Positions 1 to 64,000 of a stretch of 64,000 nt of DNA are shown one piece after another. Location of the stretch: positions 23,456 to 87,455 of the forward strand of contig JAUZOQ010000002.1 of NCBI GenBank assembly GCA_030706385.1, written 5' to 3'. Numbering within the stretch: the first letter of the stretch is position 1; every line of letters begins with the position of its first letter. The notes beneath the pieces are model-generated. The model ran no database searches and was not told the DNA's origin. It was given only the letters and a program-made list of their open reading frames with translations. Source of the stretch: Bacteroidota bacterium. GTDB taxonomy: Bacteria; Bacteroidota; Ignavibacteria; Palsa-1295. The translations under genes and the position numbers were made by a program.

Positions 1-210
1 GTGAAAAATTTGCTGATAAAAGCGACTCTATTTCTTGAACGTGTTTTTGTGAAAAAGGAAAACTCGTAGTATCGAAGGGAAAAAACTCTGCAAAAAAATT
101 AAACGGGGCGAAAAGAAAGGAGGATATTGTGAAGCGTACCGATTTAGCAAAGACAATGATGGCAAGGAAGTCGCTTTATCTGAGAACCTGATTTTCGCTT
201 ATAGGGTTGG

Positions 211-756
211 TTAGTGCAATCTGAAAGAAGTCAAGTCGATTTTCCCATAGGAGAACGGACTTCCTGCTTTGGTATCAGCCCTTTGCCGGAATTCCATCTT
301 CAGGAAACCCACACCGGGTGCCATATAATCGTCACTTCTCTTATACGGCGATGGAGTAGCATCGGTATAATGATACGAACGATAGGACCCCGTCGGAACC
401 GTTATTAACGTGTCGATAGATGCTACCCGAATGCCTCCTTTCCATGCGAATGTGTCTCCTTTTATTGCATGATATTTCCTTAGCATCTCCCACGTATTGG
501 TGCGCCCATCAACCTGTTCCCATGGTCCGTCAGGACGATTTACGAAAATGAGGTTAAATCCAAAATGAACGAGGTAACGCTGCTCGCCGTTTGTCAGCGT
601 GTCTCTCATTACTGAGTTGGTATCGTATCCCTCGTCCCTAATAACACCCGCAGTATCAATACTGGTACCTCGATATACCCATTGATTGCCCACCGCCAAT
701 GGAAGAATCTGCAATCCTCCATTTTTCGACTCGGATGAACTGCTGCAGCTGCTCAC
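211..756 (-). CDS. Putative lipoprotein of unknown function
   Basis: 181-aa ORF whose GTG 'start' sits inside a lipobox-like stretch. The frame continues upstream as ...PLSICICWLFAVSVSSCSSSS, a signal-peptide/lipobox-like sequence, so the true start is probably upstream and non-ATG. Confidence 0.6.
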   Translation of the reverse strand: MSSCSSSSESKNGGLQILPLAVGNQWVYRGTSIDTAGVIRDEGYDTNSVMRDTLTNGEQRYLVHFGFNLIFVNRPDGPWEQVDGRTNTWEMLRKYHAIKGDTFAWKGGIRVASIDTLITVPTGSYRSYHYTDATPSPYKRSDDYMAPGVGFLKMEFRQRADTKAGSPFSYGKIDLTSFRLH

Positions 757-860
757 GGATACTGCGAACAGCCAGCATATGCAGATCGATAGGGGTAGGG
801 GACGATGGCGGAAAGTATTTATGACATCACTCCTTCACAAATTAGAATGTTTTGATCATA

Positions 861-2909
861 TCAATGCGCGACGAGCATTTGGCCGGATTGTACCTTTCCC
901 CCGGTGTGGACGCGAGCAAAGTAGATCCCGTCAGGCATTTCCCTAGCATCCCAAGTGAACGAGTGCTCACCTGCCTCAAGCTCGCCCGAATAAAGCTGTT
1001 GGACTTTCGTATCTATAAGATTCACGACATCAACTCTTGCAAATCCATGATCCAATAAAGAGAAAGTGATCGTAGTGGACGCGGATAGCGGGTTCGGATA
1101 AACTCGGACATAAGACGCTTCAATTGGTTGTTGTACAGAATTGCCGCCAGCCATTTCCGAGAGCGGACGCCGCCATACACCGGAGCCATAGGTACCCACG
1201 AAGAGATCTGTACCGGTCGCGGCGAGTGCAAAGACATTGTTAATCGCCAATCCAGTATTCTCCGGAGTCCAGTTAGCTCCATTGTCGGTAGAAAGGAATA
1301 CGCCGTTATACAGACTTCCCGCAAAAAGATTGGAGCCGCTACCGACAAGACCATAGATGTGAATATCGGTCAATCCAACATTGATGGCAGTCCAATTTGA
1401 ACCGTTGTTTGTAGAATGGAATACTCCGGCGTATTGATCGGCGACAAAGAGATCCTTGTCACGTATGACAAAGGTGGCAATATTACAGGCATTCGGCAGG
1501 CCGGAACTTGCCGGCATCCACGTTGTGCCATTGTCCGTTAATACGAAAACCCCATTGGTAGTCCCTGCAAAAAGATCCTGTCCGTGTACAGCGAGAGCGG
1601 AGGTATACGTTCCAGGCTTTCCGATTGCCTGCCAACTTGCACCATTATTTGCAGACATATAGATACTATCCTGCTGTGTGCCGGCACAGATAATCGATCC
1701 GCTTATAGCAAGCGACAGGACGCGGGAAGAAGACGGTAATCCGGTGCTCACAGACTTCCAACTAAGACCACTATCAGTAGAAAAAAATACACCTCCGGCA
1801 GCAGCAAAGAGATTCGATCCGCTTGCAGCGAAGGCGTACGCAGTAAAGCCACCTACACTCGTCCAACTATTTCCTTTGTCTGTCGAGAGGTATGTTCCCA
1901 ACATTTGTGCTCCGGCAAGAAGATTTGATCCGATCACTCCAAACGATTGCACAGCCGTATTGAGTATGCCGGTATTGCACGATGTCCATATGCGACCACT
2001 ATCGGTTGAACGGAACATGCCTTGAGCCGTAGCAGCAAAACTGTCCGTGTCAAGGAAAGCAAAAGCCCAAGTCAGGCCTGTCAAATCGACTTTGGTCCAG
2101 TTCACTCCGAGATCGCTCGAACGGAACACCCCTGCTCCGTTTATTGATACGAAGATGTTGTTATCACGTATGCCGAGCACATTACAAGAAGCATTCTGTG
2201 GCAAGCCGGTATTGACAGCGCTCCAACTTTCTCCGCTATCGGTAGATATTATGACACCGACATCCCGTGTCCCCGCAAAGAGGTTCGGACCACTGACTGC
2301 GAAGGAAACAGCGCGAGAAGGAAGAAAGCTAGTCTCGAGAGAAGTCCATGTCGCACCATTGTTGCTGGACATATACATGCCTGAGGCTGTTCCTGCAAAA
2401 AGCCTCGTGCCCATTACACCAAGACAATAGATAGGAATGTCATGTGGCAATCCGGAACTAACATTTGTCCAGGTCTCTCCTTCGTTCGTAGAGAGGATCA
2501 CCCCTACATAATCAATTGAAGCGAAGAGGTTTGATCCGATAATAGCAAAATCATTAATATCGGTAGTAGTGTCCAATGTTGTCCAATGTGTGCCGCTGTT
2601 TGTCGAAAGGAAGATACCCTTCGTAGTTCCGGCGTAGAGTTTGGTGCCGATACTCCCAAAAGTAAGGACTGCAGTGCCCGGCGGTAACCCATCGTTAACG
2701 GCGGCCCAACTCGTTCCGTCATCTGTCGACTTGTATACACCAAACTTTGTCTCTCCTGCCGAAGCAAAGAGGTTCGTGCCACTAGTAAAAACAGTAACCA
2801 TGCCACCGCCATAAGGCCCATTCGTCTGCACCCACTGGGATCTTACACCTTGTATTGCGCTCATTGTAAGAAAAAGAATCGAAGTAATGAGAATACCTCT
2901 GTTCTTCAT
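861..2909 (-). CDS. Secreted multi-repeat beta-propeller (BNR/sialidase-like repeats) with T9SS type A C-terminal sorting domain
   Basis: 682 aa; signal peptide; about 14 repeats of the type 'LFAGT..GVFLSTDNGxxWTxVNTGLP'; C-terminus VYPNPLSASTTITFSLLDHGFARVDVVNL...DGIYFARVHTGGKVQSGQMLVAH is a Por-secretion-type CTD. Confidence 0.85.
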   Translation of the reverse strand: MKNRGILITSILFLTMSAIQGVRSQWVQTNGPYGGGMVTVFTSGTNLFASAGETKFGVYKSTDDGTSWAAVNDGLPPGTAVLTFGSIGTKLYAGTTKGIFLSTNSGTHWTTLDTTTDINDFAIIGSNLFASIDYVGVILSTNEGETWTNVSSGLPHDIPIYCLGVMGTRLFAGTASGMYMSSNNGATWTSLETSFLPSRAVSFAVSGPNLFAGTRDVGVIISTDSGESWSAVNTGLPQNASCNVLGIRDNNIFVSINGAGVFRSSDLGVNWTKVDLTGLTWAFAFLDTDSFAATAQGMFRSTDSGRIWTSCNTGILNTAVQSFGVIGSNLLAGAQMLGTYLSTDKGNSWTSVGGFTAYAFAASGSNLFAAAGGVFFSTDSGLSWKSVSTGLPSSSRVLSLAISGSIICAGTQQDSIYMSANNGASWQAIGKPGTYTSALAVHGQDLFAGTTNGVFVLTDNGTTWMPASSGLPNACNIATFVIRDKDLFVADQYAGVFHSTNNGSNWTAINVGLTDIHIYGLVGSGSNLFAGSLYNGVFLSTDNGANWTPENTGLAINNVFALAATGTDLFVGTYGSGVWRRPLSEMAGGNSVQQPIEASYVRVYPNPLSASTTITFSLLDHGFARVDVVNLIDTKVQQLYSGELEAGEHSFTWDAREMPDGIYFARVHTGGKVQSGQMLVAH

Positions 2910-3224
2910 ACCTTTTGCCTCCTTCTGCCCAAATAAGTCAGATTGACGACCTTGATCGCAATTATGATTTACAAAATATGTACCAATCTAAATTCTCATG
3001 TTTTTGATGGGTTACACGATTGTAGACGCCAGGAAGTTATTTAAACGCGTTAATATTCTTGACTCCGGTCGAAATTTAACTGAATATTACCTGGCCGGTT
3101 TTCTTGTATTTGACCGAAGTTAGAGATTAGTATCTTTAATACTCAAAGAGGTGCACCCTTTCAATATGCCATACATCAAAATATATAATCGATCTTTTCG
3201 ATTTTCCCGATTCCTAGCTCACCA

Positions 3225-3237
3225 TGTAAAAGGAAAC
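3225..3237. repeat. 13-bp direct repeat, copy 1 (tgtaaaaggaaac)
   Basis: Exact match to 3689-3701; lies immediately outside the stop of the decayed ORF 3239-3688. Confidence 0.85.
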
Positions 3238-3238
3238 C

Positions 3239-3688
3239 TCACGTCCTAGAAAAACCATGGAGTAGATCCTTCACCTTGTTTTCTCGACCTATTTTGAGGT
3301 CTTTGCCGATGACATCTCGGATTGAGGCTATACTTGTCTGAGATTTTCTTCCTAGCTTTTCGACGTCCAGCTCAAACTATAGATACTTCTTAAGCATAAA
3401 CTGCATCCGCAGTTTATCTGCTAAGTAGGGCTTTGTCTCGCCGCCATTAGTTCTTACTTCGCCGACGACATCAAGAATCCTGGACCATAGTTTTTGATCT
3501 TCGCCGTTCTTGTTTTATCTTAAGAGCTTCCCGCAGAAAAATATCTGCCTTACCATCTTCAAGGAAATGAAGTGGAACAATCAGACGAAGAAGCGCCGTA
3601 ATATCTTTGCAAATCGAGAACCTACATAGTCTTCATATCTGAATCCTCCTCCGTCCGTCGATATTATTCTTGCTATTCCTTTCGCCAT
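3239..3688 (-). pseudogene. Decayed ORF (two compensating frameshifts plus one in-frame stop), unknown family
   Basis: Manual minus-strand translation: MAKGIARIISTDGGGFRYEDYVGSRFAK / DITALLRLIVPLHFLEDGKADIFLREALKIKQE / NGEDQKLWSRILDVVGEVRTNGGETKPYLADKLRMQFMLKKYL*FELDVEKLGRKSQTSIASIRDVIGKDLKIGRENKVKDLLHGFSRT*. First and last segments are in the same frame. Confidence 0.55.
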
Positions 3689-3701
3689 TGTAAAAGGAAA
3701 C
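3689..3701. repeat. 13-bp direct repeat, copy 2 (tgtaaaaggaaac)
   Basis: Exact match to 3225-3237; lies immediately upstream of the ATG of the decayed ORF. Confidence 0.85.
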
Positions 3702-3892
3702 AACGGATGTTTGTAAATTGTCAATATCAGACGGTCGGATGGTATCTTTTATATCAAGTGAGTACTAAATGAGAACTCAAAATGAGACCTGAAAACGCTA
3801 TTTTGGTATATTCGAAACATCTGAAACCGCACTGAGACCACCCAAAATTGAAACGAGCGAAATTTCTCCCATGTTTTACTATTTTATTGAAA

Positions 3893-3926
3893 CAAAAAGC
3901 GTTACGACGGATATCGTAACGCTTTT
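3893..3926 (-). terminator. Intrinsic terminator downstream of tRNA-Gln
   Basis: Perfect inverted repeat aagcgttacga/tcgtaacgctt followed by a T-run on the minus strand. Confidence 0.8.
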
Positions 3927-3956
3927 AATATTGTTCTTTGATATGCTTTTGTAGTG

Positions 3957-4028
3957 CTGCCTCGCCAGGACTCGAACCTGGAACCTGCTGATCCAGAATC
4001 AGATGCCATACCATTAGGCCACGAGGCA
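3957..4028 (-). tRNA. tRNA-Gln(CTG)
   Basis: Reverse complement tgcctcgtggcctaatggtatggcatctgattctggatcagcaggttccaggttcgagtcctggcgaggca forms a cloverleaf with a 7-bp acceptor stem; anticodon loop TTCTGGA; GGTTCGAGTCC T-arm. Confidence 0.92.
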
Positions 4029-4098
4029 ATTATCGTCAAGATTCTGAGCGGCTACATAACGAAGAACAGCATGGAGATGTTTCCCTGGTCTTTAGATC

Positions 4099-4854
4099 TT
4101 ACCCAAGCCGGCCATAATAGAGCTCTGTCGAGTACTCGATTCGGACACGATCGCCTTCATTATGCTTCGCATAAATTCTCTGTAAATCCTCCAGCATGGG
4201 TTGAAAACGCGGATCACTCGGCGCGGGAGTATAAGATGATGAGAGAAGTCTACCTTTCAATCCTTCAAAATCAAACGCTTGTGAGTTCAGGAAGAGCTGA
4301 AGTTTGAAGCCGGTATCCCCGAAAAGCTGTTTAATCCCCTCACCGGCATTGACATGGTTAACCTCTTTATAATCTGTGCCGTACGTATTCAGCAGATCCT
4401 CATACTCGACAAGAAACGGAGAAGCGACTGTGTCCCGATTATTCCACAAAAGAACAACCCAGCCGTTTCTTCTCAAGATTCGTCGGAATTCGATGGATGA
4501 CCGCTCAACATCAAACCAATGAAATGCCTGTCCTGCGACAATATAGTCGATGCTATCATCGGCCAGCATAGTGTCCTCAGCCGTTGCGTTGATACTCCTA
4601 AAATTTGGAAATCTATCTAATTGCGACTCGGCAGCGAGGCGCATTGCAGAATTCGGCTCGACTGCATAGACAACGTTACCATTCTTCAAAAACATCTCAG
4701 TGGAAATCCCCGTACCTGAGCCAATATCGGCGATGATTGAACTCGGTGAGAGTCCGGTCTCCTCTGCAAGAAATGGAATTACTTCGATGGGATAGTGCGG
4801 ACGATAACGGATGTAATTCTCAACTCTATCGCTGAATCGCTCGGTGACGTTCAT
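4099..4854 (-). CDS. Class I SAM-dependent methyltransferase
   Basis: Motif I IADIGSGTGIST, ...YIVAGQAFHWFD.... Internal Met (MNVTERFSD) is the likely start, avoiding the overlap with clpX that the 4893 start creates. Confidence 0.8.
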   Translation of the reverse strand: MNVTERFSDRVENYIRYRPHYPIEVIPFLAEETGLSPSSIIADIGSGTGISTEMFLKNGNVVYAVEPNSAMRLAAESQLDRFPNFRSINATAEDTMLADDSIDYIVAGQAFHWFDVERSSIEFRRILRRNGWVVLLWNNRDTVASPFLVEYEDLLNTYGTDYKEVNHVNAGEGIKQLFGDTGFKLQLFLNSQAFDFEGLKGRLLSSSYTPAPSDPRFQPMLEDLQRIYAKHNEGDRVRIEYSTELYYGRLG

Positions 4855-4861
4855 GCACGAA

Positions 4862-6190
4862 TCAGGCCGCTTGTTTTTCGCCGATACGGACAAGAAGCGG
4901 CGGAGCTTTACCCTCTACAGCATTCCTGGTGACGATGCATTTTTCTAGTTTCTGATCGTCGGGCAATGAGAACATGAGCTCCGTAAGGACACTCTCCATG
5001 ATCGAGCGCAATGCCCGCGCACCGGTTCCGCGCTTGACCGCTTTCTCGATGATCGCTTCAAGGGCATCATGCTCAAAGATCAGATCAACGCCTTCCATTG
5101 CGAAGAGCTTGCGATACTGTTTGATCAAAGCATTCTTCGGCTCAGTCAGGATCTGCATCATCGCTTCCTTCGAAAGGGCCTCAAGAGCAGTAAGCACTGG
5201 AAGCCGACCGATCAACTCGGGAATAAATCCAAACTTCAAGAGATCTTCTTGCTCGACAAAATGGAATACATTTCGAAGATGCTCCGAATCCCTCGAGGGG
5301 AATTCTGCACCGAATCCGATAGGATTCTTGTGAAGTCGCTTCTGAATGATCTTTTCCAATCCTTCGAAAGCACCTCCCGCGATAAAGAGGATGTGTTTCG
5401 TATTGATATAGACGAGCGGCTGCTCAGGGTGTTTACGTCCGCCCTTGGGAGGAACGCCTGCAACAGTACCTTCAAGTAATTTCAAGAATCCTTGCTGAAC
5501 GCCTTCTCCTGAAACGTCGCGAGTTATCGAAGCGCTATCGCTTTTTCGAGCAAGCTTATCGATCTCATCGACGTAGACAATCCCTCTTTCCGCCTTTGCC
5601 ACATCATAATCGGCCGCTTGTAGCAAAGCCGAAAGGATAGATTCAACATCATCGCCGACATAGCCCGCTTCGGTGAGTGTTGTAGCATCGGCTACGGCAA
5701 AGGGGACATCAAGGATTCGAGCCAGCGTTCTGGCCAGCAATGTTTTGCCGGTACCGGTAGGACCGACCATGAGGATATTCGCTTTCTCGATCTCAGTATC
5801 CTCGAAACCTTCTACACCCAGGATCGTCTCTGACTCAATTCTCTTGAAATGGTTGTAGACGGCAACGGATAGGACTTTCTTCGCTTGCTCCTGGCCTATC
5901 ACATAATCATCGAGTTCTTTCTTGATTGCTCGAGGAGTAAAATGCGAAATTCCCGACCTCCTGGCACCGGCTTTCGTACTATATTGAGGCAGATGAGCGC
6001 GAAGCAGCTCGACATTATTCGCCGAACAGATATCGCAGATGTAGGCAGAGCCATAAGGCGCGCTAATAAGAGTGGTCACTTCATTTGCCGAACGGAGGCA
6101 GAACGAGCAGTGGGGTATGCTCTTACTGCCGTCATCCCCGCCGAAACCGCCATTTTTGGGCTTTTTTGTCCTTGTTTTCTTTTCTTCCAT
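4862..6190 (-). CDS. clpX: ATP-dependent Clp protease ATP-binding subunit ClpX
   Basis: N-terminal Cys4 zinc finger (CSFCLRSANEV...CDICS), Walker A GPTGTGKTLLA, YVDEIDKLARK, GTGARALRSIMES. Confidence 0.97.
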   Translation of the reverse strand: MEEKKTRTKKPKNGGFGGDDGSKSIPHCSFCLRSANEVTTLISAPYGSAYICDICSANNVELLRAHLPQYSTKAGARRSGISHFTPRAIKKELDDYVIGQEQAKKVLSVAVYNHFKRIESETILGVEGFEDTEIEKANILMVGPTGTGKTLLARTLARILDVPFAVADATTLTEAGYVGDDVESILSALLQAADYDVAKAERGIVYVDEIDKLARKSDSASITRDVSGEGVQQGFLKLLEGTVAGVPPKGGRKHPEQPLVYINTKHILFIAGGAFEGLEKIIQKRLHKNPIGFGAEFPSRDSEHLRNVFHFVEQEDLLKFGFIPELIGRLPVLTALEALSKEAMMQILTEPKNALIKQYRKLFAMEGVDLIFEHDALEAIIEKAVKRGTGARALRSIMESVLTELMFSLPDDQKLEKCIVTRNAVEGKAPPLLVRIGEKQAA

Positions 6191-6297
6191 ACAAGTACTA
6201 TAACAATGTTGCGTTCCAAATGGGTTGCTCCCCTAGCGGACGGTGCTCTTGAAACGCGCAAGCGCTGTATTGTATATAAAATACCCTCTCTGACTTT

Positions 6298-8166
6298 CTA
6301 ATTCAAACCCAAAGGCGTCCTTTTTGAAGCCATCATGCGTTTTGCAATTTCTTTGAATTCGGGCAGATCGCGGATATTTGCGAAATCGGGATCCTTGTTA
6401 ACCGCTTCGCCTGGGTTATATCCTTTCTCAAAAGATTTCTTTAGCATTTCCAGTGCCGGTTTTATTTCCTTCAATCGAGAATATGTGCACGCAATATTAT
6501 AGTAGATTACCGGAGGGACGTCGGTTGCTTTCAAGATAAGGGCAATCTGCCGGTGCGCTTCTTCTTTCAGATCGCGGTTGGCAAGGTTGAGCGCAAACTG
6601 GACACGCACACCACTGACAGCGGGATTCTTCTCAAGATAGAGCTCATACAATGGTATTGACTCATCAATATATCGATTACGCTTGGCCGTATCTCCGAGT
6701 GCTTGGTAGCAATCGATCAGGATTGACCACGCACTAAGATCAGTAATGTTATTTTGTACGGCATGTTCGAGGTAGGTCGCTGCGAGATCGAATTCACCAC
6801 GCTCATAATAGATGTTACCTAGAAAGGATAGAGCACTGATATTTTCAGCATTTTCCGGTTTCATTTCGGCAAAGAGCTTCGCTTCTTTAATTGCCGTATC
6901 CAATTGACCTCGAACCCGCGCAATTGTTGCAAGGACAAAATGCCCCTCGGCAAGCGAGGGATCAATTCGTATCGAGAGCCGCGCCAGGGAGTCCGAAACT
7001 TCGAGATCACGAAGTGTATCACCAAGAGCCTGAAATCTCAATAAATATCCCAGCGACCGGAAATATTGAGCATATGCAAACTTTGGATCGAGCTTTACCG
7101 CTTCTTCGATATATCCCATTCCTTTCATCAGTTGTGCTTCGGAGCGGATATTATCAAGATAGCCGATTCCGATGAGAAACTTGTTATAAGCTTCAGCGTT
7201 CTTCGTGCTCTGATGTGCTGCATTGCTATCGAGGATCCTTTGCTGGACAAGGGATCCCTGTAATTCGAAAGCGATACTTCGCGCCAGCTTCTCCTCAACG
7301 GCAAATACATCGTCGACTGTGCCGTCATATTGATCGCTTCGCAAGACCTTTCCGGATTCGGCATTAATCAGCTGTGAGGTGATCTTAATATTCTTGCCTT
7401 GCTTCTGTACCGTACCATCGACAACGTACTCTATCCCGAGCTCCTTAGCAATTGCATGCAGATCACTCTTGCGGCCTTTGTACTGCATTGCCGTCTTCCG
7501 GTCGATCACTTGCAGCCCACCAAGCCCCGAAAGAGTCGTAATGACCTGCGCCGTAAGACCATCGGCGAAATATTCGTCTTCCTTATCAGAGCTCAGGGAT
7601 TCGAACGGAAGAACGACGATCTTCTTTATCGGTGTTGCTTTTGCCTTAACTGAGCTCTCCGGCTTAGGAGCAAAGAAGAAGTATCCGGCTGCGATCAACC
7701 CAAGAACAAGCATGCCGATGCCGATCTTTGGCCAAATGGATGATTTCCTCGCCGCAGGAAGCGGAGTCTCAGCGATCGTCGTGCTTTCACCAATGAATCT
7801 CTTAACTGCTTCATCGATTCTCTCAAAGTCTTTGTAGGGGACTCGCTGAATGCCAGCCAATTGGTACTTCACCTCATGAGTCAATTCTACAGGCTCTAGC
7901 TCGATCGGGATGATCTTCTTCTTCTCTTCGCTGGCAAGAGACAGTTCTTTGATGACATTGTGCGATCCGAAGGAGTATGGCGAGAGGAGTATCAGAAACA
8001 CTTTGCACGACTCGATCGCCCTTACGATCTCGCTGGACCATTGCGTTGCAGCACTAATATTGGTTTCATCGAGCCACACCGAATAACCCCGCTCTCGGAG
8101 CCTTTCGGAAAGCTTCGAAGCCTTTTCGCGATCATGGGTGCTGTAGGAAATGAATATATCTGCCAT
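6298..8166 (-). CDS. TIR domain - TM - TolB/FlgO-like domain - TPR repeat protein
   Basis: MADIFISYSTHDREKASKLSERL...WLDE...SPYSFGSHNVIKELSLA (TIR); TM helix IGIGMLVLGLIAAGYFFF; KIVVLPFESLSSDKEDEYFADGLTAQVITTLSGLGGLQVIDR...; C-terminal TPRs. Start taken at MADIFIS rather than the ORF-track Met at 8211. Confidence 0.88.
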   Translation of the reverse strand: MADIFISYSTHDREKASKLSERLRERGYSVWLDETNISAATQWSSEIVRAIESCKVFLILLSPYSFGSHNVIKELSLASEEKKKIIPIELEPVELTHEVKYQLAGIQRVPYKDFERIDEAVKRFIGESTTIAETPLPAARKSSIWPKIGIGMLVLGLIAAGYFFFAPKPESSVKAKATPIKKIVVLPFESLSSDKEDEYFADGLTAQVITTLSGLGGLQVIDRKTAMQYKGRKSDLHAIAKELGIEYVVDGTVQKQGKNIKITSQLINAESGKVLRSDQYDGTVDDVFAVEEKLARSIAFELQGSLVQQRILDSNAAHQSTKNAEAYNKFLIGIGYLDNIRSEAQLMKGMGYIEEAVKLDPKFAYAQYFRSLGYLLRFQALGDTLRDLEVSDSLARLSIRIDPSLAEGHFVLATIARVRGQLDTAIKEAKLFAEMKPENAENISALSFLGNIYYERGEFDLAATYLEHAVQNNITDLSAWSILIDCYQALGDTAKRNRYIDESIPLYELYLEKNPAVSGVRVQFALNLANRDLKEEAHRQIALILKATDVPPVIYYNIACTYSRLKEIKPALEMLKKSFEKGYNPGEAVNKDPDFANIRDLPEFKEIAKRMMASKRTPLGLN

Positions 8167-8174
8167 ACGTCCGG

Positions 8175-8182
8175 CAAAGTTA
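8175..8182 (-). promoter_or_regulatory. Bacteroidota-type -7 box (TAACTTTG) for the TIR-TPR gene
   Basis: Reverse complement gives TAACTTTG, matching TAnnTTTG, 8 nt upstream of the ATG at 8166. Confidence 0.5.
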
Positions 8183-8249
8183 CGAATAAATGCAAGGGTA
8201 TTTGGCCGCAAGCCTTTATTTTCACGATGTTCACCCTATTCCGATTATG

Positions 8250-8257
8250 TATATTTG
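8250..8257 (+). promoter_or_regulatory. Bacteroidota-type -7 box (TATATTTG)
   Basis: TATATTTG lies 18 nt upstream of the ATG at 8276. Confidence 0.5.
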
Positions 8258-8275
8258 CACAAATTCATTACAGCA

Positions 8276-8893
8276 ATGAGTAATCGCAATCCAAATATTG
8301 ACGCCTACATCACAAAGGCCCAGCCGTTCGCGAAACCCATTCTTCAGCATATCCGCGGCCTCGTGCACAAGGCCTGTCCCGATGTTGAGGAGAAGATCAG
8401 GTGGGGCTTCCCGCATTTCGACCACTGCGGGCAAATGATGTGCTCTATGGCAGCCTTCAAACATCATGCCGTCATGGGATTTCCGAAGGCAGAGTTGATG
8501 AAGGACGAGAAGCTTCGTGAAAATGCAAGGTCCGAATCCGCCATGGGCCACATGGGACGACTTTCAAACATCAAGGACCTGCCTAGCGATAGAGTAATTA
8601 TCGCCTATATTAAGGAAGCCATGAAACTCAATGAAGCCGGCATAAAACTTTCTCGGACCTCAAAATCGAAAACACAATCGGAATTACCATTGCCGGATTC
8701 CTTGAAAGCTGCACTGAAGAAGAACAAGAAGGCGATGATCGTTTTCGACAAGTTTCCGCCTTCGCACCGAAAAGAGTATGTTCTGTGGATCACCGAAGCA
8801 AAAACCGATGAGACACGACAGAAGCGTTTAGACCAAGCTCTGGAATGGATCGCAGAGGGGAAGCCATGGAATTGGAAATACATGAGAAAGTAG
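8276..8893 (+). CDS. YdeI/OmpD-associated, DUF1801-type protein
   Basis: MSNRNPNIDAYITKAQPFAKPILQHIRGLVHKACPDVEEKIRWGFPHFDHCGQMMCSMAAFKHHA...; C-terminal YdeI-like ALKKNKKAMIVFDKFPPSHRKEYVLWITEAKTDETRQKRL. Confidence 0.85.
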   Translation: MSNRNPNIDAYITKAQPFAKPILQHIRGLVHKACPDVEEKIRWGFPHFDHCGQMMCSMAAFKHHAVMGFPKAELMKDEKLRENARSESAMGHMGRLSNIKDLPSDRVIIAYIKEAMKLNEAGIKLSRTSKSKTQSELPLPDSLKAALKKNKKAMIVFDKFPPSHRKEYVLWITEAKTDETRQKRLDQALEWIAEGKPWNWKYMRK

Positions 8894-9033
8894 GAGTCAT
8901 CGACTCGTCATTTTATCGCCTGACCTACTGGGTCCAACCATATTCCCCTTCGGAACTTAACCCCTCATTTCAGCAATTAGTAGCTTGCTCATCCAAGAGC
9001 AACACCACGCATCACTCTTAATTCGAGACCACT

Positions 9034-11049
9034 ATGAAAACAAGAACAACACGTGTCCTTGTGCCGATGTTGTTGATCGCATTCACTTTCCTGATCGCAC
9101 ATCTTGGCAAGGCACAAAATCTGCCGATTTCTGTAACGATCAACACGGCGCAAAATGTGAAACCGATCAGTCCGCTCATCTATGGTATCAATGCATACGT
9201 CTACGATACGGAATGGAAGACGGAAGCCGATTGGAAAGTAGGTCTTGCAAATGTAGCAAGTGGATTAAATGTTGGAGGCCGACGACTCGGTGGAAATACC
9301 ATGACGAGCTACAATTGGGAAAATGGGTTCTCCAATTCCGGGACTGACTCCCATAATGAGAATAATGATTTTCAGTCGTTCATAACCGGTGCCGGTGGAG
9401 CTCCCTATTCTCCCGGCGCTGCTCTAGTGACCTTTCACGATCATTCGATCCAGTTGGGAGCATCTTCGCTTCTCGATCTCCCTTGCGCCGGATTTGTTGC
9501 TACAGATGGTGATGGAGAAGTTGTCGCAGGCGATGCTGCTCCATCGGCAAGATGGAAGGCTATCTCTTTCTCCAAACCGGGTGCGCCCGGATCATTTGCG
9601 ATGTCACCCGATTTAGCCGATAATACCGTCTACATCGATGAAGAACTGAATTTTCTCGTCACAACATTTGGCGCTGCCGGAAGCCCGCACGGAATTCCGG
9701 CGTATGAACTCGATAACGAGCCCGGTCTGTGGCATACGGCGCCGTACCAAAACGGACTCAACGGCACGCATCCTCTTCTTCACAAGGATGAAACAACCTG
9801 TGCAGATCTATTGTCACGCAACGCTCAACTTGCATCTGCCATCAAGAGGCTTGATCCCAATGCAGCAGTATACGGACCTGCAATGTGGGGGTACCCGGAG
9901 TATTACAGTTTCTGGTCCGTCTATGACGGGCAGACTGTTCATCAGCCATCGGATTGGGGGCTTTATAATATCGAACCATATACGACCAACAACACCGGTG
10001 ATGAATATCGGTACAATCACATGACCTGGGTCAATGCATATTTGGCACAAATGAAATCCGCATCAGATATTGCCGGCAAACGACTGCTGGATGTTTTTTC
10101 TGTCCATTACTACGCTCTCGATTCCGATAATCCTGCCAGCCGTGTTCAGGCACCGCGTAGTTTATGGGACCCAACATACGTAGAGAATAGCTACATTACA
10201 CAAAATGGGAATGGCTTCACCGATGGTCGCGGCTTACAGTTGATCCCGAAATTGCTACAATCCATTGCGGATTTCTATCCGGATACAAAACTTGCACTCA
10301 CCGAATGGGATTTTGGAGGAAGGCACGATGCCTCCGGCGTGATCGCACAGGCTGATGCGTTGGGAATATTCGGGAAATTTGGAGTCTATGCGGCAGATTA
10401 CTTTTTCCCTGTTGATGACTATATTGCTGCTGCATTCAGGATCTTCCGTAATTACGACGGCAATAACTCTACCTTCGGTTCAACATCTGTCTCCGCAGAG
10501 ACCTCCGATATCAGTAAGAGCTCCTCCTATGGGTCATTAGATGACCAGGGCAATTTGCATCTCATCTATATCAATAAAGATCTTGCTCAAGGGGAAGACG
10601 TGACGATCACGATTGGTCCCGATCCAAAATGGAATCATGTTACGGCGTACTCCGTCGGCGCTGCATCATCGACGATAACGAAAATTGTGGATATGGATTT
10701 TGCCGGAGCAACTGTGAATTTCTCTTCTCCGAGTTCGGCCGTCAGCCATCTGGTATTTACCAAATCAAATTCCGTCGATCTCTCAACGCGGGTGAACCCA
10801 AATTGTCGACTTAGTCAAAATCCGTGTCTTGGATCGACAACTTTGTGCGGATCGTCTGCCGAGGCTCAATCCCTTGGCTTCGACATCTTCGATTGCCTGG
10901 GGAGATCTTGCGGCTCTCATGTCACAGAAGCGGTGCAAGGATCGTTTTCTCTTCGTATCGATGCTGAACAACTTGCTTCAGGCTCTTATACGATCGCAGG
11001 TCATCTTGGCTTAACACCATTTAGCCTGCAACTGCTCGTTTTGCATTGA
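9034..11049 (+). CDS. Glycoside hydrolase family 44-like enzyme with T9SS-like C-terminal domain
   Basis: SPLIYGINAYVYDTEW..., RLGGNTMTSYNWENGFSNSG (GH44-like), ELDNEPGLW and ALTEWDFGG candidate catalytic Glu motifs; C-terminal Ig-like sorting-domain pattern. Confidence 0.82.
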   Translation: MKTRTTRVLVPMLLIAFTFLIAHLGKAQNLPISVTINTAQNVKPISPLIYGINAYVYDTEWKTEADWKVGLANVASGLNVGGRRLGGNTMTSYNWENGFSNSGTDSHNENNDFQSFITGAGGAPYSPGAALVTFHDHSIQLGASSLLDLPCAGFVATDGDGEVVAGDAAPSARWKAISFSKPGAPGSFAMSPDLADNTVYIDEELNFLVTTFGAAGSPHGIPAYELDNEPGLWHTAPYQNGLNGTHPLLHKDETTCADLLSRNAQLASAIKRLDPNAAVYGPAMWGYPEYYSFWSVYDGQTVHQPSDWGLYNIEPYTTNNTGDEYRYNHMTWVNAYLAQMKSASDIAGKRLLDVFSVHYYALDSDNPASRVQAPRSLWDPTYVENSYITQNGNGFTDGRGLQLIPKLLQSIADFYPDTKLALTEWDFGGRHDASGVIAQADALGIFGKFGVYAADYFFPVDDYIAAAFRIFRNYDGNNSTFGSTSVSAETSDISKSSSYGSLDDQGNLHLIYINKDLAQGEDVTITIGPDPKWNHVTAYSVGAASSTITKIVDMDFAGATVNFSSPSSAVSHLVFTKSNSVDLSTRVNPNCRLSQNPCLGSTTLCGSSAEAQSLGFDIFDCLGRSCGSHVTEAVQGSFSLRIDAEQLASGSYTIAGHLGLTPFSLQLLVLH

Positions 11050-11135
11050 TCATTATAATCGCATTCCATTTTTCACAGGATCTTGGCAAATGAATCTGTA
11101 GATTTCGATTGCCGAAAATTCTTACACAACAAACA

Positions 11136-13802
11136 ATGAAACACTTCTGGAAGCCTTCTGCGATGGGGGCAATCGTTGCATTGCTCATCGCGAGCGTTAT
11201 GTTACCATCCTTATCCTTCGGGCAGCTCATGTTCCGACCGAAACTGATGAACTTTGATACTACTCTTTGTGGAACAAAGAAATGCATGACACTTGTCGTA
11301 AAGGACACCGGAAAGACTTCTGTCACCATTGACACGCATGAAGCATTCTTTACTCCGTTCGAACCCTCAGCATCGACTCCTTTCGTCTATCCCCTGACTC
11401 TTAATCCCGGAGATTCGGTGAGCTATGATATCTGTTACAGTCCTACCTCGCCTGGAAGTTTTGATACTGTTCGCTCTGTCTTTTCTTACGATGGGACATC
11501 TAAAGATACGCTAACAATGATCGGACGCTCGACCGGATCGAATATCTCAATAAACAACTCATCGTTGGACTATGGAGTCATTCAGTTGTTTAATGTCAGC
11601 TGCAAGACGGTTACGGTAACTAATACAGGTGATGGAACGCTAAATTTCGATACGATCCGCAATCTGAATCCCCCATACACCGTGCAAACACAACCCCTCT
11701 CTCTTTCTCCGGGATCCAGCACCGATATTACAATCTGCTTTACCCCGGCTTTCGGAGGTCCACAGCCTGCAACGATTTGGATCGCATACTATAAATGTGG
11801 CACCATCGATAGCATTCCGATCCAACTAACCGGGCAAGGCGCGTTGCCGCCGAAAGTTTCGCTCGGACCGGTTCTGCAGATTCTTAAAGCCCCAACAGAT
11901 TTTGATACGACACTATGCGGAACGACGAAATGCACAACGGCGTCGTTCACCAATACCGGAAATGCTCCGCTAACGATCACGCAATTTGGTTCGATTACCT
12001 TTCCATTTACGCTGAGCGCCAGCACGCAGGTGACTCTGCCCTTGACGCTGCAACCGAACCAAGTGAAAACCCTCGATCTCTGTTATTCTCCATCAGTATC
12101 CCCTGCTCTTGATAGTGTCGTTATCCCTTACGTCGCTGACAATCGCGTGTCTCTATCCATCGCGATGTTATTCGACGTTAGTGGTAGCATGAGTATTCAG
12201 ACAGGCACGCCTGGTGTGACACGAATTCTCGCTGCCAATTCCGGAGGAAAGGTCTTCATCGATAATTTGATCAATGATCCTAGTCGTGGAATAATTGATG
12301 AAGCCGCCGTCGTAAAATTTTCCAGCACAATTACGGTAGCACAAACATTCACCACTGACACTGCTCTTCTAAAGAACGCAGTCCCGAAAACGGTAGGCGG
12401 CGGCACAAAGCTTTACGATGCCCTCGATACCACAGTTCTGCTCGTAAAAACACGTAACCAACCGGGACGAAGGGTGATCGTACTTCTCTCTGATGGTGAT
12501 GATAATACCGGCTACGTACCCTTTCGCATCAATAATATCATTAACAGTGCGGCGGGCGACGTTCGCATCTATACAATCGGCATCGGCAATAACCTTTCTG
12601 CCAATGGCATAAAAACTTTAACTGACATAGCAAATGGCACCGGTGGGAAAAACTATCTTACCAATAATCCGGATACCCTTGTCCAGATCTATCGGCAGAT
12701 CGCAATTTCGCTCAGCTCGAATATTCCCGGTAACTTTGTTATTAAAGGGAGATCGGTTGCACCAATTCTCGAAATCGCACCAACTACTATTACTTTTGAT
12801 TCAGTCAAAGTCGGGAATTCACGCTGTTCATCCCTGACACTACGAAATACCGGCGATGCGGTATTGCGGATGGACACCTTGCCGGCTTCCATAAACGGAT
12901 TTTCTCTCCAGGCAACAACTCCTCTGATCATTCCACCCGGAGGAAGTGCGAATGTGACTGCATGTTTCCAGCCGACCCGTCTTCGCATTCTCGATACTGG
13001 TTTTACATTTACCGTGAATGAATGCCATCCGAGCATTCGGCTTGGTGTTCAGGGAATTGGATACGATAGCGTAATCATTGCTCTGGAAGATACGATTGTT
13101 GCGAAACCGGGAAGTGAGGTTCTTATTCCGATTCATCTGCGCTCGAAGATCCCTGCAGAGTATGATGTGAAAAGCCTGGAGATCACTCTCGGCCATAATA
13201 AGACGATGCTCTACCCTGAAACTCCCGCAGCTTCGACAACATCGACTGCCACTGCACCTTTCCTTACCGAGTCAGTGGCGAATGTATTCGACGCTTCGAC
13301 TTCCGGATCTACCAATTCCTATGTTCTTTCAGGCAATGCTATTGCCTCTTTATCCAGCGATACCGTACTCGTTCGCCTCCGTTTCATGGCCTTACTTGGA
13401 AATGCTGTGTCAACTCCGCTCTCGATTGTCTCTGCAAAATTTGCTGACGGAAATCCGAAGGTCGGTATTGTCTCATCAGGAATTTTCTCCATTGATAGTC
13501 TCTGCTATCTTAATAAACGCTTGATAGACGCAAGTGCCCGGATACGCGGAGCCTTCGATATTCATATCGGGCAAGATCCATCAACTGTCTATCTTGGATT
13601 CACCTTGCCGGTCGCCGATCTAACATCGATAACAATTTTTAATCAGATCGGACAAATTGTCTACTCACCGGATCCATCACTTATGCCTGCAGGGCAAAAT
13701 AGAGCCGTTATTGACTCGCGTTCACTGGGTAGTGGCTTATACTTCATAAAGGTTCAATCGGGTGGACAGATGGATAATGTCTCATTTTTTATTCGCAAAT
13801 AA
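11136..13802 (+). CDS. Secreted vWA-domain protein with tandem ASH/choice-of-anchor D repeats and T9SS sorting domain
   Basis: MIDAS motif MLFDVSGSMS; repeats DTTLCGTKKCMT.../DTTLCGTTKCTT...; C-terminal LTSITIFNQIGQIVYS...GLYFIKVQSGGQMDNVSFFIRK. ATG at 11136 preferred over TTG at 11109. Confidence 0.83.
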   Translation: MKHFWKPSAMGAIVALLIASVMLPSLSFGQLMFRPKLMNFDTTLCGTKKCMTLVVKDTGKTSVTIDTHEAFFTPFEPSASTPFVYPLTLNPGDSVSYDICYSPTSPGSFDTVRSVFSYDGTSKDTLTMIGRSTGSNISINNSSLDYGVIQLFNVSCKTVTVTNTGDGTLNFDTIRNLNPPYTVQTQPLSLSPGSSTDITICFTPAFGGPQPATIWIAYYKCGTIDSIPIQLTGQGALPPKVSLGPVLQILKAPTDFDTTLCGTTKCTTASFTNTGNAPLTITQFGSITFPFTLSASTQVTLPLTLQPNQVKTLDLCYSPSVSPALDSVVIPYVADNRVSLSIAMLFDVSGSMSIQTGTPGVTRILAANSGGKVFIDNLINDPSRGIIDEAAVVKFSSTITVAQTFTTDTALLKNAVPKTVGGGTKLYDALDTTVLLVKTRNQPGRRVIVLLSDGDDNTGYVPFRINNIINSAAGDVRIYTIGIGNNLSANGIKTLTDIANGTGGKNYLTNNPDTLVQIYRQIAISLSSNIPGNFVIKGRSVAPILEIAPTTITFDSVKVGNSRCSSLTLRNTGDAVLRMDTLPASINGFSLQATTPLIIPPGGSANVTACFQPTRLRILDTGFTFTVNECHPSIRLGVQGIGYDSVIIALEDTIVAKPGSEVLIPIHLRSKIPAEYDVKSLEITLGHNKTMLYPETPAASTTSTATAPFLTESVANVFDASTSGSTNSYVLSGNAIASLSSDTVLVRLRFMALLGNAVSTPLSIVSAKFADGNPKVGIVSSGIFSIDSLCYLNKRLIDASARIRGAFDIHIGQDPSTVYLGFTLPVADLTSITIFNQIGQIVYSPDPSLMPAGQNRAVIDSRSLGSGLYFIKVQSGGQMDNVSFFIRK

Positions 13803-13814
13803 GAGAGCATAACC

Positions 13815-14630
13815 ATGAAAAGAAATATCATTCTGAATATCGCTCTTGCATTGTTGCTTCAGTCAGCCATCTGTTTAGGACAATCAGCAGTCCCGGGCTC
13901 CATGCAAAATGGCAGTGTGGGATCCTCGAAGCAAATTCGCGATATGATTCTTGATCCTGAGCCTCATAGCGGATGGCTTCTCGGGATCTTCGGAGGCATG
14001 GATTACAATATGCATCATGGTGGATTCGCTACAACGGAGGGGTCGATTATTTGCTGCGTTGCAAGTGATGGGACCGGCACCGGCGCTGCGTTAGGAGCCA
14101 AAGCTTTTATCCCGCTATCGGACGAGATTTCTCTGACGCCTCGAATCATATATGAAGGACGGAATGGTACGTTCAGTGCTAGTCCTGAAACCTACCCTAT
14201 ACTGGGACAAAATAATACGCAGGAAAATGTAATACTGACCAAACAATTTAAGGCAAGTATCGCAACTGTAGGAGCCGATCTGTTTCTTGCATGGAAAATA
14301 ACGGACAACGGACTTTATCTTGCCGGCGGTCCTTCCGTCGCAACGATCGTCTCGAAACATTTTATCCAAAGCGAACATGTGGAATCTCCGAGCGGTGTTA
14401 CTTATCTTGGCGGCTCACCGGATGCGACCGTTCTCGATTCCGACCTCGATATTACCAAATCCGTCCAAGTATTAATAAAACTTGGCATTGGTTATCAAAT
14501 CCAAGTATCCGATCACTTCACTCTCAATCCTGAAGCACTGTACGGAATACCACTCACAAAATTTTCTAAGACGTACGATTGGGCAGGAAGCGCACTACAA
14601 TTCACACTCGGAATTCTCTATTCAATATGA
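13815..14630 (+). CDS. Outer-membrane beta-barrel protein
   Basis: Signal peptide; barrel-like alternating segments (GWLLGIFGGMDYNMHHGGF..., LKASIATVGADLFLAWKITDNGLYLAGGPSVA); ends LQFTLGILYSI. Confidence 0.65.
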   Translation: MKRNIILNIALALLLQSAICLGQSAVPGSMQNGSVGSSKQIRDMILDPEPHSGWLLGIFGGMDYNMHHGGFATTEGSIICCVASDGTGTGAALGAKAFIPLSDEISLTPRIIYEGRNGTFSASPETYPILGQNNTQENVILTKQFKASIATVGADLFLAWKITDNGLYLAGGPSVATIVSKHFIQSEHVESPSGVTYLGGSPDATVLDSDLDITKSVQVLIKLGIGYQIQVSDHFTLNPEALYGIPLTKFSKTYDWAGSALQFTLGILYSI

Positions 14631-16414
14631 CGTACAAAATCTTTTCCGCAATTCTTTTTCTATCCGCAGCAACGGCATCGTTTGCTCAGGATTTTGCGAA
14701 GTACCCGATAGTCGTAACTCCGATTCCCGGTAATATCAATACTTCTGGCAATGATTACGCGCCTGTGATCGGACCCGATAGATCCGTTCTCTTTACTTCG
14801 TTCGAGCGCAATGGCGAGGGATCGGCTACAGGTCAATACTCTGGGAAACCTGATGGTAATGTCTCTGCTCTTACTATCGACGGCACTTCTATTGAAGGTG
14901 CTATGAGTATTGCTGCCGATGGAAAAACTGTCGTTTTCGCTGCTCATCGTAGTGATGCAATCGGCGATGCTGATCTCTACATCGGAGAACTTTCAGGCAC
15001 GAAGATCATCAACGTCGCTAATCTCGGACCAAAGATCAACACGAAAGGATGGGAGTCGCATCCTTGTATATCCAGTGACGGTTCGGTAATCTACTTTTCA
15101 TCCGATCGCAAGGGCGGGTATGGAAGAACTGATATATGGATGACAAAACGTGATGGAGCAGGTTTCTGGGGCGAACCCGTGAACCTCGGACCATCTGTCA
15201 ATACCTCAAAGGATGAGCGCTCGCCCTTTATTACACCTGATGGAGGGACGTTGTATTTTTCAAGTAAAGGACATCATGGAAATGGCGGCTACGATGTATT
15301 CATGTCCATGAAGAAGGGTGCAACTTGGAGTGATGCAGTAAATCTTGGTCCGGTGATCAATAGCGATCGTGATGAATTATTTTTCTATGCGCCGAAATCA
15401 TCAGGTACATTCTATTTCTCTTCTTCGAGAGAGGGGGGCAAAGGAGGCCTTGACATTTATTCCGGTACTCCCAATATCTATGGAAGCGGAATGACCCGGC
15501 TCGTTATCTCATTCATCGATTCTGCATCTTCCGCGCCTCTTCCGGGAATAGTGACCATTACCGATCTTGAAAGTGGCAGCGTCATTGCGTCGTTAGCGAG
15601 TGATGCAACGCAAGATAGTGTCGAGTATATTGTCCCCGCGGGAAGATCGTACCGCCTCGACGCACAGGTTCGCGATATTAATAAATCCGCCATGATCGCA
15701 AAGACGGAGGCAAATATCGATCTCCATGAGCGGATCGTTTTTGGTAATATTACTCTGAAGACCGTGGATTTTGGAAAATACGATATTCCGTTCTTCGTCT
15801 CCGGCTATTACAGGCCGAATACTTCATCTTCGCTCGCTGAATTATTGGCGCGCCGAGAGACCGATCTCAAGCAAGCGACATATATCGAAGAGATTCATCC
15901 GGGTTCGAAGCGATATGAAGAATATGCTTCCTATGCTCAAACTGTCTCTTCGCTTTTTTCAACGCTTTCTACGTCGTGCCTGGAAGATATTCTTCCACAA
16001 TTTGTTTCAAAAGGATTGCCCTCTGAAGTCATTGAATTCAGGATCACCGGCTATGCCGATCCTAATCCTATCCACGGATCGTATCTTGAGGACCGCGCTG
16101 TCAGCTTCGTGGATTCTGCCGGCAACCGCATCACTCTCCAATCCGGAGAAGCCCTCGATAATACGAAACTCTCCGGGCTTCGGGCAGTCTATTCGGCTAC
16201 TTTCCTTGATTCCCTCATGACGGAGGCGACAAAGTTGCGTCACAACGAATACAACGATCTCAAGGATGAAAAGAAGATTGTTTTCAGATGTGTTGCCGGT
16301 GGTGTAAGTTCCGGAGCCGATCAGATGGCGGCAAAGCGTAGAATTCTTGTGGAAGTAATCAGACGCCAGCGAATGATAACGGATGATGATAAGGGATCGA
16401 TAGGGATGAGGTGA
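14627..16414 (+). CDS. PD40 beta-propeller protein with divergent OmpA-like C-terminal region
   Basis: PD40 repeats (ESHPCISSDGSVIYFSSDRKGGYGRTDIWM...); ATGA overlap with preceding CDS supports start at 14627 (MTYKIFSAILFL). Confidence 0.8.
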   Translation: MTYKIFSAILFLSAATASFAQDFAKYPIVVTPIPGNINTSGNDYAPVIGPDRSVLFTSFERNGEGSATGQYSGKPDGNVSALTIDGTSIEGAMSIAADGKTVVFAAHRSDAIGDADLYIGELSGTKIINVANLGPKINTKGWESHPCISSDGSVIYFSSDRKGGYGRTDIWMTKRDGAGFWGEPVNLGPSVNTSKDERSPFITPDGGTLYFSSKGHHGNGGYDVFMSMKKGATWSDAVNLGPVINSDRDELFFYAPKSSGTFYFSSSREGGKGGLDIYSGTPNIYGSGMTRLVISFIDSASSAPLPGIVTITDLESGSVIASLASDATQDSVEYIVPAGRSYRLDAQVRDINKSAMIAKTEANIDLHERIVFGNITLKTVDFGKYDIPFFVSGYYRPNTSSSLAELLARRETDLKQATYIEEIHPGSKRYEEYASYAQTVSSLFSTLSTSCLEDILPQFVSKGLPSEVIEFRITGYADPNPIHGSYLEDRAVSFVDSAGNRITLQSGEALDNTKLSGLRAVYSATFLDSLMTEATKLRHNEYNDLKDEKKIVFRCVAGGVSSGADQMAAKRRILVEVIRRQRMITDDDKGSIGMR

Positions 16415-16651
16415 GCTATCTTCTCCCTCGGGCCTCCGACCGCATTAGTGGGGCTGGGGCTATCGGCACATTCTGTGTCTGTTTCGATGCCACTTGCCTC
16501 GTCTCGAAAATGGAACACACCGATCTCACTGCTCGTGGGAAAGAATATGTTTCCCCGTATAGTCATCGTTCTGTACGCAATTCTTGGATTCCTAAACAAA
16601 CCCGCAACACATTTCTTCAAAAAGTGTAAATCCGAATGCGGCTGGGAAACG

Positions 16652-16659
16652 TATATTTG
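16652..16659 (+). promoter_or_regulatory. Bacteroidota-type -7 box (TATATTTG)
   Basis: TATATTTG in the intergenic region before the OmpA-family CDS at 16794. Confidence 0.45.
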
Positions 16660-16793
16660 TAATGAAATTCAGGAGTTATCCCCAACGATCTTCTCTCCTA
16701 TCACTCCTGTCAACCCAACGACCACCACTCTCTCCACGAGGTGTTCAATAAGTTAGCAGAACCTTCCCCGTTATTTATTAAGAAAGTACCACA

Positions 16794-18032
16794 ATGAAAA
16801 ATCATCTAGTCGCAGAACAGATGCAGTTCGCTTCAATTTCTATGTTTGTTTCACGAACCATATCGAAGTGGCTTCGCCGAAGAATATTTCCCATTTTGAT
16901 TGTCATCGCCTCGATTCTTACTTCGCTCAGTACTTCTTCTGCGCAGGTTGTCGAAGGCAGGATTTCCTTCGGTTTTGATGGCGGCGGAAATAAATATTGG
17001 GGAAACTTCACCGATAACCTTTTTGGATTTTCCGGTGATGTCTTTATTCGGTGGAATATTGAGGATTGGCTTTCACTACATGCCTCCTATAATGGCGGCT
17101 TATTACGATTCAAAGCCACACCAACTGAGCCGGGTGCAGGCCTCGGAACAGTCAACCACACACGGCATGGCGGCTGGGAGCTCATGGCTTCGTACAATGT
17201 CTTTCCGGAAGAAACCTATGTCCCCTATTTTATCGGCGGTCTGGAATTACTGAACTTCGAACCAAAAGACGCGAATAATAACTCACTGCCGAACAACGCT
17301 GCACAAGCCTATAGCAAGAATGTTCTCGGAGGAGTGCTTGGTGTTGGATTTGAAATGTATATCTCGGATAAAGTTACGTTCAACGGAAAAGGATTACTGC
17401 ATTTGACCGGCACAGATTGGATCGATGATTATTCAAATCCAAACGATTTCAGACAGGATGTCTTCCTGACTTTCGGACTCGGCTTCAGCTATTATATTTT
17501 CGCTCCTCCTCTGCCGGCGAAGACTGAAGTGGTTACGCCGCCTTCCAGCACAACAAATATTACGAATATCTACACTACCAATATCGTTAAAGGCGATACG
17601 GTCGTCGTGAGAGAAACCGATACGGTATATAAGGAGAAGGTTTTGAAGGGGACAATCTATAACTTCCCAGGAACACTCTTCATCGTCAATACCGATGAGT
17701 TCAACACGAATATGCCTGGTAATATGCAGAACCTTCATAATATCAGAACGCTTGTGAACCAGTGTCCCGAGTTAAAGGTCGAGATCCAGGGACATGCCAG
17801 CCATGAAGGTACAGTCGCCAGGAATCAGGAACTATCCGATATGCGTGCGCGGAAAATCAAAGCCTGGCTGATCGAGCAGGGAGTCGATCCCAACAAGATT
17901 GTCGGGACGGTGGGTTTAGGTACAAGCGACGATGCAGTGATCGAGCCTACGAACTCAACACCGGCCCAACTCGAAGCAGCTCGCATCCTGAATAGACGTA
18001 TTTCAATTAAGGTCGTAGAAGGCTGCCACTGA
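16794..18032 (+). CDS. Outer membrane beta-barrel / OmpA-family protein
   Basis: N-terminal barrel plus C-terminal OmpA domain (LKVEIQGHASHEGTVARNQELSDMRARKIKAWLIEQGVDPNKI...LNRRISIKV). Confidence 0.9.
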   Translation: MKNHLVAEQMQFASISMFVSRTISKWLRRRIFPILIVIASILTSLSTSSAQVVEGRISFGFDGGGNKYWGNFTDNLFGFSGDVFIRWNIEDWLSLHASYNGGLLRFKATPTEPGAGLGTVNHTRHGGWELMASYNVFPEETYVPYFIGGLELLNFEPKDANNNSLPNNAAQAYSKNVLGGVLGVGFEMYISDKVTFNGKGLLHLTGTDWIDDYSNPNDFRQDVFLTFGLGFSYYIFAPPLPAKTEVVTPPSSTTNITNIYTTNIVKGDTVVVRETDTVYKEKVLKGTIYNFPGTLFIVNTDEFNTNMPGNMQNLHNIRTLVNQCPELKVEIQGHASHEGTVARNQELSDMRARKIKAWLIEQGVDPNKIVGTVGLGTSDDAVIEPTNSTPAQLEAARILNRRISIKVVEGCH

Positions 18033-18054
18033 GCTGCCGGAGCGTTTCAAAAGG

Positions 18055-18085
18055 AAGGGCAATGATCCGTCATTGCCCTTTTTTT
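18055..18085 (+). terminator. Intrinsic terminator after OmpA-family CDS
   Basis: aagggcaatga-tccg-tcattgccctt followed by TTTTT. Confidence 0.88.
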
Positions 18086-18156
18086 GTGCTTCTGAAAGCA
18101 AAGCCGTTTGCGAGCAGACTTTTCAGCGGGGGCTATAAAAATACTTCAAGGTTATA

Positions 18157-20016
18157 CTATGCCTGCAGCTTGGGATAATGTGCCACAACCCAATTCTTAA
18201 ATGCTTCATTGGCTTTCGAGAAGTCGCCATTTGTAAATTCAGCGATCTTTTCTTTGCCATGAATGACTTTGATATCGGCCTGCAGATCCGGGGTTTTCGC
18301 ATCGCCATGTGTATGTGGAATCTCGGCAAGTTTTTTTGCCTCGGCAATGGCCTGATCGACCGTGCGATTGGCTTGGGCTATCAATGCATCTCCGGAGAAC
18401 GGCTTTCCTGTCAGGCGTTCCACCAGATCGAAAAACCGTTCGGAGTTTCCGAATTTCCAATATCCGTTCTCAAGTTCAGGTCCGATGTGCGGATTATCGG
18501 CGATATAGCCATACTTATCGAGAAAATACTTCCGCGTTTGTTGCACTGCCATTTCAGCAAGAACGTAGCCATGATAGTATGCGCTCGATTCGCCTGCCAG
18601 CAAGTGTGGCACAGCGAGAATCGGCCGAGGTGCTGCCGGAAGAGCATACATGCGTTTTTCAATCTCCGAAATGACTCGCTGAATATTCTCCGGTGTCAAT
18701 TCCGTCTCACGCATTTCATAGATCGCTTTTTCCGCGTAGCAAACTCCAAGCATTCCACGAATAGTTAGCGCGAGAAATGGCTGCTCCTCTCTGATCGCTT
18801 TTTCGATCAACTCAAATGGCATGGGCTTGCCATCTTCATTGATTGCATAGGTTTCAAGCCAATCCGCGTCACTGATAACGGAGTCACAAAACATTGACTG
18901 CGTCTCAGCGTAGGCAACGGAGGTTGGAGCAAATTCCTGTCCGAAACAGGGAGCATTCATCAGCACGTTTGAAAAGTGTGCAGCATGTCCGCCTTCATGA
19001 AAGAGAGTATTGAGCGCTTCTACGCCGGATCCGACTTTATTGGGAATTGCATTGGCGGTAAAATTAATGCGTGCGGGATTCCATTTGCCGTGATTGAAGA
19101 AGGAAGGTACGGGCCCGTGCATAAATCCATTCTCGTATTTTCCCTTGCGATCGATCAGATCGAGTGTCAATGCTGCATTGCGGTACTTAATATTCATTGC
19201 GCTGAACGATCGCGCCCACCGTTCGAGCGAACGAGAGAAAGGATGGTAGGGGTCCATTTCCTTCGCGAGATCGCCACTGCGATAATACCGGAAGTTCCAT
19301 GGCTGGCGAGCAGCCTCACCTTTTTCCTTAGCGAAAGCCTCGACAGCTCGTTTGTTTGCTTCCACTGTCTTTACTTCAAGATCATCGAGCAAGACAAATA
19401 GTTTTTTCTTCGAAAGTCCTTCTGCTTTTTGAACCTTATAATCATAGTAATCCTCGTAGCCACACATCCTGCCAAGCTCATTCCGTTTCTTCACAATTTC
19501 GATGAACCCGTTTGCCAGAACAAAGGGCCCGATAGAAAGCAAGCCTTCGTATGCGGCCTTCCGCATTGCTTCGTCTTTTTCGGAGATGAGCATGTTACTC
19601 AGTTCATTCGTGCTTGCAGGAATTTTCTTTCCGGTCTTTGGATCGATGTACCCAAGTCCCATCCCTCCGCGCTTAACCTGCAATTGTCCTTCCAGCTCGA
19701 TGATTTTCTGTGCAAGAGCCTGCGCCTTCGGATCTTCGATGACGTTCGCATCAAAGAACATTTTCCACCCTTTGAGCGCGATCATTTCATCGGAAGTAGG
19801 AGTTGTCTGTTTTTCAAGCTCGCGCAGTTTTTCCAGCTTGCCTGGATCCTGGATGAACTTCGAAACGGCGATCTCTGCATCGGAACACTTTTTCTGACTT
19901 TCGGCAGGATCACTACCAAGCCCCATCTTTGCTTCCCAAAACGCATCTTCTTTCTTTGTATGCAGGGCAAGATAGTCCCGTGATAATTGGTCGAGATAAG
20001 CAGCTAATTCTGACAT
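18157..20016 (-). CDS. M3-like zinc metallopeptidase (HEGGH motif)
   Basis: ALNTLFHEGGHAAHFSNVLMNAPCFGQEFAPTSVAYAETQSMFCDS has HExxH plus downstream Glu region; M3-like overall. Confidence 0.8.
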   Translation of the reverse strand: MSELAAYLDQLSRDYLALHTKKEDAFWEAKMGLGSDPAESQKKCSDAEIAVSKFIQDPGKLEKLRELEKQTTPTSDEMIALKGWKMFFDANVIEDPKAQALAQKIIELEGQLQVKRGGMGLGYIDPKTGKKIPASTNELSNMLISEKDEAMRKAAYEGLLSIGPFVLANGFIEIVKKRNELGRMCGYEDYYDYKVQKAEGLSKKKLFVLLDDLEVKTVEANKRAVEAFAKEKGEAARQPWNFRYYRSGDLAKEMDPYHPFSRSLERWARSFSAMNIKYRNAALTLDLIDRKGKYENGFMHGPVPSFFNHGKWNPARINFTANAIPNKVGSGVEALNTLFHEGGHAAHFSNVLMNAPCFGQEFAPTSVAYAETQSMFCDSVISDADWLETYAINEDGKPMPFELIEKAIREEQPFLALTIRGMLGVCYAEKAIYEMRETELTPENIQRVISEIEKRMYALPAAPRPILAVPHLLAGESSAYYHGYVLAEMAVQQTRKYFLDKYGYIADNPHIGPELENGYWKFGNSERFFDLVERLTGKPFSGDALIAQANRTVDQAIAEAKKLAEIPHTHGDAKTPDLQADIKVIHGKEKIAEFTNGDFSKANEAFKNWVVAHYPKLQA

Positions 20017-20121
20017 ACTATAAGGTTTAATTAAGTCGAGGTATAGGAACAGGTATTTGGGAAAGGCTGTTACAATAATTTATTGGGTTCATTATTGCCA
20101 CGCTAAAATGCTACCCTCAAA

Positions 20122-22257
20122 ATGAAACACATAGCACTGTTCTTACTCCTCCTCATTTCCAGCGAATTATCTGTAGCCCAACTGAAGTGGGAGTGGCAGA
20201 ACCCTCTTCCGCAGGGGACAATGTTCAATTCTGTTGCAATAACGGACGCAAAGCATGGCTGGATTGTTGGGGGCCAAGGAGCCATTATCTACACCAGTGA
20301 TGGGGGTACAACATGGGCCATCCAATCAAGCGGGGTGCGCTCTGATCTAAATGGAATCTCATTTATCAACAATAAGTGCGGATGGATTGCCAGTTACGAT
20401 GGATTTATCATTCATACAACAAATGGTGGCGAGGTTTGGTCAACCCAGCAAAGTGGTCCACTATTTATGGTTAGCGCTATACAATTCATCGACTCAAATA
20501 ATGGCTGGGCTTCAGGTGGAGGTAGCATTATTATTCATACCACTGACGGCGGCCTTTCTTGGAAGAATCAGACGCAACCTAACAGAGGTAATTTTACCTG
20601 TATTTGCTTTGTCGATAAAAATAATGGGTGGGTAGCTAATGATGAAGGGAATATTCTTCATACGAGCAATGGAGGTGACGAATGGTCTTCTCAACTTTTT
20701 GGACAAATTCAATTCAGGAGTATTACATTCATCGACTCAAATTCGGGGTGGGCCGTTGGATCATATTGGGATTCTGCTGGAATAGAGGGGGTAATTCTGC
20801 ATACGATAAATGCCGGGCTGAAATGGGAAATACAAAACACGGTGTTCGGCTCTGAACTTCTCGGAGTTTCATTCATCGACTTAGTAAACGGTAGTGTTGT
20901 CGGTGTCGACGACAATGCCGGTACTTCATCAGGTCGAGGTGGACAAATTCTGAATACCACCGACGGTGGCATTAGTTGGCAAAAACTACATGCTGGAACA
21001 TTTGCTCTTAATGCCGTTGCATTTGTCAATAAGGATATTGGATGGGCAGTTGGGTTTGGTACGATACTTCGTTCTACAGACGGCGGCAAGTCATTTGAAA
21101 CCCAATCAAACGGAACATTTGAAAAACTTAATGGGCTTTCCTTTGTCGATTCGAATTTTGGATGGGTTGTTGGAAATAATGGCCTAATACTTCATACATC
21201 CAATAGTGGGAAGACGTGGATTAGCCAATTGAGTGGGACAACAGATGATCTCAACGATGTCTCTTTCATTGATTCGAACAAAGGTTGGGCAGTGGGTTCA
21301 GGTAATTTGAACTTGAACGGCTTCATTATTCACACAGAAGACGGTGGCTTAACATGGGTTAATCAATATACTAAGCATTTTGATAGGTTGTATGGTCTCT
21401 CATTCATAGATTCGAGCAATGGCTGGGCAGTAGGGGTACTCGGAACAATTGTCCATACAGTAAATGGCGGCAAAACCTGGATCACGGAGTTGATTGACTC
21501 AGTCCAGGGCTTTTCAAGTATCTACTTTTCTGATTCGGATGATGGATGGGCCGTTGGAAGTAGCGGTACGATACTACATACCTCGGATGGCGGGAATTCC
21601 TGGCATCGTCAGACCAGTCAAATTTCTGATGCGTTAATGGATGTATTTTTTGTGGGCAAGCAAGATGGATGGGCAGTTAATGCGAACGGGAAGATTATCC
21701 ATACTAGCGACGCTGGTAGTAGTTGGGAAATGCAACCGAGTGGAACACTGTATATGCTTTCCGGCATTTATTTTCGCGATGCCAAGACGGGATGGTGCGT
21801 TGGAGCAAATGGAACACTGCTCAGTACGACAAACGGAGGCGATACTTGGCTACTTGATAGCAGCATTACTGAAAATACGTTATCGGGAATCGCATTTGGT
21901 GGCGGCAATAATGGTTGGATCATTGGGGATGAGGGTACGATTCTTCATACTTCGAATGCTAACCCTACCAGTAATGCTTCATATCCGAACTTGCATTCGG
22001 AGAGTCCTTCAATTCTCAATTATCCAAACCCTTTCAACTCTACCACCAGTTTCACGTTCGATATTCTTAAGCCAGCTGTTGTAACCATTCGCATACTCAA
22101 TACACTCGGAATAGAAATGTTTCGAATCGAGTCTCGATACGAGAATGAAGGCACTCACGAAGTTAGATGGGATGCCAATAATGTTCCGAGTGGTATTTAT
22201 TTCTGTGAATTGCGTAGCGAGACATATTCTAAGGTAATCCGTATTATTCATTTATGA
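20122..22257 (+). CDS. YCF48-like multi-repeat beta-propeller protein with T9SS sorting domain
   Basis: Repeats of 'FIDSNxGWAVGxxGTILHTxDGGxTW'; C-terminus LNYPNPFNSTTSFTFDILKPAVVTIRILNTLG...VPSGIYFCELRSETYSKVIRIIHL. Confidence 0.9.
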   Translation: MKHIALFLLLLISSELSVAQLKWEWQNPLPQGTMFNSVAITDAKHGWIVGGQGAIIYTSDGGTTWAIQSSGVRSDLNGISFINNKCGWIASYDGFIIHTTNGGEVWSTQQSGPLFMVSAIQFIDSNNGWASGGGSIIIHTTDGGLSWKNQTQPNRGNFTCICFVDKNNGWVANDEGNILHTSNGGDEWSSQLFGQIQFRSITFIDSNSGWAVGSYWDSAGIEGVILHTINAGLKWEIQNTVFGSELLGVSFIDLVNGSVVGVDDNAGTSSGRGGQILNTTDGGISWQKLHAGTFALNAVAFVNKDIGWAVGFGTILRSTDGGKSFETQSNGTFEKLNGLSFVDSNFGWVVGNNGLILHTSNSGKTWISQLSGTTDDLNDVSFIDSNKGWAVGSGNLNLNGFIIHTEDGGLTWVNQYTKHFDRLYGLSFIDSSNGWAVGVLGTIVHTVNGGKTWITELIDSVQGFSSIYFSDSDDGWAVGSSGTILHTSDGGNSWHRQTSQISDALMDVFFVGKQDGWAVNANGKIIHTSDAGSSWEMQPSGTLYMLSGIYFRDAKTGWCVGANGTLLSTTNGGDTWLLDSSITENTLSGIAFGGGNNGWIIGDEGTILHTSNANPTSNASYPNLHSESPSILNYPNPFNSTTSFTFDILKPAVVTIRILNTLGIEMFRIESRYENEGTHEVRWDANNVPSGIYFCELRSETYSKVIRIIHL

Positions 22258-22751
22258 GCTACATTCCTTTCGACCAACTTCCCGATTCGTCCCGTCTGTG
22301 GATATTTGCTGCTAACCGTGCCTTGAGCGATGCCGAAGCCGATATGCTTACGCGCGAGATGCAGACATTCTGCAACTCCTGGTTGGCGCATAATACGCCT
22401 GTCACCGGAAGTGCCATGATGAAATACAATCAATTTCTTTTTGTAGCGGCCGATGCTGCTTCATTCCCATCAGGATGCTCGACCGATGAGATGATGCGGC
22501 GCGTTAGAATCCTGGGTGAAACGTACGGAGTAGAATTCTTCGGAATGCCTCGAGTCCAATACCGCGAGAACGGTACGATCCGTTCGATTAATCGCAGTGA
22601 CTTTGAAGAGAGTGCTAAAGGAGGGAAGGTCACTTCTGAAACAAAGGTCTTTGATAACACACTCACCACTCTGAAAGAATTTCGAGAAGGCAAATGGGAA
22701 TTGTCCGCCAAGAATACGTGGCATGCGCGGGCTTTCGATTTTGTGTCTTGA
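22254..22751 (+). CDS. Conserved Bacteroidota protein of unknown function (homologues often labelled 'ABC transporter ATPase')
   Basis: MSYIPFDQLPDSSRLWIFAANRALSDAEADML...TWHARAFDF matches a recalled family pattern; no Walker A/B motif; ATGA overlap with upstream CDS. Confidence 0.65.
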   Translation: MSYIPFDQLPDSSRLWIFAANRALSDAEADMLTREMQTFCNSWLAHNTPVTGSAMMKYNQFLFVAADAASFPSGCSTDEMMRRVRILGETYGVEFFGMPRVQYRENGTIRSINRSDFEESAKGGKVTSETKVFDNTLTTLKEFREGKWELSAKNTWHARAFDFVS

Positions 22752-23003
22752 TTTTGCTATTCTCGGTTGATACAATTCTTGCTCCCCTCCTCTATTTACG
22801 TCGTGACTCATTGACAATATTTATTATTTTTTCTACCATCTCCCCACTTCTCTCCACCGATTTAGTCAATGTTTTCAAGGCCTCCGGAAGTGCAAGAAGT
22901 ATTTTAAAATATAATTTGCATTTCAGCTAAAATGTGCGTATATTTCACCGAACACCCTAGAAGGCTATCTTACCTAAATCTGAATCACGGAGGTATCACG
23001 TTT

Positions 23004-23951
23004 ATGAGTGAAAGTACTACGAAGGAACATTCCCCTATACTGCAGAGCTTCCCCGCTCTCTCCATGGAAGATGAAAGAAACCATTCACTGACAAAAGCTC
23101 CCCTGGCATCGACAAATTCCATCACGCAGAGGCCCTTGATAAAAATCACGGATGCAGAGCTTCGTGCCCGAGTTCAGTGGATCCACCATACCACTCCTCA
23201 CTTCGAGATCTCCTATGACAAGATCTGTCTGCATACCGTGGAGATCGAAATGCTTGCCCAAGTGCTGGAATCTGCATACGGAAGTATCTTTTCGTTAACG
23301 CATGAAGGAATTACGGAAAGATTTCCGATTTATCTTACCGACCTGCGTTCACCTTCCTTGATGGGCAGAAGAACATCGACTCATTTCAGTGGCGGTGAGC
23401 GGGCGATCTATCTCGTTCGTAACAGTCATGAATCGCTCGATACCGAGTTGATTGCCATGCTTACTCATGCCATGCGTTTTCCTCGCTACATCAAGCACTA
23501 TGGCATTACACGCGGTTGGGCTTTGATGGAAGATGCGTTCGCCACATTCTTGAGCGGACGTTTGCACGGTAATCCGAAGCATGCCTATCCATTCTATGGC
23601 GTAGAGCCGGATATTATTGCCCATTATCTGAAAGAGCATGCCGTTCTGCCGAAGCTCTTCTATTCATGGCATTCTCTGCGCTTTGCATCCGAACTCGAAC
23701 GACGCGTCCTGGCCGGAGCATTTCTGCTTTATCTCGGTGATACGGCAAGCGATGATCGCGTTGTTGAGTTCTCCAAATACGATAATGAGATCACCGCCGA
23801 TACATTCAGAGTTTTCTTCTCGAAAAATCTTGAAGAACTAGAAGATCACTGGTCGGAACATCTTCCGAAATCGCTTCTGAGCAATACGGAAACGGAGTAT
23901 CGTGAAATGATGGAGTACTGGAAGAAAATGATGAGCTGGAGAACAATTTGA
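23004..23951 (+). CDS. Peptidase MA-like (gluzincin-fold) protein lacking HExxH
   Basis: Start at MSESTTKEHSP with AGGAGG-like RBS (acggaggtatcacgttt). FEISYDKICLHTVEIEMLAQVLESAYG...YLVRN...LIAMLTHAMRF...RGWALMEDAFATFLSGR. Confidence 0.55.
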   Translation: MSESTTKEHSPILQSFPALSMEDERNHSLTKAPLASTNSITQRPLIKITDAELRARVQWIHHTTPHFEISYDKICLHTVEIEMLAQVLESAYGSIFSLTHEGITERFPIYLTDLRSPSLMGRRTSTHFSGGERAIYLVRNSHESLDTELIAMLTHAMRFPRYIKHYGITRGWALMEDAFATFLSGRLHGNPKHAYPFYGVEPDIIAHYLKEHAVLPKLFYSWHSLRFASELERRVLAGAFLLYLGDTASDDRVVEFSKYDNEITADTFRVFFSKNLEELEDHWSEHLPKSLLSNTETEYREMMEYWKKMMSWRTI

Positions 23952-23979
23952 AAAATATGTAGCAAGAGCACAGTGTTGC

Positions 23980-25254
23980 TTAGGACATCTTTTTTATCCT
24001 GGCTACAAAAAAACCGTCGCACCTATCCTGTTCGGGATGGGTGCGTTTTTTTTCTTCCAGTCGGAATTCAGGATGTTCAGTGCAGAACCACTCGATCTGT
24101 TCTTCGCCTTCTTTATGCAAGAGAGAGCATGTTGCATAAAGCAGTGTCCCACTGGGCTTCACGAATTGGGTATTCGCTTCTAATATAGTTCGCTGCTTTT
24201 CGATCAACTCTTCCAGCATTACTTCGGTGAGATTCCATTTAATACTGGGATTGCGGCGCAACGTGCCGGTACCCGTGCAGGGAACATCGAGCATGACGAT
24301 ATCAAAGAAACCCGCTTTATCGGCCATTACGGATTCATACTTGTCCGGTTGAACGATACGGATATTTTGGGCATGACTGCGCACGACGCGCTTTTTTAAT
24401 TCGATCAATTTGTTTGGATCGACATCGGTAGCAAAGATCTCTCCCTGATTTTCAAGTAAGGATGAAAAATGCAGAGTTTTCCCGCCCGCTCCCGCACAAG
24501 CATCGAGTATCTTAATGCGCTTGGAGTGAATATCTGCAAACGGCGCAACAAGCTGGCTTGCCTCATCCTGGATCTCGAACGCGCCGCGTTTGAATGGTGC
24601 CAAATCCCATACATTCAGCCGCTTCTGAAGCACTAACCCATAGTCCGATATTTTCGAAAGCTCCGTTTCGATTCCGAGTGATCCGAGTTCTTCCTGAAGC
24701 TCATTGCGGCTCGTAATAGCAGTGTTAACCCGAAGCACGGTAGGAGCCTCAGCATTCAGAGATGCAAGGAGAGCTTCGGTATCGGTGTCATATTGATGCT
24801 CGATCTCTTTTACAAACCAAAGCGGAAAGGAGTAAAGGATTGATAGTCGCTCGGTCTTCGGCAGAAGGAATAAGCGTTGTTCTTCCCGCTGGCGATCTTC
24901 CATCGCAGTGAATACAGCGAGAGGATAATCAGATGCGAATTCATTCGGAAGATTTCGGAGAAGCTGCTGCATCTCCATAGAAGAAATGTTCTCGAAGACG
25001 ATAAAATATGCTGCAATCACAAGCTCGGCTTTGTGTATCTCGGAAGGGAATGCATCCTGTTGGATCGCTTCCAGTCTCAGGAAATTCTTGATCGAACCGA
25101 AGTATGCAGTGGCGATCGCACGTCGATCGCTCGAACCAAGATATTTTCGGTTCATAAAAAAACGGCGCAGCACGGCATCGGCGGGAATAATGGAGTTATT
25201 CGCGAACTCGGAATATGCTTCGATCGTATGACCTATCAGACTTGCTTTTTGCAT
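23980..25254 (-). CDS. RsmB/NOP-family 16S rRNA (cytosine-C5) methyltransferase
   Basis: LDACAGAGGKTLHFSSLL, MLDVPCTGTGTLRRNPSIKW, LLYATCSLLHKEGEEQIEWF, DGFFVARIKK. Confidence 0.93.
   Translation of the reverse strand: MQKASLIGHTIEAYSEFANNSIIPADAVLRRFFMNRKYLGSSDRRAIATAYFGSIKNFLRLEAIQQDAFPSEIHKAELVIAAYFIVFENISSMEMQQLLRNLPNEFASDYPLAVFTAMEDRQREEQRLFLLPKTERLSILYSFPLWFVKEIEHQYDTDTEALLASLNAEAPTVLRVNTAITSRNELQEELGSLGIETELSKISDYGLVLQKRLNVWDLAPFKRGAFEIQDEASQLVAPFADIHSKRIKILDACAGAGGKTLHFSSLLENQGEIFATDVDPNKLIELKKRVVRSHAQNIRIVQPDKYESVMADKAGFFDIVMLDVPCTGTGTLRRNPSIKWNLTEVMLEELIEKQRTILEANTQFVKPSGTLLYATCSLLHKEGEEQIEWFCTEHPEFRLEEKKRTHPEQDRCDGFFVARIKKMS
24018..24053 (+). terminator. Intrinsic terminator inside the 3' coding end of the convergent rsmB-like gene
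   Basis: cgcacctatcc-tgttcg-ggatgggtgcg (one G-T pair) followed by 8 T; downstream of the + CDS ending at 23951. The minus strand also has a T-run beyond the hairpin. Confidence 0.7.
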
Positions 25255-26307
25255 TTAGAGCGGAACTCGTGCCATGGCACTTAGTGAGAGATCGCTCGAG
25301 ATGCCGCGATCGAGCTTCAACGCCCCAAGCATGGCGATCATTGCAGCATTATCGGTCGAGAGCATCGGCCGCGGCGAGAAGAATCTTTTCTTCTGCTCGT
25401 CACAAGTGGTTTTGAATTGTGATCGAAGTAGACTATTGGCGCTGACTCCTCCGACGCAGACAATATCACGAATGTTGCGTTCACGCGCAGCGCGAATTGT
25501 CTTCCCCACAAGTACATCGACAACGGCCTGTTGGAAAGAGGCTGCGATATCGGCTGACCGGGTGCTAAGGATTCCCGGATTATCGCGGAGATAGTATAAG
25601 ACAGAAGTCTTTATACCGCTAAAGCTAAAATCGAACGTCTCGTCATTCATCATCGAGCGTGGGAATTTCACGAACGTCGGATCGCCGCTCTTCGCCGCTC
25701 TATCGATCACCGGCCCTGCCGGATATCCCATACCAAGCATCTTCCCGACCTTATCGAAAGCCTCGCCAGCCGCATCGTCCAAGGTCTTGCCAATGACAGA
25801 GTAGCGGCCAATATCTTCAACAACAACAAGCAATGTATGTCCGCCGGAAACGACGAGAGCAAGAAAAGGAAGTTCAGGCTTTTCCTCTTCAAGCATTGCA
25901 GAGAAGATATGAGCCTCGATATGATGCACTCCGATGAGCGGAACACTGAGGGAAAGAGCCATTCCCTTTGCGAAATTCAGCCCTACCAGAAGTGCTCCCA
26001 TTAATCCGGGTGCAAAGGTCGCCGCAATTGCTGTGATGTCGTGCGCGGAGACGCCGGCTTTGGCTAGAGCTTCTTCGGCAATGGGGACGATGGATCGGAT
26101 ATGGGCGCGCGATGCAAGTTCGGGGACTACGCCTCCAAATGAAGTATGAAAATGCTGTGATGAAATGATGACGGAGGCAATATCGCGGCCGCGCAGGATC
26201 GCTGCGCTTGTTTCATCGCAGGAGCTTTCGATTCCGAGAATTATTCCCTCATTCGGCAGCGATATTTTCACGTGCTCCAATTGCTTCTTGTTCTTTGAAA
26301 TATTCAA
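25255..26307 (-). CDS. tsaD: tRNA N6-adenosine threonylcarbamoyltransferase TsaD
   Basis: ILGIESSCDETSAAI, SRAHIRSIVPIAEEAL, HHIEAHIFSAML, VSGGHTLLV, VCVGGVSANSLLR, MLSTDNAAMIAMLG. Confidence 0.96.
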   Translation of the reverse strand: MNISKNKKQLEHVKISLPNEGIILGIESSCDETSAAILRGRDIASVIISSQHFHTSFGGVVPELASRAHIRSIVPIAEEALAKAGVSAHDITAIAATFAPGLMGALLVGLNFAKGMALSLSVPLIGVHHIEAHIFSAMLEEEKPELPFLALVVSGGHTLLVVVEDIGRYSVIGKTLDDAAGEAFDKVGKMLGMGYPAGPVIDRAAKSGDPTFVKFPRSMMNDETFDFSFSGIKTSVLYYLRDNPGILSTRSADIAASFQQAVVDVLVGKTIRAARERNIRDIVCVGGVSANSLLRSQFKTTCDEQKKRFFSPRPMLSTDNAAMIAMLGALKLDRGISSDLSLSAMARVPL

Positions 26308-28279
26308 CGATCTTCTTCATTGCCGCCAGCCCTACCAGACGCACAAGTTCCGGTTCGGATGTATGCCGGACCCCTTCGACGGAACCGCATTCCTCCAATA
26401 GCTTCATTGCTTTCTTCTTTCCGACTCCGGGAATTTGTGTTAATTCCGTTTGAAGGGTTCGCTTGTCGCGCAGCGAGCGGTGAAAGGTTATTGCAAATCG
26501 ATGTGCCTCATCTCTGATCTGCTGCAACAATCGCAAACTACTAGATGACTTTGGCAGAAGCAGTGAATCAGAACTGCCGACGGTAAAGACCTCTTCCAAT
26601 CTCTTCGCCAACCCGATCACCGGAATATGCGTCAATTTCAATTCCGTGAGAACTTCATACGCACTCGAGAGCTGGCCCTTTCCACCGTCAATAACGATTA
26701 GATCCGGAAGTTCAGCATTATCTTCAAGCAGTTTGGCATACCGCCGGTAGACTACTTCCTTCATGGATGCAAAATCATCTATTCCTGGTACAGTCCTGAT
26801 CTTGTATTTGCGATATTCGGATTTTTTTGGCTTCGCATTTTCGAAATAGACCATTGAGCTGACGGTTTCCGATCCCTGAAAATGCGAATTATCGAAGCAC
26901 TCGATATGCCGCGGAGTCTTTTTCAAATGCAGATCACGTTGCAAGGCTTTCAGAACATGGGGTACGAAATCGTCCTGCTTTAATTTTTGGATCTTGATCT
27001 CTCCGAGCAGGAATTTGGCATTCGATTGCACCATGGAAATCAGCTTCGCCTTCTCGCCGATCTTCGGCACGATGAGCTTTGGGGGTTTCATTGCCGAGCT
27101 ATCATCATCGTTCGATAACTCACGAGTCCTTCTGGCAAGCCACGCTTCGAATGTGTCTGGATCGGTTAGCTCGATAGGCAGAAATATTTCTTCCGGAATG
27201 AAATCGGTTGCCGAATAATACCGCTCCAGTAATGCCTCCAACACTTCTTCCTGCTCCTTGCCTTCGACGTTGGCAAAGAAAAACTGCTGCTTACCCGTGA
27301 TCTTTCCGTCCCGAACTTTGAATACGATTCCGCAGGCATCATCTTCCTCGGAGGCGACGGCAAAGATATCGCGATCGACGAGTTCCTCAGTTACCACTTT
27401 TTGCTTGCTGACATAATCGGCGAGCACGGCAAGTTGATCACGCTTCTCCGCTGCTTTCTCGAATTCCATGATTGCCGAAAGTCTTTGCATCTCTTCGCGA
27501 AGCTCATGCTCTACATCCTTCGTCCTTCCGGAGAGAAGCTGCTTCACTTTCTTGATCATCGAGCCATAATGCTCCTGCGAAACGAGACCCTCGCACGGTC
27601 CTTCACATCGCTTAATATGATATTCCAGACATACACGAATCTTCTTTCTGCGAATAAAATCATCGTCGATATCGAAATCACATGTTCGGATCGGGAAGAT
27701 CTCCCGAAGTGTGCGAATCAGGTAACGCAGGTACAAGGCCTCAGTATATGGGCCGTAGTATTTGGATCCGTCATGCCGCTTTCTCCGAGTCGTAAATACT
27801 CTCGGATAGGGTTCATTGGTCACGACCACCCACGGATACGTCTTATCGTCTTTAAGCATGACGTTATACCGCGGCTTCAATTTTTTGATCAGCGTATTCT
27901 CCAGGATCAGCGCTTCGACATCGCTATCGGTCAGGAGCAATTCGACATCGGCGATCTTTTCGACCAAGACTCGAAGTTTTGCATCGCCCGTGCCACGACG
28001 ATAGTTTTGAAAATAGGACCGGACGCGGTTCTTCAGATTTTTTGCCTTGCCAACATAAATGACCTTACCTGCTGCATTCTTGAATTGGTAGACTCCGGGA
28101 GATTTCGGAAGGGATTCCAATCTCTCTTCCAATGTAAAATCATCGATGGTAACTGCGAGATGAAATTGCTCGCCTTCGGCTGCTATAGTCAGGGCGTCCT
28201 CTTCCTGTTCGGCCTCATCGTCGAACTGAGGCGGATAATCATCGCCGTCGTATATTGGAAGTGGAAAGGTATCTGACAT
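26249..28279 (-). CDS. uvrC: Excinuclease ABC subunit UvrC
   Basis: GIY-YIG (LPKSPGVYQFKNAAGKVIYVGKAKNLKNRVRSYF), UVR domain, HIECFDNSHFQGSETVSSMVYFENAKPKKSEYRKYKI, C-terminal HhH. Confidence 0.96.
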   Translation of the reverse strand: MSDTFPLPIYDGDDYPPQFDDEAEQEEDALTIAAEGEQFHLAVTIDDFTLEERLESLPKSPGVYQFKNAAGKVIYVGKAKNLKNRVRSYFQNYRRGTGDAKLRVLVEKIADVELLLTDSDVEALILENTLIKKLKPRYNVMLKDDKTYPWVVVTNEPYPRVFTTRRKRHDGSKYYGPYTEALYLRYLIRTLREIFPIRTCDFDIDDDFIRRKKIRVCLEYHIKRCEGPCEGLVSQEHYGSMIKKVKQLLSGRTKDVEHELREEMQRLSAIMEFEKAAEKRDQLAVLADYVSKQKVVTEELVDRDIFAVASEEDDACGIVFKVRDGKITGKQQFFFANVEGKEQEEVLEALLERYYSATDFIPEEIFLPIELTDPDTFEAWLARRTRELSNDDDSSAMKPPKLIVPKIGEKAKLISMVQSNAKFLLGEIKIQKLKQDDFVPHVLKALQRDLHLKKTPRHIECFDNSHFQGSETVSSMVYFENAKPKKSEYRKYKIRTVPGIDDFASMKEVVYRRYAKLLEDNAELPDLIVIDGGKGQLSSAYEVLTELKLTHIPVIGLAKRLEEVFTVGSSDSLLLPKSSSSLRLLQQIRDEAHRFAITFHRSLRDKRTLQTELTQIPGVGKKKAMKLLEECGSVEGVRHTSEPELVRLVGLAAMKKIVEYFKEQEAIGARENIAAE

Positions 28280-28283
28280 AAAA

Positions 28284-28315
28284 AGTAGGCAGTTAACAGT
28301 GAGCAGTAAACAGTT
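28284..28315 (-). repeat. Heptanucleotide repeat array (ACTGNNN on minus strand)
   Basis: + strand agtaggc agttaac agtgagc agtaaac agtt; reverse complement ACTGTTT ACTGCTC ACTGTTA ACTGCCT ACT. Confidence 0.8.
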
Positions 28316-28336
28316 GAACGGAACAGGGCAGCCATA

Positions 28337-28364
28337 ACTGCCTACTGCTTACTCTCTACTTCTT
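28337..28364 (+). repeat. Heptanucleotide repeat array (ACTGYYT-like), inverted relative to 28284-28315
   Basis: ACTGCCT ACTGCTT ACTCTCT ACTTCTT. A perfect 12-bp inverted repeat agtaggcagtta (28284-28295) / taactgcctact (28335-28346) links the arrays. Confidence 0.7.
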
Positions 28365-28757
28365 CTGGCATAATTCTACCAGAACTCCGTTCGTGGATTT
28401 TGGATGGAGAAATGCGATCAACATTTCGTGGGCCCCAAGTTTTGGCGATTCATCAATAAGCTGAATGCCTTCGGCCTTCAGTCTGGCAAGTTCACCTGCA
28501 ACATCATCGACTTCCAACGCCAAGTGATGAATCCCCTCGCCGCGCTTCTCAATAAATTTTGCGATCGGCGAATCCGCACTGGTCGGAGAAGTCAATTCGA
28601 TCACACTTTCTCCGATCTTGAACGATGCAATGCTGACGCCTTGATCTTCGACTGTTTCATGATGCACGTTCTCGTCACCAAGAAGCTTTTTAAAAAGCGC
28701 TTCCGATGCACTGAGATCTTTGACGGCAATACCGAGATGCGAGATACGTTTTGTCAT
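28356..28757 (-). CDS. mce: Methylmalonyl-CoA epimerase (VOC family)
   Basis: ISHLGIAVKDLSASEALFKKLLG...EGIHHLALEVDDVAGELARLKAEGIQLIDESPKLGAHEMLIAFLHPKSTNGVLVELCQ. Confidence 0.93.
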   Translation of the reverse strand: MTKRISHLGIAVKDLSASEALFKKLLGDENVHHETVEDQGVSIASFKIGESVIELTSPTSADSPIAKFIEKRGEGIHHLALEVDDVAGELARLKAEGIQLIDESPKLGAHEMLIAFLHPKSTNGVLVELCQKK

Positions 28758-28834
28758 GAGCAGTTTTTCAGTCCGAAGTGGGTAGCCGCTGCCGCTGCAT
28801 TCTGCTAGCGACTATTAACCAACGACTGTTCTTG

Positions 28835-28908
28835 TGGTCTCGACAGGACTCGAACCTGTGACACCCAGTTTAGGAAACTGGTGTTCTATCCATCTGAACT
28901 ACGAGACC
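28835..28908 (-). tRNA. tRNA-Arg(CCT)
   Basis: Reverse complement ggtctcgtagttcagatggatagaacaccagtttcctaaactgggtgtcacaggttcgagtcctgtcgagacc; anticodon stem CCAGT/ACTGG, loop TTCCTAA. Confidence 0.94.
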
Positions 28909-28953
28909 TAAAATGCGCGAAAGTCTTAAACATTCTCCACCCCTATAAAGTTG

Positions 28954-28982
28954 AAAAGGCGGTCATAACCGCCTTTTTCAGA
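28954..28982 (-). terminator. Intrinsic terminator (bidirectional-looking) after ferredoxin gene
   Basis: aaaaggcggt-cata-accgcctttt; poly-A/T on both sides. Confidence 0.8.
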
Positions 28983-29003
28983 ATGCTTTGATCGCTTACG
29001 ATC

Positions 29004-29699
29004 TTAAAACCACTTTCCGACTACATCAAAGCCGATCACGAGCAAGAGCGTGAGCATGATGAGTGAGAAGAATCCCAGTAACGAGACGTTGCGCACAAAA
29101 TTATTCATCAGCTTGCCATAATCCTTTGCAGGCTTTGTGCTCACCTTCACCGGTCCAAGAACTTCGCACTGGCAGCTCAGGCGGTACTTCGGATTATCGC
29201 GGATGAGATGGACCTTCTCCATCTTCGTTGGCGGAGTCAGGGCATCGTTGGGATCGGCTGTGACTCGGCACGATGTGCAAAGGCCTAAACCGCGACAGTT
29301 CAGAAACTTCATCACATCGCCATAAAGCTCGATGTTATTATCCAGAGCAACCTTGCGGAGATTGCTGCCGATCGGAGCGATGATGATCACATCATCTTCA
29401 ACAAAAGTCACCGGAGCGTAACCTTCGGGAATCGGAATATCCTTAAGATCGGCATTGACCGTACGGTCTTTGCGAATCTTCTGGTATTCTTCATCAGTTT
29501 TTTCCGGATTTTCCTTGAAAAAGGCCGCATAAGCCTCGCTTACCTGGGGCTCGTCATGGTCATGGGCTTTAGCAGGCGGCGCATAGGTAGGAGAGACGGT
29601 ACCTCCCGATTCTCCAAAGAACCAGTGGGCGACTCCGCCCGGCTTCATGGCCTCTTTATGCCGTTCAAGACTCGATTTTCCGGTAGTATCGTGTGACAA
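29004..29699 (-). CDS. [2Fe-2S] ferredoxin-like protein with C-terminal TM anchor
   Basis: LNCRGLGLCTSCRV...RLSCQC Cys motif; C-terminal hydrophobic segment VSLLGFFSLIMLTLLLVIGFDVVGKWF. Confidence 0.85.
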   Translation of the reverse strand: MSHDTTGKSSLERHKEAMKPGGVAHWFFGESGGTVSPTYAPPAKAHDHDEPQVSEAYAAFFKENPEKTDEEYQKIRKDRTVNADLKDIPIPEGYAPVTFVEDDVIIIAPIGSNLRKVALDNNIELYGDVMKFLNCRGLGLCTSCRVTADPNDALTPPTKMEKVHLIRDNPKYRLSCQCEVLGPVKVSTKPAKDYGKLMNNFVRNVSLLGFFSLIMLTLLLVIGFDVVGKWF

Positions 29700-29729
29700 T
29701 GGCTTCTCCTTATGCTAAAGTTTGGAATG

Positions 29730-29737
29730 CAAATATA
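29730..29737 (-). promoter_or_regulatory. Bacteroidota-type -7 box (TATATTTG) for the ferredoxin gene
   Basis: + strand caaatata = TATATTTG on minus, about 30 nt upstream of the CDS start. Confidence 0.5.
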
Positions 29738-29861
29738 ACATGGGAACTGCTAAGGAAGTTTGAAAAGTCTTGCCTCTTAGCTGAGAGTTACCTCCTCCTT
29801 TCAGAGAAATCTGCCAACTGGCCGGAAACTTTCTAACCTGCGGACGGAGTTATTCTTCTGT

Positions 29862-29990
29862 TACTCATCAAGAACAGCTGAGGGACAGGCCCTGTGAAGC
29901 TGTAGCAACCGTTGAGATCGAAAGGTCTCAAGTCAAGGTGCTAAATCCTGCCGAAGGGATCCAAAAGGATTCCATTAGGAAAGATGAGCC
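29862..29990 (+). ncRNA. SAM-I (S-box) riboswitch
   Basis: P1 ctcatc/gatgag; core aagaacagctgagggacaggccctgtgaagctgtagcaacc ... aaggtgctaaatcctgcc matches the SAM-I conserved core; upstream of Met biosynthesis genes. Confidence 0.95.
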
Positions 29991-30045
29991 GAAGTTAAAA
30001 CCTTATGAAGAGATCACCTCGATCTTTCATGTTCTTGGGTTGTAG

Positions 30046-30080
30046 CCTATCGGTCGCTTTCCGATAGGTTTTTTCTTTTT
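30046..30080 (+). terminator. Intrinsic terminator, probable SAM-I expression platform
   Basis: cctatcgg-tcgcttt-ccgatagg followed by TTTTTTCTTTTT between the aptamer and the first Met gene. Confidence 0.85.
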
Positions 30081-30200
30081 AAAGAGAATTCCTGCCGGAT
30101 CGCACCGTGGAGAAGCAGAGTCTGCATCTCCACAGACCATAAGCATTCACGGCTGTTCGCGATGAGTTAATATTTTCACTTAACCATTCGCAAAACAGTC

Positions 30201-31397
30201 ATGAATATCGAAACAGTAGCTATTCAATCCACAACGCATACTGATAGCCAGTATGGCAGTATTGGAACTCCCCTCTATCAAACATCGAACTTCCGCTTCC
30301 GCTCGCCAGGTGTTTCCACCGGTTACGATTATACTCGTAGCGGGAATCCGACTCGCAATACTTTAGAACAGGTACTCGCCGAACTCGAAGGCGGCGCCGG
30401 CGCAGTTGCAGTCTCGACAGGAATGTCGGCGATTGCCACGGTGCTTGAACACTTCGATTCCGGATCGCATATTATTTGCACGCACGATTGCTATGGCGGC
30501 ACGGCGAGGCTTCTCAATCTCTTCAAGGATCAAGGCAAGTTCGAAGTATCGTTTGTCGATCTGAGCGATCCGATCTCTCTTCTTGACTCGATCCAACCCA
30601 ATTCCCGATGTCTCTGGATCGAGACTCCGAGTAATCCGCTGCTTACGGTAGTCGATGTCGAAGCCCTTGCTGCAATCGCGCACAGTTCTAACCTTCTGGT
30701 TTGTGTCGATAATACCTTCCTTTCCCCTTTCAATTTCCTGCCCTTCGAGTTCGGAGCCGATGTCGTCATCCATTCGACAACGAAATGGCTGAACGGTCAC
30801 TCCGATGTCTGTGGTGGCGCGATCATCTCAAAGACGACGGAGCTGGCGGAGAGATTTAAATATCTCGCCAATGCACTCGGAACTTCGACGGGCGTTTTCG
30901 ATAGTTGGCTCGTACTTCGAGGTATAAAAACGCTGGGAGTCAGGATGCGGCAGCATGAAGCGAACGCACTGGTCATTGCGGCATTTCTCGAAAAGCATCC
31001 GAATGTTTCGCAGGTGTTCTACCCCGGATTAGCAAGTCATCCGACGCATGAACTTGCAAAGCGATTCCAGAAAGGATATGGAGGCGTGATCTCTTTCCGC
31101 ATCAGAGGTTCGTACGAAAACGAAGTTTGTCATGTCCTCGGCTCGACAAAAATATTCGCTCTGGCAGAATCACTCGGTGGGGTGGAATCTCTCATCGAGC
31201 ATCCTGCCACAATGAGTCATGCTTCAATGGGCGCCGAGCTTCGCGAAAAAGCAGGAATTACAGACGATATTATTCGCATCTCCATTGGCATCGAGCACAT
31301 TGATGATCTCCTTGCCGATCTATCTCAGGCCCTCGATTTCTCTTGCTTCGCCGAAAAGCAAAGTGCCTTCACAGCAAAGGAGGAGGTTGTAGCATGA
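30201..31397 (+). CDS. PLP-dependent transsulfuration-family enzyme (cystathionine gamma-synthase / O-acylhomoserine sulfhydrylase)
   Basis: YDYTRSGNPTRNTLEQVLAELEGG, WIETPSNPLL, VDNTFLSPFNFLPFEFGADVVIHSTTKWLNGHSDVCGG; SAM-I-led operon with metX. Confidence 0.92.
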   Translation: MNIETVAIQSTTHTDSQYGSIGTPLYQTSNFRFRSPGVSTGYDYTRSGNPTRNTLEQVLAELEGGAGAVAVSTGMSAIATVLEHFDSGSHIICTHDCYGGTARLLNLFKDQGKFEVSFVDLSDPISLLDSIQPNSRCLWIETPSNPLLTVVDVEALAAIAHSSNLLVCVDNTFLSPFNFLPFEFGADVVIHSTTKWLNGHSDVCGGAIISKTTELAERFKYLANALGTSTGVFDSWLVLRGIKTLGVRMRQHEANALVIAAFLEKHPNVSQVFYPGLASHPTHELAKRFQKGYGGVISFRIRGSYENEVCHVLGSTKIFALAESLGGVESLIEHPATMSHASMGAELREKAGITDDIIRISIGIEHIDDLLADLSQALDFSCFAEKQSAFTAKEEVVA

Positions 31398-32392
31398 AGA
31401 AAGTGGTCGTCGAAAATTATTTACTTGATTGTGGCGAAGTATTGTCGAAGGCAGAATTTGCATACCACACGTATGGAAATCTCAATGCGGACCGATCGAA
31501 TGCAGTCCTCGTTTTTCATGCGCTAACCGGTAATTCGGATGCAGCGGACTGGTGGGATGGTATCATCGGCAAAGGCAAGCCTATCGATCCGAAAAAGCAT
31601 TTCATTATTTGCTCGAATTTTCTCGGAAGCTGTTATGGCTCGACGGGTCCTGAATCGATCAATGCTGAAACGGGAACCCCGTATCATGCACGATTTCCGG
31701 CGATCACCATAGGCGATATCGCCAGGCAGCATCTGTGCATTCTCGATACGCTCGGCGTGGCAAACGTGGCCATCGGGATCGGCGGATCGATGGGAGGAAT
31801 GGTGTTGCTGGAGCTTGCAACTCTTGCTCCCGGTCTCTTCAACAAGATCATAGCTATTTCCATAGGTTCATCACATTCGGCATGGCGCATCGCATTTAGC
31901 TCCGTTATCCGTAAGACTATCGAGGAGTTCGGCGAGACAGCGGGCGAGATTGGCTTCAAGCAAGGGCTCCATCTTGCGCGACAGATAGCTATGACGACAT
32001 ACCGATCAAGTGCCGAGTTCGATGGACGCTTCGCGCGAGACAGGTCTGAACACATATTTGAGATCGAACGGTATTTAGAGCATCAGGGTGAAAAGATCGT
32101 TGCGCGCTTCTCTCCTCATTCCTACATTACCCTAACAAAGGCAATGGAGCTTTACGATATTTCCGATTCGGTGGGCGGTATCGCATCAAATGCCCTCTTT
32201 ATCGGAGCAACATCGGATATCCTTTACTCCGAAGAAGAGATCAAAGAAACAGCATCCAAGATATCAAAGGCAACTTATCAGTCGCTCGATGCCCCCTTCG
32301 GCCACGATTCTTTCCTCGTCGCGCAAGAAAAACTAGCTGATCTCATTCGTCCCTTCATTAAAGAAAAACAAAAACAGGAGATATTCGCATGA
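31394..32392 (+). CDS. metX: Homoserine O-acetyltransferase
   Basis: FHALTGNSDAADWW, SNFLGSCYGSTGP, GGSMGGMVLLELA; ATGA overlap with upstream CDS supports start at 31394. Confidence 0.94.
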   Translation: MKKVVVENYLLDCGEVLSKAEFAYHTYGNLNADRSNAVLVFHALTGNSDAADWWDGIIGKGKPIDPKKHFIICSNFLGSCYGSTGPESINAETGTPYHARFPAITIGDIARQHLCILDTLGVANVAIGIGGSMGGMVLLELATLAPGLFNKIIAISIGSSHSAWRIAFSSVIRKTIEEFGETAGEIGFKQGLHLARQIAMTTYRSSAEFDGRFARDRSEHIFEIERYLEHQGEKIVARFSPHSYITLTKAMELYDISDSVGGIASNALFIGATSDILYSEEEIKETASKISKATYQSLDAPFGHDSFLVAQEKLADLIRPFIKEKQKQEIFA

Positions 32393-33435
32393 ATCTAATA
32401 ATTGATGATCACGAAATTGATAACGAAATTGATAACGAACTTGATGTATCGGTAAGACGATCAACGCAGACACTCCGAATCGGGCTTTTTGGATTAGGTG
32501 TAGTCGGCAGTGGTGTCTGGCGAATGCTTCTGGCAAAGCGTGGCGAGTTCTATGATAAATTCGGTATTGATGTGGAGATCGCACGAATCTGTGTTCGTGA
32601 TATCGCGAAAGAGCGAGACACCGATCTTCCAAAAGATATCGTAACGACTGATGCAAGCACGTTGCTAAACGACGAGACGATCGATGTGATCATCGAGCTA
32701 ATCGGAGGAAGATACGAAGCACTCGAAGTGATCGAGCAGGCGCTTCGGGCGAGAAAACATGTCATTACGGCAAATAAACTCGTTCTGGCATACGAACTTC
32801 CGCGTCTGAGAAAACTTGCCGATCGAAACGGTGTCAATCTATTTTATAGCGCTTCGGTTTGTGGCAGCGTTCCGGTTCTTCGAGCGCTCGATGATCTTCG
32901 CATCGGCGATACGATCCTCTCGCTTCAGGGTATTGTCAATGGCTCAACAAATTTTGTACTCACGAGCATGACAAATTCAGGAGTAACCTATGAAGAAGCG
33001 CTTCGCGAAGCTCGGACAAGAGGGTTTCTCGAAGCCGATCCTACCTTTGATATTTCCGGACAAGATGCAGCACAGAAATTATCCGTGTTGATCTATCATG
33101 CTTTTGGCAGGCATATCACACCAAACGATGTTGATACGGAAGGAATCGAGAATATCACTGCCGATGATATTCTACGGGAATCGAAAAACGGAAATGTTAT
33201 TAAGCTAATCGCAAGTGCAACGCTCGATGGTTCGGGAGAGCTCAATGTTTCCGTGCGCACAAAAGCGTTGCCCCTCTCGCATGTGTTCGCATCGACATCG
33301 GATGAATTTAATGCGCTCGAGATCATCGCCCGTCACGCAGGACCACAGATCTTGCATGGCAAGGGAGCTGGATCCTTCCCGACGGCATCGGCCGTTACAA
33401 GCGATGTCGTAGAGTTATTACGCGAGCAATACTAG
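32389..33435 (+). CDS. hom: Homoserine dehydrogenase (no C-terminal ACT domain)
   Basis: RIGLFGLGVVGSGVWRML, ANKLVLAYELPRLRKLA, GIVNGSTNFVLTSM, EADPTFDISGQDAAQKLSVL; 348 aa; ATGA overlap with metX. Confidence 0.94.
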   Translation: MNLIIDDHEIDNEIDNELDVSVRRSTQTLRIGLFGLGVVGSGVWRMLLAKRGEFYDKFGIDVEIARICVRDIAKERDTDLPKDIVTTDASTLLNDETIDVIIELIGGRYEALEVIEQALRARKHVITANKLVLAYELPRLRKLADRNGVNLFYSASVCGSVPVLRALDDLRIGDTILSLQGIVNGSTNFVLTSMTNSGVTYEEALREARTRGFLEADPTFDISGQDAAQKLSVLIYHAFGRHITPNDVDTEGIENITADDILRESKNGNVIKLIASATLDGSGELNVSVRTKALPLSHVFASTSDEFNALEIIARHAGPQILHGKGAGSFPTASAVTSDVVELLREQY

Positions 33436-33443
33436 CGAATTCG

Positions 33444-33635
33444 TTAATCTTCGATCACTTGCTCGAAAAATTCCTTCGGCTTGCCACAACTGGGGCAGGC
33501 CTCAGGAAGCACGGTATTATCGAGATGAAAGACGTGTCCGCAGTTCGTGCATCGCCAAATGAGCACCATAGCATTACCACGTGATTCCGGTGGGGGGATG
33601 CTGATATTCTGAGCTTGTTTATTCGGCGTATCCAT
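33444..33635 (-). CDS. Rubredoxin-like zinc-ribbon protein
   Basis: WRCTNCGHVF...PEACPSCGKPKEFFEQVIED (two CxxC knuckles). Confidence 0.75.
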   Translation of the reverse strand: MDTPNKQAQNISIPPPESRGNAMVLIWRCTNCGHVFHLDNTVLPEACPSCGKPKEFFEQVIED

Positions 33636-33701
33636 TGAAATAGCCTTTCTGATTAGGTGTAGATTGTGAAGGGGAGAGAAACATCTTTTATATAAATAAT
33701 T

Positions 33702-34595
33702 CTATTGCGAAGATAGTTGCACCTTCTTTTGTGGCAGAAATCTTGCGACTGCACCGGTCACCTCTTTGTCGGAGAGACTGGTGGCTGAGCTATCGGATGT
33801 CAGTTTTTTCCACGGAGGTGTCTTCCCATAGGCATAATCACCAAAGACAATTACCGGTGTCCCTTCAGTAGCAACCGTTTTCCGGTCAGCCGATAACTTC
33901 CATTGTTCTGCCCAATTATAGATCCATTGAGCATCATCTGCGAGCAGTCTTACACAGCTATGGCTCGCAGGATATCCGGGAAGATCATATTCATGAAGCG
34001 ATATTCCCTCAAGATTATCCAGATTGAAATACCATTTCAAAACCCAGGCATCATCAACAGTGCTGTGGGTTTCCTTCGATTTCCAATTCGTGTGATAAAG
34101 TCCTTCGGGTGTCGGAGTGGCTTTCTTCCCCGTACTCGTCGGTCCCCATTCAACAAGATTTCCATGCTCATAGGCAGCAAAGGCCTGGACTCGGCGCGAT
34201 ACCATGAGCACTTTGGAAACGGAATCCAATGAGTATACTCGAAGAGGAAACGGAGAATAGGTGCTCTCGCTATCGGAAGAATTCGGAACGGCAATGGTCT
34301 CGCCTTGCTTGAGATGTTTTAGGTCGCGACGATTGATCTTATAGAGGATCGTCATTTTCTTCGGACCGAGTTCTTCCGTGAGTTCGACCAAAGCCTGTGC
34401 CCCTGTCAGCTTATAGGCCTTATAGAGCCCATTCTCCGGTAGTGCTTTTGCAACAACCGTGTCCTTTTTGGGTAGTGGAGCAGTAGTAACTACCGGCGCG
34501 GATTTCTTAGATGGTTCTTCCTCTTTCTGTTTCGAGCACGAAACGACTAGAGGTAACAAAAAAAACAAGACGAAGTAACGGCGTGGCTTGAGCAT
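33702..34595 (-). CDS. L,D-transpeptidase (YkuD-type) lipoprotein
   Basis: Start MLKPRRYFVLFFLLPLVVSCSKQKEEE (lipobox); SKVLMVSRRVQAFAAYEHGNLVEWGPTSTGKKATPTPEGLYHTNWK...SLHEYDLPGYPASHSCVRLLADDAQWIYNW. Confidence 0.88.
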   Translation of the reverse strand: MLKPRRYFVLFFLLPLVVSCSKQKEEEPSKKSAPVVTTAPLPKKDTVVAKALPENGLYKAYKLTGAQALVELTEELGPKKMTILYKINRRDLKHLKQGETIAVPNSSDSESTYSPFPLRVYSLDSVSKVLMVSRRVQAFAAYEHGNLVEWGPTSTGKKATPTPEGLYHTNWKSKETHSTVDDAWVLKWYFNLDNLEGISLHEYDLPGYPASHSCVRLLADDAQWIYNWAEQWKLSADRKTVATEGTPVIVFGDYAYGKTPPWKKLTSDSSATSLSDKEVTGAVARFLPQKKVQLSSQ

Positions 34596-34794
34596 GCAAA
34601 ATAGGTAGAAATAATAGCTTCTTATCGGATTGGGAAGCCGTGACAACGTAAAAGAACCTCCGTTCAATCCGACTTTTTTTGCCCAAAGATAACAAATCTC
34701 GTGAAGCCCCGTATTCCTTCCAGCACCTATTGCAGGGATTCCGAACGCCGGATTTTCCGTTATAAAGCTTTCAAATTCTTACAGAATAACCGTC

Positions 34795-36639
34795 TTGCAC
34801 CGATCCATAGCGTCACGTTTGCTGATTCTGGCCGCTTTTAGCGGCTTTCTTCTGGTTTCGGGCAATGCATATTCGCAAAAGCATCCGAAGCATCCCCCAA
34901 AAAAACAGAAGGATTCGACTGCCGCTCCCATCTCGATCGGAAAGGTATTGGAGAAAAGCGATTCCCTCGTTGTTACGGAAGTTAATCTCCCTCTTGCTGA
35001 TTCTGCTGACGATCGGCCGATGTTCAGCCTTGACGGGAATATCATGGTCTTTGGCTCCCGGCGTCCGCCCATGCCCGGTGAAGTCTGGCGCCAGCGGCAA
35101 AACCCTCCGTTCAATTGGGATGGCGATATCTACTACCGTGTCTACACCGATACTGGTTGGTCAATACCCATCAATGCAGGTCAGCTCATCAATAATGGCG
35201 GCGATCAGAACAATCCCACGATCAGTCCCGGAGGCGATGAAGTTGTATTCGTTTCTAATGGCGGCATTTATCGGTCAAAATTTATTAGCGGCGCACTTCA
35301 AAAGCCAGAGTTAATTCCAGGAGATATACAGACGATCTATGCGCAATTGAATCAAGTCCATTTCCAGTATCAACAGACGCTGAGAGCAAAGGTTATTAAT
35401 GAACTCAACAGCGATTCCGATCTGGTCGATCTTTTTAAGCGCGCACCGGAGACTCGAGACGTCTACTACAAAGAGCGCTTGCTCAACTATCTCAAAGATG
35501 ATGGAGCGATCAAGTTTTTCGAAGCAATGACGCGCTTCGAAAGCGCTTTCACGCCCGATGGCAAGTACGTCATCTTCAGCGAAAATTTCGGAAAGAAAGG
35601 GCAGTACGGATTCGACGGAGACGGTGATGACGATCTATGGGCGCTTTCGATCAGCCCCAGAGGCCGTTGGGACACGGTTCGCGCGCTTAACGGAAGAGTC
35701 AACTCTCCGTATTCCGAGTCCTATCCTTTCGCTGCTGCCGATGGCACTACGATCTATTTTTCGAGCAACAGGCCATGCCAGAATTGCCCGATGAATGCCT
35801 GGGGCACCGATGATATTTACATGACGCGTCTTGTCGATACAGGATTCACCCAGCCTGTCGCCCTTCCCTATCCGATCAACTCTACTGCCGGCGATTACGG
35901 ATTGACCATCACGGCCGACGGGCAAACAGCTTACTTCCTTTCCAACAGGACGGGTAAATCGAAATTATATCAAGTCAGGCTTCGCTCGCAGGATTCGGTC
36001 TTTACGCCGAAGCCTGTTATCTTGATGCATGGTTCGATCACCGATGCCGTTACAGGAAAGCCGATCCGCGGACAGATCTTCGTCGATGAACTGACTTCCG
36101 GCAAGAATACCTTTAGCGTGACTACAAATGATAGCGGTATATATACTCTTGCAATACAGCGCGGCCATCGCATAGGTCTGGAAGCAATGGCCGATGGTCA
36201 TCTTCCGAAATCCGAGCGCTTCACCTATCCGGCTAGTGGAAAATTCGACAGACGAAAACTCGATTTCCAGCTCTCGCCCATCGAAGTCGGTTCGATGACG
36301 GAATTCAAGAACGTCTATTTCGAATCCGGAAAATCCGATCTCCTTCCCGAAAGCAGACTCGAACTTGACCGCGTCGTTGATTTCCTGAAGAAAAATAAGA
36401 ATGCATCCGTCGAGATCGATGGCCACACAGATGATGTCGGTTCCGATGCATCAAACAATGCCTTGAGCCTTGCCCGCGCCACAAGCGTAATGAATTATCT
36501 CTCATCCCATGGCACACGTGCCGATCGAATGACGGCAAAGGGATTCGGAAAAACCAAGCCGCTTAAGAAGGGAACGGACGAAGAATCCAGAGCAAAGAAC
36601 CGCAGAGTGGAAATGGTGATCTCGGCGTATTCGCAGTAA
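34795..36639 (+). CDS. PD40 beta-propeller / OmpA-family protein
   Basis: PD40 repeats (YPFAAADGTTIYFSSNRP...YGLTITADGQTAYFLSNRTGKSKLYQV); C-terminal OmpA domain NVYFESGKSDLLPESRLELDRVVDFLKKN...EIDGHTDDVGSDASNNALSLARATSVMNYL. Start (TTG) uncertain. Confidence 0.9.
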   Translation: MHRSIASRLLILAAFSGFLLVSGNAYSQKHPKHPPKKQKDSTAAPISIGKVLEKSDSLVVTEVNLPLADSADDRPMFSLDGNIMVFGSRRPPMPGEVWRQRQNPPFNWDGDIYYRVYTDTGWSIPINAGQLINNGGDQNNPTISPGGDEVVFVSNGGIYRSKFISGALQKPELIPGDIQTIYAQLNQVHFQYQQTLRAKVINELNSDSDLVDLFKRAPETRDVYYKERLLNYLKDDGAIKFFEAMTRFESAFTPDGKYVIFSENFGKKGQYGFDGDGDDDLWALSISPRGRWDTVRALNGRVNSPYSESYPFAAADGTTIYFSSNRPCQNCPMNAWGTDDIYMTRLVDTGFTQPVALPYPINSTAGDYGLTITADGQTAYFLSNRTGKSKLYQVRLRSQDSVFTPKPVILMHGSITDAVTGKPIRGQIFVDELTSGKNTFSVTTNDSGIYTLAIQRGHRIGLEAMADGHLPKSERFTYPASGKFDRRKLDFQLSPIEVGSMTEFKNVYFESGKSDLLPESRLELDRVVDFLKKNKNASVEIDGHTDDVGSDASNNALSLARATSVMNYLSSHGTRADRMTAKGFGKTKPLKKGTDEESRAKNRRVEMVISAYSQ

Positions 36640-36651
36640 GAATTGATCTGC

Positions 36652-37443
36652 ATGCAACTTCTCAATATCCGCAATATCCATATTGCTAGTGACCAACTGC
36701 TGTCGAATGGCGAACTCATCGTCTTCATTCATGGAGTTGGCGCCGATCGGACTGCATGGAAATATCAACTTCCCTTTTTTCACAGCAAAGGTTATTCTGT
36801 TGCAGCTCTCGATATGCGAGGCTCGGGCGATTCCGATGCACGCGACGATCATGGTAATCTGCTTCCAATCTCCTTACATGAATTCGCTCTCGATGTTGAT
36901 GCTGTCATCGGCGAACTGGGCTATAAAAAAGCACATTGGGTTGGTAATTCAATGGGAGGAGTAATTATTCTCGAAGCGCTGAGCCAGCACCTTCTCTCCG
37001 TTGATAAAATTGCATTGTGCAATACATTCGCCTTTCATCCGGATAAGGATCAGATTCTTCCGAGAGCCGAAGCTGCACTCAAGATCAAATCGCTTCCTGA
37101 TTTTGCCAAAGAGCGCATACCACTCGTACTTCGGACCGACATCGATGCTGCTACGCTAGGTGAAGCTATTTATGCGATGGCACGTAAAGATCCGGAAGCT
37201 TATCGTGCATCTTGGCAGGCAACCTGGAGTCCCGATTATCGCGCAATGCTTTCGGGCATCGATCATCCGACACTAATTGTCTCCGGCTCTCTCGATAACA
37301 TTACCCCCACCAAACTTTCCGATGAACTTGCTGCACATATTCCGGGAGCAAGACACGTTCACATTAGCGGTGCAGGTCACATCTCTAATATGGATAAGCC
37401 CGAAGAATTTAATTCGGCACTGGTCGATTTTCTCAAGGAGTAA
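36652..37443 (+). CDS. Alpha/beta-fold hydrolase
   Basis: ELIVFIHGVGADRTAWKYQLPFF, WVGNSMGGVIILEA, ISGAGHISNMDKPEEFN. Confidence 0.88.
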   Translation: MQLLNIRNIHIASDQLLSNGELIVFIHGVGADRTAWKYQLPFFHSKGYSVAALDMRGSGDSDARDDHGNLLPISLHEFALDVDAVIGELGYKKAHWVGNSMGGVIILEALSQHLLSVDKIALCNTFAFHPDKDQILPRAEAALKIKSLPDFAKERIPLVLRTDIDAATLGEAIYAMARKDPEAYRASWQATWSPDYRAMLSGIDHPTLIVSGSLDNITPTKLSDELAAHIPGARHVHISGAGHISNMDKPEEFNSALVDFLKE

Positions 37444-37525
37444 ATAGGACTCATGTATCTCAAAAAATACTTTTTTTCTTTGCGTGCGGAAACTTTTCCC
37501 AATGCTATTTCGTAGTTTTAGTAGA

Positions 37526-37543
37526 CGAAAGATTAATCTTTCG
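37526..37543. repeat. 18-bp perfect palindrome cgaaagattaatctttcg
   Basis: Sequence equals its own reverse complement. Confidence 0.9.
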
Positions 37544-37567
37544 AAGCACATACCGAAGCCCTTAATG

Positions 37568-37608
37568 CCCGCAACAGAGTGAAGATATTCTACTCCGTTG
37601 CGGGTTTT
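37568..37608 (+). terminator. Probable intrinsic terminator
   Basis: cccgcaacagagt ... actccgttgcggg with TTTT; one mismatch in the stem. Confidence 0.65.
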
Positions 37609-37770
37609 AAGTTTTTGGTACGACCGTCGAGAGATCTCCGGTTAACCTCCCTATCCCCTTCAATTATCAATAACTTATTCCCGCTAACTGCAAAAAAAAA
37701 CGGCGCTATATACCACCTGAATTCTCTCCTTTTCCCCACTCACCAGAAGGAATGAATCCAAAGCGAATTG

Positions 37771-37778
37771 TAACTTTG
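37771..37778 (+). promoter_or_regulatory. Bacteroidota-type -7 box (TAACTTTG)
   Basis: TAACTTTG about 50 nt upstream of the CDS at 37829. Confidence 0.45.
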
Positions 37779-37828
37779 CCTGCCACAAAAGCATTTACCT
37801 GAAGGACGATTCACCTTTCCGTACTCAG

Positions 37829-39994
37829 ATGATGAGATCAGCAATACTTCTTTCTGCGATATTTGTCCTTGGATTGCTCTCCGGTCAGACGTCAGCAATG
37901 AATTCTGTCGCGCGCTTCAAACCGATCGAGATCTTGGTTCCGCATGATGAACGAGGGATTACGAATGTCTGGGACGATGTGACGATCACCGGATTGATCC
38001 GCTCCCCGGGAGGCAGGGCGTTCAATGTCGGCGGCTTCTACCATTCGAAAAATCTCTGGATGGTGCGATTTGCTCCTGATGAGATCGGAACGTGGAAATA
38101 TCAACTCAGCATCAGTGACAAAAACGGACAGAGCGAAGTGATCGACTCGTTCGTATGCATCAATTCAACCGAGCAGGGTTTTATCCGCTTGCATCCGTCA
38201 AATCCCAAACGCTGGATCTACTCAGCAACCGGGAATCTGTATTTTGCAGTGGGGTTCGGTGATTGCATGGGCGCACAGCGCGATTCTATTCTTGCAGACG
38301 CCGATCTACTCGATGGAGGCTTCCGGCCTAAAGGATATCATGAAGGTATTGCATGGATACTACCCTATAGTCAATATCTTATTTCATACGGTGAGGCTGC
38401 TGGTTTCAATATCTATCGGTATAGCGACGGCAACTGTGCCTATTCCATCGTCAAGACTATTTCCCCTTCCGGAAATGATTACGATACGCTTCACTCTCGG
38501 TGGACAGATACATTGTTCTCTGCACTTCGGGCCCATGGATTTCGGATCTATATGACGATCCTTGCAACTCCGCGAGGCAATTCCGCCGACAACAATTCTA
38601 TGGCGGCAACGAAGCGCTATGCCCAATATTGTATCGATCGCTACGGAAGTCTGGTCGATTTCTGGGAATTAGCGAACGAATCGAATCCCGATTCTTTGTG
38701 GATCAGCATGGTTGCAAATTATTTTCATGACCATGATCCTTATCACCACTTGGTATCGATGAGCAATGCAACTCCAAATCATCCGGCGATCGATATCATT
38801 TCTCCGCATTGGTATTCAAAAGAAGCAGTTGAAAATTCCGATCAGGTAACCGCCGATAATATCAATGCCTACCGTCAGATCCCCAAGCCGGTGATTTTCG
38901 GCGAACAAGGCGATGGGGGATGGGATTCTCTTTCGGCAATGCGGCTGCGCGGAAGAATCTGGTCATCTCTCTTCAATTCCGGGACGATCGTATTCTGGAA
39001 TTCCACGTTCGCCAAGGATTGCCCATGCAATCAATACCTCGGCTGGGAAGAACGGCGGTATGCGCGTGTGCTGATGAATTATGCAACCCTCCTCGATTCC
39101 GGCATGCGCCAATTGGCGCCGACAATGATTGCCGGTTTCTACAAGGTTTGGACACTTCGCTCTCCGAGAGTTGAAGCCCTCTATATCAGAAACGACAAAG
39201 ATGTTTTTCCTAAGGATAATCTTCCATACGTACCCGTCGACATTCCCATCGACGGAGAAGCGATCTGGTATGATGTTCATTCCGGAGATATCCTTCACCG
39301 GGAGTCGATCACTGCTGGCATGCATACTCTTCTTCCACCTGCATTCCAAACTGATATTGCGTTTCTCGGAGGAGCCATTACCGAGCCTTCAGCGGAAAAA
39401 ATGTTTCGTATCGATATCAACCCGCGGACTGAAGAACTCCTGAATGTTCCGATCCAAACTCCGCAGAGCTTTTCTCTCCAGATCACCAATATCGGGAAAG
39501 ATACCATAACACTCATAAAGAATTGGGTAAGCTCGCCTTCGAAATTATTATCGGTTTCGATCGCTACACCATTTCCTCTCCAACTCCTGCCTGCGCAAAG
39601 CATAACGGTACCAGTCCAGTATCTGATGAACGATACAGGTGGAGCGGCAGTAATGCTATCATTCTTACAGAGCGAATCTCCTTCGTGGGAGAATGTTGCG
39701 ATCTCTGCAACAGGTATGCTGAAATCTTCCGTGACTCCGGCTGGAACCTCACATACCGATCTACACATTTTTCCGGACCCCAGCAATGCATCCTTGAAAA
39801 TCGAATACGAGTCTGCTGAAGACGCCACAGTGCAGCTAGTTACTCTCGAAGGAAACCTTGCAATGGAAAAACACGCTCATGAGGGAAAGTGTACGTTCGA
39901 CGTTAGTAAACTTTCAACCGGAACGTACCAGGTTAGGGTAAATTCTGCTTCCGGAAATAACATAAGAAGCGGAAAGGTAGTGATTAGGCATTAG
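37829..39994 (+). CDS. DUF5060-type secreted glycoside hydrolase with T9SS sorting domain
   Basis: VWDDVTITGLIRSPGGRAFNVGGFYHSKNLWMVRFAPDEIGTWKYQLSISD (DUF5060-like); VDFWELANESNPD and KPVIFGEQGDGG catalytic-like motifs; C-terminal LHIFPDPSNASLKIEYESAEDATVQLVTLEG...TYQVRVNSASGNNIRSGKVVIRH. Confidence 0.82.
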   Translation: MMRSAILLSAIFVLGLLSGQTSAMNSVARFKPIEILVPHDERGITNVWDDVTITGLIRSPGGRAFNVGGFYHSKNLWMVRFAPDEIGTWKYQLSISDKNGQSEVIDSFVCINSTEQGFIRLHPSNPKRWIYSATGNLYFAVGFGDCMGAQRDSILADADLLDGGFRPKGYHEGIAWILPYSQYLISYGEAAGFNIYRYSDGNCAYSIVKTISPSGNDYDTLHSRWTDTLFSALRAHGFRIYMTILATPRGNSADNNSMAATKRYAQYCIDRYGSLVDFWELANESNPDSLWISMVANYFHDHDPYHHLVSMSNATPNHPAIDIISPHWYSKEAVENSDQVTADNINAYRQIPKPVIFGEQGDGGWDSLSAMRLRGRIWSSLFNSGTIVFWNSTFAKDCPCNQYLGWEERRYARVLMNYATLLDSGMRQLAPTMIAGFYKVWTLRSPRVEALYIRNDKDVFPKDNLPYVPVDIPIDGEAIWYDVHSGDILHRESITAGMHTLLPPAFQTDIAFLGGAITEPSAEKMFRIDINPRTEELLNVPIQTPQSFSLQITNIGKDTITLIKNWVSSPSKLLSVSIATPFPLQLLPAQSITVPVQYLMNDTGGAAVMLSFLQSESPSWENVAISATGMLKSSVTPAGTSHTDLHIFPDPSNASLKIEYESAEDATVQLVTLEGNLAMEKHAHEGKCTFDVSKLSTGTYQVRVNSASGNNIRSGKVVIRH

Positions 39995-40017
39995 TCACAA
40001 GTAGAGCGATGCGCTGA

Positions 40018-42594
40018 TTACAGTACTCCTTGCACATCAACATCGACCGTCACGGTCACGGCAGCATTTGCGTATCGTTTCTGATATAATTCAATAGCTC
40101 CGGCAAGCAAGCGCCTGATCTTCTCTCCGCCGGGATCCGAGGATCGCTTATCTTTGATCAGGAGATGCCACCGGTATTCATTGCGAAGCTTTTTTATCGC
40201 TGCTTCGGCAGGGCCAAGCAGTTCATAGAACGATCCGGTCTTGGGCAGGAGCGTTCCGAATCCGAATGCTGCTTCACGTACGCTTTGCTCACGCTTGCCG
40301 CGAAATTCCACTAAAACAAGTCGCGAAAAAGGCGGATAGAGGGCTTCCTTGCGCAGCAGTATCTCCTCATTATAAAACGATTCATAATCGTGTGTGATCG
40401 TATGCCTGATCGCAGGATGTTCTGGCTGCAAGGTCTGAATAAGTACTTCTCCCGCAAGTTCTTCTGTGCGACCGGCACGACCAGAGACTTGCGTTAGCAA
40501 CTGAAAGGTCCGCTCGGACGAGCGGAGATCCGGCAGAGCAAGGCTGGTATCGGCATTGATGACTCCGACGAGCGTTACGCGAGGAAAGTCCAGTCCTTTC
40601 GCTACCATCTGCGTTCCGAGTAATACATCCGACTCGCCGCGCGCAAAAGAAGTCAGGATCTTTTCGTATGCTCCTTTGCGGGCAGTGGTATCCATATCCA
40701 TTCGTGCAATACGTATAGCGGGAAAAATTTCGCGGAGCTCTTCTTCAACTCGCTGCGTGCCGACTCCACCCAAAAATAATTTCTCGCTTCCACAAGTCGG
40801 GCAGCTTTGGTTCTTCGGAGTCGTGAAGCCGCAATAATGGCAGCGCATGTTATTACCGACACTATGCCATGTCATGCTCACGGCACAGTTCGGGCACATC
40901 ACAACATCGCCGCAATCGGAGCATCCGAGATAGGTCGAGAAGCCACGCCGGTTCTGCAACAGCACGGTACCCTGTTTTTTTGCAAGGCGCTCATCGATGG
41001 CATTTTTCAGTTCAAGAGAGATCGAACTTTGTTTTGCTATCTGTTCTTTCCGCATCGGCTTCCTTCGCATGTCGATCGTTCGAACGCTGGGCAGCTTCGC
41101 ATCGAGGGCTCGCTTTGTCAGCGTGATCAGAGTATACTTTCCCTGAGTCGCATTGTAATAGCTCTCAAGGGATGGCGTTGCACTTCCAAGCACGGCTACT
41201 CCGCCGAGGGAATGGGCACGCATGATGGCGGCATCTCGGGCATTGTAGCGAGGAGTCTGATCGTACTGCTTGTATGTGATCTCATGCTCTTCATCGACAA
41301 TGATCATCTTCAGATCTTTGATCGGAGCAAAGACTGCACTGCGCGCGCCGATAGCGATCTTCGTCTCGCCTTTTGCCAGCATCTGCCATGAAGCATATCG
41401 CTCGGCCAGCGACATGCGCGAATGCAAGACGGCGATCTTCGTATAGTTGTCGCTTGAGAGACGGCGTTCGAATCGCTCAATGAGTTGAGGTGTCAGGGAA
41501 ATTTCAGGAACGAGGATAAGCACTCCATGTCCCGAATCGAGCACTTTCTTTGCAAGGGAAATATAGACTTCCGTTTTACCCGATCCGGTTATTCCATGAA
41601 GCAAAAATGTCTTGGCTTCTGAATTTCTGTACGCATCCTCGATGATCTGCGTTGCCTTGCGTTGTTCGGAAGTGAAGGTAAGATTCGCAATATCATGCTC
41701 GGCAAGCGGCGCCTTGCGAATGTTATCCGACTTGATCGCTTCATGTTCGAAACGGATAAAGCCACGTTTGGCTAATGCTGCGATCGTTGCGGCTGAAGCA
41801 TCGGAAGCTTTCTTGAGAAGTTCTACGGTAAATGGCTCATCGGGATGAAGTTGCTTCTGCTGTAACAGTTTGAACAGAACTGACGCCTGTTTCTGCGAAC
41901 GTTCAAGTTCGAGCAATGCGTGACTGAGCGCATCGGTGTCATTCTCCAATTCATAGGAAAGCCTTACGATGCGATGAGTCTTCGGCTTAGTAAGATTACT
42001 GACAGGTTGCTCGATGCGAACGAGGCCTTCGGCTTCAAGTGCAGCAATATGGGCGTATACGCCTTTTAGCTTCGAGCGTTTGGCAAAATGTGAAATGAAC
42101 ACACCATTTGGATATTCGGAAAGCCGTTTTAGGATCTCTGCGCGCTTGGGTGTTCTTTTTTTTATTCTCGCGATCTCTGAGTCAAGATCTTCAGCCGTTA
42201 CTACAGCCTTGCTTTTTGTCTCCGGCTTAAGCCCTTGGGGAAGCGCGGCCTCAAGCACTTCGCCCCAGGACGAGAGATAGTAGGAAGCGATCCATTTTGT
42301 CCACTCCAGGAATTGCTCATCGAAAACCGGTTTGGCATCAAGAATATCGGCAATGGCGCGAATATGCTCGACTCCTTGCGGAGCTTTGTCAGTCAGGCCG
42401 ACGAGAATGCCTGTTGTTAGTCGCTTACCAAGAGGTACCGATACGCGGGTGCCGATGAGGGCCCTTGTCTCAAATTCGTCGGGAATAGAATAGGTTAGAC
42501 CTTCAAGTCCGCCGGAATGGTATTTAAAATGCAGAGGCAGCGCAACGACGGCAAATCGCATTCGGTTACTGGCTTTTCGTTGGCCATCGGTCAT
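40018..42594 (-). CDS. priA: Primosomal protein N' (PriA helicase)
   Basis: LLHGITGSGKTEVYISLAKKVL, VPEISLTPQLIERF, IIVDEEHE, zinc-binding Cys cluster CSDCGDVVMCPNCAVSMTWH...CHYCG...CPTCGS, GTQMVAKGLDFPRVTLVGV. Confidence 0.96.
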   Translation of the reverse strand: MTDGQRKASNRMRFAVVALPLHFKYHSGGLEGLTYSIPDEFETRALIGTRVSVPLGKRLTTGILVGLTDKAPQGVEHIRAIADILDAKPVFDEQFLEWTKWIASYYLSSWGEVLEAALPQGLKPETKSKAVVTAEDLDSEIARIKKRTPKRAEILKRLSEYPNGVFISHFAKRSKLKGVYAHIAALEAEGLVRIEQPVSNLTKPKTHRIVRLSYELENDTDALSHALLELERSQKQASVLFKLLQQKQLHPDEPFTVELLKKASDASAATIAALAKRGFIRFEHEAIKSDNIRKAPLAEHDIANLTFTSEQRKATQIIEDAYRNSEAKTFLLHGITGSGKTEVYISLAKKVLDSGHGVLILVPEISLTPQLIERFERRLSSDNYTKIAVLHSRMSLAERYASWQMLAKGETKIAIGARSAVFAPIKDLKMIIVDEEHEITYKQYDQTPRYNARDAAIMRAHSLGGVAVLGSATPSLESYYNATQGKYTLITLTKRALDAKLPSVRTIDMRRKPMRKEQIAKQSSISLELKNAIDERLAKKQGTVLLQNRRGFSTYLGCSDCGDVVMCPNCAVSMTWHSVGNNMRCHYCGFTTPKNQSCPTCGSEKLFLGGVGTQRVEEELREIFPAIRIARMDMDTTARKGAYEKILTSFARGESDVLLGTQMVAKGLDFPRVTLVGVINADTSLALPDLRSSERTFQLLTQVSGRAGRTEELAGEVLIQTLQPEHPAIRHTITHDYESFYNEEILLRKEALYPPFSRLVLVEFRGKREQSVREAAFGFGTLLPKTGSFYELLGPAEAAIKKLRNEYRWHLLIKDKRSSDPGGEKIRRLLAGAIELYQKRYANAAVTVTVDVDVQGVL

Positions 42595-42646
42595 CGTATA
42601 AGGATCTTAGTGCCGAATGAGGATCACACGCTCAGAATTGGCGCAG

Positions 42647-42856
42647 TTATGACTGCTCTTTCTTTTCGACTTCGGCACCGCCTTTTGCAGCTTGTTCCTT
42701 GGCGACATGTTCTAATATCAACTGTCGCATTTTCTCCTCGACCTGTACATGGGCTGTGCCATTAACGATGAGCTCCAGCTCCGGGCAGAATGCTGCGTAG
42801 CCCGTTTCGCCTCTGCGACGAATTAAGATCTCGTATTCTTTTCCTCCGACATTCAT
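42647..42856 (-). CDS. HicB-like small protein (orphan)
   Basis: EYEILIRRRGETGYAAFCPELELIVNGTAHVQVEEKMRQLILEHVAKE resembles the HicB/UPF0150 fold; no adjacent HicA. Confidence 0.55.
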   Translation of the reverse strand: MNVGGKEYEILIRRRGETGYAAFCPELELIVNGTAHVQVEEKMRQLILEHVAKEQAAKGGAEVEKKEQS

Positions 42857-42950
42857 AGATATGGGTGCCTATAATAATAGGAATAAAACAAGGAAGTTTG
42901 CGGGAGTGTTCGGAATTCCATTGCTATTCGGAATTGAAGAGAGATCGCGG

Positions 42951-43346
42951 CTATTTGGTGATTGCATCCAAATAGAACTGAGGGGCCCTGACAGGGCGGC
43001 CCGATAATTTATCTACGAAGACGAGTTTCGTCTCACCTTCGGCAATAACTTCGCTGCCGCGTTTGATCGAGTATAGAATATCGATCTTCGGAGAATCACT
43101 GGGAGAGATCGTTGCCGTGACATGAAGTTCATCGTCATACAAGGCACCTTTATAATATTTGATCGAGGCGCTGGCAACAGGCAATGCAAATCCTTTCTCT
43201 TCGATCTCACGGTAGGGCAATCCCATTGATCGGAGCATTTCTGTTCGTGCAACTTCGAAGTATTCCAGATATTTTGCGTAATAGACAATGCCCATCTGGT
43301 CAGTATCGGCATAGCGAACGCGGAGAGTGATGGTATGACTGGGCAC
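42951..43346 (-). CDS. Acyl-CoA thioesterase, YbgC/4HBT family
   Basis: LRVRYADTDQMGIVYYAKYLEYFEVARTEMLRSMGLPYREIEEKGFALPV. Confidence 0.93.
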   Translation of the reverse strand: MPSHTITLRVRYADTDQMGIVYYAKYLEYFEVARTEMLRSMGLPYREIEEKGFALPVASASIKYYKGALYDDELHVTATISPSDSPKIDILYSIKRGSEVIAEGETKLVFVDKLSGRPVRAPQFYLDAITK

Positions 43347-43349
43347 GAA

Positions 43350-44318
43350 TTAGTTTTTCCAAAAACCCATTTTAGCAAACTTCGCAACACGTCGATCTAA
43401 GGCAGCACCATCGGAAAATTTCTCGTTCTTTCTCAACAGTGTGATCTCCTCTGTTAATACATGTTTCATTCTTTCGTACATTGCCTGAGGATCCTGATGA
43501 GCACCGCCGAGCGGTTCGGCCACGATGCGATCGATGATTCCGACAGAAAGCAGGTCAGGCGCTGTCAACTTCAGTGCTTCGGCAGCTTGTTCCTTGTTCG
43601 ACCAATTGCGCCATAAAATCGATGAGCACGATTCCGGCGAGATAACGGAATACCAGGAATTCTCCAGCATTAAGATCCGATCGCCAACTCCGATGCCTAG
43701 CGCTCCGCCGGATGCGCCTTCACCGATAATGCAGATAACGACGGGCACTTCAAGCTTCGACATTTCCAGAAGATTGCGAGCGATTGCTTCTGCCTGACCG
43801 CGTTCCTCCGCTTCGATCCCTGGGAATGCTCCCGGAGTATCGAGAAAACACACAATAGGCTTCTGAAATTTTTCGGCAAGCTTAAACAAACGCAAAGCCT
43901 TTCGATACCCTTCGGGATTCGGCATTCCGAAATTTCTGTAGACGTTCTGCTTCGTATCCCGGCCTTTCTGATGCCCGACCCACATGACGCTTCCGACTCC
44001 TTCGAGTGTTCCGAAACCTCCGACTATCGCCGGATCGTCTCGCACTCCGCGATCGCCGTGCAGTTCGATGAAATCCGAAGTAAGTGCTGTAATATAATCG
44101 AGCGAATACGGCCTATCGGGATGGCGGGCAAGCTGAACGCGCTGCCAGCGATTGAGATTTTCGAAGATCTGATGCCGGAGCTCTTCAGCTTTTATTTCCA
44201 TCGTTGCGATCTCATCGGAAAGATCGACGCTCTCGCCTAAAGAACGCATCTCTGCGATCTTCTCCTCAAGTTCGGCAACCGGTTTTTCAAATTCTAAGAT
44301 CGTTTTTGCCATTGTCAA
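43350..44318 (-). CDS. accA: Acetyl-CoA carboxylase carboxyltransferase subunit alpha
   Basis: [109 protein letters not shown]. Confidence 0.97.
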
Positions 44319-44389
44319 TGATTATGTGGTGAGATTATCGTCATCGTACTTCACAAGCACGAGACGTCATGCTGCGACTTCGTACCGGC

Positions 44390-45085
44390 TTATTTCACCG
44401 AGAATGTCACTTTCAATTCCACTTTCTTCTTGATCTCTTGGGGATTGATCGCAGCGGGGCCGCGGCGCTCCTCCTCTTCGCGGCCGAAGCCCATGGCTTG
44501 TGCACCGCCGGCAGATTCCGAGTCACTGACGGAGATGATCTCGCCTAGCGATCCGCCCATTTCCCTGGCGAGTCGGCCTGCTTCCTCGCGGGCATCTTCG
44601 ATCGCTTTTTTCACCGCTTCGTTCTTCAGCTTCTCTTTGTTGGAGACGTCGTATCCTTCGATCGAAATATTATTTGCCCCGGCCTGAGTTCCTGCATCGA
44701 GCACGACAGGAAGCGACTTCAGATTCCTGACCTTCACCTGATACGTTGCCATCATGTGATAGCCTACAAGCTTTGGCGGCGCGCCGCCTCCGGAAGAATA
44801 GTCATAGGTCGGATTCAGCGCAAATGAGCGCTGCTCGATATCTTCAGGTGAAACTCCGGCATCGCCGAGCGACTTCATGAGACGCGATGAGTTTTCATCC
44901 GATTGCGCAAACACGGTCTGCGCTGTATTGTTCTGACTTGTCAGCATGAGGGTTACGATCGCATAATCAGGTTTTGCCGAAACCGATCCGGCTCCTGAAA
45001 CCGTGATCGTGCGCTGAGCAAAAAGAGAGATCGGGACCAGAAGCAGTGCAAATACTGCGATCGAAACACGAGTTAGAGTTTTCAT
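44390..45085 (-). CDS. SIMPL (DUF541) domain protein
   Basis: Start at MKTLTRVSIAVFALLLVPISLFAQRTITVSGAGSVSAKPDYAIVTLMLTSQNNTAQTVFAQSDENSSRLMKSL. Confidence 0.9.
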   Translation of the reverse strand: MKTLTRVSIAVFALLLVPISLFAQRTITVSGAGSVSAKPDYAIVTLMLTSQNNTAQTVFAQSDENSSRLMKSLGDAGVSPEDIEQRSFALNPTYDYSSGGGAPPKLVGYHMMATYQVKVRNLKSLPVVLDAGTQAGANNISIEGYDVSNKEKLKNEAVKKAIEDAREEAGRLAREMGGSLGEIISVSDSESAGGAQAMGFGREEEERRGPAAINPQEIKKKVELKVTFSVK

Positions 45086-45125
45086 AGTATACCTTTTCGA
45101 CAATATTAAAAATATCAAGTAATAC

Positions 45126-45305
45126 TTACTTCACCGAGTATGTCACTCGGATCGTGGCTTTTTCGGTACTATCTTTGGCCGAGCTTTCCGGCTCGCTGAT
45201 CGAATGAATATCTCCTACTGAGTCATTAATTCCTTTCGAGAGCAACAGTGTCTTCGCGCGAGCATTCGCCATGGACGATTCCTTCAGTATTTGTTTATCG
45301 GACAT
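45126..45305 (-). pseudogene. Truncated SIMPL-domain remnant (C-terminal part only)
   Basis: Unlisted 59-codon minus-strand ORF: MSDKQILKESSMANARAKTLLLSKGINDSVGDIHSISEPESSAKDSTEKATIRVTYSVK*. It resembles the C-terminus of the adjacent SIMPL gene (SNKEKLKNEAVKKAIEDAREEAGRLAREMGGSLGEIISVSDSES...KKVELKVTFSVK). Confidence 0.6.
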
Positions 45306-45337
45306 ACAGTAGCTCGCGATCCTGCCCTATTCGGTCC

Positions 45338-47353
45338 CTACTTCTCCCGAGAAAACAATCGCCTGAGAAGTATCTCGATATCCATGCCGATTGTATGATG
45401 CCGGGCGTAATAGATATTCATTTGATCGATATCCTCTGCCCGGAGATTCCCGGCAGATCCGGTTATATCGGCAAGGCTTACAACTCCGATTTTAGCCAAC
45501 TTAGTGCCCTCCTTTGTCGATCTGCTGAGGCCAACCAATGATCGCCTTCCACTCAGGACTTCCCTGAGCTCGGAGAGCAAGACCGTCCGTTTATCAGTGT
45601 GCGCAATGATATTGCCCAACAACACGATAGGATACGCAAAAAGGGCGAAAATAACGTCTAATAGCCGCTTTGCGATCCGATGGCTCATCTTTTGCACGTT
45701 ATACTCGAGCGGCATTAAAGCAAGGGATTCCGGTGAGGAGGCAGGGGCGATCAGTTCGATCTTGGAGCGCGAGAGCAACACATCGCTTGCCTGTGGCACG
45801 ACGTTAAAACTGATCTCTCGTGTCAGCACGACACTGGATACTTGCTGCATTGCCGCCAGCATTTCGGAGTAGGTGAATGCATCGGAGGGGAAAATGACTT
45901 CCGAAACGTATTCTTCCTGGATGACTTTTGCAAGCATCCCTAAATCTCCTTTAATGGGGATGCCGGCTAAAAGCTCCGTATCTATCTGTGTGAGATCCTT
46001 ATCGATAAATCCGACTAGTTGATATCTCCGCGAGAATCCCGATCCAAGAAGCAGTGAGGCAATTCGAAGCGATTCATCACCTGTTCCGGCAATGAGCGTC
46101 TTCCGAAGCATCGGTCTGGCGCTGCCTTCGCCACCGTAGCGGATGCGGTCCATGAACCGGAAAACAAATCGAACAGCGATCATCGCAAATCCCGAAGCTG
46201 CCGTGATCGTCAGAACAAGTGAGCGGCTCGAAGCAAATTGCTTGAAGAAATATGTCAGTGAGGAAAGCACGATCAGTATCACCGGCATTGCCAGGATCAC
46301 AAGCTTTGATCGCCTCCTGTTCTCCGGCAAATATGCTCCTACTATTGTTAGGACAATAAATGTTACGGCAACGGGTATGATAAAAACCCAGGGATAATCG
46401 ATGCTCGGAAGGGCGAACCACTCGCCAAAATTCAATTCCGATATCAAGAGAATCGTGATCGTGATCGCCAAACCATCTGCTAGCGCTAAGGCAAGCGCTC
46501 CCCGGTATTTCTTGAACAGGGCCATGAACGAGCGAATGGCGATTCCGAAACGAAGAAGCAATGAGAACAATGGATTATGGCCATAATGCTTTTGCACGAA
46601 AATGTGCATTGCTTCATAGAATACTTTTACTTCATTGAGCACACTTCTTCGAGTGGATTCGCCTTTGAAATGCACGGTCGAAGTTGTATGCACATAGTAG
46701 ACTGCGAGCCCTGCCTTTTTTATCCTATAGCAAAGATCGATATCTTCGCCATACATGAAATAGTCTTCGTCGAATCCTCCGGTTCTTTCAAAAGCTTCAC
46801 GAGATAAAAGCATGAAAGCACCGGCAAGGGCATCGATCTCATACGTTTGATCGACCGGCAAATACGTCAGATTATACTGTGCAAATCGCGGGGAATTCGG
46901 GAAGAATGTCGATAATCCGAAAAGCTTTGTAAAGCTGGCCCACGGAGTTGGGAAGCCGCGCCTGCACGAGATCTGAAACGATCCATCGGCATTAAGAAGC
47001 TTGCATCCGGAGACTCCGGCATTCGGATGGGACCTCATGAAATCCACCATCACTCGAAGCGTATCCTCGCCAACGATAGTATCGGGATTCAGGATCAGAA
47101 TATACTCGCCCGTTGCCTGGCGCATTGCAAGATTGTTAGCCCTGCCGAAACCAACGTTCTCATGAAGGGCCAAGAGCCGGACCTCAGGAAATTCCCCGGC
47201 CACCATTTCCACACTTTCATCGCGCGAGGCATTATCAACAACAAAGACCTCACCCTCTAATCCGCCAAACGCAAGCGAGCGCCTGACGCTCTCAAGCGCT
47301 CCGCGCAAGAATTCGCGGACGTTATAGTTGACGATGACGATCGAAATATCCAT
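45338..47353 (-). CDS. Glycosyltransferase family 2 fused to degenerate polyprenyl-phosphate sugar transferase (WbaP/WcaJ-like)
   Basis: N-term SIVIVNYNVREFLRGALESVRR...GFGRANNLAMRQATGEYILILNPDT...DEDYFMYGEDIDLCYRIKKAG (GT2); then TM helices, Rossmann-like (LIAGTGDESLRIASLLL) and a reduced sugar-transferase-like tail. Confidence 0.85.
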   Translation of the reverse strand: MDISIVIVNYNVREFLRGALESVRRSLAFGGLEGEVFVVDNASRDESVEMVAGEFPEVRLLALHENVGFGRANNLAMRQATGEYILILNPDTIVGEDTLRVMVDFMRSHPNAGVSGCKLLNADGSFQISCRRGFPTPWASFTKLFGLSTFFPNSPRFAQYNLTYLPVDQTYEIDALAGAFMLLSREAFERTGGFDEDYFMYGEDIDLCYRIKKAGLAVYYVHTTSTVHFKGESTRRSVLNEVKVFYEAMHIFVQKHYGHNPLFSLLLRFGIAIRSFMALFKKYRGALALALADGLAITITILLISELNFGEWFALPSIDYPWVFIIPVAVTFIVLTIVGAYLPENRRRSKLVILAMPVILIVLSSLTYFFKQFASSRSLVLTITAASGFAMIAVRFVFRFMDRIRYGGEGSARPMLRKTLIAGTGDESLRIASLLLGSGFSRRYQLVGFIDKDLTQIDTELLAGIPIKGDLGMLAKVIQEEYVSEVIFPSDAFTYSEMLAAMQQVSSVVLTREISFNVVPQASDVLLSRSKIELIAPASSPESLALMPLEYNVQKMSHRIAKRLLDVIFALFAYPIVLLGNIIAHTDKRTVLLSELREVLSGRRSLVGLSRSTKEGTKLAKIGVVSLADITGSAGNLRAEDIDQMNIYYARHHTIGMDIEILLRRLFSREK

Positions 47354-47416
47354 CGGATAAAAAGTGTCATTAGCGGAAAAGCTTTAGCCCGAGGGTGTAA
47401 TGACACGAAAGAAAAC

Positions 47417-48160
47417 TCACAACTCCCCTGAGAGTGCCTTGAACTTTAGCTTCCATACCAATCCCACTGCCTCGCGCACAATGGCTTTGCTCATCTTGCT
47501 CGTTCCGGCATGGCGATCGACAAAGACGATGGGGATTTCTTTGATCCTGAATTTTTTGCGCCAGGCGCGGAAGTTCATCTCGATCTGGAATGCATATCCG
47601 TTCGAATGGATATCATCGAGATCGATCGCAGCGAGTACTTCGCGACGGAAGCACTTGAATCCTCCTGTTGTATCGTAAACTTTGATCCCTGTAACGATTC
47701 GCGCATATTTATTGGCGTAGTACGAAAGCAACAGCCTCCGTAGCGGCCAATTGGCAACATTCGCTCCTGTAATATAGCGGGAGCCGAGAACAAGATCGGC
47801 ATCATTGATCTCGCGAAGGAAGTTCGGAATCTCCTCCGGATCGTGCGAGAAATCCGCATCCATTTCAAAAATATAATCGAAGCCTTTCTCTAAGCCGTAC
47901 TTGAATCCGGCTACATATGCCGTGCCAAGCCCCATTTTTCCGGCACGCGAGAGTAGATGTAGTTTCTCTTCTCCGATAGAGGGATCGGCCTGCAATTTCT
48001 TGATAATATCAGCCGTTCCATCGGGAGAGTTGTCGTCGACGATCAGTATGCTCAACGATACATCGGGCGTCTTCGGCGCCTGCGACAGGACAGCGCGAAT
48101 AATCCTTTCGGCGTTATCCGCTTCGTTATAGGTCGGGATGATGATCAGGGCGCGTTTCAC
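47417..48160 (-). CDS. Polyprenol/dolichol-phosphate mannosyltransferase-like GT2
   Basis: ALIIIPTYNEADNAERIIRAVL...ILIVDDNSPDGTADIIKKL...IFEMDADFSHDPEEIPNFL. Confidence 0.93.
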   Translation of the reverse strand: MKRALIIIPTYNEADNAERIIRAVLSQAPKTPDVSLSILIVDDNSPDGTADIIKKLQADPSIGEEKLHLLSRAGKMGLGTAYVAGFKYGLEKGFDYIFEMDADFSHDPEEIPNFLREINDADLVLGSRYITGANVANWPLRRLLLSYYANKYARIVTGIKVYDTTGGFKCFRREVLAAIDLDDIHSNGYAFQIEMNFRAWRKKFRIKEIPIVFVDRHAGTSKMSKAIVREAVGLVWKLKFKALSGEL

Positions 48161-49308
48161 TGGTTTCGATTACGAATATGGTGGATAACATTCTCTGCAA
48201 TATACGCCGCATCGTCATCAGTCATTTCCGAATGCATGGGAAGGGAAAGGATATGCTCGCATGCATATTCTGACAGCGGATAATCGCCTTTTTTTCCGCC
48301 GTAAGATTGATATGCTGGCTGTAAATGCAGAGGTACGGGATAATAAATATTGGTTGGAATTCCTGCGGCCTTGAGCGATGCCATTACAAGATCCCGATTG
48401 CTCTTGAGCATGATAGAATATTGATGCCAGATCGGTACGGCATGAGGATCTACATACGGCGTTTGAATGAGATCTGCATGCAAAGAGAAATGGTCCGAAT
48501 AGATCGCAGCTATTTCCCGTCTGCGCACGTTCCATTCGTCGAGATACTGAAGTTTGACGCTGAGGATAGCTGCCTGAACCGAATCAAGCCTGGAGTTGAC
48601 TCCGAGCCGATCATGATAATACGTTCTCGAAGCTCCGTGATTGGCGATCGAGCGTAAGCGTTCGGCAATTTCATCGTCGAAGGCCGTCATCATGCCGCCA
48701 TCTCCGAATGCACCGAGATTCTTCGAGGGATAAAAACTGATCGATGCAATATCTCCGAATCCACAGGCCTTTTTTCCCTTCCACGTAGCACCGACAACTT
48801 GCGCCGCATCTTCGATCAAATACAGATGATGGGCGTCCGCAATTTCTTTGATCCGGGTAATATCGCAGGGCTGCCCGAAGAGATGAACGGGAAGGATCGC
48901 CTTCGTTCGGGGCGTGATCCTCTCCGTGATCTTTTCCGGATCGATATTAAATGTTTTTGGATCGATATCGACATAGACCGGCTTTGCTCCGAGCAAGGCG
49001 ATCGTTTCCGTCGTCGCAACGAAGGTGAACGGAGTCGTTATGATCTCGTCTCCCGGTTTGACGCCAAGGGCCATCAGTGCGATCTGCAAAGCATCGGTGC
49101 CTGAGGCACAGGCGATCGCATGTGGTACTTGCAGATATTCAGCCATTTCTCGTTCGAACCGTTTGACTGCAGGGCCATTGATATAGGCGCCACTTCGAAC
49201 GACTCCGAGAATTGCATTATCGATCTCTTGCTGATACCGCTTATATTGTCCCAATACATCCACCATGTGGATGGGACGTTTTTCGAGTGTAGTAGTAGTT
49301 GTATTCAC
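48157..49308 (-). CDS. DegT/DnrJ/EryC1/StrS-family sugar aminotransferase
   Basis: HAIACASGTDALQIALMALGVKPGDEIITTPFTFVATTETIALLGAKPVYVDID, LIEDAAQVVGA, SFYPSKNLGAFGDGGMM. Confidence 0.94.
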   Translation of the reverse strand: MNTTTTTLEKRPIHMVDVLGQYKRYQQEIDNAILGVVRSGAYINGPAVKRFEREMAEYLQVPHAIACASGTDALQIALMALGVKPGDEIITTPFTFVATTETIALLGAKPVYVDIDPKTFNIDPEKITERITPRTKAILPVHLFGQPCDITRIKEIADAHHLYLIEDAAQVVGATWKGKKACGFGDIASISFYPSKNLGAFGDGGMMTAFDDEIAERLRSIANHGASRTYYHDRLGVNSRLDSVQAAILSVKLQYLDEWNVRRREIAAIYSDHFSLHADLIQTPYVDPHAVPIWHQYSIMLKSNRDLVMASLKAAGIPTNIYYPVPLHLQPAYQSYGGKKGDYPLSEYACEHILSLPMHSEMTDDDAAYIAENVIHHIRNRNQ

Positions 49309-49322
49309 GCTGTTCTCTGATT

Positions 49323-50786
49323 TTACGCTTGTCCTCTTCCTCTGAACATCATATATGCTGTGCGAAAAAGTATTTTCAGATCCAATCGAAACGACATCGA
49401 TTCGATATACATCAGGTCGTATCGCACCCGATCTTTTACATCATCGATATTCTCATCGTATTTATCGATCATCGCCTGATATAATCCGGTGATCCCCGGG
49501 CGTACTTTAAGACGCCTGGTATAATACGGAATTTCCGCAGTCAGCTTTTCAATAAAAAATTCGCGCTCCGGCCGAGGGCCGACGAGCGACATATCGCCTT
49601 TGAGCACATTCCAGAATTGCGGCACTTCGTCCAAATGCGATTTACGCAAGAACCTTCCGATCGGCGTAACGCGCGGATCATTCTTCGAAGCCCATTGCGG
49701 TCCGGACTGCTCGGCATCGGTCCGCATCGAACGGAATTTATAAATGTGAAAGATCGTACCGTTCTTTCCTACTCGTTCCTGTGAATAGATGACTGGTCCT
49801 TTGGAGGTGAGCCAAACGGCTAGTGCAGTCAATAGCCAGACCGGCATTCCAACGAGCAGCACAAGAAAACTCACGACGGCATCGAGAAATCGCTTAGCTG
49901 CCTCTTCCCACGGCCGCTGAAGTTCCGGATTGATATCAATGAGCGGGAAACCGTAGATCTCCCTTGTGCGGGCCTGACCCGAAACGATATCGTAAAGATC
50001 GGGCGCGATCTTGATGCCGACGTTTGTTTTCGCCAATCGACCTATGATCTGGATAAGTGAATCGTGATCGCCCGAATCCAGTGCAATAAGTACTTCCTTG
50101 ATCTTATGAGCAGATGAGATCTTCTCCAATTCTCCGATCTCTCCCAATCGGCGTATCTCCTTTTCTGATACGGAGCCGTTACGAGAGACAACATTGAATG
50201 ATTCGGAGGGATGAATTAATGCACTATTTGTCGAAACGTAGCCAACGATATCGTATCCCAGACGCGGATATTGAGCGACTTTCTGCGCCAATTCCATCGC
50301 ACGCGTAGCATCTCCAACGATGATCGAAGGACGGCGCCCGATCCCAGCCTCCAGAAATCTGCGCTGAGAATACCTGATCACGAGTCTGAATCCGATCACC
50401 AGCACAGAAGTAACGCCAAAATACAGAAGTCCCAAAATTCGCGGATCGTTTCGAATCGGACTTTCCGTATCCGACATCGGCTCCCAAAGAAAAAAGAGTA
50501 CGAAGGCAAGAGTGCCGAATACCAAAGTCTTGAGTACGGTGACGATCTCATCGAATATCGGACGAACATACCAGGTCCGGTAAAGACCGAAGAAGAGGAA
50601 TGCAAGCATCCACATTCCATAAACGATCAATGCACTCGGAATAAGATCGCTCGGGGTGATATACAGAGGTTTTCTGATAACGAACCAGCCGGAATGGACA
50701 CGCAACCAGTAATAGGCGAACCAAGCAAGGTTCAGCGCGATAAAATCGCCGAGCAGAAGAGCTATGAGTTCTTTTCGGCGACTCAT
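49323..50786 (-). CDS. Exopolysaccharide polyprenyl glycosylphosphotransferase (intact sugar transferase)
   Basis: KRFLDAVVSFLVLLVGMPVWLLTALAVWLTSKGPVIYSQERVG...KFRSMRTDAE...LRKSHLDEVPQFWNVLKGDMSLVGPRPEREFF...RPGITGLYQ. Start at MSRRKEL gives an ATGA overlap with upstream CDS. Confidence 0.93.
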   Translation of the reverse strand: MSRRKELIALLLGDFIALNLAWFAYYWLRVHSGWFVIRKPLYITPSDLIPSALIVYGMWMLAFLFFGLYRTWYVRPIFDEIVTVLKTLVFGTLAFVLFFLWEPMSDTESPIRNDPRILGLLYFGVTSVLVIGFRLVIRYSQRRFLEAGIGRRPSIIVGDATRAMELAQKVAQYPRLGYDIVGYVSTNSALIHPSESFNVVSRNGSVSEKEIRRLGEIGELEKISSAHKIKEVLIALDSGDHDSLIQIIGRLAKTNVGIKIAPDLYDIVSGQARTREIYGFPLIDINPELQRPWEEAAKRFLDAVVSFLVLLVGMPVWLLTALAVWLTSKGPVIYSQERVGKNGTIFHIYKFRSMRTDAEQSGPQWASKNDPRVTPIGRFLRKSHLDEVPQFWNVLKGDMSLVGPRPEREFFIEKLTAEIPYYTRRLKVRPGITGLYQAMIDKYDENIDDVKDRVRYDLMYIESMSFRLDLKILFRTAYMMFRGRGQA

Positions 50787-51997
50787 TTCTTCGCTAAACC
50801 CTCCTTCACCGAAAATGACGGAGTAGAACTCGCCGGACGAGTGGCGGGGATCCACATTGCTTTATCCCGTTTTAGAATGAATTTTATGGTGCCGGCAGCG
50901 TAGGCTATCGACATGATCATTAACCACGAAATTTGACGAATGATCGGTATCCGAATCTTCGTCATTTCTCCGAACCAGCCAACGAGGGTACAAGCCGTTG
51001 CAACCGTTGCCCCCCAAAGAATGACTTCATAGAGCATTCCTCCATAGTGAACGGCACCAAACAGGCTTGCCAGAAGTACAAGAATGAGAAATAAGGGAGT
51101 AAGCCAGCGAAATAATTTATGCGACCACAAAAGAAAAAATGTTTTCCCTGCCGATGGCAAGAGAAGTTTAGGAAAAAATGAAAGCGTGTGAAAACCACGA
51201 GAGGAAAATCGCGACTTTCTCCTGAACTCCTCTTTCATCGTCCTTTCGAATACGTCGATGGAAACCGATGCAGGTTCGAAGATTATACGCTTCGAACGAT
51301 GAAGGATATTTAGTACACTGAAAAGATCGTCATGAACAAGACCATCAGGAAGCGGCTGCCAGAATATTCTACGCATGGAATAATTGCCGCCGAATAAGCC
51401 TATTGTCGATCCGAAGAGGCTCTCATTTGTTCTGATCGACTCTTCGACAAAGATGTAATCCTTTTCCGTTTCAAAGAGTGCGCCTTCTTTCAGTGACTGA
51501 ATCGAATATGCACCTGCTACGGCACCGACAGAAGGATCTGCAAAATGCTGCGTCTGTTTCAGAATACTATTAGGTGAAAGAGTAACATCGGCATCGACGA
51601 AATACAGTATCTCGCCGCTTGCTTTCGAGACAAGATCGTTAAGCACCATCATTTTCCCTCGACGTTCGGGAAAAAGAAATGGGTGAAGGAAAGAATACCG
51701 ATCGCCGTAGGATTTTACGATCTCATTTGTACGATCACTCGATCCATCGGAGCCGATAATGATTTCCAAAAATTCCCTGGGATAATCTAATGCCAATAGC
51801 GATTCTATACAACGCTCGATAACACGTTCCTCGTTATAGACTGCCAATACGATCGATACCCTCGGTCTAAAGGAAGCATCCGATCTCGATGGTTTCGGAA
51901 AGAGTTTTGCGAGCAGACGGATGATCAAAGGATAAAGCAAGTAGCAATATCCTACGATCACCAGTAAGACGATAATTACACTATCAACAATTCTCAT
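50783..51997 (-). CDS. Membrane-associated glycosyltransferase family 2
   Basis: RVSIVLAVYNEERVIERCIESLLALDYPREFLEIIIGSDGSSDRTNEIV...YFVDADVTLSPNSI; C-terminal TM helices. Confidence 0.92.
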   Translation of the reverse strand: MRIVDSVIIVLLVIVGYCYLLYPLIIRLLAKLFPKPSRSDASFRPRVSIVLAVYNEERVIERCIESLLALDYPREFLEIIIGSDGSSDRTNEIVKSYGDRYSFLHPFLFPERRGKMMVLNDLVSKASGEILYFVDADVTLSPNSILKQTQHFADPSVGAVAGAYSIQSLKEGALFETEKDYIFVEESIRTNESLFGSTIGLFGGNYSMRRIFWQPLPDGLVHDDLFSVLNILHRSKRIIFEPASVSIDVFERTMKEEFRRKSRFSSRGFHTLSFFPKLLLPSAGKTFFLLWSHKLFRWLTPLFLILVLLASLFGAVHYGGMLYEVILWGATVATACTLVGWFGEMTKIRIPIIRQISWLMIMSIAYAAGTIKFILKRDKAMWIPATRPASSTPSFSVKEGLAKK

Positions 51998-53203
51998 TTA
52001 TCGCGAAGCTGCAACCTCTTCATAAATTGTACTGAACTGCCGGGCAATACTTTGCCATGAATATGTTTGTTCGGCCAGTGCTCTTGCGTTCTCCCCTAAC
52101 GATCGACGTAGCGAATCATCCTCCAGTAATGAGATGACAGCTTCTCCGAACGATCGGGGATCATCCCGAAGTAAAAGATGTACTCCATCGGCTCCCACGT
52201 TTCCTTCCGCTCCTATATGCGTTGAGACGACTGCCTTCCCCGCAGCAAAGAAATCGAGCAATTTCAATCTCATTCCTCCTCCGACGCGCAGGGGGCAGAT
52301 CATTACTTTCGCCTTTGCAAGCTCCGATCGGATATCTTTGACTCTTCCATGAAGGCGGATCCTGCCGCTATGTTGTACATTCAAAGAGGTTAGGGATTCC
52401 GTACCTGCTCCGACGATCGAGAAGGTCGTATGCGGGAGTCTTTCAACAATAAGCGGGTAGATTTCCTTCGCGAAAAATTCGACGGCATCCTTATTCGGAT
52501 CCCAATCCATACCGCCAACCCAAAGAACCGTATCTTCTTCCAATTCAATTGGTTGTGGCGTAAAGTACGAAGTATCGACTCCGGCCGGTACAATACGAAA
52601 TTTGGTCCGGGGCGCAAGCTCACGCATCAACCGTTCATCTTCGGCGCTTATGGCGACGATACAGTCAAGGCCTTGAAGGAATTTCGATTCCTCGACCCGA
52701 AGGCGCCTCGCATGGATCTTTGCCACAATTGCAGCAAGGGGATTCTTCGCATTCTTGGCGAAACGCTCATAAATTTGCGTCTCGAAATTATGCTGCCGCA
52801 GTAGTACTGGGAGTCCGAATCGTTCTTTGATCCACAATCCATACTTACCCATGTGCGAAGCGTCGAGATGAACAATATCGTACGTATTTTGCGTAAGCAG
52901 TTTCTCCAGGAGTTCGAACATTTCCGGCATCATTCTTCGCTCGATCGGGTAAGCTCCTGAGAACATCGTTCGGAGGAGCGTTGCAGTTCGAGAGGGCAAC
53001 GGACGGCCAACAAGTTCGAGTCGGCAGAATTCGGAAAATTTCTTTGTGGCTATGTTCGTGATATTCGGATCGACATCCGGGAAGGTAACGAACGTGATCT
53101 CGTGACCTAATTTCGCGATCGCTTCCGTCGGTTTAAAAATGCCGATCGCACCGCCATCGGTAAGCGGGTATGGAAGCCGTGATGCGAGTTGAAGAATGCG
53201 CAA
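51998..53203 (-). CDS. Glycosyltransferase family 4 (GT-B)
   Basis: VLWVGGMDWDPNKDAVEFFAKEIYPLIVERLPHTTFSIVGAGT...ICPLRVGGGMRLKLLDFFAAGKAVVSTHIGAEG. Confidence 0.92.
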   Translation of the reverse strand: MRILQLASRLPYPLTDGGAIGIFKPTEAIAKLGHEITFVTFPDVDPNITNIATKKFSEFCRLELVGRPLPSRTATLLRTMFSGAYPIERRMMPEMFELLEKLLTQNTYDIVHLDASHMGKYGLWIKERFGLPVLLRQHNFETQIYERFAKNAKNPLAAIVAKIHARRLRVEESKFLQGLDCIVAISAEDERLMRELAPRTKFRIVPAGVDTSYFTPQPIELEEDTVLWVGGMDWDPNKDAVEFFAKEIYPLIVERLPHTTFSIVGAGTESLTSLNVQHSGRIRLHGRVKDIRSELAKAKVMICPLRVGGGMRLKLLDFFAAGKAVVSTHIGAEGNVGADGVHLLLRDDPRSFGEAVISLLEDDSLRRSLGENARALAEQTYSWQSIARQFSTIYEEVAASR

Positions 53204-53237
53204 TGGAATTCCGTATTATCTTGAAAGTTGTGACATA

Positions 53238-54980
53238 CTATTCTGCTACTCCATGCTGGCTGCGTGAGACAACTTCATATTCTTGCTTCCAGATGAGCTG
53301 TCGATTAATCTGGATTGGAATCGTATCGATCGTTCGATCCCACAAAGCTCGGAACGATGCAGAGACCGAGTCAGTCGTATCTCGCGACGGCAGTGAAAAT
53401 GAAAGCCAGACTCTCCCTCCGATTTGCAGGCTCAAACGTACCTGCTGTTGAAATCTTCTTTGGAGGGTATCGGAATTCGTCTCCTTCGCAAATGCTTGTG
53501 GGGAGAATACCGGGAGCTTAGCAAAGCGTTCGTAGTAATCGCCTTCTATCCACGCTTGATCTGTGACGATCAGATCGCGCGGCGAGACGTGTTTTGCCAG
53601 GGCAGTCGATTGCATATAGAAATAATCATTCGATTCGTTATGGAGTAGAACGATGCTTCCGAAGAAATTAACCGATACTAAAAGAAGCGGTAGGACAACA
53701 CGGAATACCGCCGTCCTTTTCGGATTCTTCTGTCTTGAAAGTGCCAACATCCGATCAAGAAGAATCCAACCCAAAATCGACTGCATGATCCAAAACTGAA
53801 AATCCACCGGATCCCAGACGAAAAAGAAGATACAGTAGACAATGAAGAAGGAGAGTATCGGCAGAAGAAGAGTTTTCTGTCCCAGATAGATCTTCTTGAG
53901 AGAAGGAATGCTTACGGCGACGACATAGATGACAATGAGCGCAATAATTGCCGCTGCCACGAGTAACAATTCCGAAACGATCGGAGAGATCGAATGAGCT
54001 AGGAAGAACTCATCTCTCAACTCGTGCTTACCGAAGATCTCAGCCGTGTGCTGCGCGAACCAAGGCACAGCAAAAAGAAACTGTCCTCCGACGATCGAAT
54101 GCGAGAATCCGATACTTGCTTTCTTTAACGACTGCAAACTCGGTACCGTCCACGCATCGGACATTTCGTGCGCGTACTTCGTCATCCACAGCATTGCCTC
54201 ATTTAAGGAATGCGGATGAATATTGAAGATCAGTACCAATGCATACCCAAGTATGGGCAGGCCTGCAGCGGGCAATAAATACGATCCAAAGGCTTTAGCC
54301 TTGGAGGGAAAGGCAGTATTCTCTTTAAGAAAATAAATTCGTAGGAATACAGGGATGATAAATAAGACGTGAACCTGAAAAAAAAGAATGGCAATACCTT
54401 GGAATACTCCCGTCAACACAAGGTCCTTCGTACGCAAAGGGCTTCGCAGAAGGAACACCAGCGAGAGCACGAGGAAGAATTGCGGTATGGTAATGATCTC
54501 AACATTGAGACTGTAATACCAGAATCCAAATGAACAAGCGATGAGCACCGTTGTTGAAAGCGCATTCTTCGTCGAATTCCCAAATTTTTCTTTGAGGATA
54601 TAGAATATCAGGGCCACCGTCGCCGCACCGAAAAGGGCGTTAAGGCTTTCGACGATCAAGGCGCTATCGGTCGTAACACCGAAAGTTTGGAATAACGAAA
54701 GCCAGAGCATCGCTGCCACATGATAGAGAAGATGGTGCGGGTGAAAGAACCACACGTGGGAATCGATCCCGTTGATGTACTCAACACTGTCATGGGAAGC
54801 AACTAAGTTACGCGAAAGAGTTAGAAGATAAACGAGGAATGCACAGAGCCCAACCCCGGCATAGGGCAGCCATGTTCGTTTACGCACAGTTCCGGTCGAA
54901 TGCGATTGTATCACCGCTACTCCATTGTGTTCAATTCGTGAATCCCTTTCGAAGCTATCATAACCTCTACAAAAAGTCAA
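53238..54980 (-). CDS. Polytopic membrane protein, GT-C/DUF2723-like
   Basis: 580 aa, many TM segments; LCAFLVYLLTLSRNLVASHDSVEYINGIDSHVWFFHPHHLLYHVAAMLWL. Confidence 0.65.
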   Translation of the reverse strand: MTFCRGYDSFERDSRIEHNGVAVIQSHSTGTVRKRTWLPYAGVGLCAFLVYLLTLSRNLVASHDSVEYINGIDSHVWFFHPHHLLYHVAAMLWLSLFQTFGVTTDSALIVESLNALFGAATVALIFYILKEKFGNSTKNALSTTVLIACSFGFWYYSLNVEIITIPQFFLVLSLVFLLRSPLRTKDLVLTGVFQGIAILFFQVHVLFIIPVFLRIYFLKENTAFPSKAKAFGSYLLPAAGLPILGYALVLIFNIHPHSLNEAMLWMTKYAHEMSDAWTVPSLQSLKKASIGFSHSIVGGQFLFAVPWFAQHTAEIFGKHELRDEFFLAHSISPIVSELLLVAAAIIALIVIYVVAVSIPSLKKIYLGQKTLLLPILSFFIVYCIFFFVWDPVDFQFWIMQSILGWILLDRMLALSRQKNPKRTAVFRVVLPLLLVSVNFFGSIVLLHNESNDYFYMQSTALAKHVSPRDLIVTDQAWIEGDYYERFAKLPVFSPQAFAKETNSDTLQRRFQQQVRLSLQIGGRVWLSFSLPSRDTTDSVSASFRALWDRTIDTIPIQINRQLIWKQEYEVVSRSQHGVAE

Positions 54981-55017
54981 TAGTGTTCAATACTCCCTGA
55001 AGCGCTCTATCCGCGAA

Positions 55018-56526
55018 TCATTTTAACATTTCCCTTTTGAAAGCTAAGACTTCCCTCAATCGTATTGTACGTGAAAGAAATATCAGAGCAAGGAATACCG
55101 TCGATATAATTGCAGCATTCAGTATTTCATGAGAGCTGATCATAGCAAGCACATATCTAGCGGCAAGCGTAATGAGTAGTACAACGGCAATTCTGAAAAT
55201 GAACTGGAAAAACAGTGTTCTATCCAGAACCCTAATCCTCTTAATGATGAACAGCAGAACGACAAATCCGGAAGAGATGGCAATGCATTTTGCCATCCCA
55301 ACTCCTACGGCTCCGAACGTGGGAATGAAGATCAGATCGCAGGAAACGGATATGACCATGACAATACCCATATACAGTGTGGATATCCATAATTTCCCCT
55401 CGGCAATTGCGATTTCTGTTATGAACGTTCCGAAGACCAGCGGGATGAATGTCCAGCTAAAGATGATAACGAGTGGTGTAGCGTCGACATATTTTTCGGC
55501 ACCAAAAAGAAAATTGATAATGAATATCGGCGCAGATGAGATGACCAGCGCAATGAACATCGCGCAGATCATGAGCAAACGCAAGGTGCGATCAATGGTT
55601 GATCGAATTCTTGTGATATCATTCTTAATGGTTGCCTGAGTAACAAGTGGTCCGATGACCGCTGCAAAAACGATCGGTAGAAAAATAATTGCTGAAAGTA
55701 TTCTCATTCCCGCTCCTAATGCCGAAACCTGGAGAGGAGTACTGAGCTTATCCAGAAGCAGGGCATCGGCAAAATTATAGATTGTCAGGAAGGCCGTGCT
55801 AAAGATTAGCGGGGCACCCTCTCGGATCATCGTACGAAGTGTTTGCAGCCGAAAGCTCAGACGAAAACCGATGGATCGCGCATCCTTATAAATGAGTCCG
55901 AACAACAGAACAAAGCCCGGCAAATGACAAAAACTATAGATCCAAACAGCACCTTCGAGATCCAGGATCTTTGACGAGTAAAAGTAGAGAACCGATGCAA
56001 ACACCAGGGCATCAAGAACGGCAAAGAGCGCAACATAGTGATACTTGTTATGGCCGCGAAGAAATGCTTCTCCGACAGAACGTACAACGAGTAATCGGGA
56101 GGAAATGAATAAGGTAACCAGCATGATCATCATCAAATGCCGTGCTTCCAGGGAATATCCCAACAAGGGAGTAATGATGATCACGACGATCGAAACAATA
56201 ACTGCCATTCCGATGCGAAGCCCCAGCATCGAGCCGAGCAATTCTCCGCGTTCATCCCGCTTCCCCGCTGCGGCAAGCGCTTCGGCTGCTGCGAATTTCC
56301 GTACGAAAAGAAGCGTCAGACCCAGATCGGCAAAGAGCGCCATTAGTGATACGAAACTCACGATGACGGTGAAGGTTGCATAGTCGGCACGCGGAAGTCG
56401 CCTTGCAATGATCAGGTGGCCGAGATACAGCAGGAAGTTGCAGGCAACGTTAAGAAAAAGGCCGTTAAAAAGGTCTCGTGAAGTTGAAGAGGTTGCTGTA
56501 GTTCGATTCTTTTTTTCTCTTGCCAT
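55018..56526 (-). CDS. Wzx-like polysaccharide flippase
   Basis: Polytopic; FLLYLGHLIIARRLPRADYATFTVIVSFVSLMALFADLGLTLLFVRKFA; start at MAREKK, avoiding overlap with the neighbouring gene. Confidence 0.88.
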   Translation of the reverse strand: MAREKKNRTTATSSTSRDLFNGLFLNVACNFLLYLGHLIIARRLPRADYATFTVIVSFVSLMALFADLGLTLLFVRKFAAAEALAAAGKRDERGELLGSMLGLRIGMAVIVSIVVIIITPLLGYSLEARHLMMIMLVTLFISSRLLVVRSVGEAFLRGHNKYHYVALFAVLDALVFASVLYFYSSKILDLEGAVWIYSFCHLPGFVLLFGLIYKDARSIGFRLSFRLQTLRTMIREGAPLIFSTAFLTIYNFADALLLDKLSTPLQVSALGAGMRILSAIIFLPIVFAAVIGPLVTQATIKNDITRIRSTIDRTLRLLMICAMFIALVISSAPIFIINFLFGAEKYVDATPLVIIFSWTFIPLVFGTFITEIAIAEGKLWISTLYMGIVMVISVSCDLIFIPTFGAVGVGMAKCIAISSGFVVLLFIIKRIRVLDRTLFFQFIFRIAVVLLITLAARYVLAMISSHEILNAAIISTVFLALIFLSRTIRLREVLAFKREMLK

Positions 56527-56527
56527 C

Positions 56528-57994
56528 TTATTCTTCAGAGTGCACAGAGGCTGCAGGAATCGAGCCCCCCAATGAAGGCGCCGTTCGGGAGATATAGAGA
56601 AAATAGCCCCAGACGATACCGACATAGAGCAATACGTCACGATGCCCGAACATATTAAACGTCCATGTTGCCACGATCAGAAAAATTAAGAGCGAAATAC
56701 CCACTCGGACGAAAGCTCGCTCCAGATCGGAGAGCAATTTTGTCTGCAGTAACGTCATCCCTTTTTTTATGAATGCCAAATAGGAGCCATAGAGCAGGAT
56801 AAAGCCAATGGCGCCACCCTGAAGCAGTACTCCGAAAAAGCCGTTATGCGTGTATGCCGTATCAAAGAAATATCCCGCAAACCAATTGTAGTTTCGATAC
56901 ATCCCTCCGAGCCCATACCCCGTTATTGGGGAAAGCATGATCGTCTTCCAGACGAATCGCCATTCTATGTATCTTCCGATCAGCGAATAATCAGTCGTAA
57001 GGTTGGTTGTGGTCAGGAAATGGCCGAGCACAAACCCTAACAGTACGCGAAAAAAGGGGAAGAGAACATACATTACACCGCAGAACGAGGCGATGATCAC
57101 AAACAGGAGTCCCAGCAATTTGAATGCTTTGGTACGCTGATCCTTTTTAAGAAAGAAAGGAGTGGCGCAAATTCCTATTGAGATCATGCCCCACATCGTT
57201 CGATTTCGAATCAGAACCAACGATCCGATCGAGATCAATAATCCGAGAACATACAGTTTACGCCTGCTTCCTTTTCTTTCCGCAAGATAGAGATGAAAAA
57301 AGACGAGGATCATAAACGGTGCACTGATAAGATTCACACCTCGATACGTCACCTGGAACAAAAACTCTGCACTTAGGTAGGAGGATCGGACATTCACCGC
57401 CGATACGATCATACAGATCACCCACAGCAATAACATCGTCCCATAAAAAAGAAGCTTGTCGCTGCGCTTTTGAAGATCGATAAACCTGAAGATCGGCGGA
57501 ATCACGAGCAAGGGAGATAGCAGAAGAAGATCCCTAAACCAAGATTCGATCGGAGCCAGACCGAGGAATACATGAAGCATTCCAAGAATTCCGACCCACA
57601 GGATGTAGAGAATGAAAAAGATGTACTCCGTACTTCCGAGTGATGTTGCCCCCTGAGTAGCGATCTTTTTCGCCAACAGTGAAAAAAATATTCCGACGAT
57701 CACCGCCCCGGCGAGAGCATCGTAAATGCTGAATCCTCCGTGCTCTGACTTTAGCTGTATAAGAGTTACGGTCAAAATGAAGATCGGCAACAGGACGTTT
57801 TCCCTATTGATGAGGTAGAGACCGAGAGAAAGGACGATCGGAATTGCAGGAAGCACCCAAATCGGAAAGATCAATTGCCCGTAAATAAAGTATGTGCTTA
57901 CTCCGATCACGATCAGAGCAAACCACATAGGGGAGATCGCGAATCGCTTCTCTGCTCCTGGAGGCTCAACGGTATAGATCGCCGTGCTTCTCAT
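56528..57994 (-). CDS. O-antigen ligase/Wzy-like polymerase membrane protein
   Basis: Polytopic; SPITGYGLGGMYRNYNWFAGYFFDTAYTHNGFFGVLLQGGAIGFILLY (Wzy/WaaL-type loop). Confidence 0.83.
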   Translation of the reverse strand: MRSTAIYTVEPPGAEKRFAISPMWFALIVIGVSTYFIYGQLIFPIWVLPAIPIVLSLGLYLINRENVLLPIFILTVTLIQLKSEHGGFSIYDALAGAVIVGIFFSLLAKKIATQGATSLGSTEYIFFILYILWVGILGMLHVFLGLAPIESWFRDLLLLSPLLVIPPIFRFIDLQKRSDKLLFYGTMLLLWVICMIVSAVNVRSSYLSAEFLFQVTYRGVNLISAPFMILVFFHLYLAERKGSRRKLYVLGLLISIGSLVLIRNRTMWGMISIGICATPFFLKKDQRTKAFKLLGLLFVIIASFCGVMYVLFPFFRVLLGFVLGHFLTTTNLTTDYSLIGRYIEWRFVWKTIMLSPITGYGLGGMYRNYNWFAGYFFDTAYTHNGFFGVLLQGGAIGFILLYGSYLAFIKKGMTLLQTKLLSDLERAFVRVGISLLIFLIVATWTFNMFGHRDVLLYVGIVWGYFLYISRTAPSLGGSIPAASVHSEE

Positions 57995-59643
57995 GGGTTC
58001 ATACGGATGGGAGCACGTGAATCGGCTACTCGTTCGAAAATCCTAAAATTCCCGATTGTCGCAAGCTCCTGATAATTACCGGCCAAAAATGAACGTAGCT
58101 CATCCCACTGCATCAGGTATTCATACGATCCGATCGAAGTACCTGTGACTGCAGGTTGGGCATCGTTAAGTTCAACCACAAAGAATTTTGGATTCGATGC
58201 ATGAAGCTGATTGATCACGGTCGTGCGCCAGGATTGCGGAGGCCACGACGGGATGAATTGTCCATCGGCAAGACAGATCGTTGGCGGCAGCTTGTTCAGC
58301 AAAAAATATAACTCCACGGTATTTCCCCATACGAAGATCTCGTCTTCCGAAGTACTTCGGGCTGCGATGAAGGCCGCAGCTTTCTTTATCTGCCCGACCG
58401 GATATGTATCATTAAGCACTTCATTCTCTCCGGCAGAGGCTTTCGTGATCAAGGCCCATGGCCATTGAACGCTGCGATAGAGCATACGTGGCACGGGCGA
58501 ATAAAACATTGCGACAAGCAACAAGAAAATACCCGGAACGAGGCTGAGGTAATGCTTCTCATCGATGATCTTACGCTTCCACTGCCTGAGCCATCCATGC
58601 TCACGAAAATCTTCGATCGCAAAAGCAATATACGGAACGAGGCACCAGGCAATCCGGATAAATTGATAGCCGTAAAATTTTCTCTCCACGAGCACACTCA
58701 GAAGTCCGCAGCAGATCATGACGCCAGAAAGCCTTGCAAACATCTGCAGCGATGTATCATTTGGTGACTCCTGCAGCTTCCTCCGGACGGAATACGCGCC
58801 TGCGACCACGAGAAAAAGCATTGCGGGAGTAAGAAACATCAGTAGCGCCGAAGGAAACTCCTGATAGAATGCATTCTTGATCGTTTGTAACCCCAAAAGT
58901 GGTTTTGTCCCGGCGTATGTACGCAGATAGTTGATCATGGTGAGAAAATTCTCCCAACTGCCTGTGGCGTGTAACGAGAGAATGAATAACCCTCCAAACG
59001 CCAATAAGCAGATCGTAGAGACTATCATTAGCCCGAGTCGATCTTTCCATCTTGCTGAGCTATAGAGAGCGAGGAATATCATGGCGCCGGCAAATGAAAA
59101 GAGCAATGTATATTTGAGCAGAAACAAAATGATCGAGCAGACGGCAATACCAAATCCTGTCGCAATAGTACTTCTCGCACTTTTGAACGATCGCTGCTCA
59201 AATGTCATTAGTAAATACACTATTGCAAGAGAGGGCAGAAGTCCGAAAGATTCTGTTTGTGAAGAGCCCCAAAAACCTTCTGCAATATAGAAGATCGTAT
59301 AGAAAAGGAGCGAAGTCAATGCGATCTTTCGCGACTTGAAGGCAACAAAGACTATCCTATAGAGGAGCATGAAGCTCAGAAGATGATAGAGGATATCCAA
59401 AGCACGGATCGACCACTCGTGATGCCCGAATAACCAAATAGCAAATCCGTAAATATAAAAGATCACAGGCGGTTTTGCTTCAAGAAAATCGCGGTAGAGC
59501 AGCGCACCTTTCTTGAAGATCAATTCTCCACCAACGGCAAAGATCGATTGATCGGGCCCGAAAGGGTACGCCAGCATACAAGCGAACAATACTCCAATGA
59601 CTCCGAGAATAATGATCATGAACTTCCTATTCCTATCCATCAT
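57991..59643 (-). CDS. Integral membrane glycosyltransferase (GT39/GT83-like)
   Basis: YPFGPDQSIFAVGGELIFKKGALLYRDFLEAKPPVIFYIYGFAIWLFGHHEWSIRALDILYHLL. Confidence 0.8.
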   Translation of the reverse strand: MMDRNRKFMIIILGVIGVLFACMLAYPFGPDQSIFAVGGELIFKKGALLYRDFLEAKPPVIFYIYGFAIWLFGHHEWSIRALDILYHLLSFMLLYRIVFVAFKSRKIALTSLLFYTIFYIAEGFWGSSQTESFGLLPSLAIVYLLMTFEQRSFKSARSTIATGFGIAVCSIILFLLKYTLLFSFAGAMIFLALYSSARWKDRLGLMIVSTICLLAFGGLFILSLHATGSWENFLTMINYLRTYAGTKPLLGLQTIKNAFYQEFPSALLMFLTPAMLFLVVAGAYSVRRKLQESPNDTSLQMFARLSGVMICCGLLSVLVERKFYGYQFIRIAWCLVPYIAFAIEDFREHGWLRQWKRKIIDEKHYLSLVPGIFLLLVAMFYSPVPRMLYRSVQWPWALITKASAGENEVLNDTYPVGQIKKAAAFIAARSTSEDEIFVWGNTVELYFLLNKLPPTICLADGQFIPSWPPQSWRTTVINQLHASNPKFFVVELNDAQPAVTGTSIGSYEYLMQWDELRSFLAGNYQELATIGNFRIFERVADSRAPIRMNP

Positions 59644-60998
59644 CCGGCCTGCCCTTTCTTTGCGGATCGAAGTTTATCCCGCAGAGACGATATTCCCATG
59701 CCGGTCAGCGGCAGGAATGCCGAAAAAATATATATCTGATAGCGCGGCAAAATAAACGTGATCACGATGATACCGCAATAGTAGAAGAAGAATGTGCCGT
59801 ATACGAAGGCAACACGATAATCCTTTGATTGCCTGGAATTTCTAACGAGCGTTATTGCGCCGAAAACAGACGGAAGGATCACCATCATCATAAGGATAAG
59901 ATACAAGACATTGCGCGTCGGCGCGTAATGATAATCGATCGTCATGAGCGAAAACAATTTTATCGCTCCGAGCTCGGCAAACTTTGCCGGATGAGCTTTG
60001 ATGAACTCTATCGCTTCACCGTGAAAAATGCTATCGGCCCGAAGATCGAATTGCTGATCGTATGGCAAGCTATCCAATGCTCGAATGATCGCAGGATATT
60101 GGGAGGCATTCTCCCAGACAGAATTTCCGGAAGCGTCGTAGGTCGAGCCACTTGCATAGATGTTATTCCCTCTCCAGATCTCATGCCAGGGATGATCGAC
60201 GATCGGAATGAATTTTCCGAAAAGGTCATAGTTGCGGATCGACCAAGGAGCTGTGATTGCTGTCATCATAATTACGCCGGCTGCAGCATATTTCCACGTG
60301 ATTTTGATTTTGTCCGATCTCCACGCCATCACACCTGCAACTGCGATCAAGATAAATCCGACCGCATAGAATTCACTTCGTAGCAGTGTCATCACTCCGG
60401 CCAATATTCCAAAGAGAATGAAATGACGATATGATGGTTGCAGTACCGATCGAACGGCGAGCAATAGAGTTAGCAGAATAACAAGCTGATAGAGCGATGA
60501 GCCTGAAAACGTTGTTACCGCGAATGCCGCCGGCAGAAAGAATACTGCGATCAGCGCACTCGAGCGTGACGCATTTTCCGAACTGAACAATTTTGCCGTA
60601 GAGTAAACAACAATCGGCGCGAGAGAACTATATACTGCGCTGAGCAGCATCAGGATCGTTATCGCTGTTGCAGATTCGCCGAATACCAAATAGGCACAAT
60701 ATATCTGGTACGGATTGATTGGCGGCATAAACGCCCCTTGATACTGGGGAGGTTCTTTCTGCACCGCTGCACGGGCCGGATCTAAAGGTGGATACGGCCA
60801 ATGCATTGCAAATCCGTGTCCGGTGTAGAGATTATGGGCGATCTCTCCGTGCTCATAGAGTTGGGGATGTTGAGGATTGCCCGCAAAGATAATAATCGCA
60901 AGTCGAATACCCAACGCAACGACGGTTATGCCTACGACAAAGCGTTTCTGCGCTGAAGAAAAAATCCATTCGGAAAGTATGAGGAATATATTCTTCAC
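59640..60998 (-). CDS. Integral membrane glycosyltransferase (GT39/ArnT-like)
   Basis: NPYQIYCAYLVFGESATAITILMLLSAVYSSLAPIVVYSTAKLF; GTG start at 60998 (VKNIFLILSEW) follows the upstream stop and avoids the 77-bp overlap of the 61091 start. Confidence 0.78.
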   Translation of the reverse strand: MKNIFLILSEWIFSSAQKRFVVGITVVALGIRLAIIIFAGNPQHPQLYEHGEIAHNLYTGHGFAMHWPYPPLDPARAAVQKEPPQYQGAFMPPINPYQIYCAYLVFGESATAITILMLLSAVYSSLAPIVVYSTAKLFSSENASRSSALIAVFFLPAAFAVTTFSGSSLYQLVILLTLLLAVRSVLQPSYRHFILFGILAGVMTLLRSEFYAVGFILIAVAGVMAWRSDKIKITWKYAAAGVIMMTAITAPWSIRNYDLFGKFIPIVDHPWHEIWRGNNIYASGSTYDASGNSVWENASQYPAIIRALDSLPYDQQFDLRADSIFHGEAIEFIKAHPAKFAELGAIKLFSLMTIDYHYAPTRNVLYLILMMMVILPSVFGAITLVRNSRQSKDYRVAFVYGTFFFYYCGIIVITFILPRYQIYIFSAFLPLTGMGISSLRDKLRSAKKGQAG

Positions 60999-61014
60999 TC
61001 CGGAAGTGTGATCC

Positions 61015-62211
61015 TTATATCCCCAGGGCCGCCTTATCCCGGCGGAAACGAGCTCTTGCAGATTGGTACGCAGCAAGGCCGATGACAGCAAGCGAGCTCA
61101 CAGCAAAACTTCCGAGCATGGCCATCAATAATTGCATCGAGCGCTTGGGTCTCGACTTTTTTGTCGGAGGCAACGCCTTATCAAGCGTGAGATAGGACAG
61201 CGATAATTTCGTTTCATCAAGCTTGGCCTGTTCGTATGTGGGAAGCATATATGCCTTAAGCTTGGATTGGATCTCGACTTCCCGCGTGAGTCGCAAATAA
61301 TCGAGCGCAACATCGGGCATGAGATTCATCGGCACAAAATACGACGAAGCATTACGATCCATTCCCGTTTTCAGATCGTCAAGTTTGGATTTGAGTTCGT
61401 TCAACTGCGAGCGCAAGACGTTCGTTTCGGCGGCTTCGGTACCATAGAGCTGCTCTGCATTCGAAAGTTCGATCTCCGTCGAGTACCGCTGCTGTTCCAA
61501 CAGGCCGAGAGCACTTAGTTGTGCTGCTGCCTGCGCCTTAAGTTCGTACACTCCGTATTTCTTCTGGAAATCACCAAGCGCACGCTCGGCCGAATCGAGA
61601 TCGCCCAACAGTTTGCTGTACCGCTGTTCGATATAGGTGCGGTTGAATTTGGCCTCTTCGATCGCCAGTTTGGAATTCACGGCATTCAACTCCTCTACGA
61701 GTCTGTTGGCAACATTAGCTGCGCGAACCGGATCGGTATCTTCAAATGATATGGAAATATTTCCTTCTTCTCCGATATCGACAATAACGTGCGATCCAAA
61801 TTCCTTATCGGCATCCTCAACCGAATGTGCCTCATAGATCTTCACGAAATTGAACTCCGTGACAAGTTTCTCCTGAACTTCACGGCTTGCCACAAGAGCG
61901 ATGGGACTATAGATGCCTTCGCCTTTGCCTTTGCCGGAAAGAGGGGTAATGCCCAGATCCTTAATGGTACTGGATATTCCTGATGACAAGCCTTCAAGCA
62001 ATCCCCCACCTGCTTTGCGTGCAGGGACGACGTTGGCCTCGGCTTTGTACCATATTTTGGCAAATCCGAATAGATAGACAGCCGTACCGGCTGTGACGAT
62101 AACGGTCGTCAGGATGATCAGCCATTTGTAGCGGAAGAGCAAAGTCACGCTCTCGATCCAGGCCCGGCGTGCAGGATTGATCGGCCGCTGTTCTGATGAT
62201 GTTGTTGTCAT
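61015..62211 (-). CDS. Wzz-type polysaccharide chain-length determinant (no fused kinase)
   Basis: LLFRYKWLIILTTVIVTAGTAVYLF...coiled-coil...PTKKSRPKRSMQLLMAMLGSFAVSSLAVIGLAAYQ; no C-terminal Walker motifs. Confidence 0.9.
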   Translation of the reverse strand: MTTTSSEQRPINPARRAWIESVTLLFRYKWLIILTTVIVTAGTAVYLFGFAKIWYKAEANVVPARKAGGGLLEGLSSGISSTIKDLGITPLSGKGKGEGIYSPIALVASREVQEKLVTEFNFVKIYEAHSVEDADKEFGSHVIVDIGEEGNISISFEDTDPVRAANVANRLVEELNAVNSKLAIEEAKFNRTYIEQRYSKLLGDLDSAERALGDFQKKYGVYELKAQAAAQLSALGLLEQQRYSTEIELSNAEQLYGTEAAETNVLRSQLNELKSKLDDLKTGMDRNASSYFVPMNLMPDVALDYLRLTREVEIQSKLKAYMLPTYEQAKLDETKLSLSYLTLDKALPPTKKSRPKRSMQLLMAMLGSFAVSSLAVIGLAAYQSARARFRRDKAALGI

Positions 62212-62244
62212 GAATAATCGAATATAAAAAGTCTTTCTTTGAAT

Positions 62245-63999
62245 TTAGAATATTGCTCGTGCCCCTATTCCGAAAAACCCATACGGTTTTTCACGGGGAT
62301 TCAGCGGCGTTCCGGAGACATAATCGACGCTCTTCGAGTAGCCGCGAACAAAGAAGTTCAGGCCGCGCCATAGTTCATACGATGCCGTAGCATCGATCGT
62401 GAGCGAATTGACTCGATTGCCATCGAGGATCTTGAACGATCGGCCTACATCGCCGGGATGTGTTACGGAAAGTTCAAAATCACCGCCTTGATTTCCATCA
62501 TAGATCACGTGTCCCGAACTGTCATAATATTTTTTCAGCTGTCCTGTGCTGTCGTAAAAATTCTCGCCATGTTCTACCAAGGTGATATCTGCTTCCAATG
62601 TCAACTTTTCCGAAGGTGTCCATCGGATCTGTCCCCAAAAGCTCATGGAATTCGGGCCGATCGCCGCTCCCAAGACTTGCCCACTTGTCGAGAATGTATT
62701 CTGCGAATTAAAATGGGAATACGTAAACGGCTCGACGCGAGTATGCTCGAAGGCGATATCAACGTCCCGCAAGCCAAGTGGCGCAGCCCACATTCCACCG
62801 ATCTGCCATGCAAATTTGTTAGACCAGAATCCGCTTCCGATTTTGCTTCCAACAACATCGTCTACAAGCCCTTCGCCTCGCAGTTCGAAGCCATCGGCAA
62901 CTCTCCATCTCGCATGCGCTCCCAGAAGACCGTTATCCCTATCATTCAATGATGCTTCAACGGACTTCAAGAATGTAAAAGGATTTATATACGCCAGGTC
63001 AAAGCGCCGTGAAAAAATGACCATGTCCGTAAACCCCATCTCCAGATCTTTTCCGATCAAAAATGTCAGGTCGTGCACGGTCAGGTATTTCGGATCGATG
63101 TAGGCTCCGGCGCCGAACGCATTATAGAACGAATCGGGTGGCACACTGAAGCGCGCTTCGCCAAGAATCGATGCGACGACAACTTGATATCTCACGGCTC
63201 CAACGTGTGCGGCAAGCGTGACAAAATCCGGTTGTTGAATATCCGGAGATATCAGAATATTATTGCCCTGATAACTTCCTCCGAATGCCAATGCTTCGCG
63301 CGCGATCTTGGCGGTGAACCAGTCATACGTATAGCTCAACTCTCCGCTTGTATTATCGAAAAAGGTGTGCGAGTAAAGCGAGAAATTCTTATTGTGCGCA
63401 ATCGATGCATCTTCGGCAGCGATCGTCGTATCGCCAAACGATTGTCCGTTCGTTGCTTCCATAAAAAATCCCACATGTCCGGAAATCGTGCCGGTGAATC
63501 TGCCGCCGATGAGACCAAGTTCGCCATGGCCCGAAGTCGGTTTTGTACGTGAACGGAATTCAAGATTCGCCAAACCGTGAACTTGAAGATCGGAGAGTGT
63601 AGAATCGTCCTTCCAGCGATAAAGATATTTATCCTTCTCGGTCGGAATACCTTCGAAGAATAGAGGCGTTGCGTTATCGGCGGGAAACATTGTTACTGCG
63701 TCGTACGGCTCGCGGGCATACGTCTGAATGAATTTCCGGTGCAAAGCAAGTTCTGAACTTGAGAGTTTTGTAGTATCGGCAGACCCAAGTAAAACAACAA
63801 TGTCATATTCTGAAAGCGGTAGTTCCGCTTCGGAAAAGTTATTGATCAATCCACGGACCGAGAGATGACGAAGATAAGAGTACACTTCCTCTCCAATCGG
63901 TACCTGATTCACACCGCGGTGTGCTCCATGAGGAATGGTCTGCGCATAGAGCACAGAACTGCATGAAAGTGCGATGATGGTAAAGATGATGATCCTCAT
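62245..63999 (-). CDS. Capsule assembly Wzi-family outer-membrane protein
   Basis: 584 aa; signal peptide MRIIIFTIIALSCSSVLYAQ; Wzi-like IPHGAHRGVNQVPIGEEVYSYLRHLSVRG; beta-barrel pattern. ATG lies one base from the window edge. Confidence 0.82.
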   Translation of the reverse strand: MRIIIFTIIALSCSSVLYAQTIPHGAHRGVNQVPIGEEVYSYLRHLSVRGLINNFSEAELPLSEYDIVVLLGSADTTKLSSSELALHRKFIQTYAREPYDAVTMFPADNATPLFFEGIPTEKDKYLYRWKDDSTLSDLQVHGLANLEFRSRTKPTSGHGELGLIGGRFTGTISGHVGFFMEATNGQSFGDTTIAAEDASIAHNKNFSLYSHTFFDNTSGELSYTYDWFTAKIAREALAFGGSYQGNNILISPDIQQPDFVTLAAHVGAVRYQVVVASILGEARFSVPPDSFYNAFGAGAYIDPKYLTVHDLTFLIGKDLEMGFTDMVIFSRRFDLAYINPFTFLKSVEASLNDRDNGLLGAHARWRVADGFELRGEGLVDDVVGSKIGSGFWSNKFAWQIGGMWAAPLGLRDVDIAFEHTRVEPFTYSHFNSQNTFSTSGQVLGAAIGPNSMSFWGQIRWTPSEKLTLEADITLVEHGENFYDSTGQLKKYYDSSGHVIYDGNQGGDFELSVTHPGDVGRSFKILDGNRVNSLTIDATASYELWRGLNFFVRGYSKSVDYVSGTPLNPREKPYGFFGIGARAIF

Positions 64000-64000
64000 A

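Follow-up and report, generated by a model that had tools for sequence, protein, structure and literature searches.

The gene under study lies in a stretch of 64,000 nucleotides (the window) and encodes a protein in which an N-terminal TIR domain is followed by a single transmembrane (TM) helix, a TolB/FlgO-like domain and a TPR solenoid (Table 1). We propose that it is a one-component receptor of the CadC type whose TIR acts as an NAD+-hydrolase output, a reading to which we give a probability of about one half. The gene belongs to an expanded family, much of it organised in tandem arrays, and its sensor module is also found on other output domains.

Table 1. Features of the window gene, with positions in the window
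Feature	Position	Strand	Basis
TIR-TM-TolB/FlgO-TPR gene, 622 aa	6298..8166	(-)	ORF and translation; Pfam/NCBIfam; AF2 model
TIR domain, residues 1-122	7801..8166	(-)	Pfam TIR_2; profile matches; Foldseek
E74 codon, catalytic-position Glu	7945..7947	(-)	Invariant 92/92; aligned to the Glu of SARM1 'VHKEI'
N70 codon, Trp site of WxxxE in most NADase TIRs	7957..7959	(-)	N in 83/92
Single TM helix, residues 148-166	7669..7725	(-)	Kyte-Doolittle maximum 2.2 over 19 residues; common to 10 relatives, one clade
TolB_N/FlgO-like domain, residues 179-305	7252..7632	(-)	Pfam FlgO; CadC match; Foldseek
TPR solenoid, residues 320-612, end-of-group domain 555-607	6331..7209	(-)	Pfam, NCBIfam, AF2 helices, Foldseek

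The start was placed at the ATG at 8166, in preference to a TTG at 8211 that would add 15 residues, because the family alignment begins at MADIFIS. Pfam assigned TIR_2 to residues 4-121 (87.6 bits against a cut-off of 28, E 1.2e-24), FlgO to residues 179-280 (E 5.8e-6) and TPRs above the cut-off from about residue 340 to 607, and NCBIfam recognised the TPR end-of-group domain with E 1.6e-18. Residues 131-386 also gave a sub-threshold NCBIfam match to CadC (E 2e-11, 43 bits against a cut-off of 400), and the TM helix is the only hydrophobic segment of the protein. The full-length AF2 model, built on a 50-sequence alignment, reached a mean pLDDT of 86.5, and residues 128-178, which form the linker, came out as disordered or uncertain. 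All of its best 50 Foldseek matches were TPR and CadC structures, including TPR superhelices with E-values down to 6e-9 and the CadC periplasmic domain, and the TIR was therefore modelled alone (pLDDT 90). Both the domain layout proposed in the initial annotation and its likening of the C-terminal part to a CadC-type TM-TolB-TPR sensor were thus borne out, the former by Pfam, NCBIfam, hydrophobicity and AF2, and the latter by the NCBIfam and Foldseek matches to CadC. The gene is followed on the same strand by clpX, named from its sequence, and preceded by a small divergent gene. Conserved synteny with clpX was rejected, since the nearest full-length relative (on G002:C1, 46% identity) has different neighbours.

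Profile searches placed Cat1, SARM1/tir-1, AbTir and TIR-APAZ as the nearest solved relatives of the TIR, and the TIR-only model matched the SARM1 and SPARTA TIRs with a TMq of about 0.8 (Foldseek). The initial annotation had placed the catalytic Glu of NADase TIRs at E74, numbered from MADIFIS. This residue lies in S68-HNVIK-E74, and its assignment to the catalytic position, on the C helix in TIR NAD+ hydrolases, is supported by the alignment to the SARM1 glutamate and by its invariance in 92/92 family members. Four residues before it the family carries N in 83, H in 6, S in 2 and E in 1 of its 92 members, while W or Y is commonest at the same position in TIRs fetched from other phyla; the window TIR (N70) thus lacks the Trp of the WxxxE criterion for TIR NAD+ hydrolases. 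In many NADase TIRs this Trp lines the pocket, and its replacement by N70 counts against an NAD+-hydrolase reading. On the other side, the TIR is on average the most conserved domain of the family, and omega values of ~0.01-0.19 in close pairs indicate strong purifying selection, which together with the invariance of E74 is as expected of an active enzyme. The WxxxE Trp is strongly conserved in cADPR-producing TIRs (PMC11374754), and with Asn in its place linear ADP-ribose, and hence NAD+ depletion, would be a likelier outcome than a cyclic ADPR messenger. The natural prediction from the sequence is that the window TIR is an active enzyme making linear ADPR, with an inactive domain as a less likely possibility.

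A TM helix in the linker was found in 11 of the 92 members, namely the window protein and 10 of its 91 relatives, whereas about 80/92 are without one and have short soluble linkers, mostly of 25-50 residues (the borderline alanine-rich linker of L084 was judged not to be TM). The 11 TM-bearing proteins form one clade with modest support (90/76), in which the window protein groups with L036:17306-18379 and the G002:C1 protein at 100/98 and belongs to a group of five members at 95/92. Summed over this clade, K and R residues flanking the helix number 53 on the N-terminal side and 26 on the C-terminal side, so that the positive-inside rule favours a cytoplasmic TIR with the sensor outside; for the window protein alone the count is neutral (3 vs 4). 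The same arrangement is known from CadC, with residues 1-158 cytoplasmic, 159-187 TM and 188-512 periplasmic (PMC3096576). Hence, extracytoplasmic sensing coupled to a cytoplasmic TIR, as the initial annotation had it, is favoured for the TM clade and does not extend to the family as a whole, where the sensor of the TM-less members is presumably cytoplasmic. It counts against the proposed receptor that most relatives have no TM: either one sensor module has to work in the cytoplasm as well as beyond the membrane, or the ligand differs.

The TIR-TolB-TPR family comprises 92 genes in 12 genomes of the window's taxonomic family, with 1-24 per genome; some members run off contig ends, and a 13th genome holds a fragment at a contig end only, so that matches are present in all 13/13 genomes. 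When 294 genomes of the class were searched with a TIR profile, scoring at most 15 candidates per genome so that large counts are lower bounds, every genome of the taxonomic family was positive, whereas only 19/281 of the others had any TIR at E<=1e-12, with one or two each that were much weaker (best 4e-26). Outside the taxonomic family, the class thus has few such TIR genes, or weak ones. Alphaproteobacteria, Bacteroidales and Myxococcales have TIR-TolB-TPR proteins that are more distant; within the class searched, the expansion appears private to the lineage, and the architecture itself is not. The description of the window gene as stand-alone holds for its immediate surroundings and fails for its genome, where there are about 10 more paralogues, six or more of which lie on the 25-kb contig C106. 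The closest same-genome paralogue, L036:17306-18379 (57-62% identity), stops after the TolB domain and has no TPRs.

Head-to-tail copies on the same strand, in some arrays broken up by other genes, number ten on G005:C5, six each on G000:C106 and G002:C5, and four on G011:C62. The overlap between close same-strand neighbours (28 examined) is exactly 8 nt in 13 cases, with the upstream stop just inside the downstream start (e.g. ATGGCTGA), and 1 nt in 5; such stop/start overlaps suggest that the array genes are translationally coupled. Mean identity falls from TIR through TolB to TPR within each array, being 73/66/52% for G005:C5, 59/51/30% for G000:C106 and 55/46/22% for G002:C5. Array neighbours thus differ far more in their TPRs than in their TIRs, as would fit inputs that diverge around an output that stays constant. 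Against this stands the generally fast divergence of TPR regions, in which dS is mostly saturated here. Some pairs look mosaic, with a TIR dN of 0.014 beside a TolB dN of 0.28, suggesting recombination between family copies. In the G000:C106 array an unrelated gene for 625 residues (L034:16232-18109) lies between TIR genes in the same orientation; its product is apparently secreted, judging by eye from a signal-like N-terminus and a sorting-type C-terminus.

The sensor module is shared with other outputs. Ser/Thr kinase-TolB-TPR genes occur in other families of the class (Pkinase E about 1e-56), and one kinase-linked TolB-TPR part is 46-55% identical to those of the G005:C5 TIR arrays and 33% to that of the window protein. 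In a TolB-TPR tree 21/21 kinase-linked sensors formed one clade (99/94) nested among TIR-linked sensors, which indicates a direct swap of output. The kinase genes themselves form tandem arrays in sister families (L182, L184, L190, L191 and L197, in G108, G271, G145, G135 and G144, respectively), and in most of them no TM separates the kinase from the sensor. Among plasmid sequences, the TM-TolB segment found matches in winged-helix-TPR proteins and in adenylate/guanylate cyclases from rhizobia and related bacteria. With the same module on kinases, cyclases and winged-helix domains, the TIR is one of several exchangeable outputs, and since these are signalling outputs they support the receptor reading. 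More tentatively, the family could be seen as a bacterial receptor repertoire, in which TIR effector-receptors are encoded in translationally coupled tandem arrays and combine a near-constant TIR and fast-diverging TPR inputs on a chassis that exchanges TIR for Ser/Thr kinase, a logic like that of expanded innate immune receptor families.

In both trees the G005 array clade includes two gammaproteobacterial copies (L100:7989-9776 and L104:7989-9767), one of which comes from the isolate Thioalkalivibrio sp. XN8; genes of the family have therefore moved between phyla. Strain XN8 carries a second, more distant TIR-TolB-TPR gene (L104:796-2721) and, near both, a gene for another TolB-TPR protein (L104:14581-16662), which has hydrophobic segments at its N-terminus and in which no output domain was recognised.

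In the proposed mechanism, the TolB/FlgO-like domain and the TPR solenoid would bind a ligand or partner, most likely outside the inner membrane in the TM-bearing clade, as in CadC. Binding would alter receptor association via the TM helix and bring the cytoplasmic TIRs together, whereupon the assembled TIR would cleave NAD+ using E74, and linear ADP-ribose would be a likelier product than a cyclic ADPR messenger. The outcome could be death or arrest of the cell upon phage infection or other damage.

A different function for the same protein would be that of a dedicated immune receptor against phages or mobile elements, in which the TPRs recognise an invader protein, the TIR destroys NAD+ and the infection is aborted, with the family as a repertoire of specificities. 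TIRs are common defence outputs, and the lineage-specific expansion to 1-24 copies, the tandem arrays with overlaps of 1 or 8 nt, the divergence of the TPRs beside a conserved TIR, the truncated and fragmentary copies and the transfer of two copies from within the G005 array clade to Gammaproteobacteria would all fit such a role. However, neighbour scans of the family found neither a consistent defence partner nor a clear defence island, and a PADLOC scan of 111 neighbours and 95 more distant genes, two sets that were not length-matched, returned mostly single, generic matches. For the defence role and the enrichment of homologues in defence islands raised by the initial annotation, these scans gave no clear sign, and what speaks for defence is the TIR itself, the expansion and the pattern of divergence; its remark that no recognised defence partner lies beside the window gene agrees with the neighbours seen (clpX, a methyltransferase and the small divergent gene). 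No ThsA-like gene was recognised by eye among these immediate neighbours, and a STALD domain search of 13 genomes gave no ThsA match, its controls being silent as well. Defence-like genes between two TIR genes of L061 were also considered and dismissed, as the PADLOC matches there were limited to a subtilase-type one and a weak one to IetS on one protein. Further, no copy was present among 50,697 phage records and viral contigs gave only five weak, partial matches, so that a phage-borne origin was rejected. Together with the use of the same sensor for cyclase, winged-helix and kinase outputs, this makes the dedicated immune receptor rather unlikely.

The TIR might instead be a non-enzymatic assembly or docking domain, in which case the receptor would signal by drawing in further TIR or TPR proteins and would leave NAD+ uncleaved. 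The Asn in place of the WxxxE Trp in 83/92 members would suit this, as would the presence of scaffolds such as TLR and MyD88 among the structural matches. To our knowledge, scaffold TIRs are generally without the catalytic-position Glu, whereas E74 is kept in 92/92 members across otherwise divergent paralogues, and we regard a scaffold function as quite improbable. Control of a cell-death gene family by the SOS (DNA-damage) response through LexA-controlled promoters is suggested by six genomes of two genera, in which a TIR-TolB-TPR gene is the direct neighbour of the only chromosomal lexA (L079:6385-7301, L068:3314-3682, L052:7348-8377, L051:6521-7527, L063:7631-8599 and L089:5046-6005). Five of the pairs are divergent across the lexA operator region, and the lexA promoter in the shared region has an inverted repeat resembling TA-N-GTGC-N8-GCACCTA. 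However, no LexA-like box above background was found upstream of the other family members, the best site upstream of the window gene has 4 mismatches, which is the background level, and the lexA of the window genome lies on C145, a contig without a TIR match. LexA control was thus rejected beyond the lexA-adjacent copies, and as it would concern a subset of members at best, an SOS-controlled family is very improbable. The main reading of the window gene remains a receptor of the CadC type, with probable NAD+ hydrolysis by the TIR as its output.

In the open-access literature searched, we found no earlier description of this TIR-TolB-TPR family. TIRs, best known as immune effectors, are here added to the outputs that a common bacterial receptor chassis can exchange, and an uncultured lineage of the Kapabacteria/Ignavibacteria type shows an unusual expansion of TIR genes in apparently coupled arrays. 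The close horizontal copy in the isolate Thioalkalivibrio sp. XN8 opens the system to experiment, and the family allows NAD+ hydrolysis, and its product, to be tested sharply in a TIR with N-x-x-x-E that lacks the usual Trp.

SARM1/tir-1, AbTir, Cat1 and SPARTA TIR-APAZ share with the window protein the TIR fold and the catalytic-position Glu, but the window protein has Asn instead of Trp four residues before this Glu, and a TolB-TPR part instead of ARM-SAM, CARF or APAZ. Thoeris ThsB shows weak TIR similarity (ThsB_TIR 18.6 bits against a cut-off of 21.2), from which the window protein differs in its architecture, in the missing Trp tied to cyclic products and in having no recognised ThsA-type partner alongside. 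STAND/NLR-like (Avs-type) TIR-TPR defence proteins also have a TIR at one end and a TPR sensor at the other, as the window protein does, but the latter has no NTPase (STAND/NB-ARC) domain by Pfam and carries a TolB/FlgO-like domain and a TM instead. The CadC/ToxR-like receptors (E. coli CadC; PDB 3LY7) resemble it in their N-terminal output, single TM and C-terminal sensor of TolB-like domain and helical repeats; CadC has a winged-helix DNA-binding output, whereas the window protein has a TIR and scores far below the CadC cut-off. In the kinase-, adenylate cyclase- and winged-helix-TolB-TPR proteins, finally, the TolB-TPR module is that of the window protein and it is the N-terminal output that differs.
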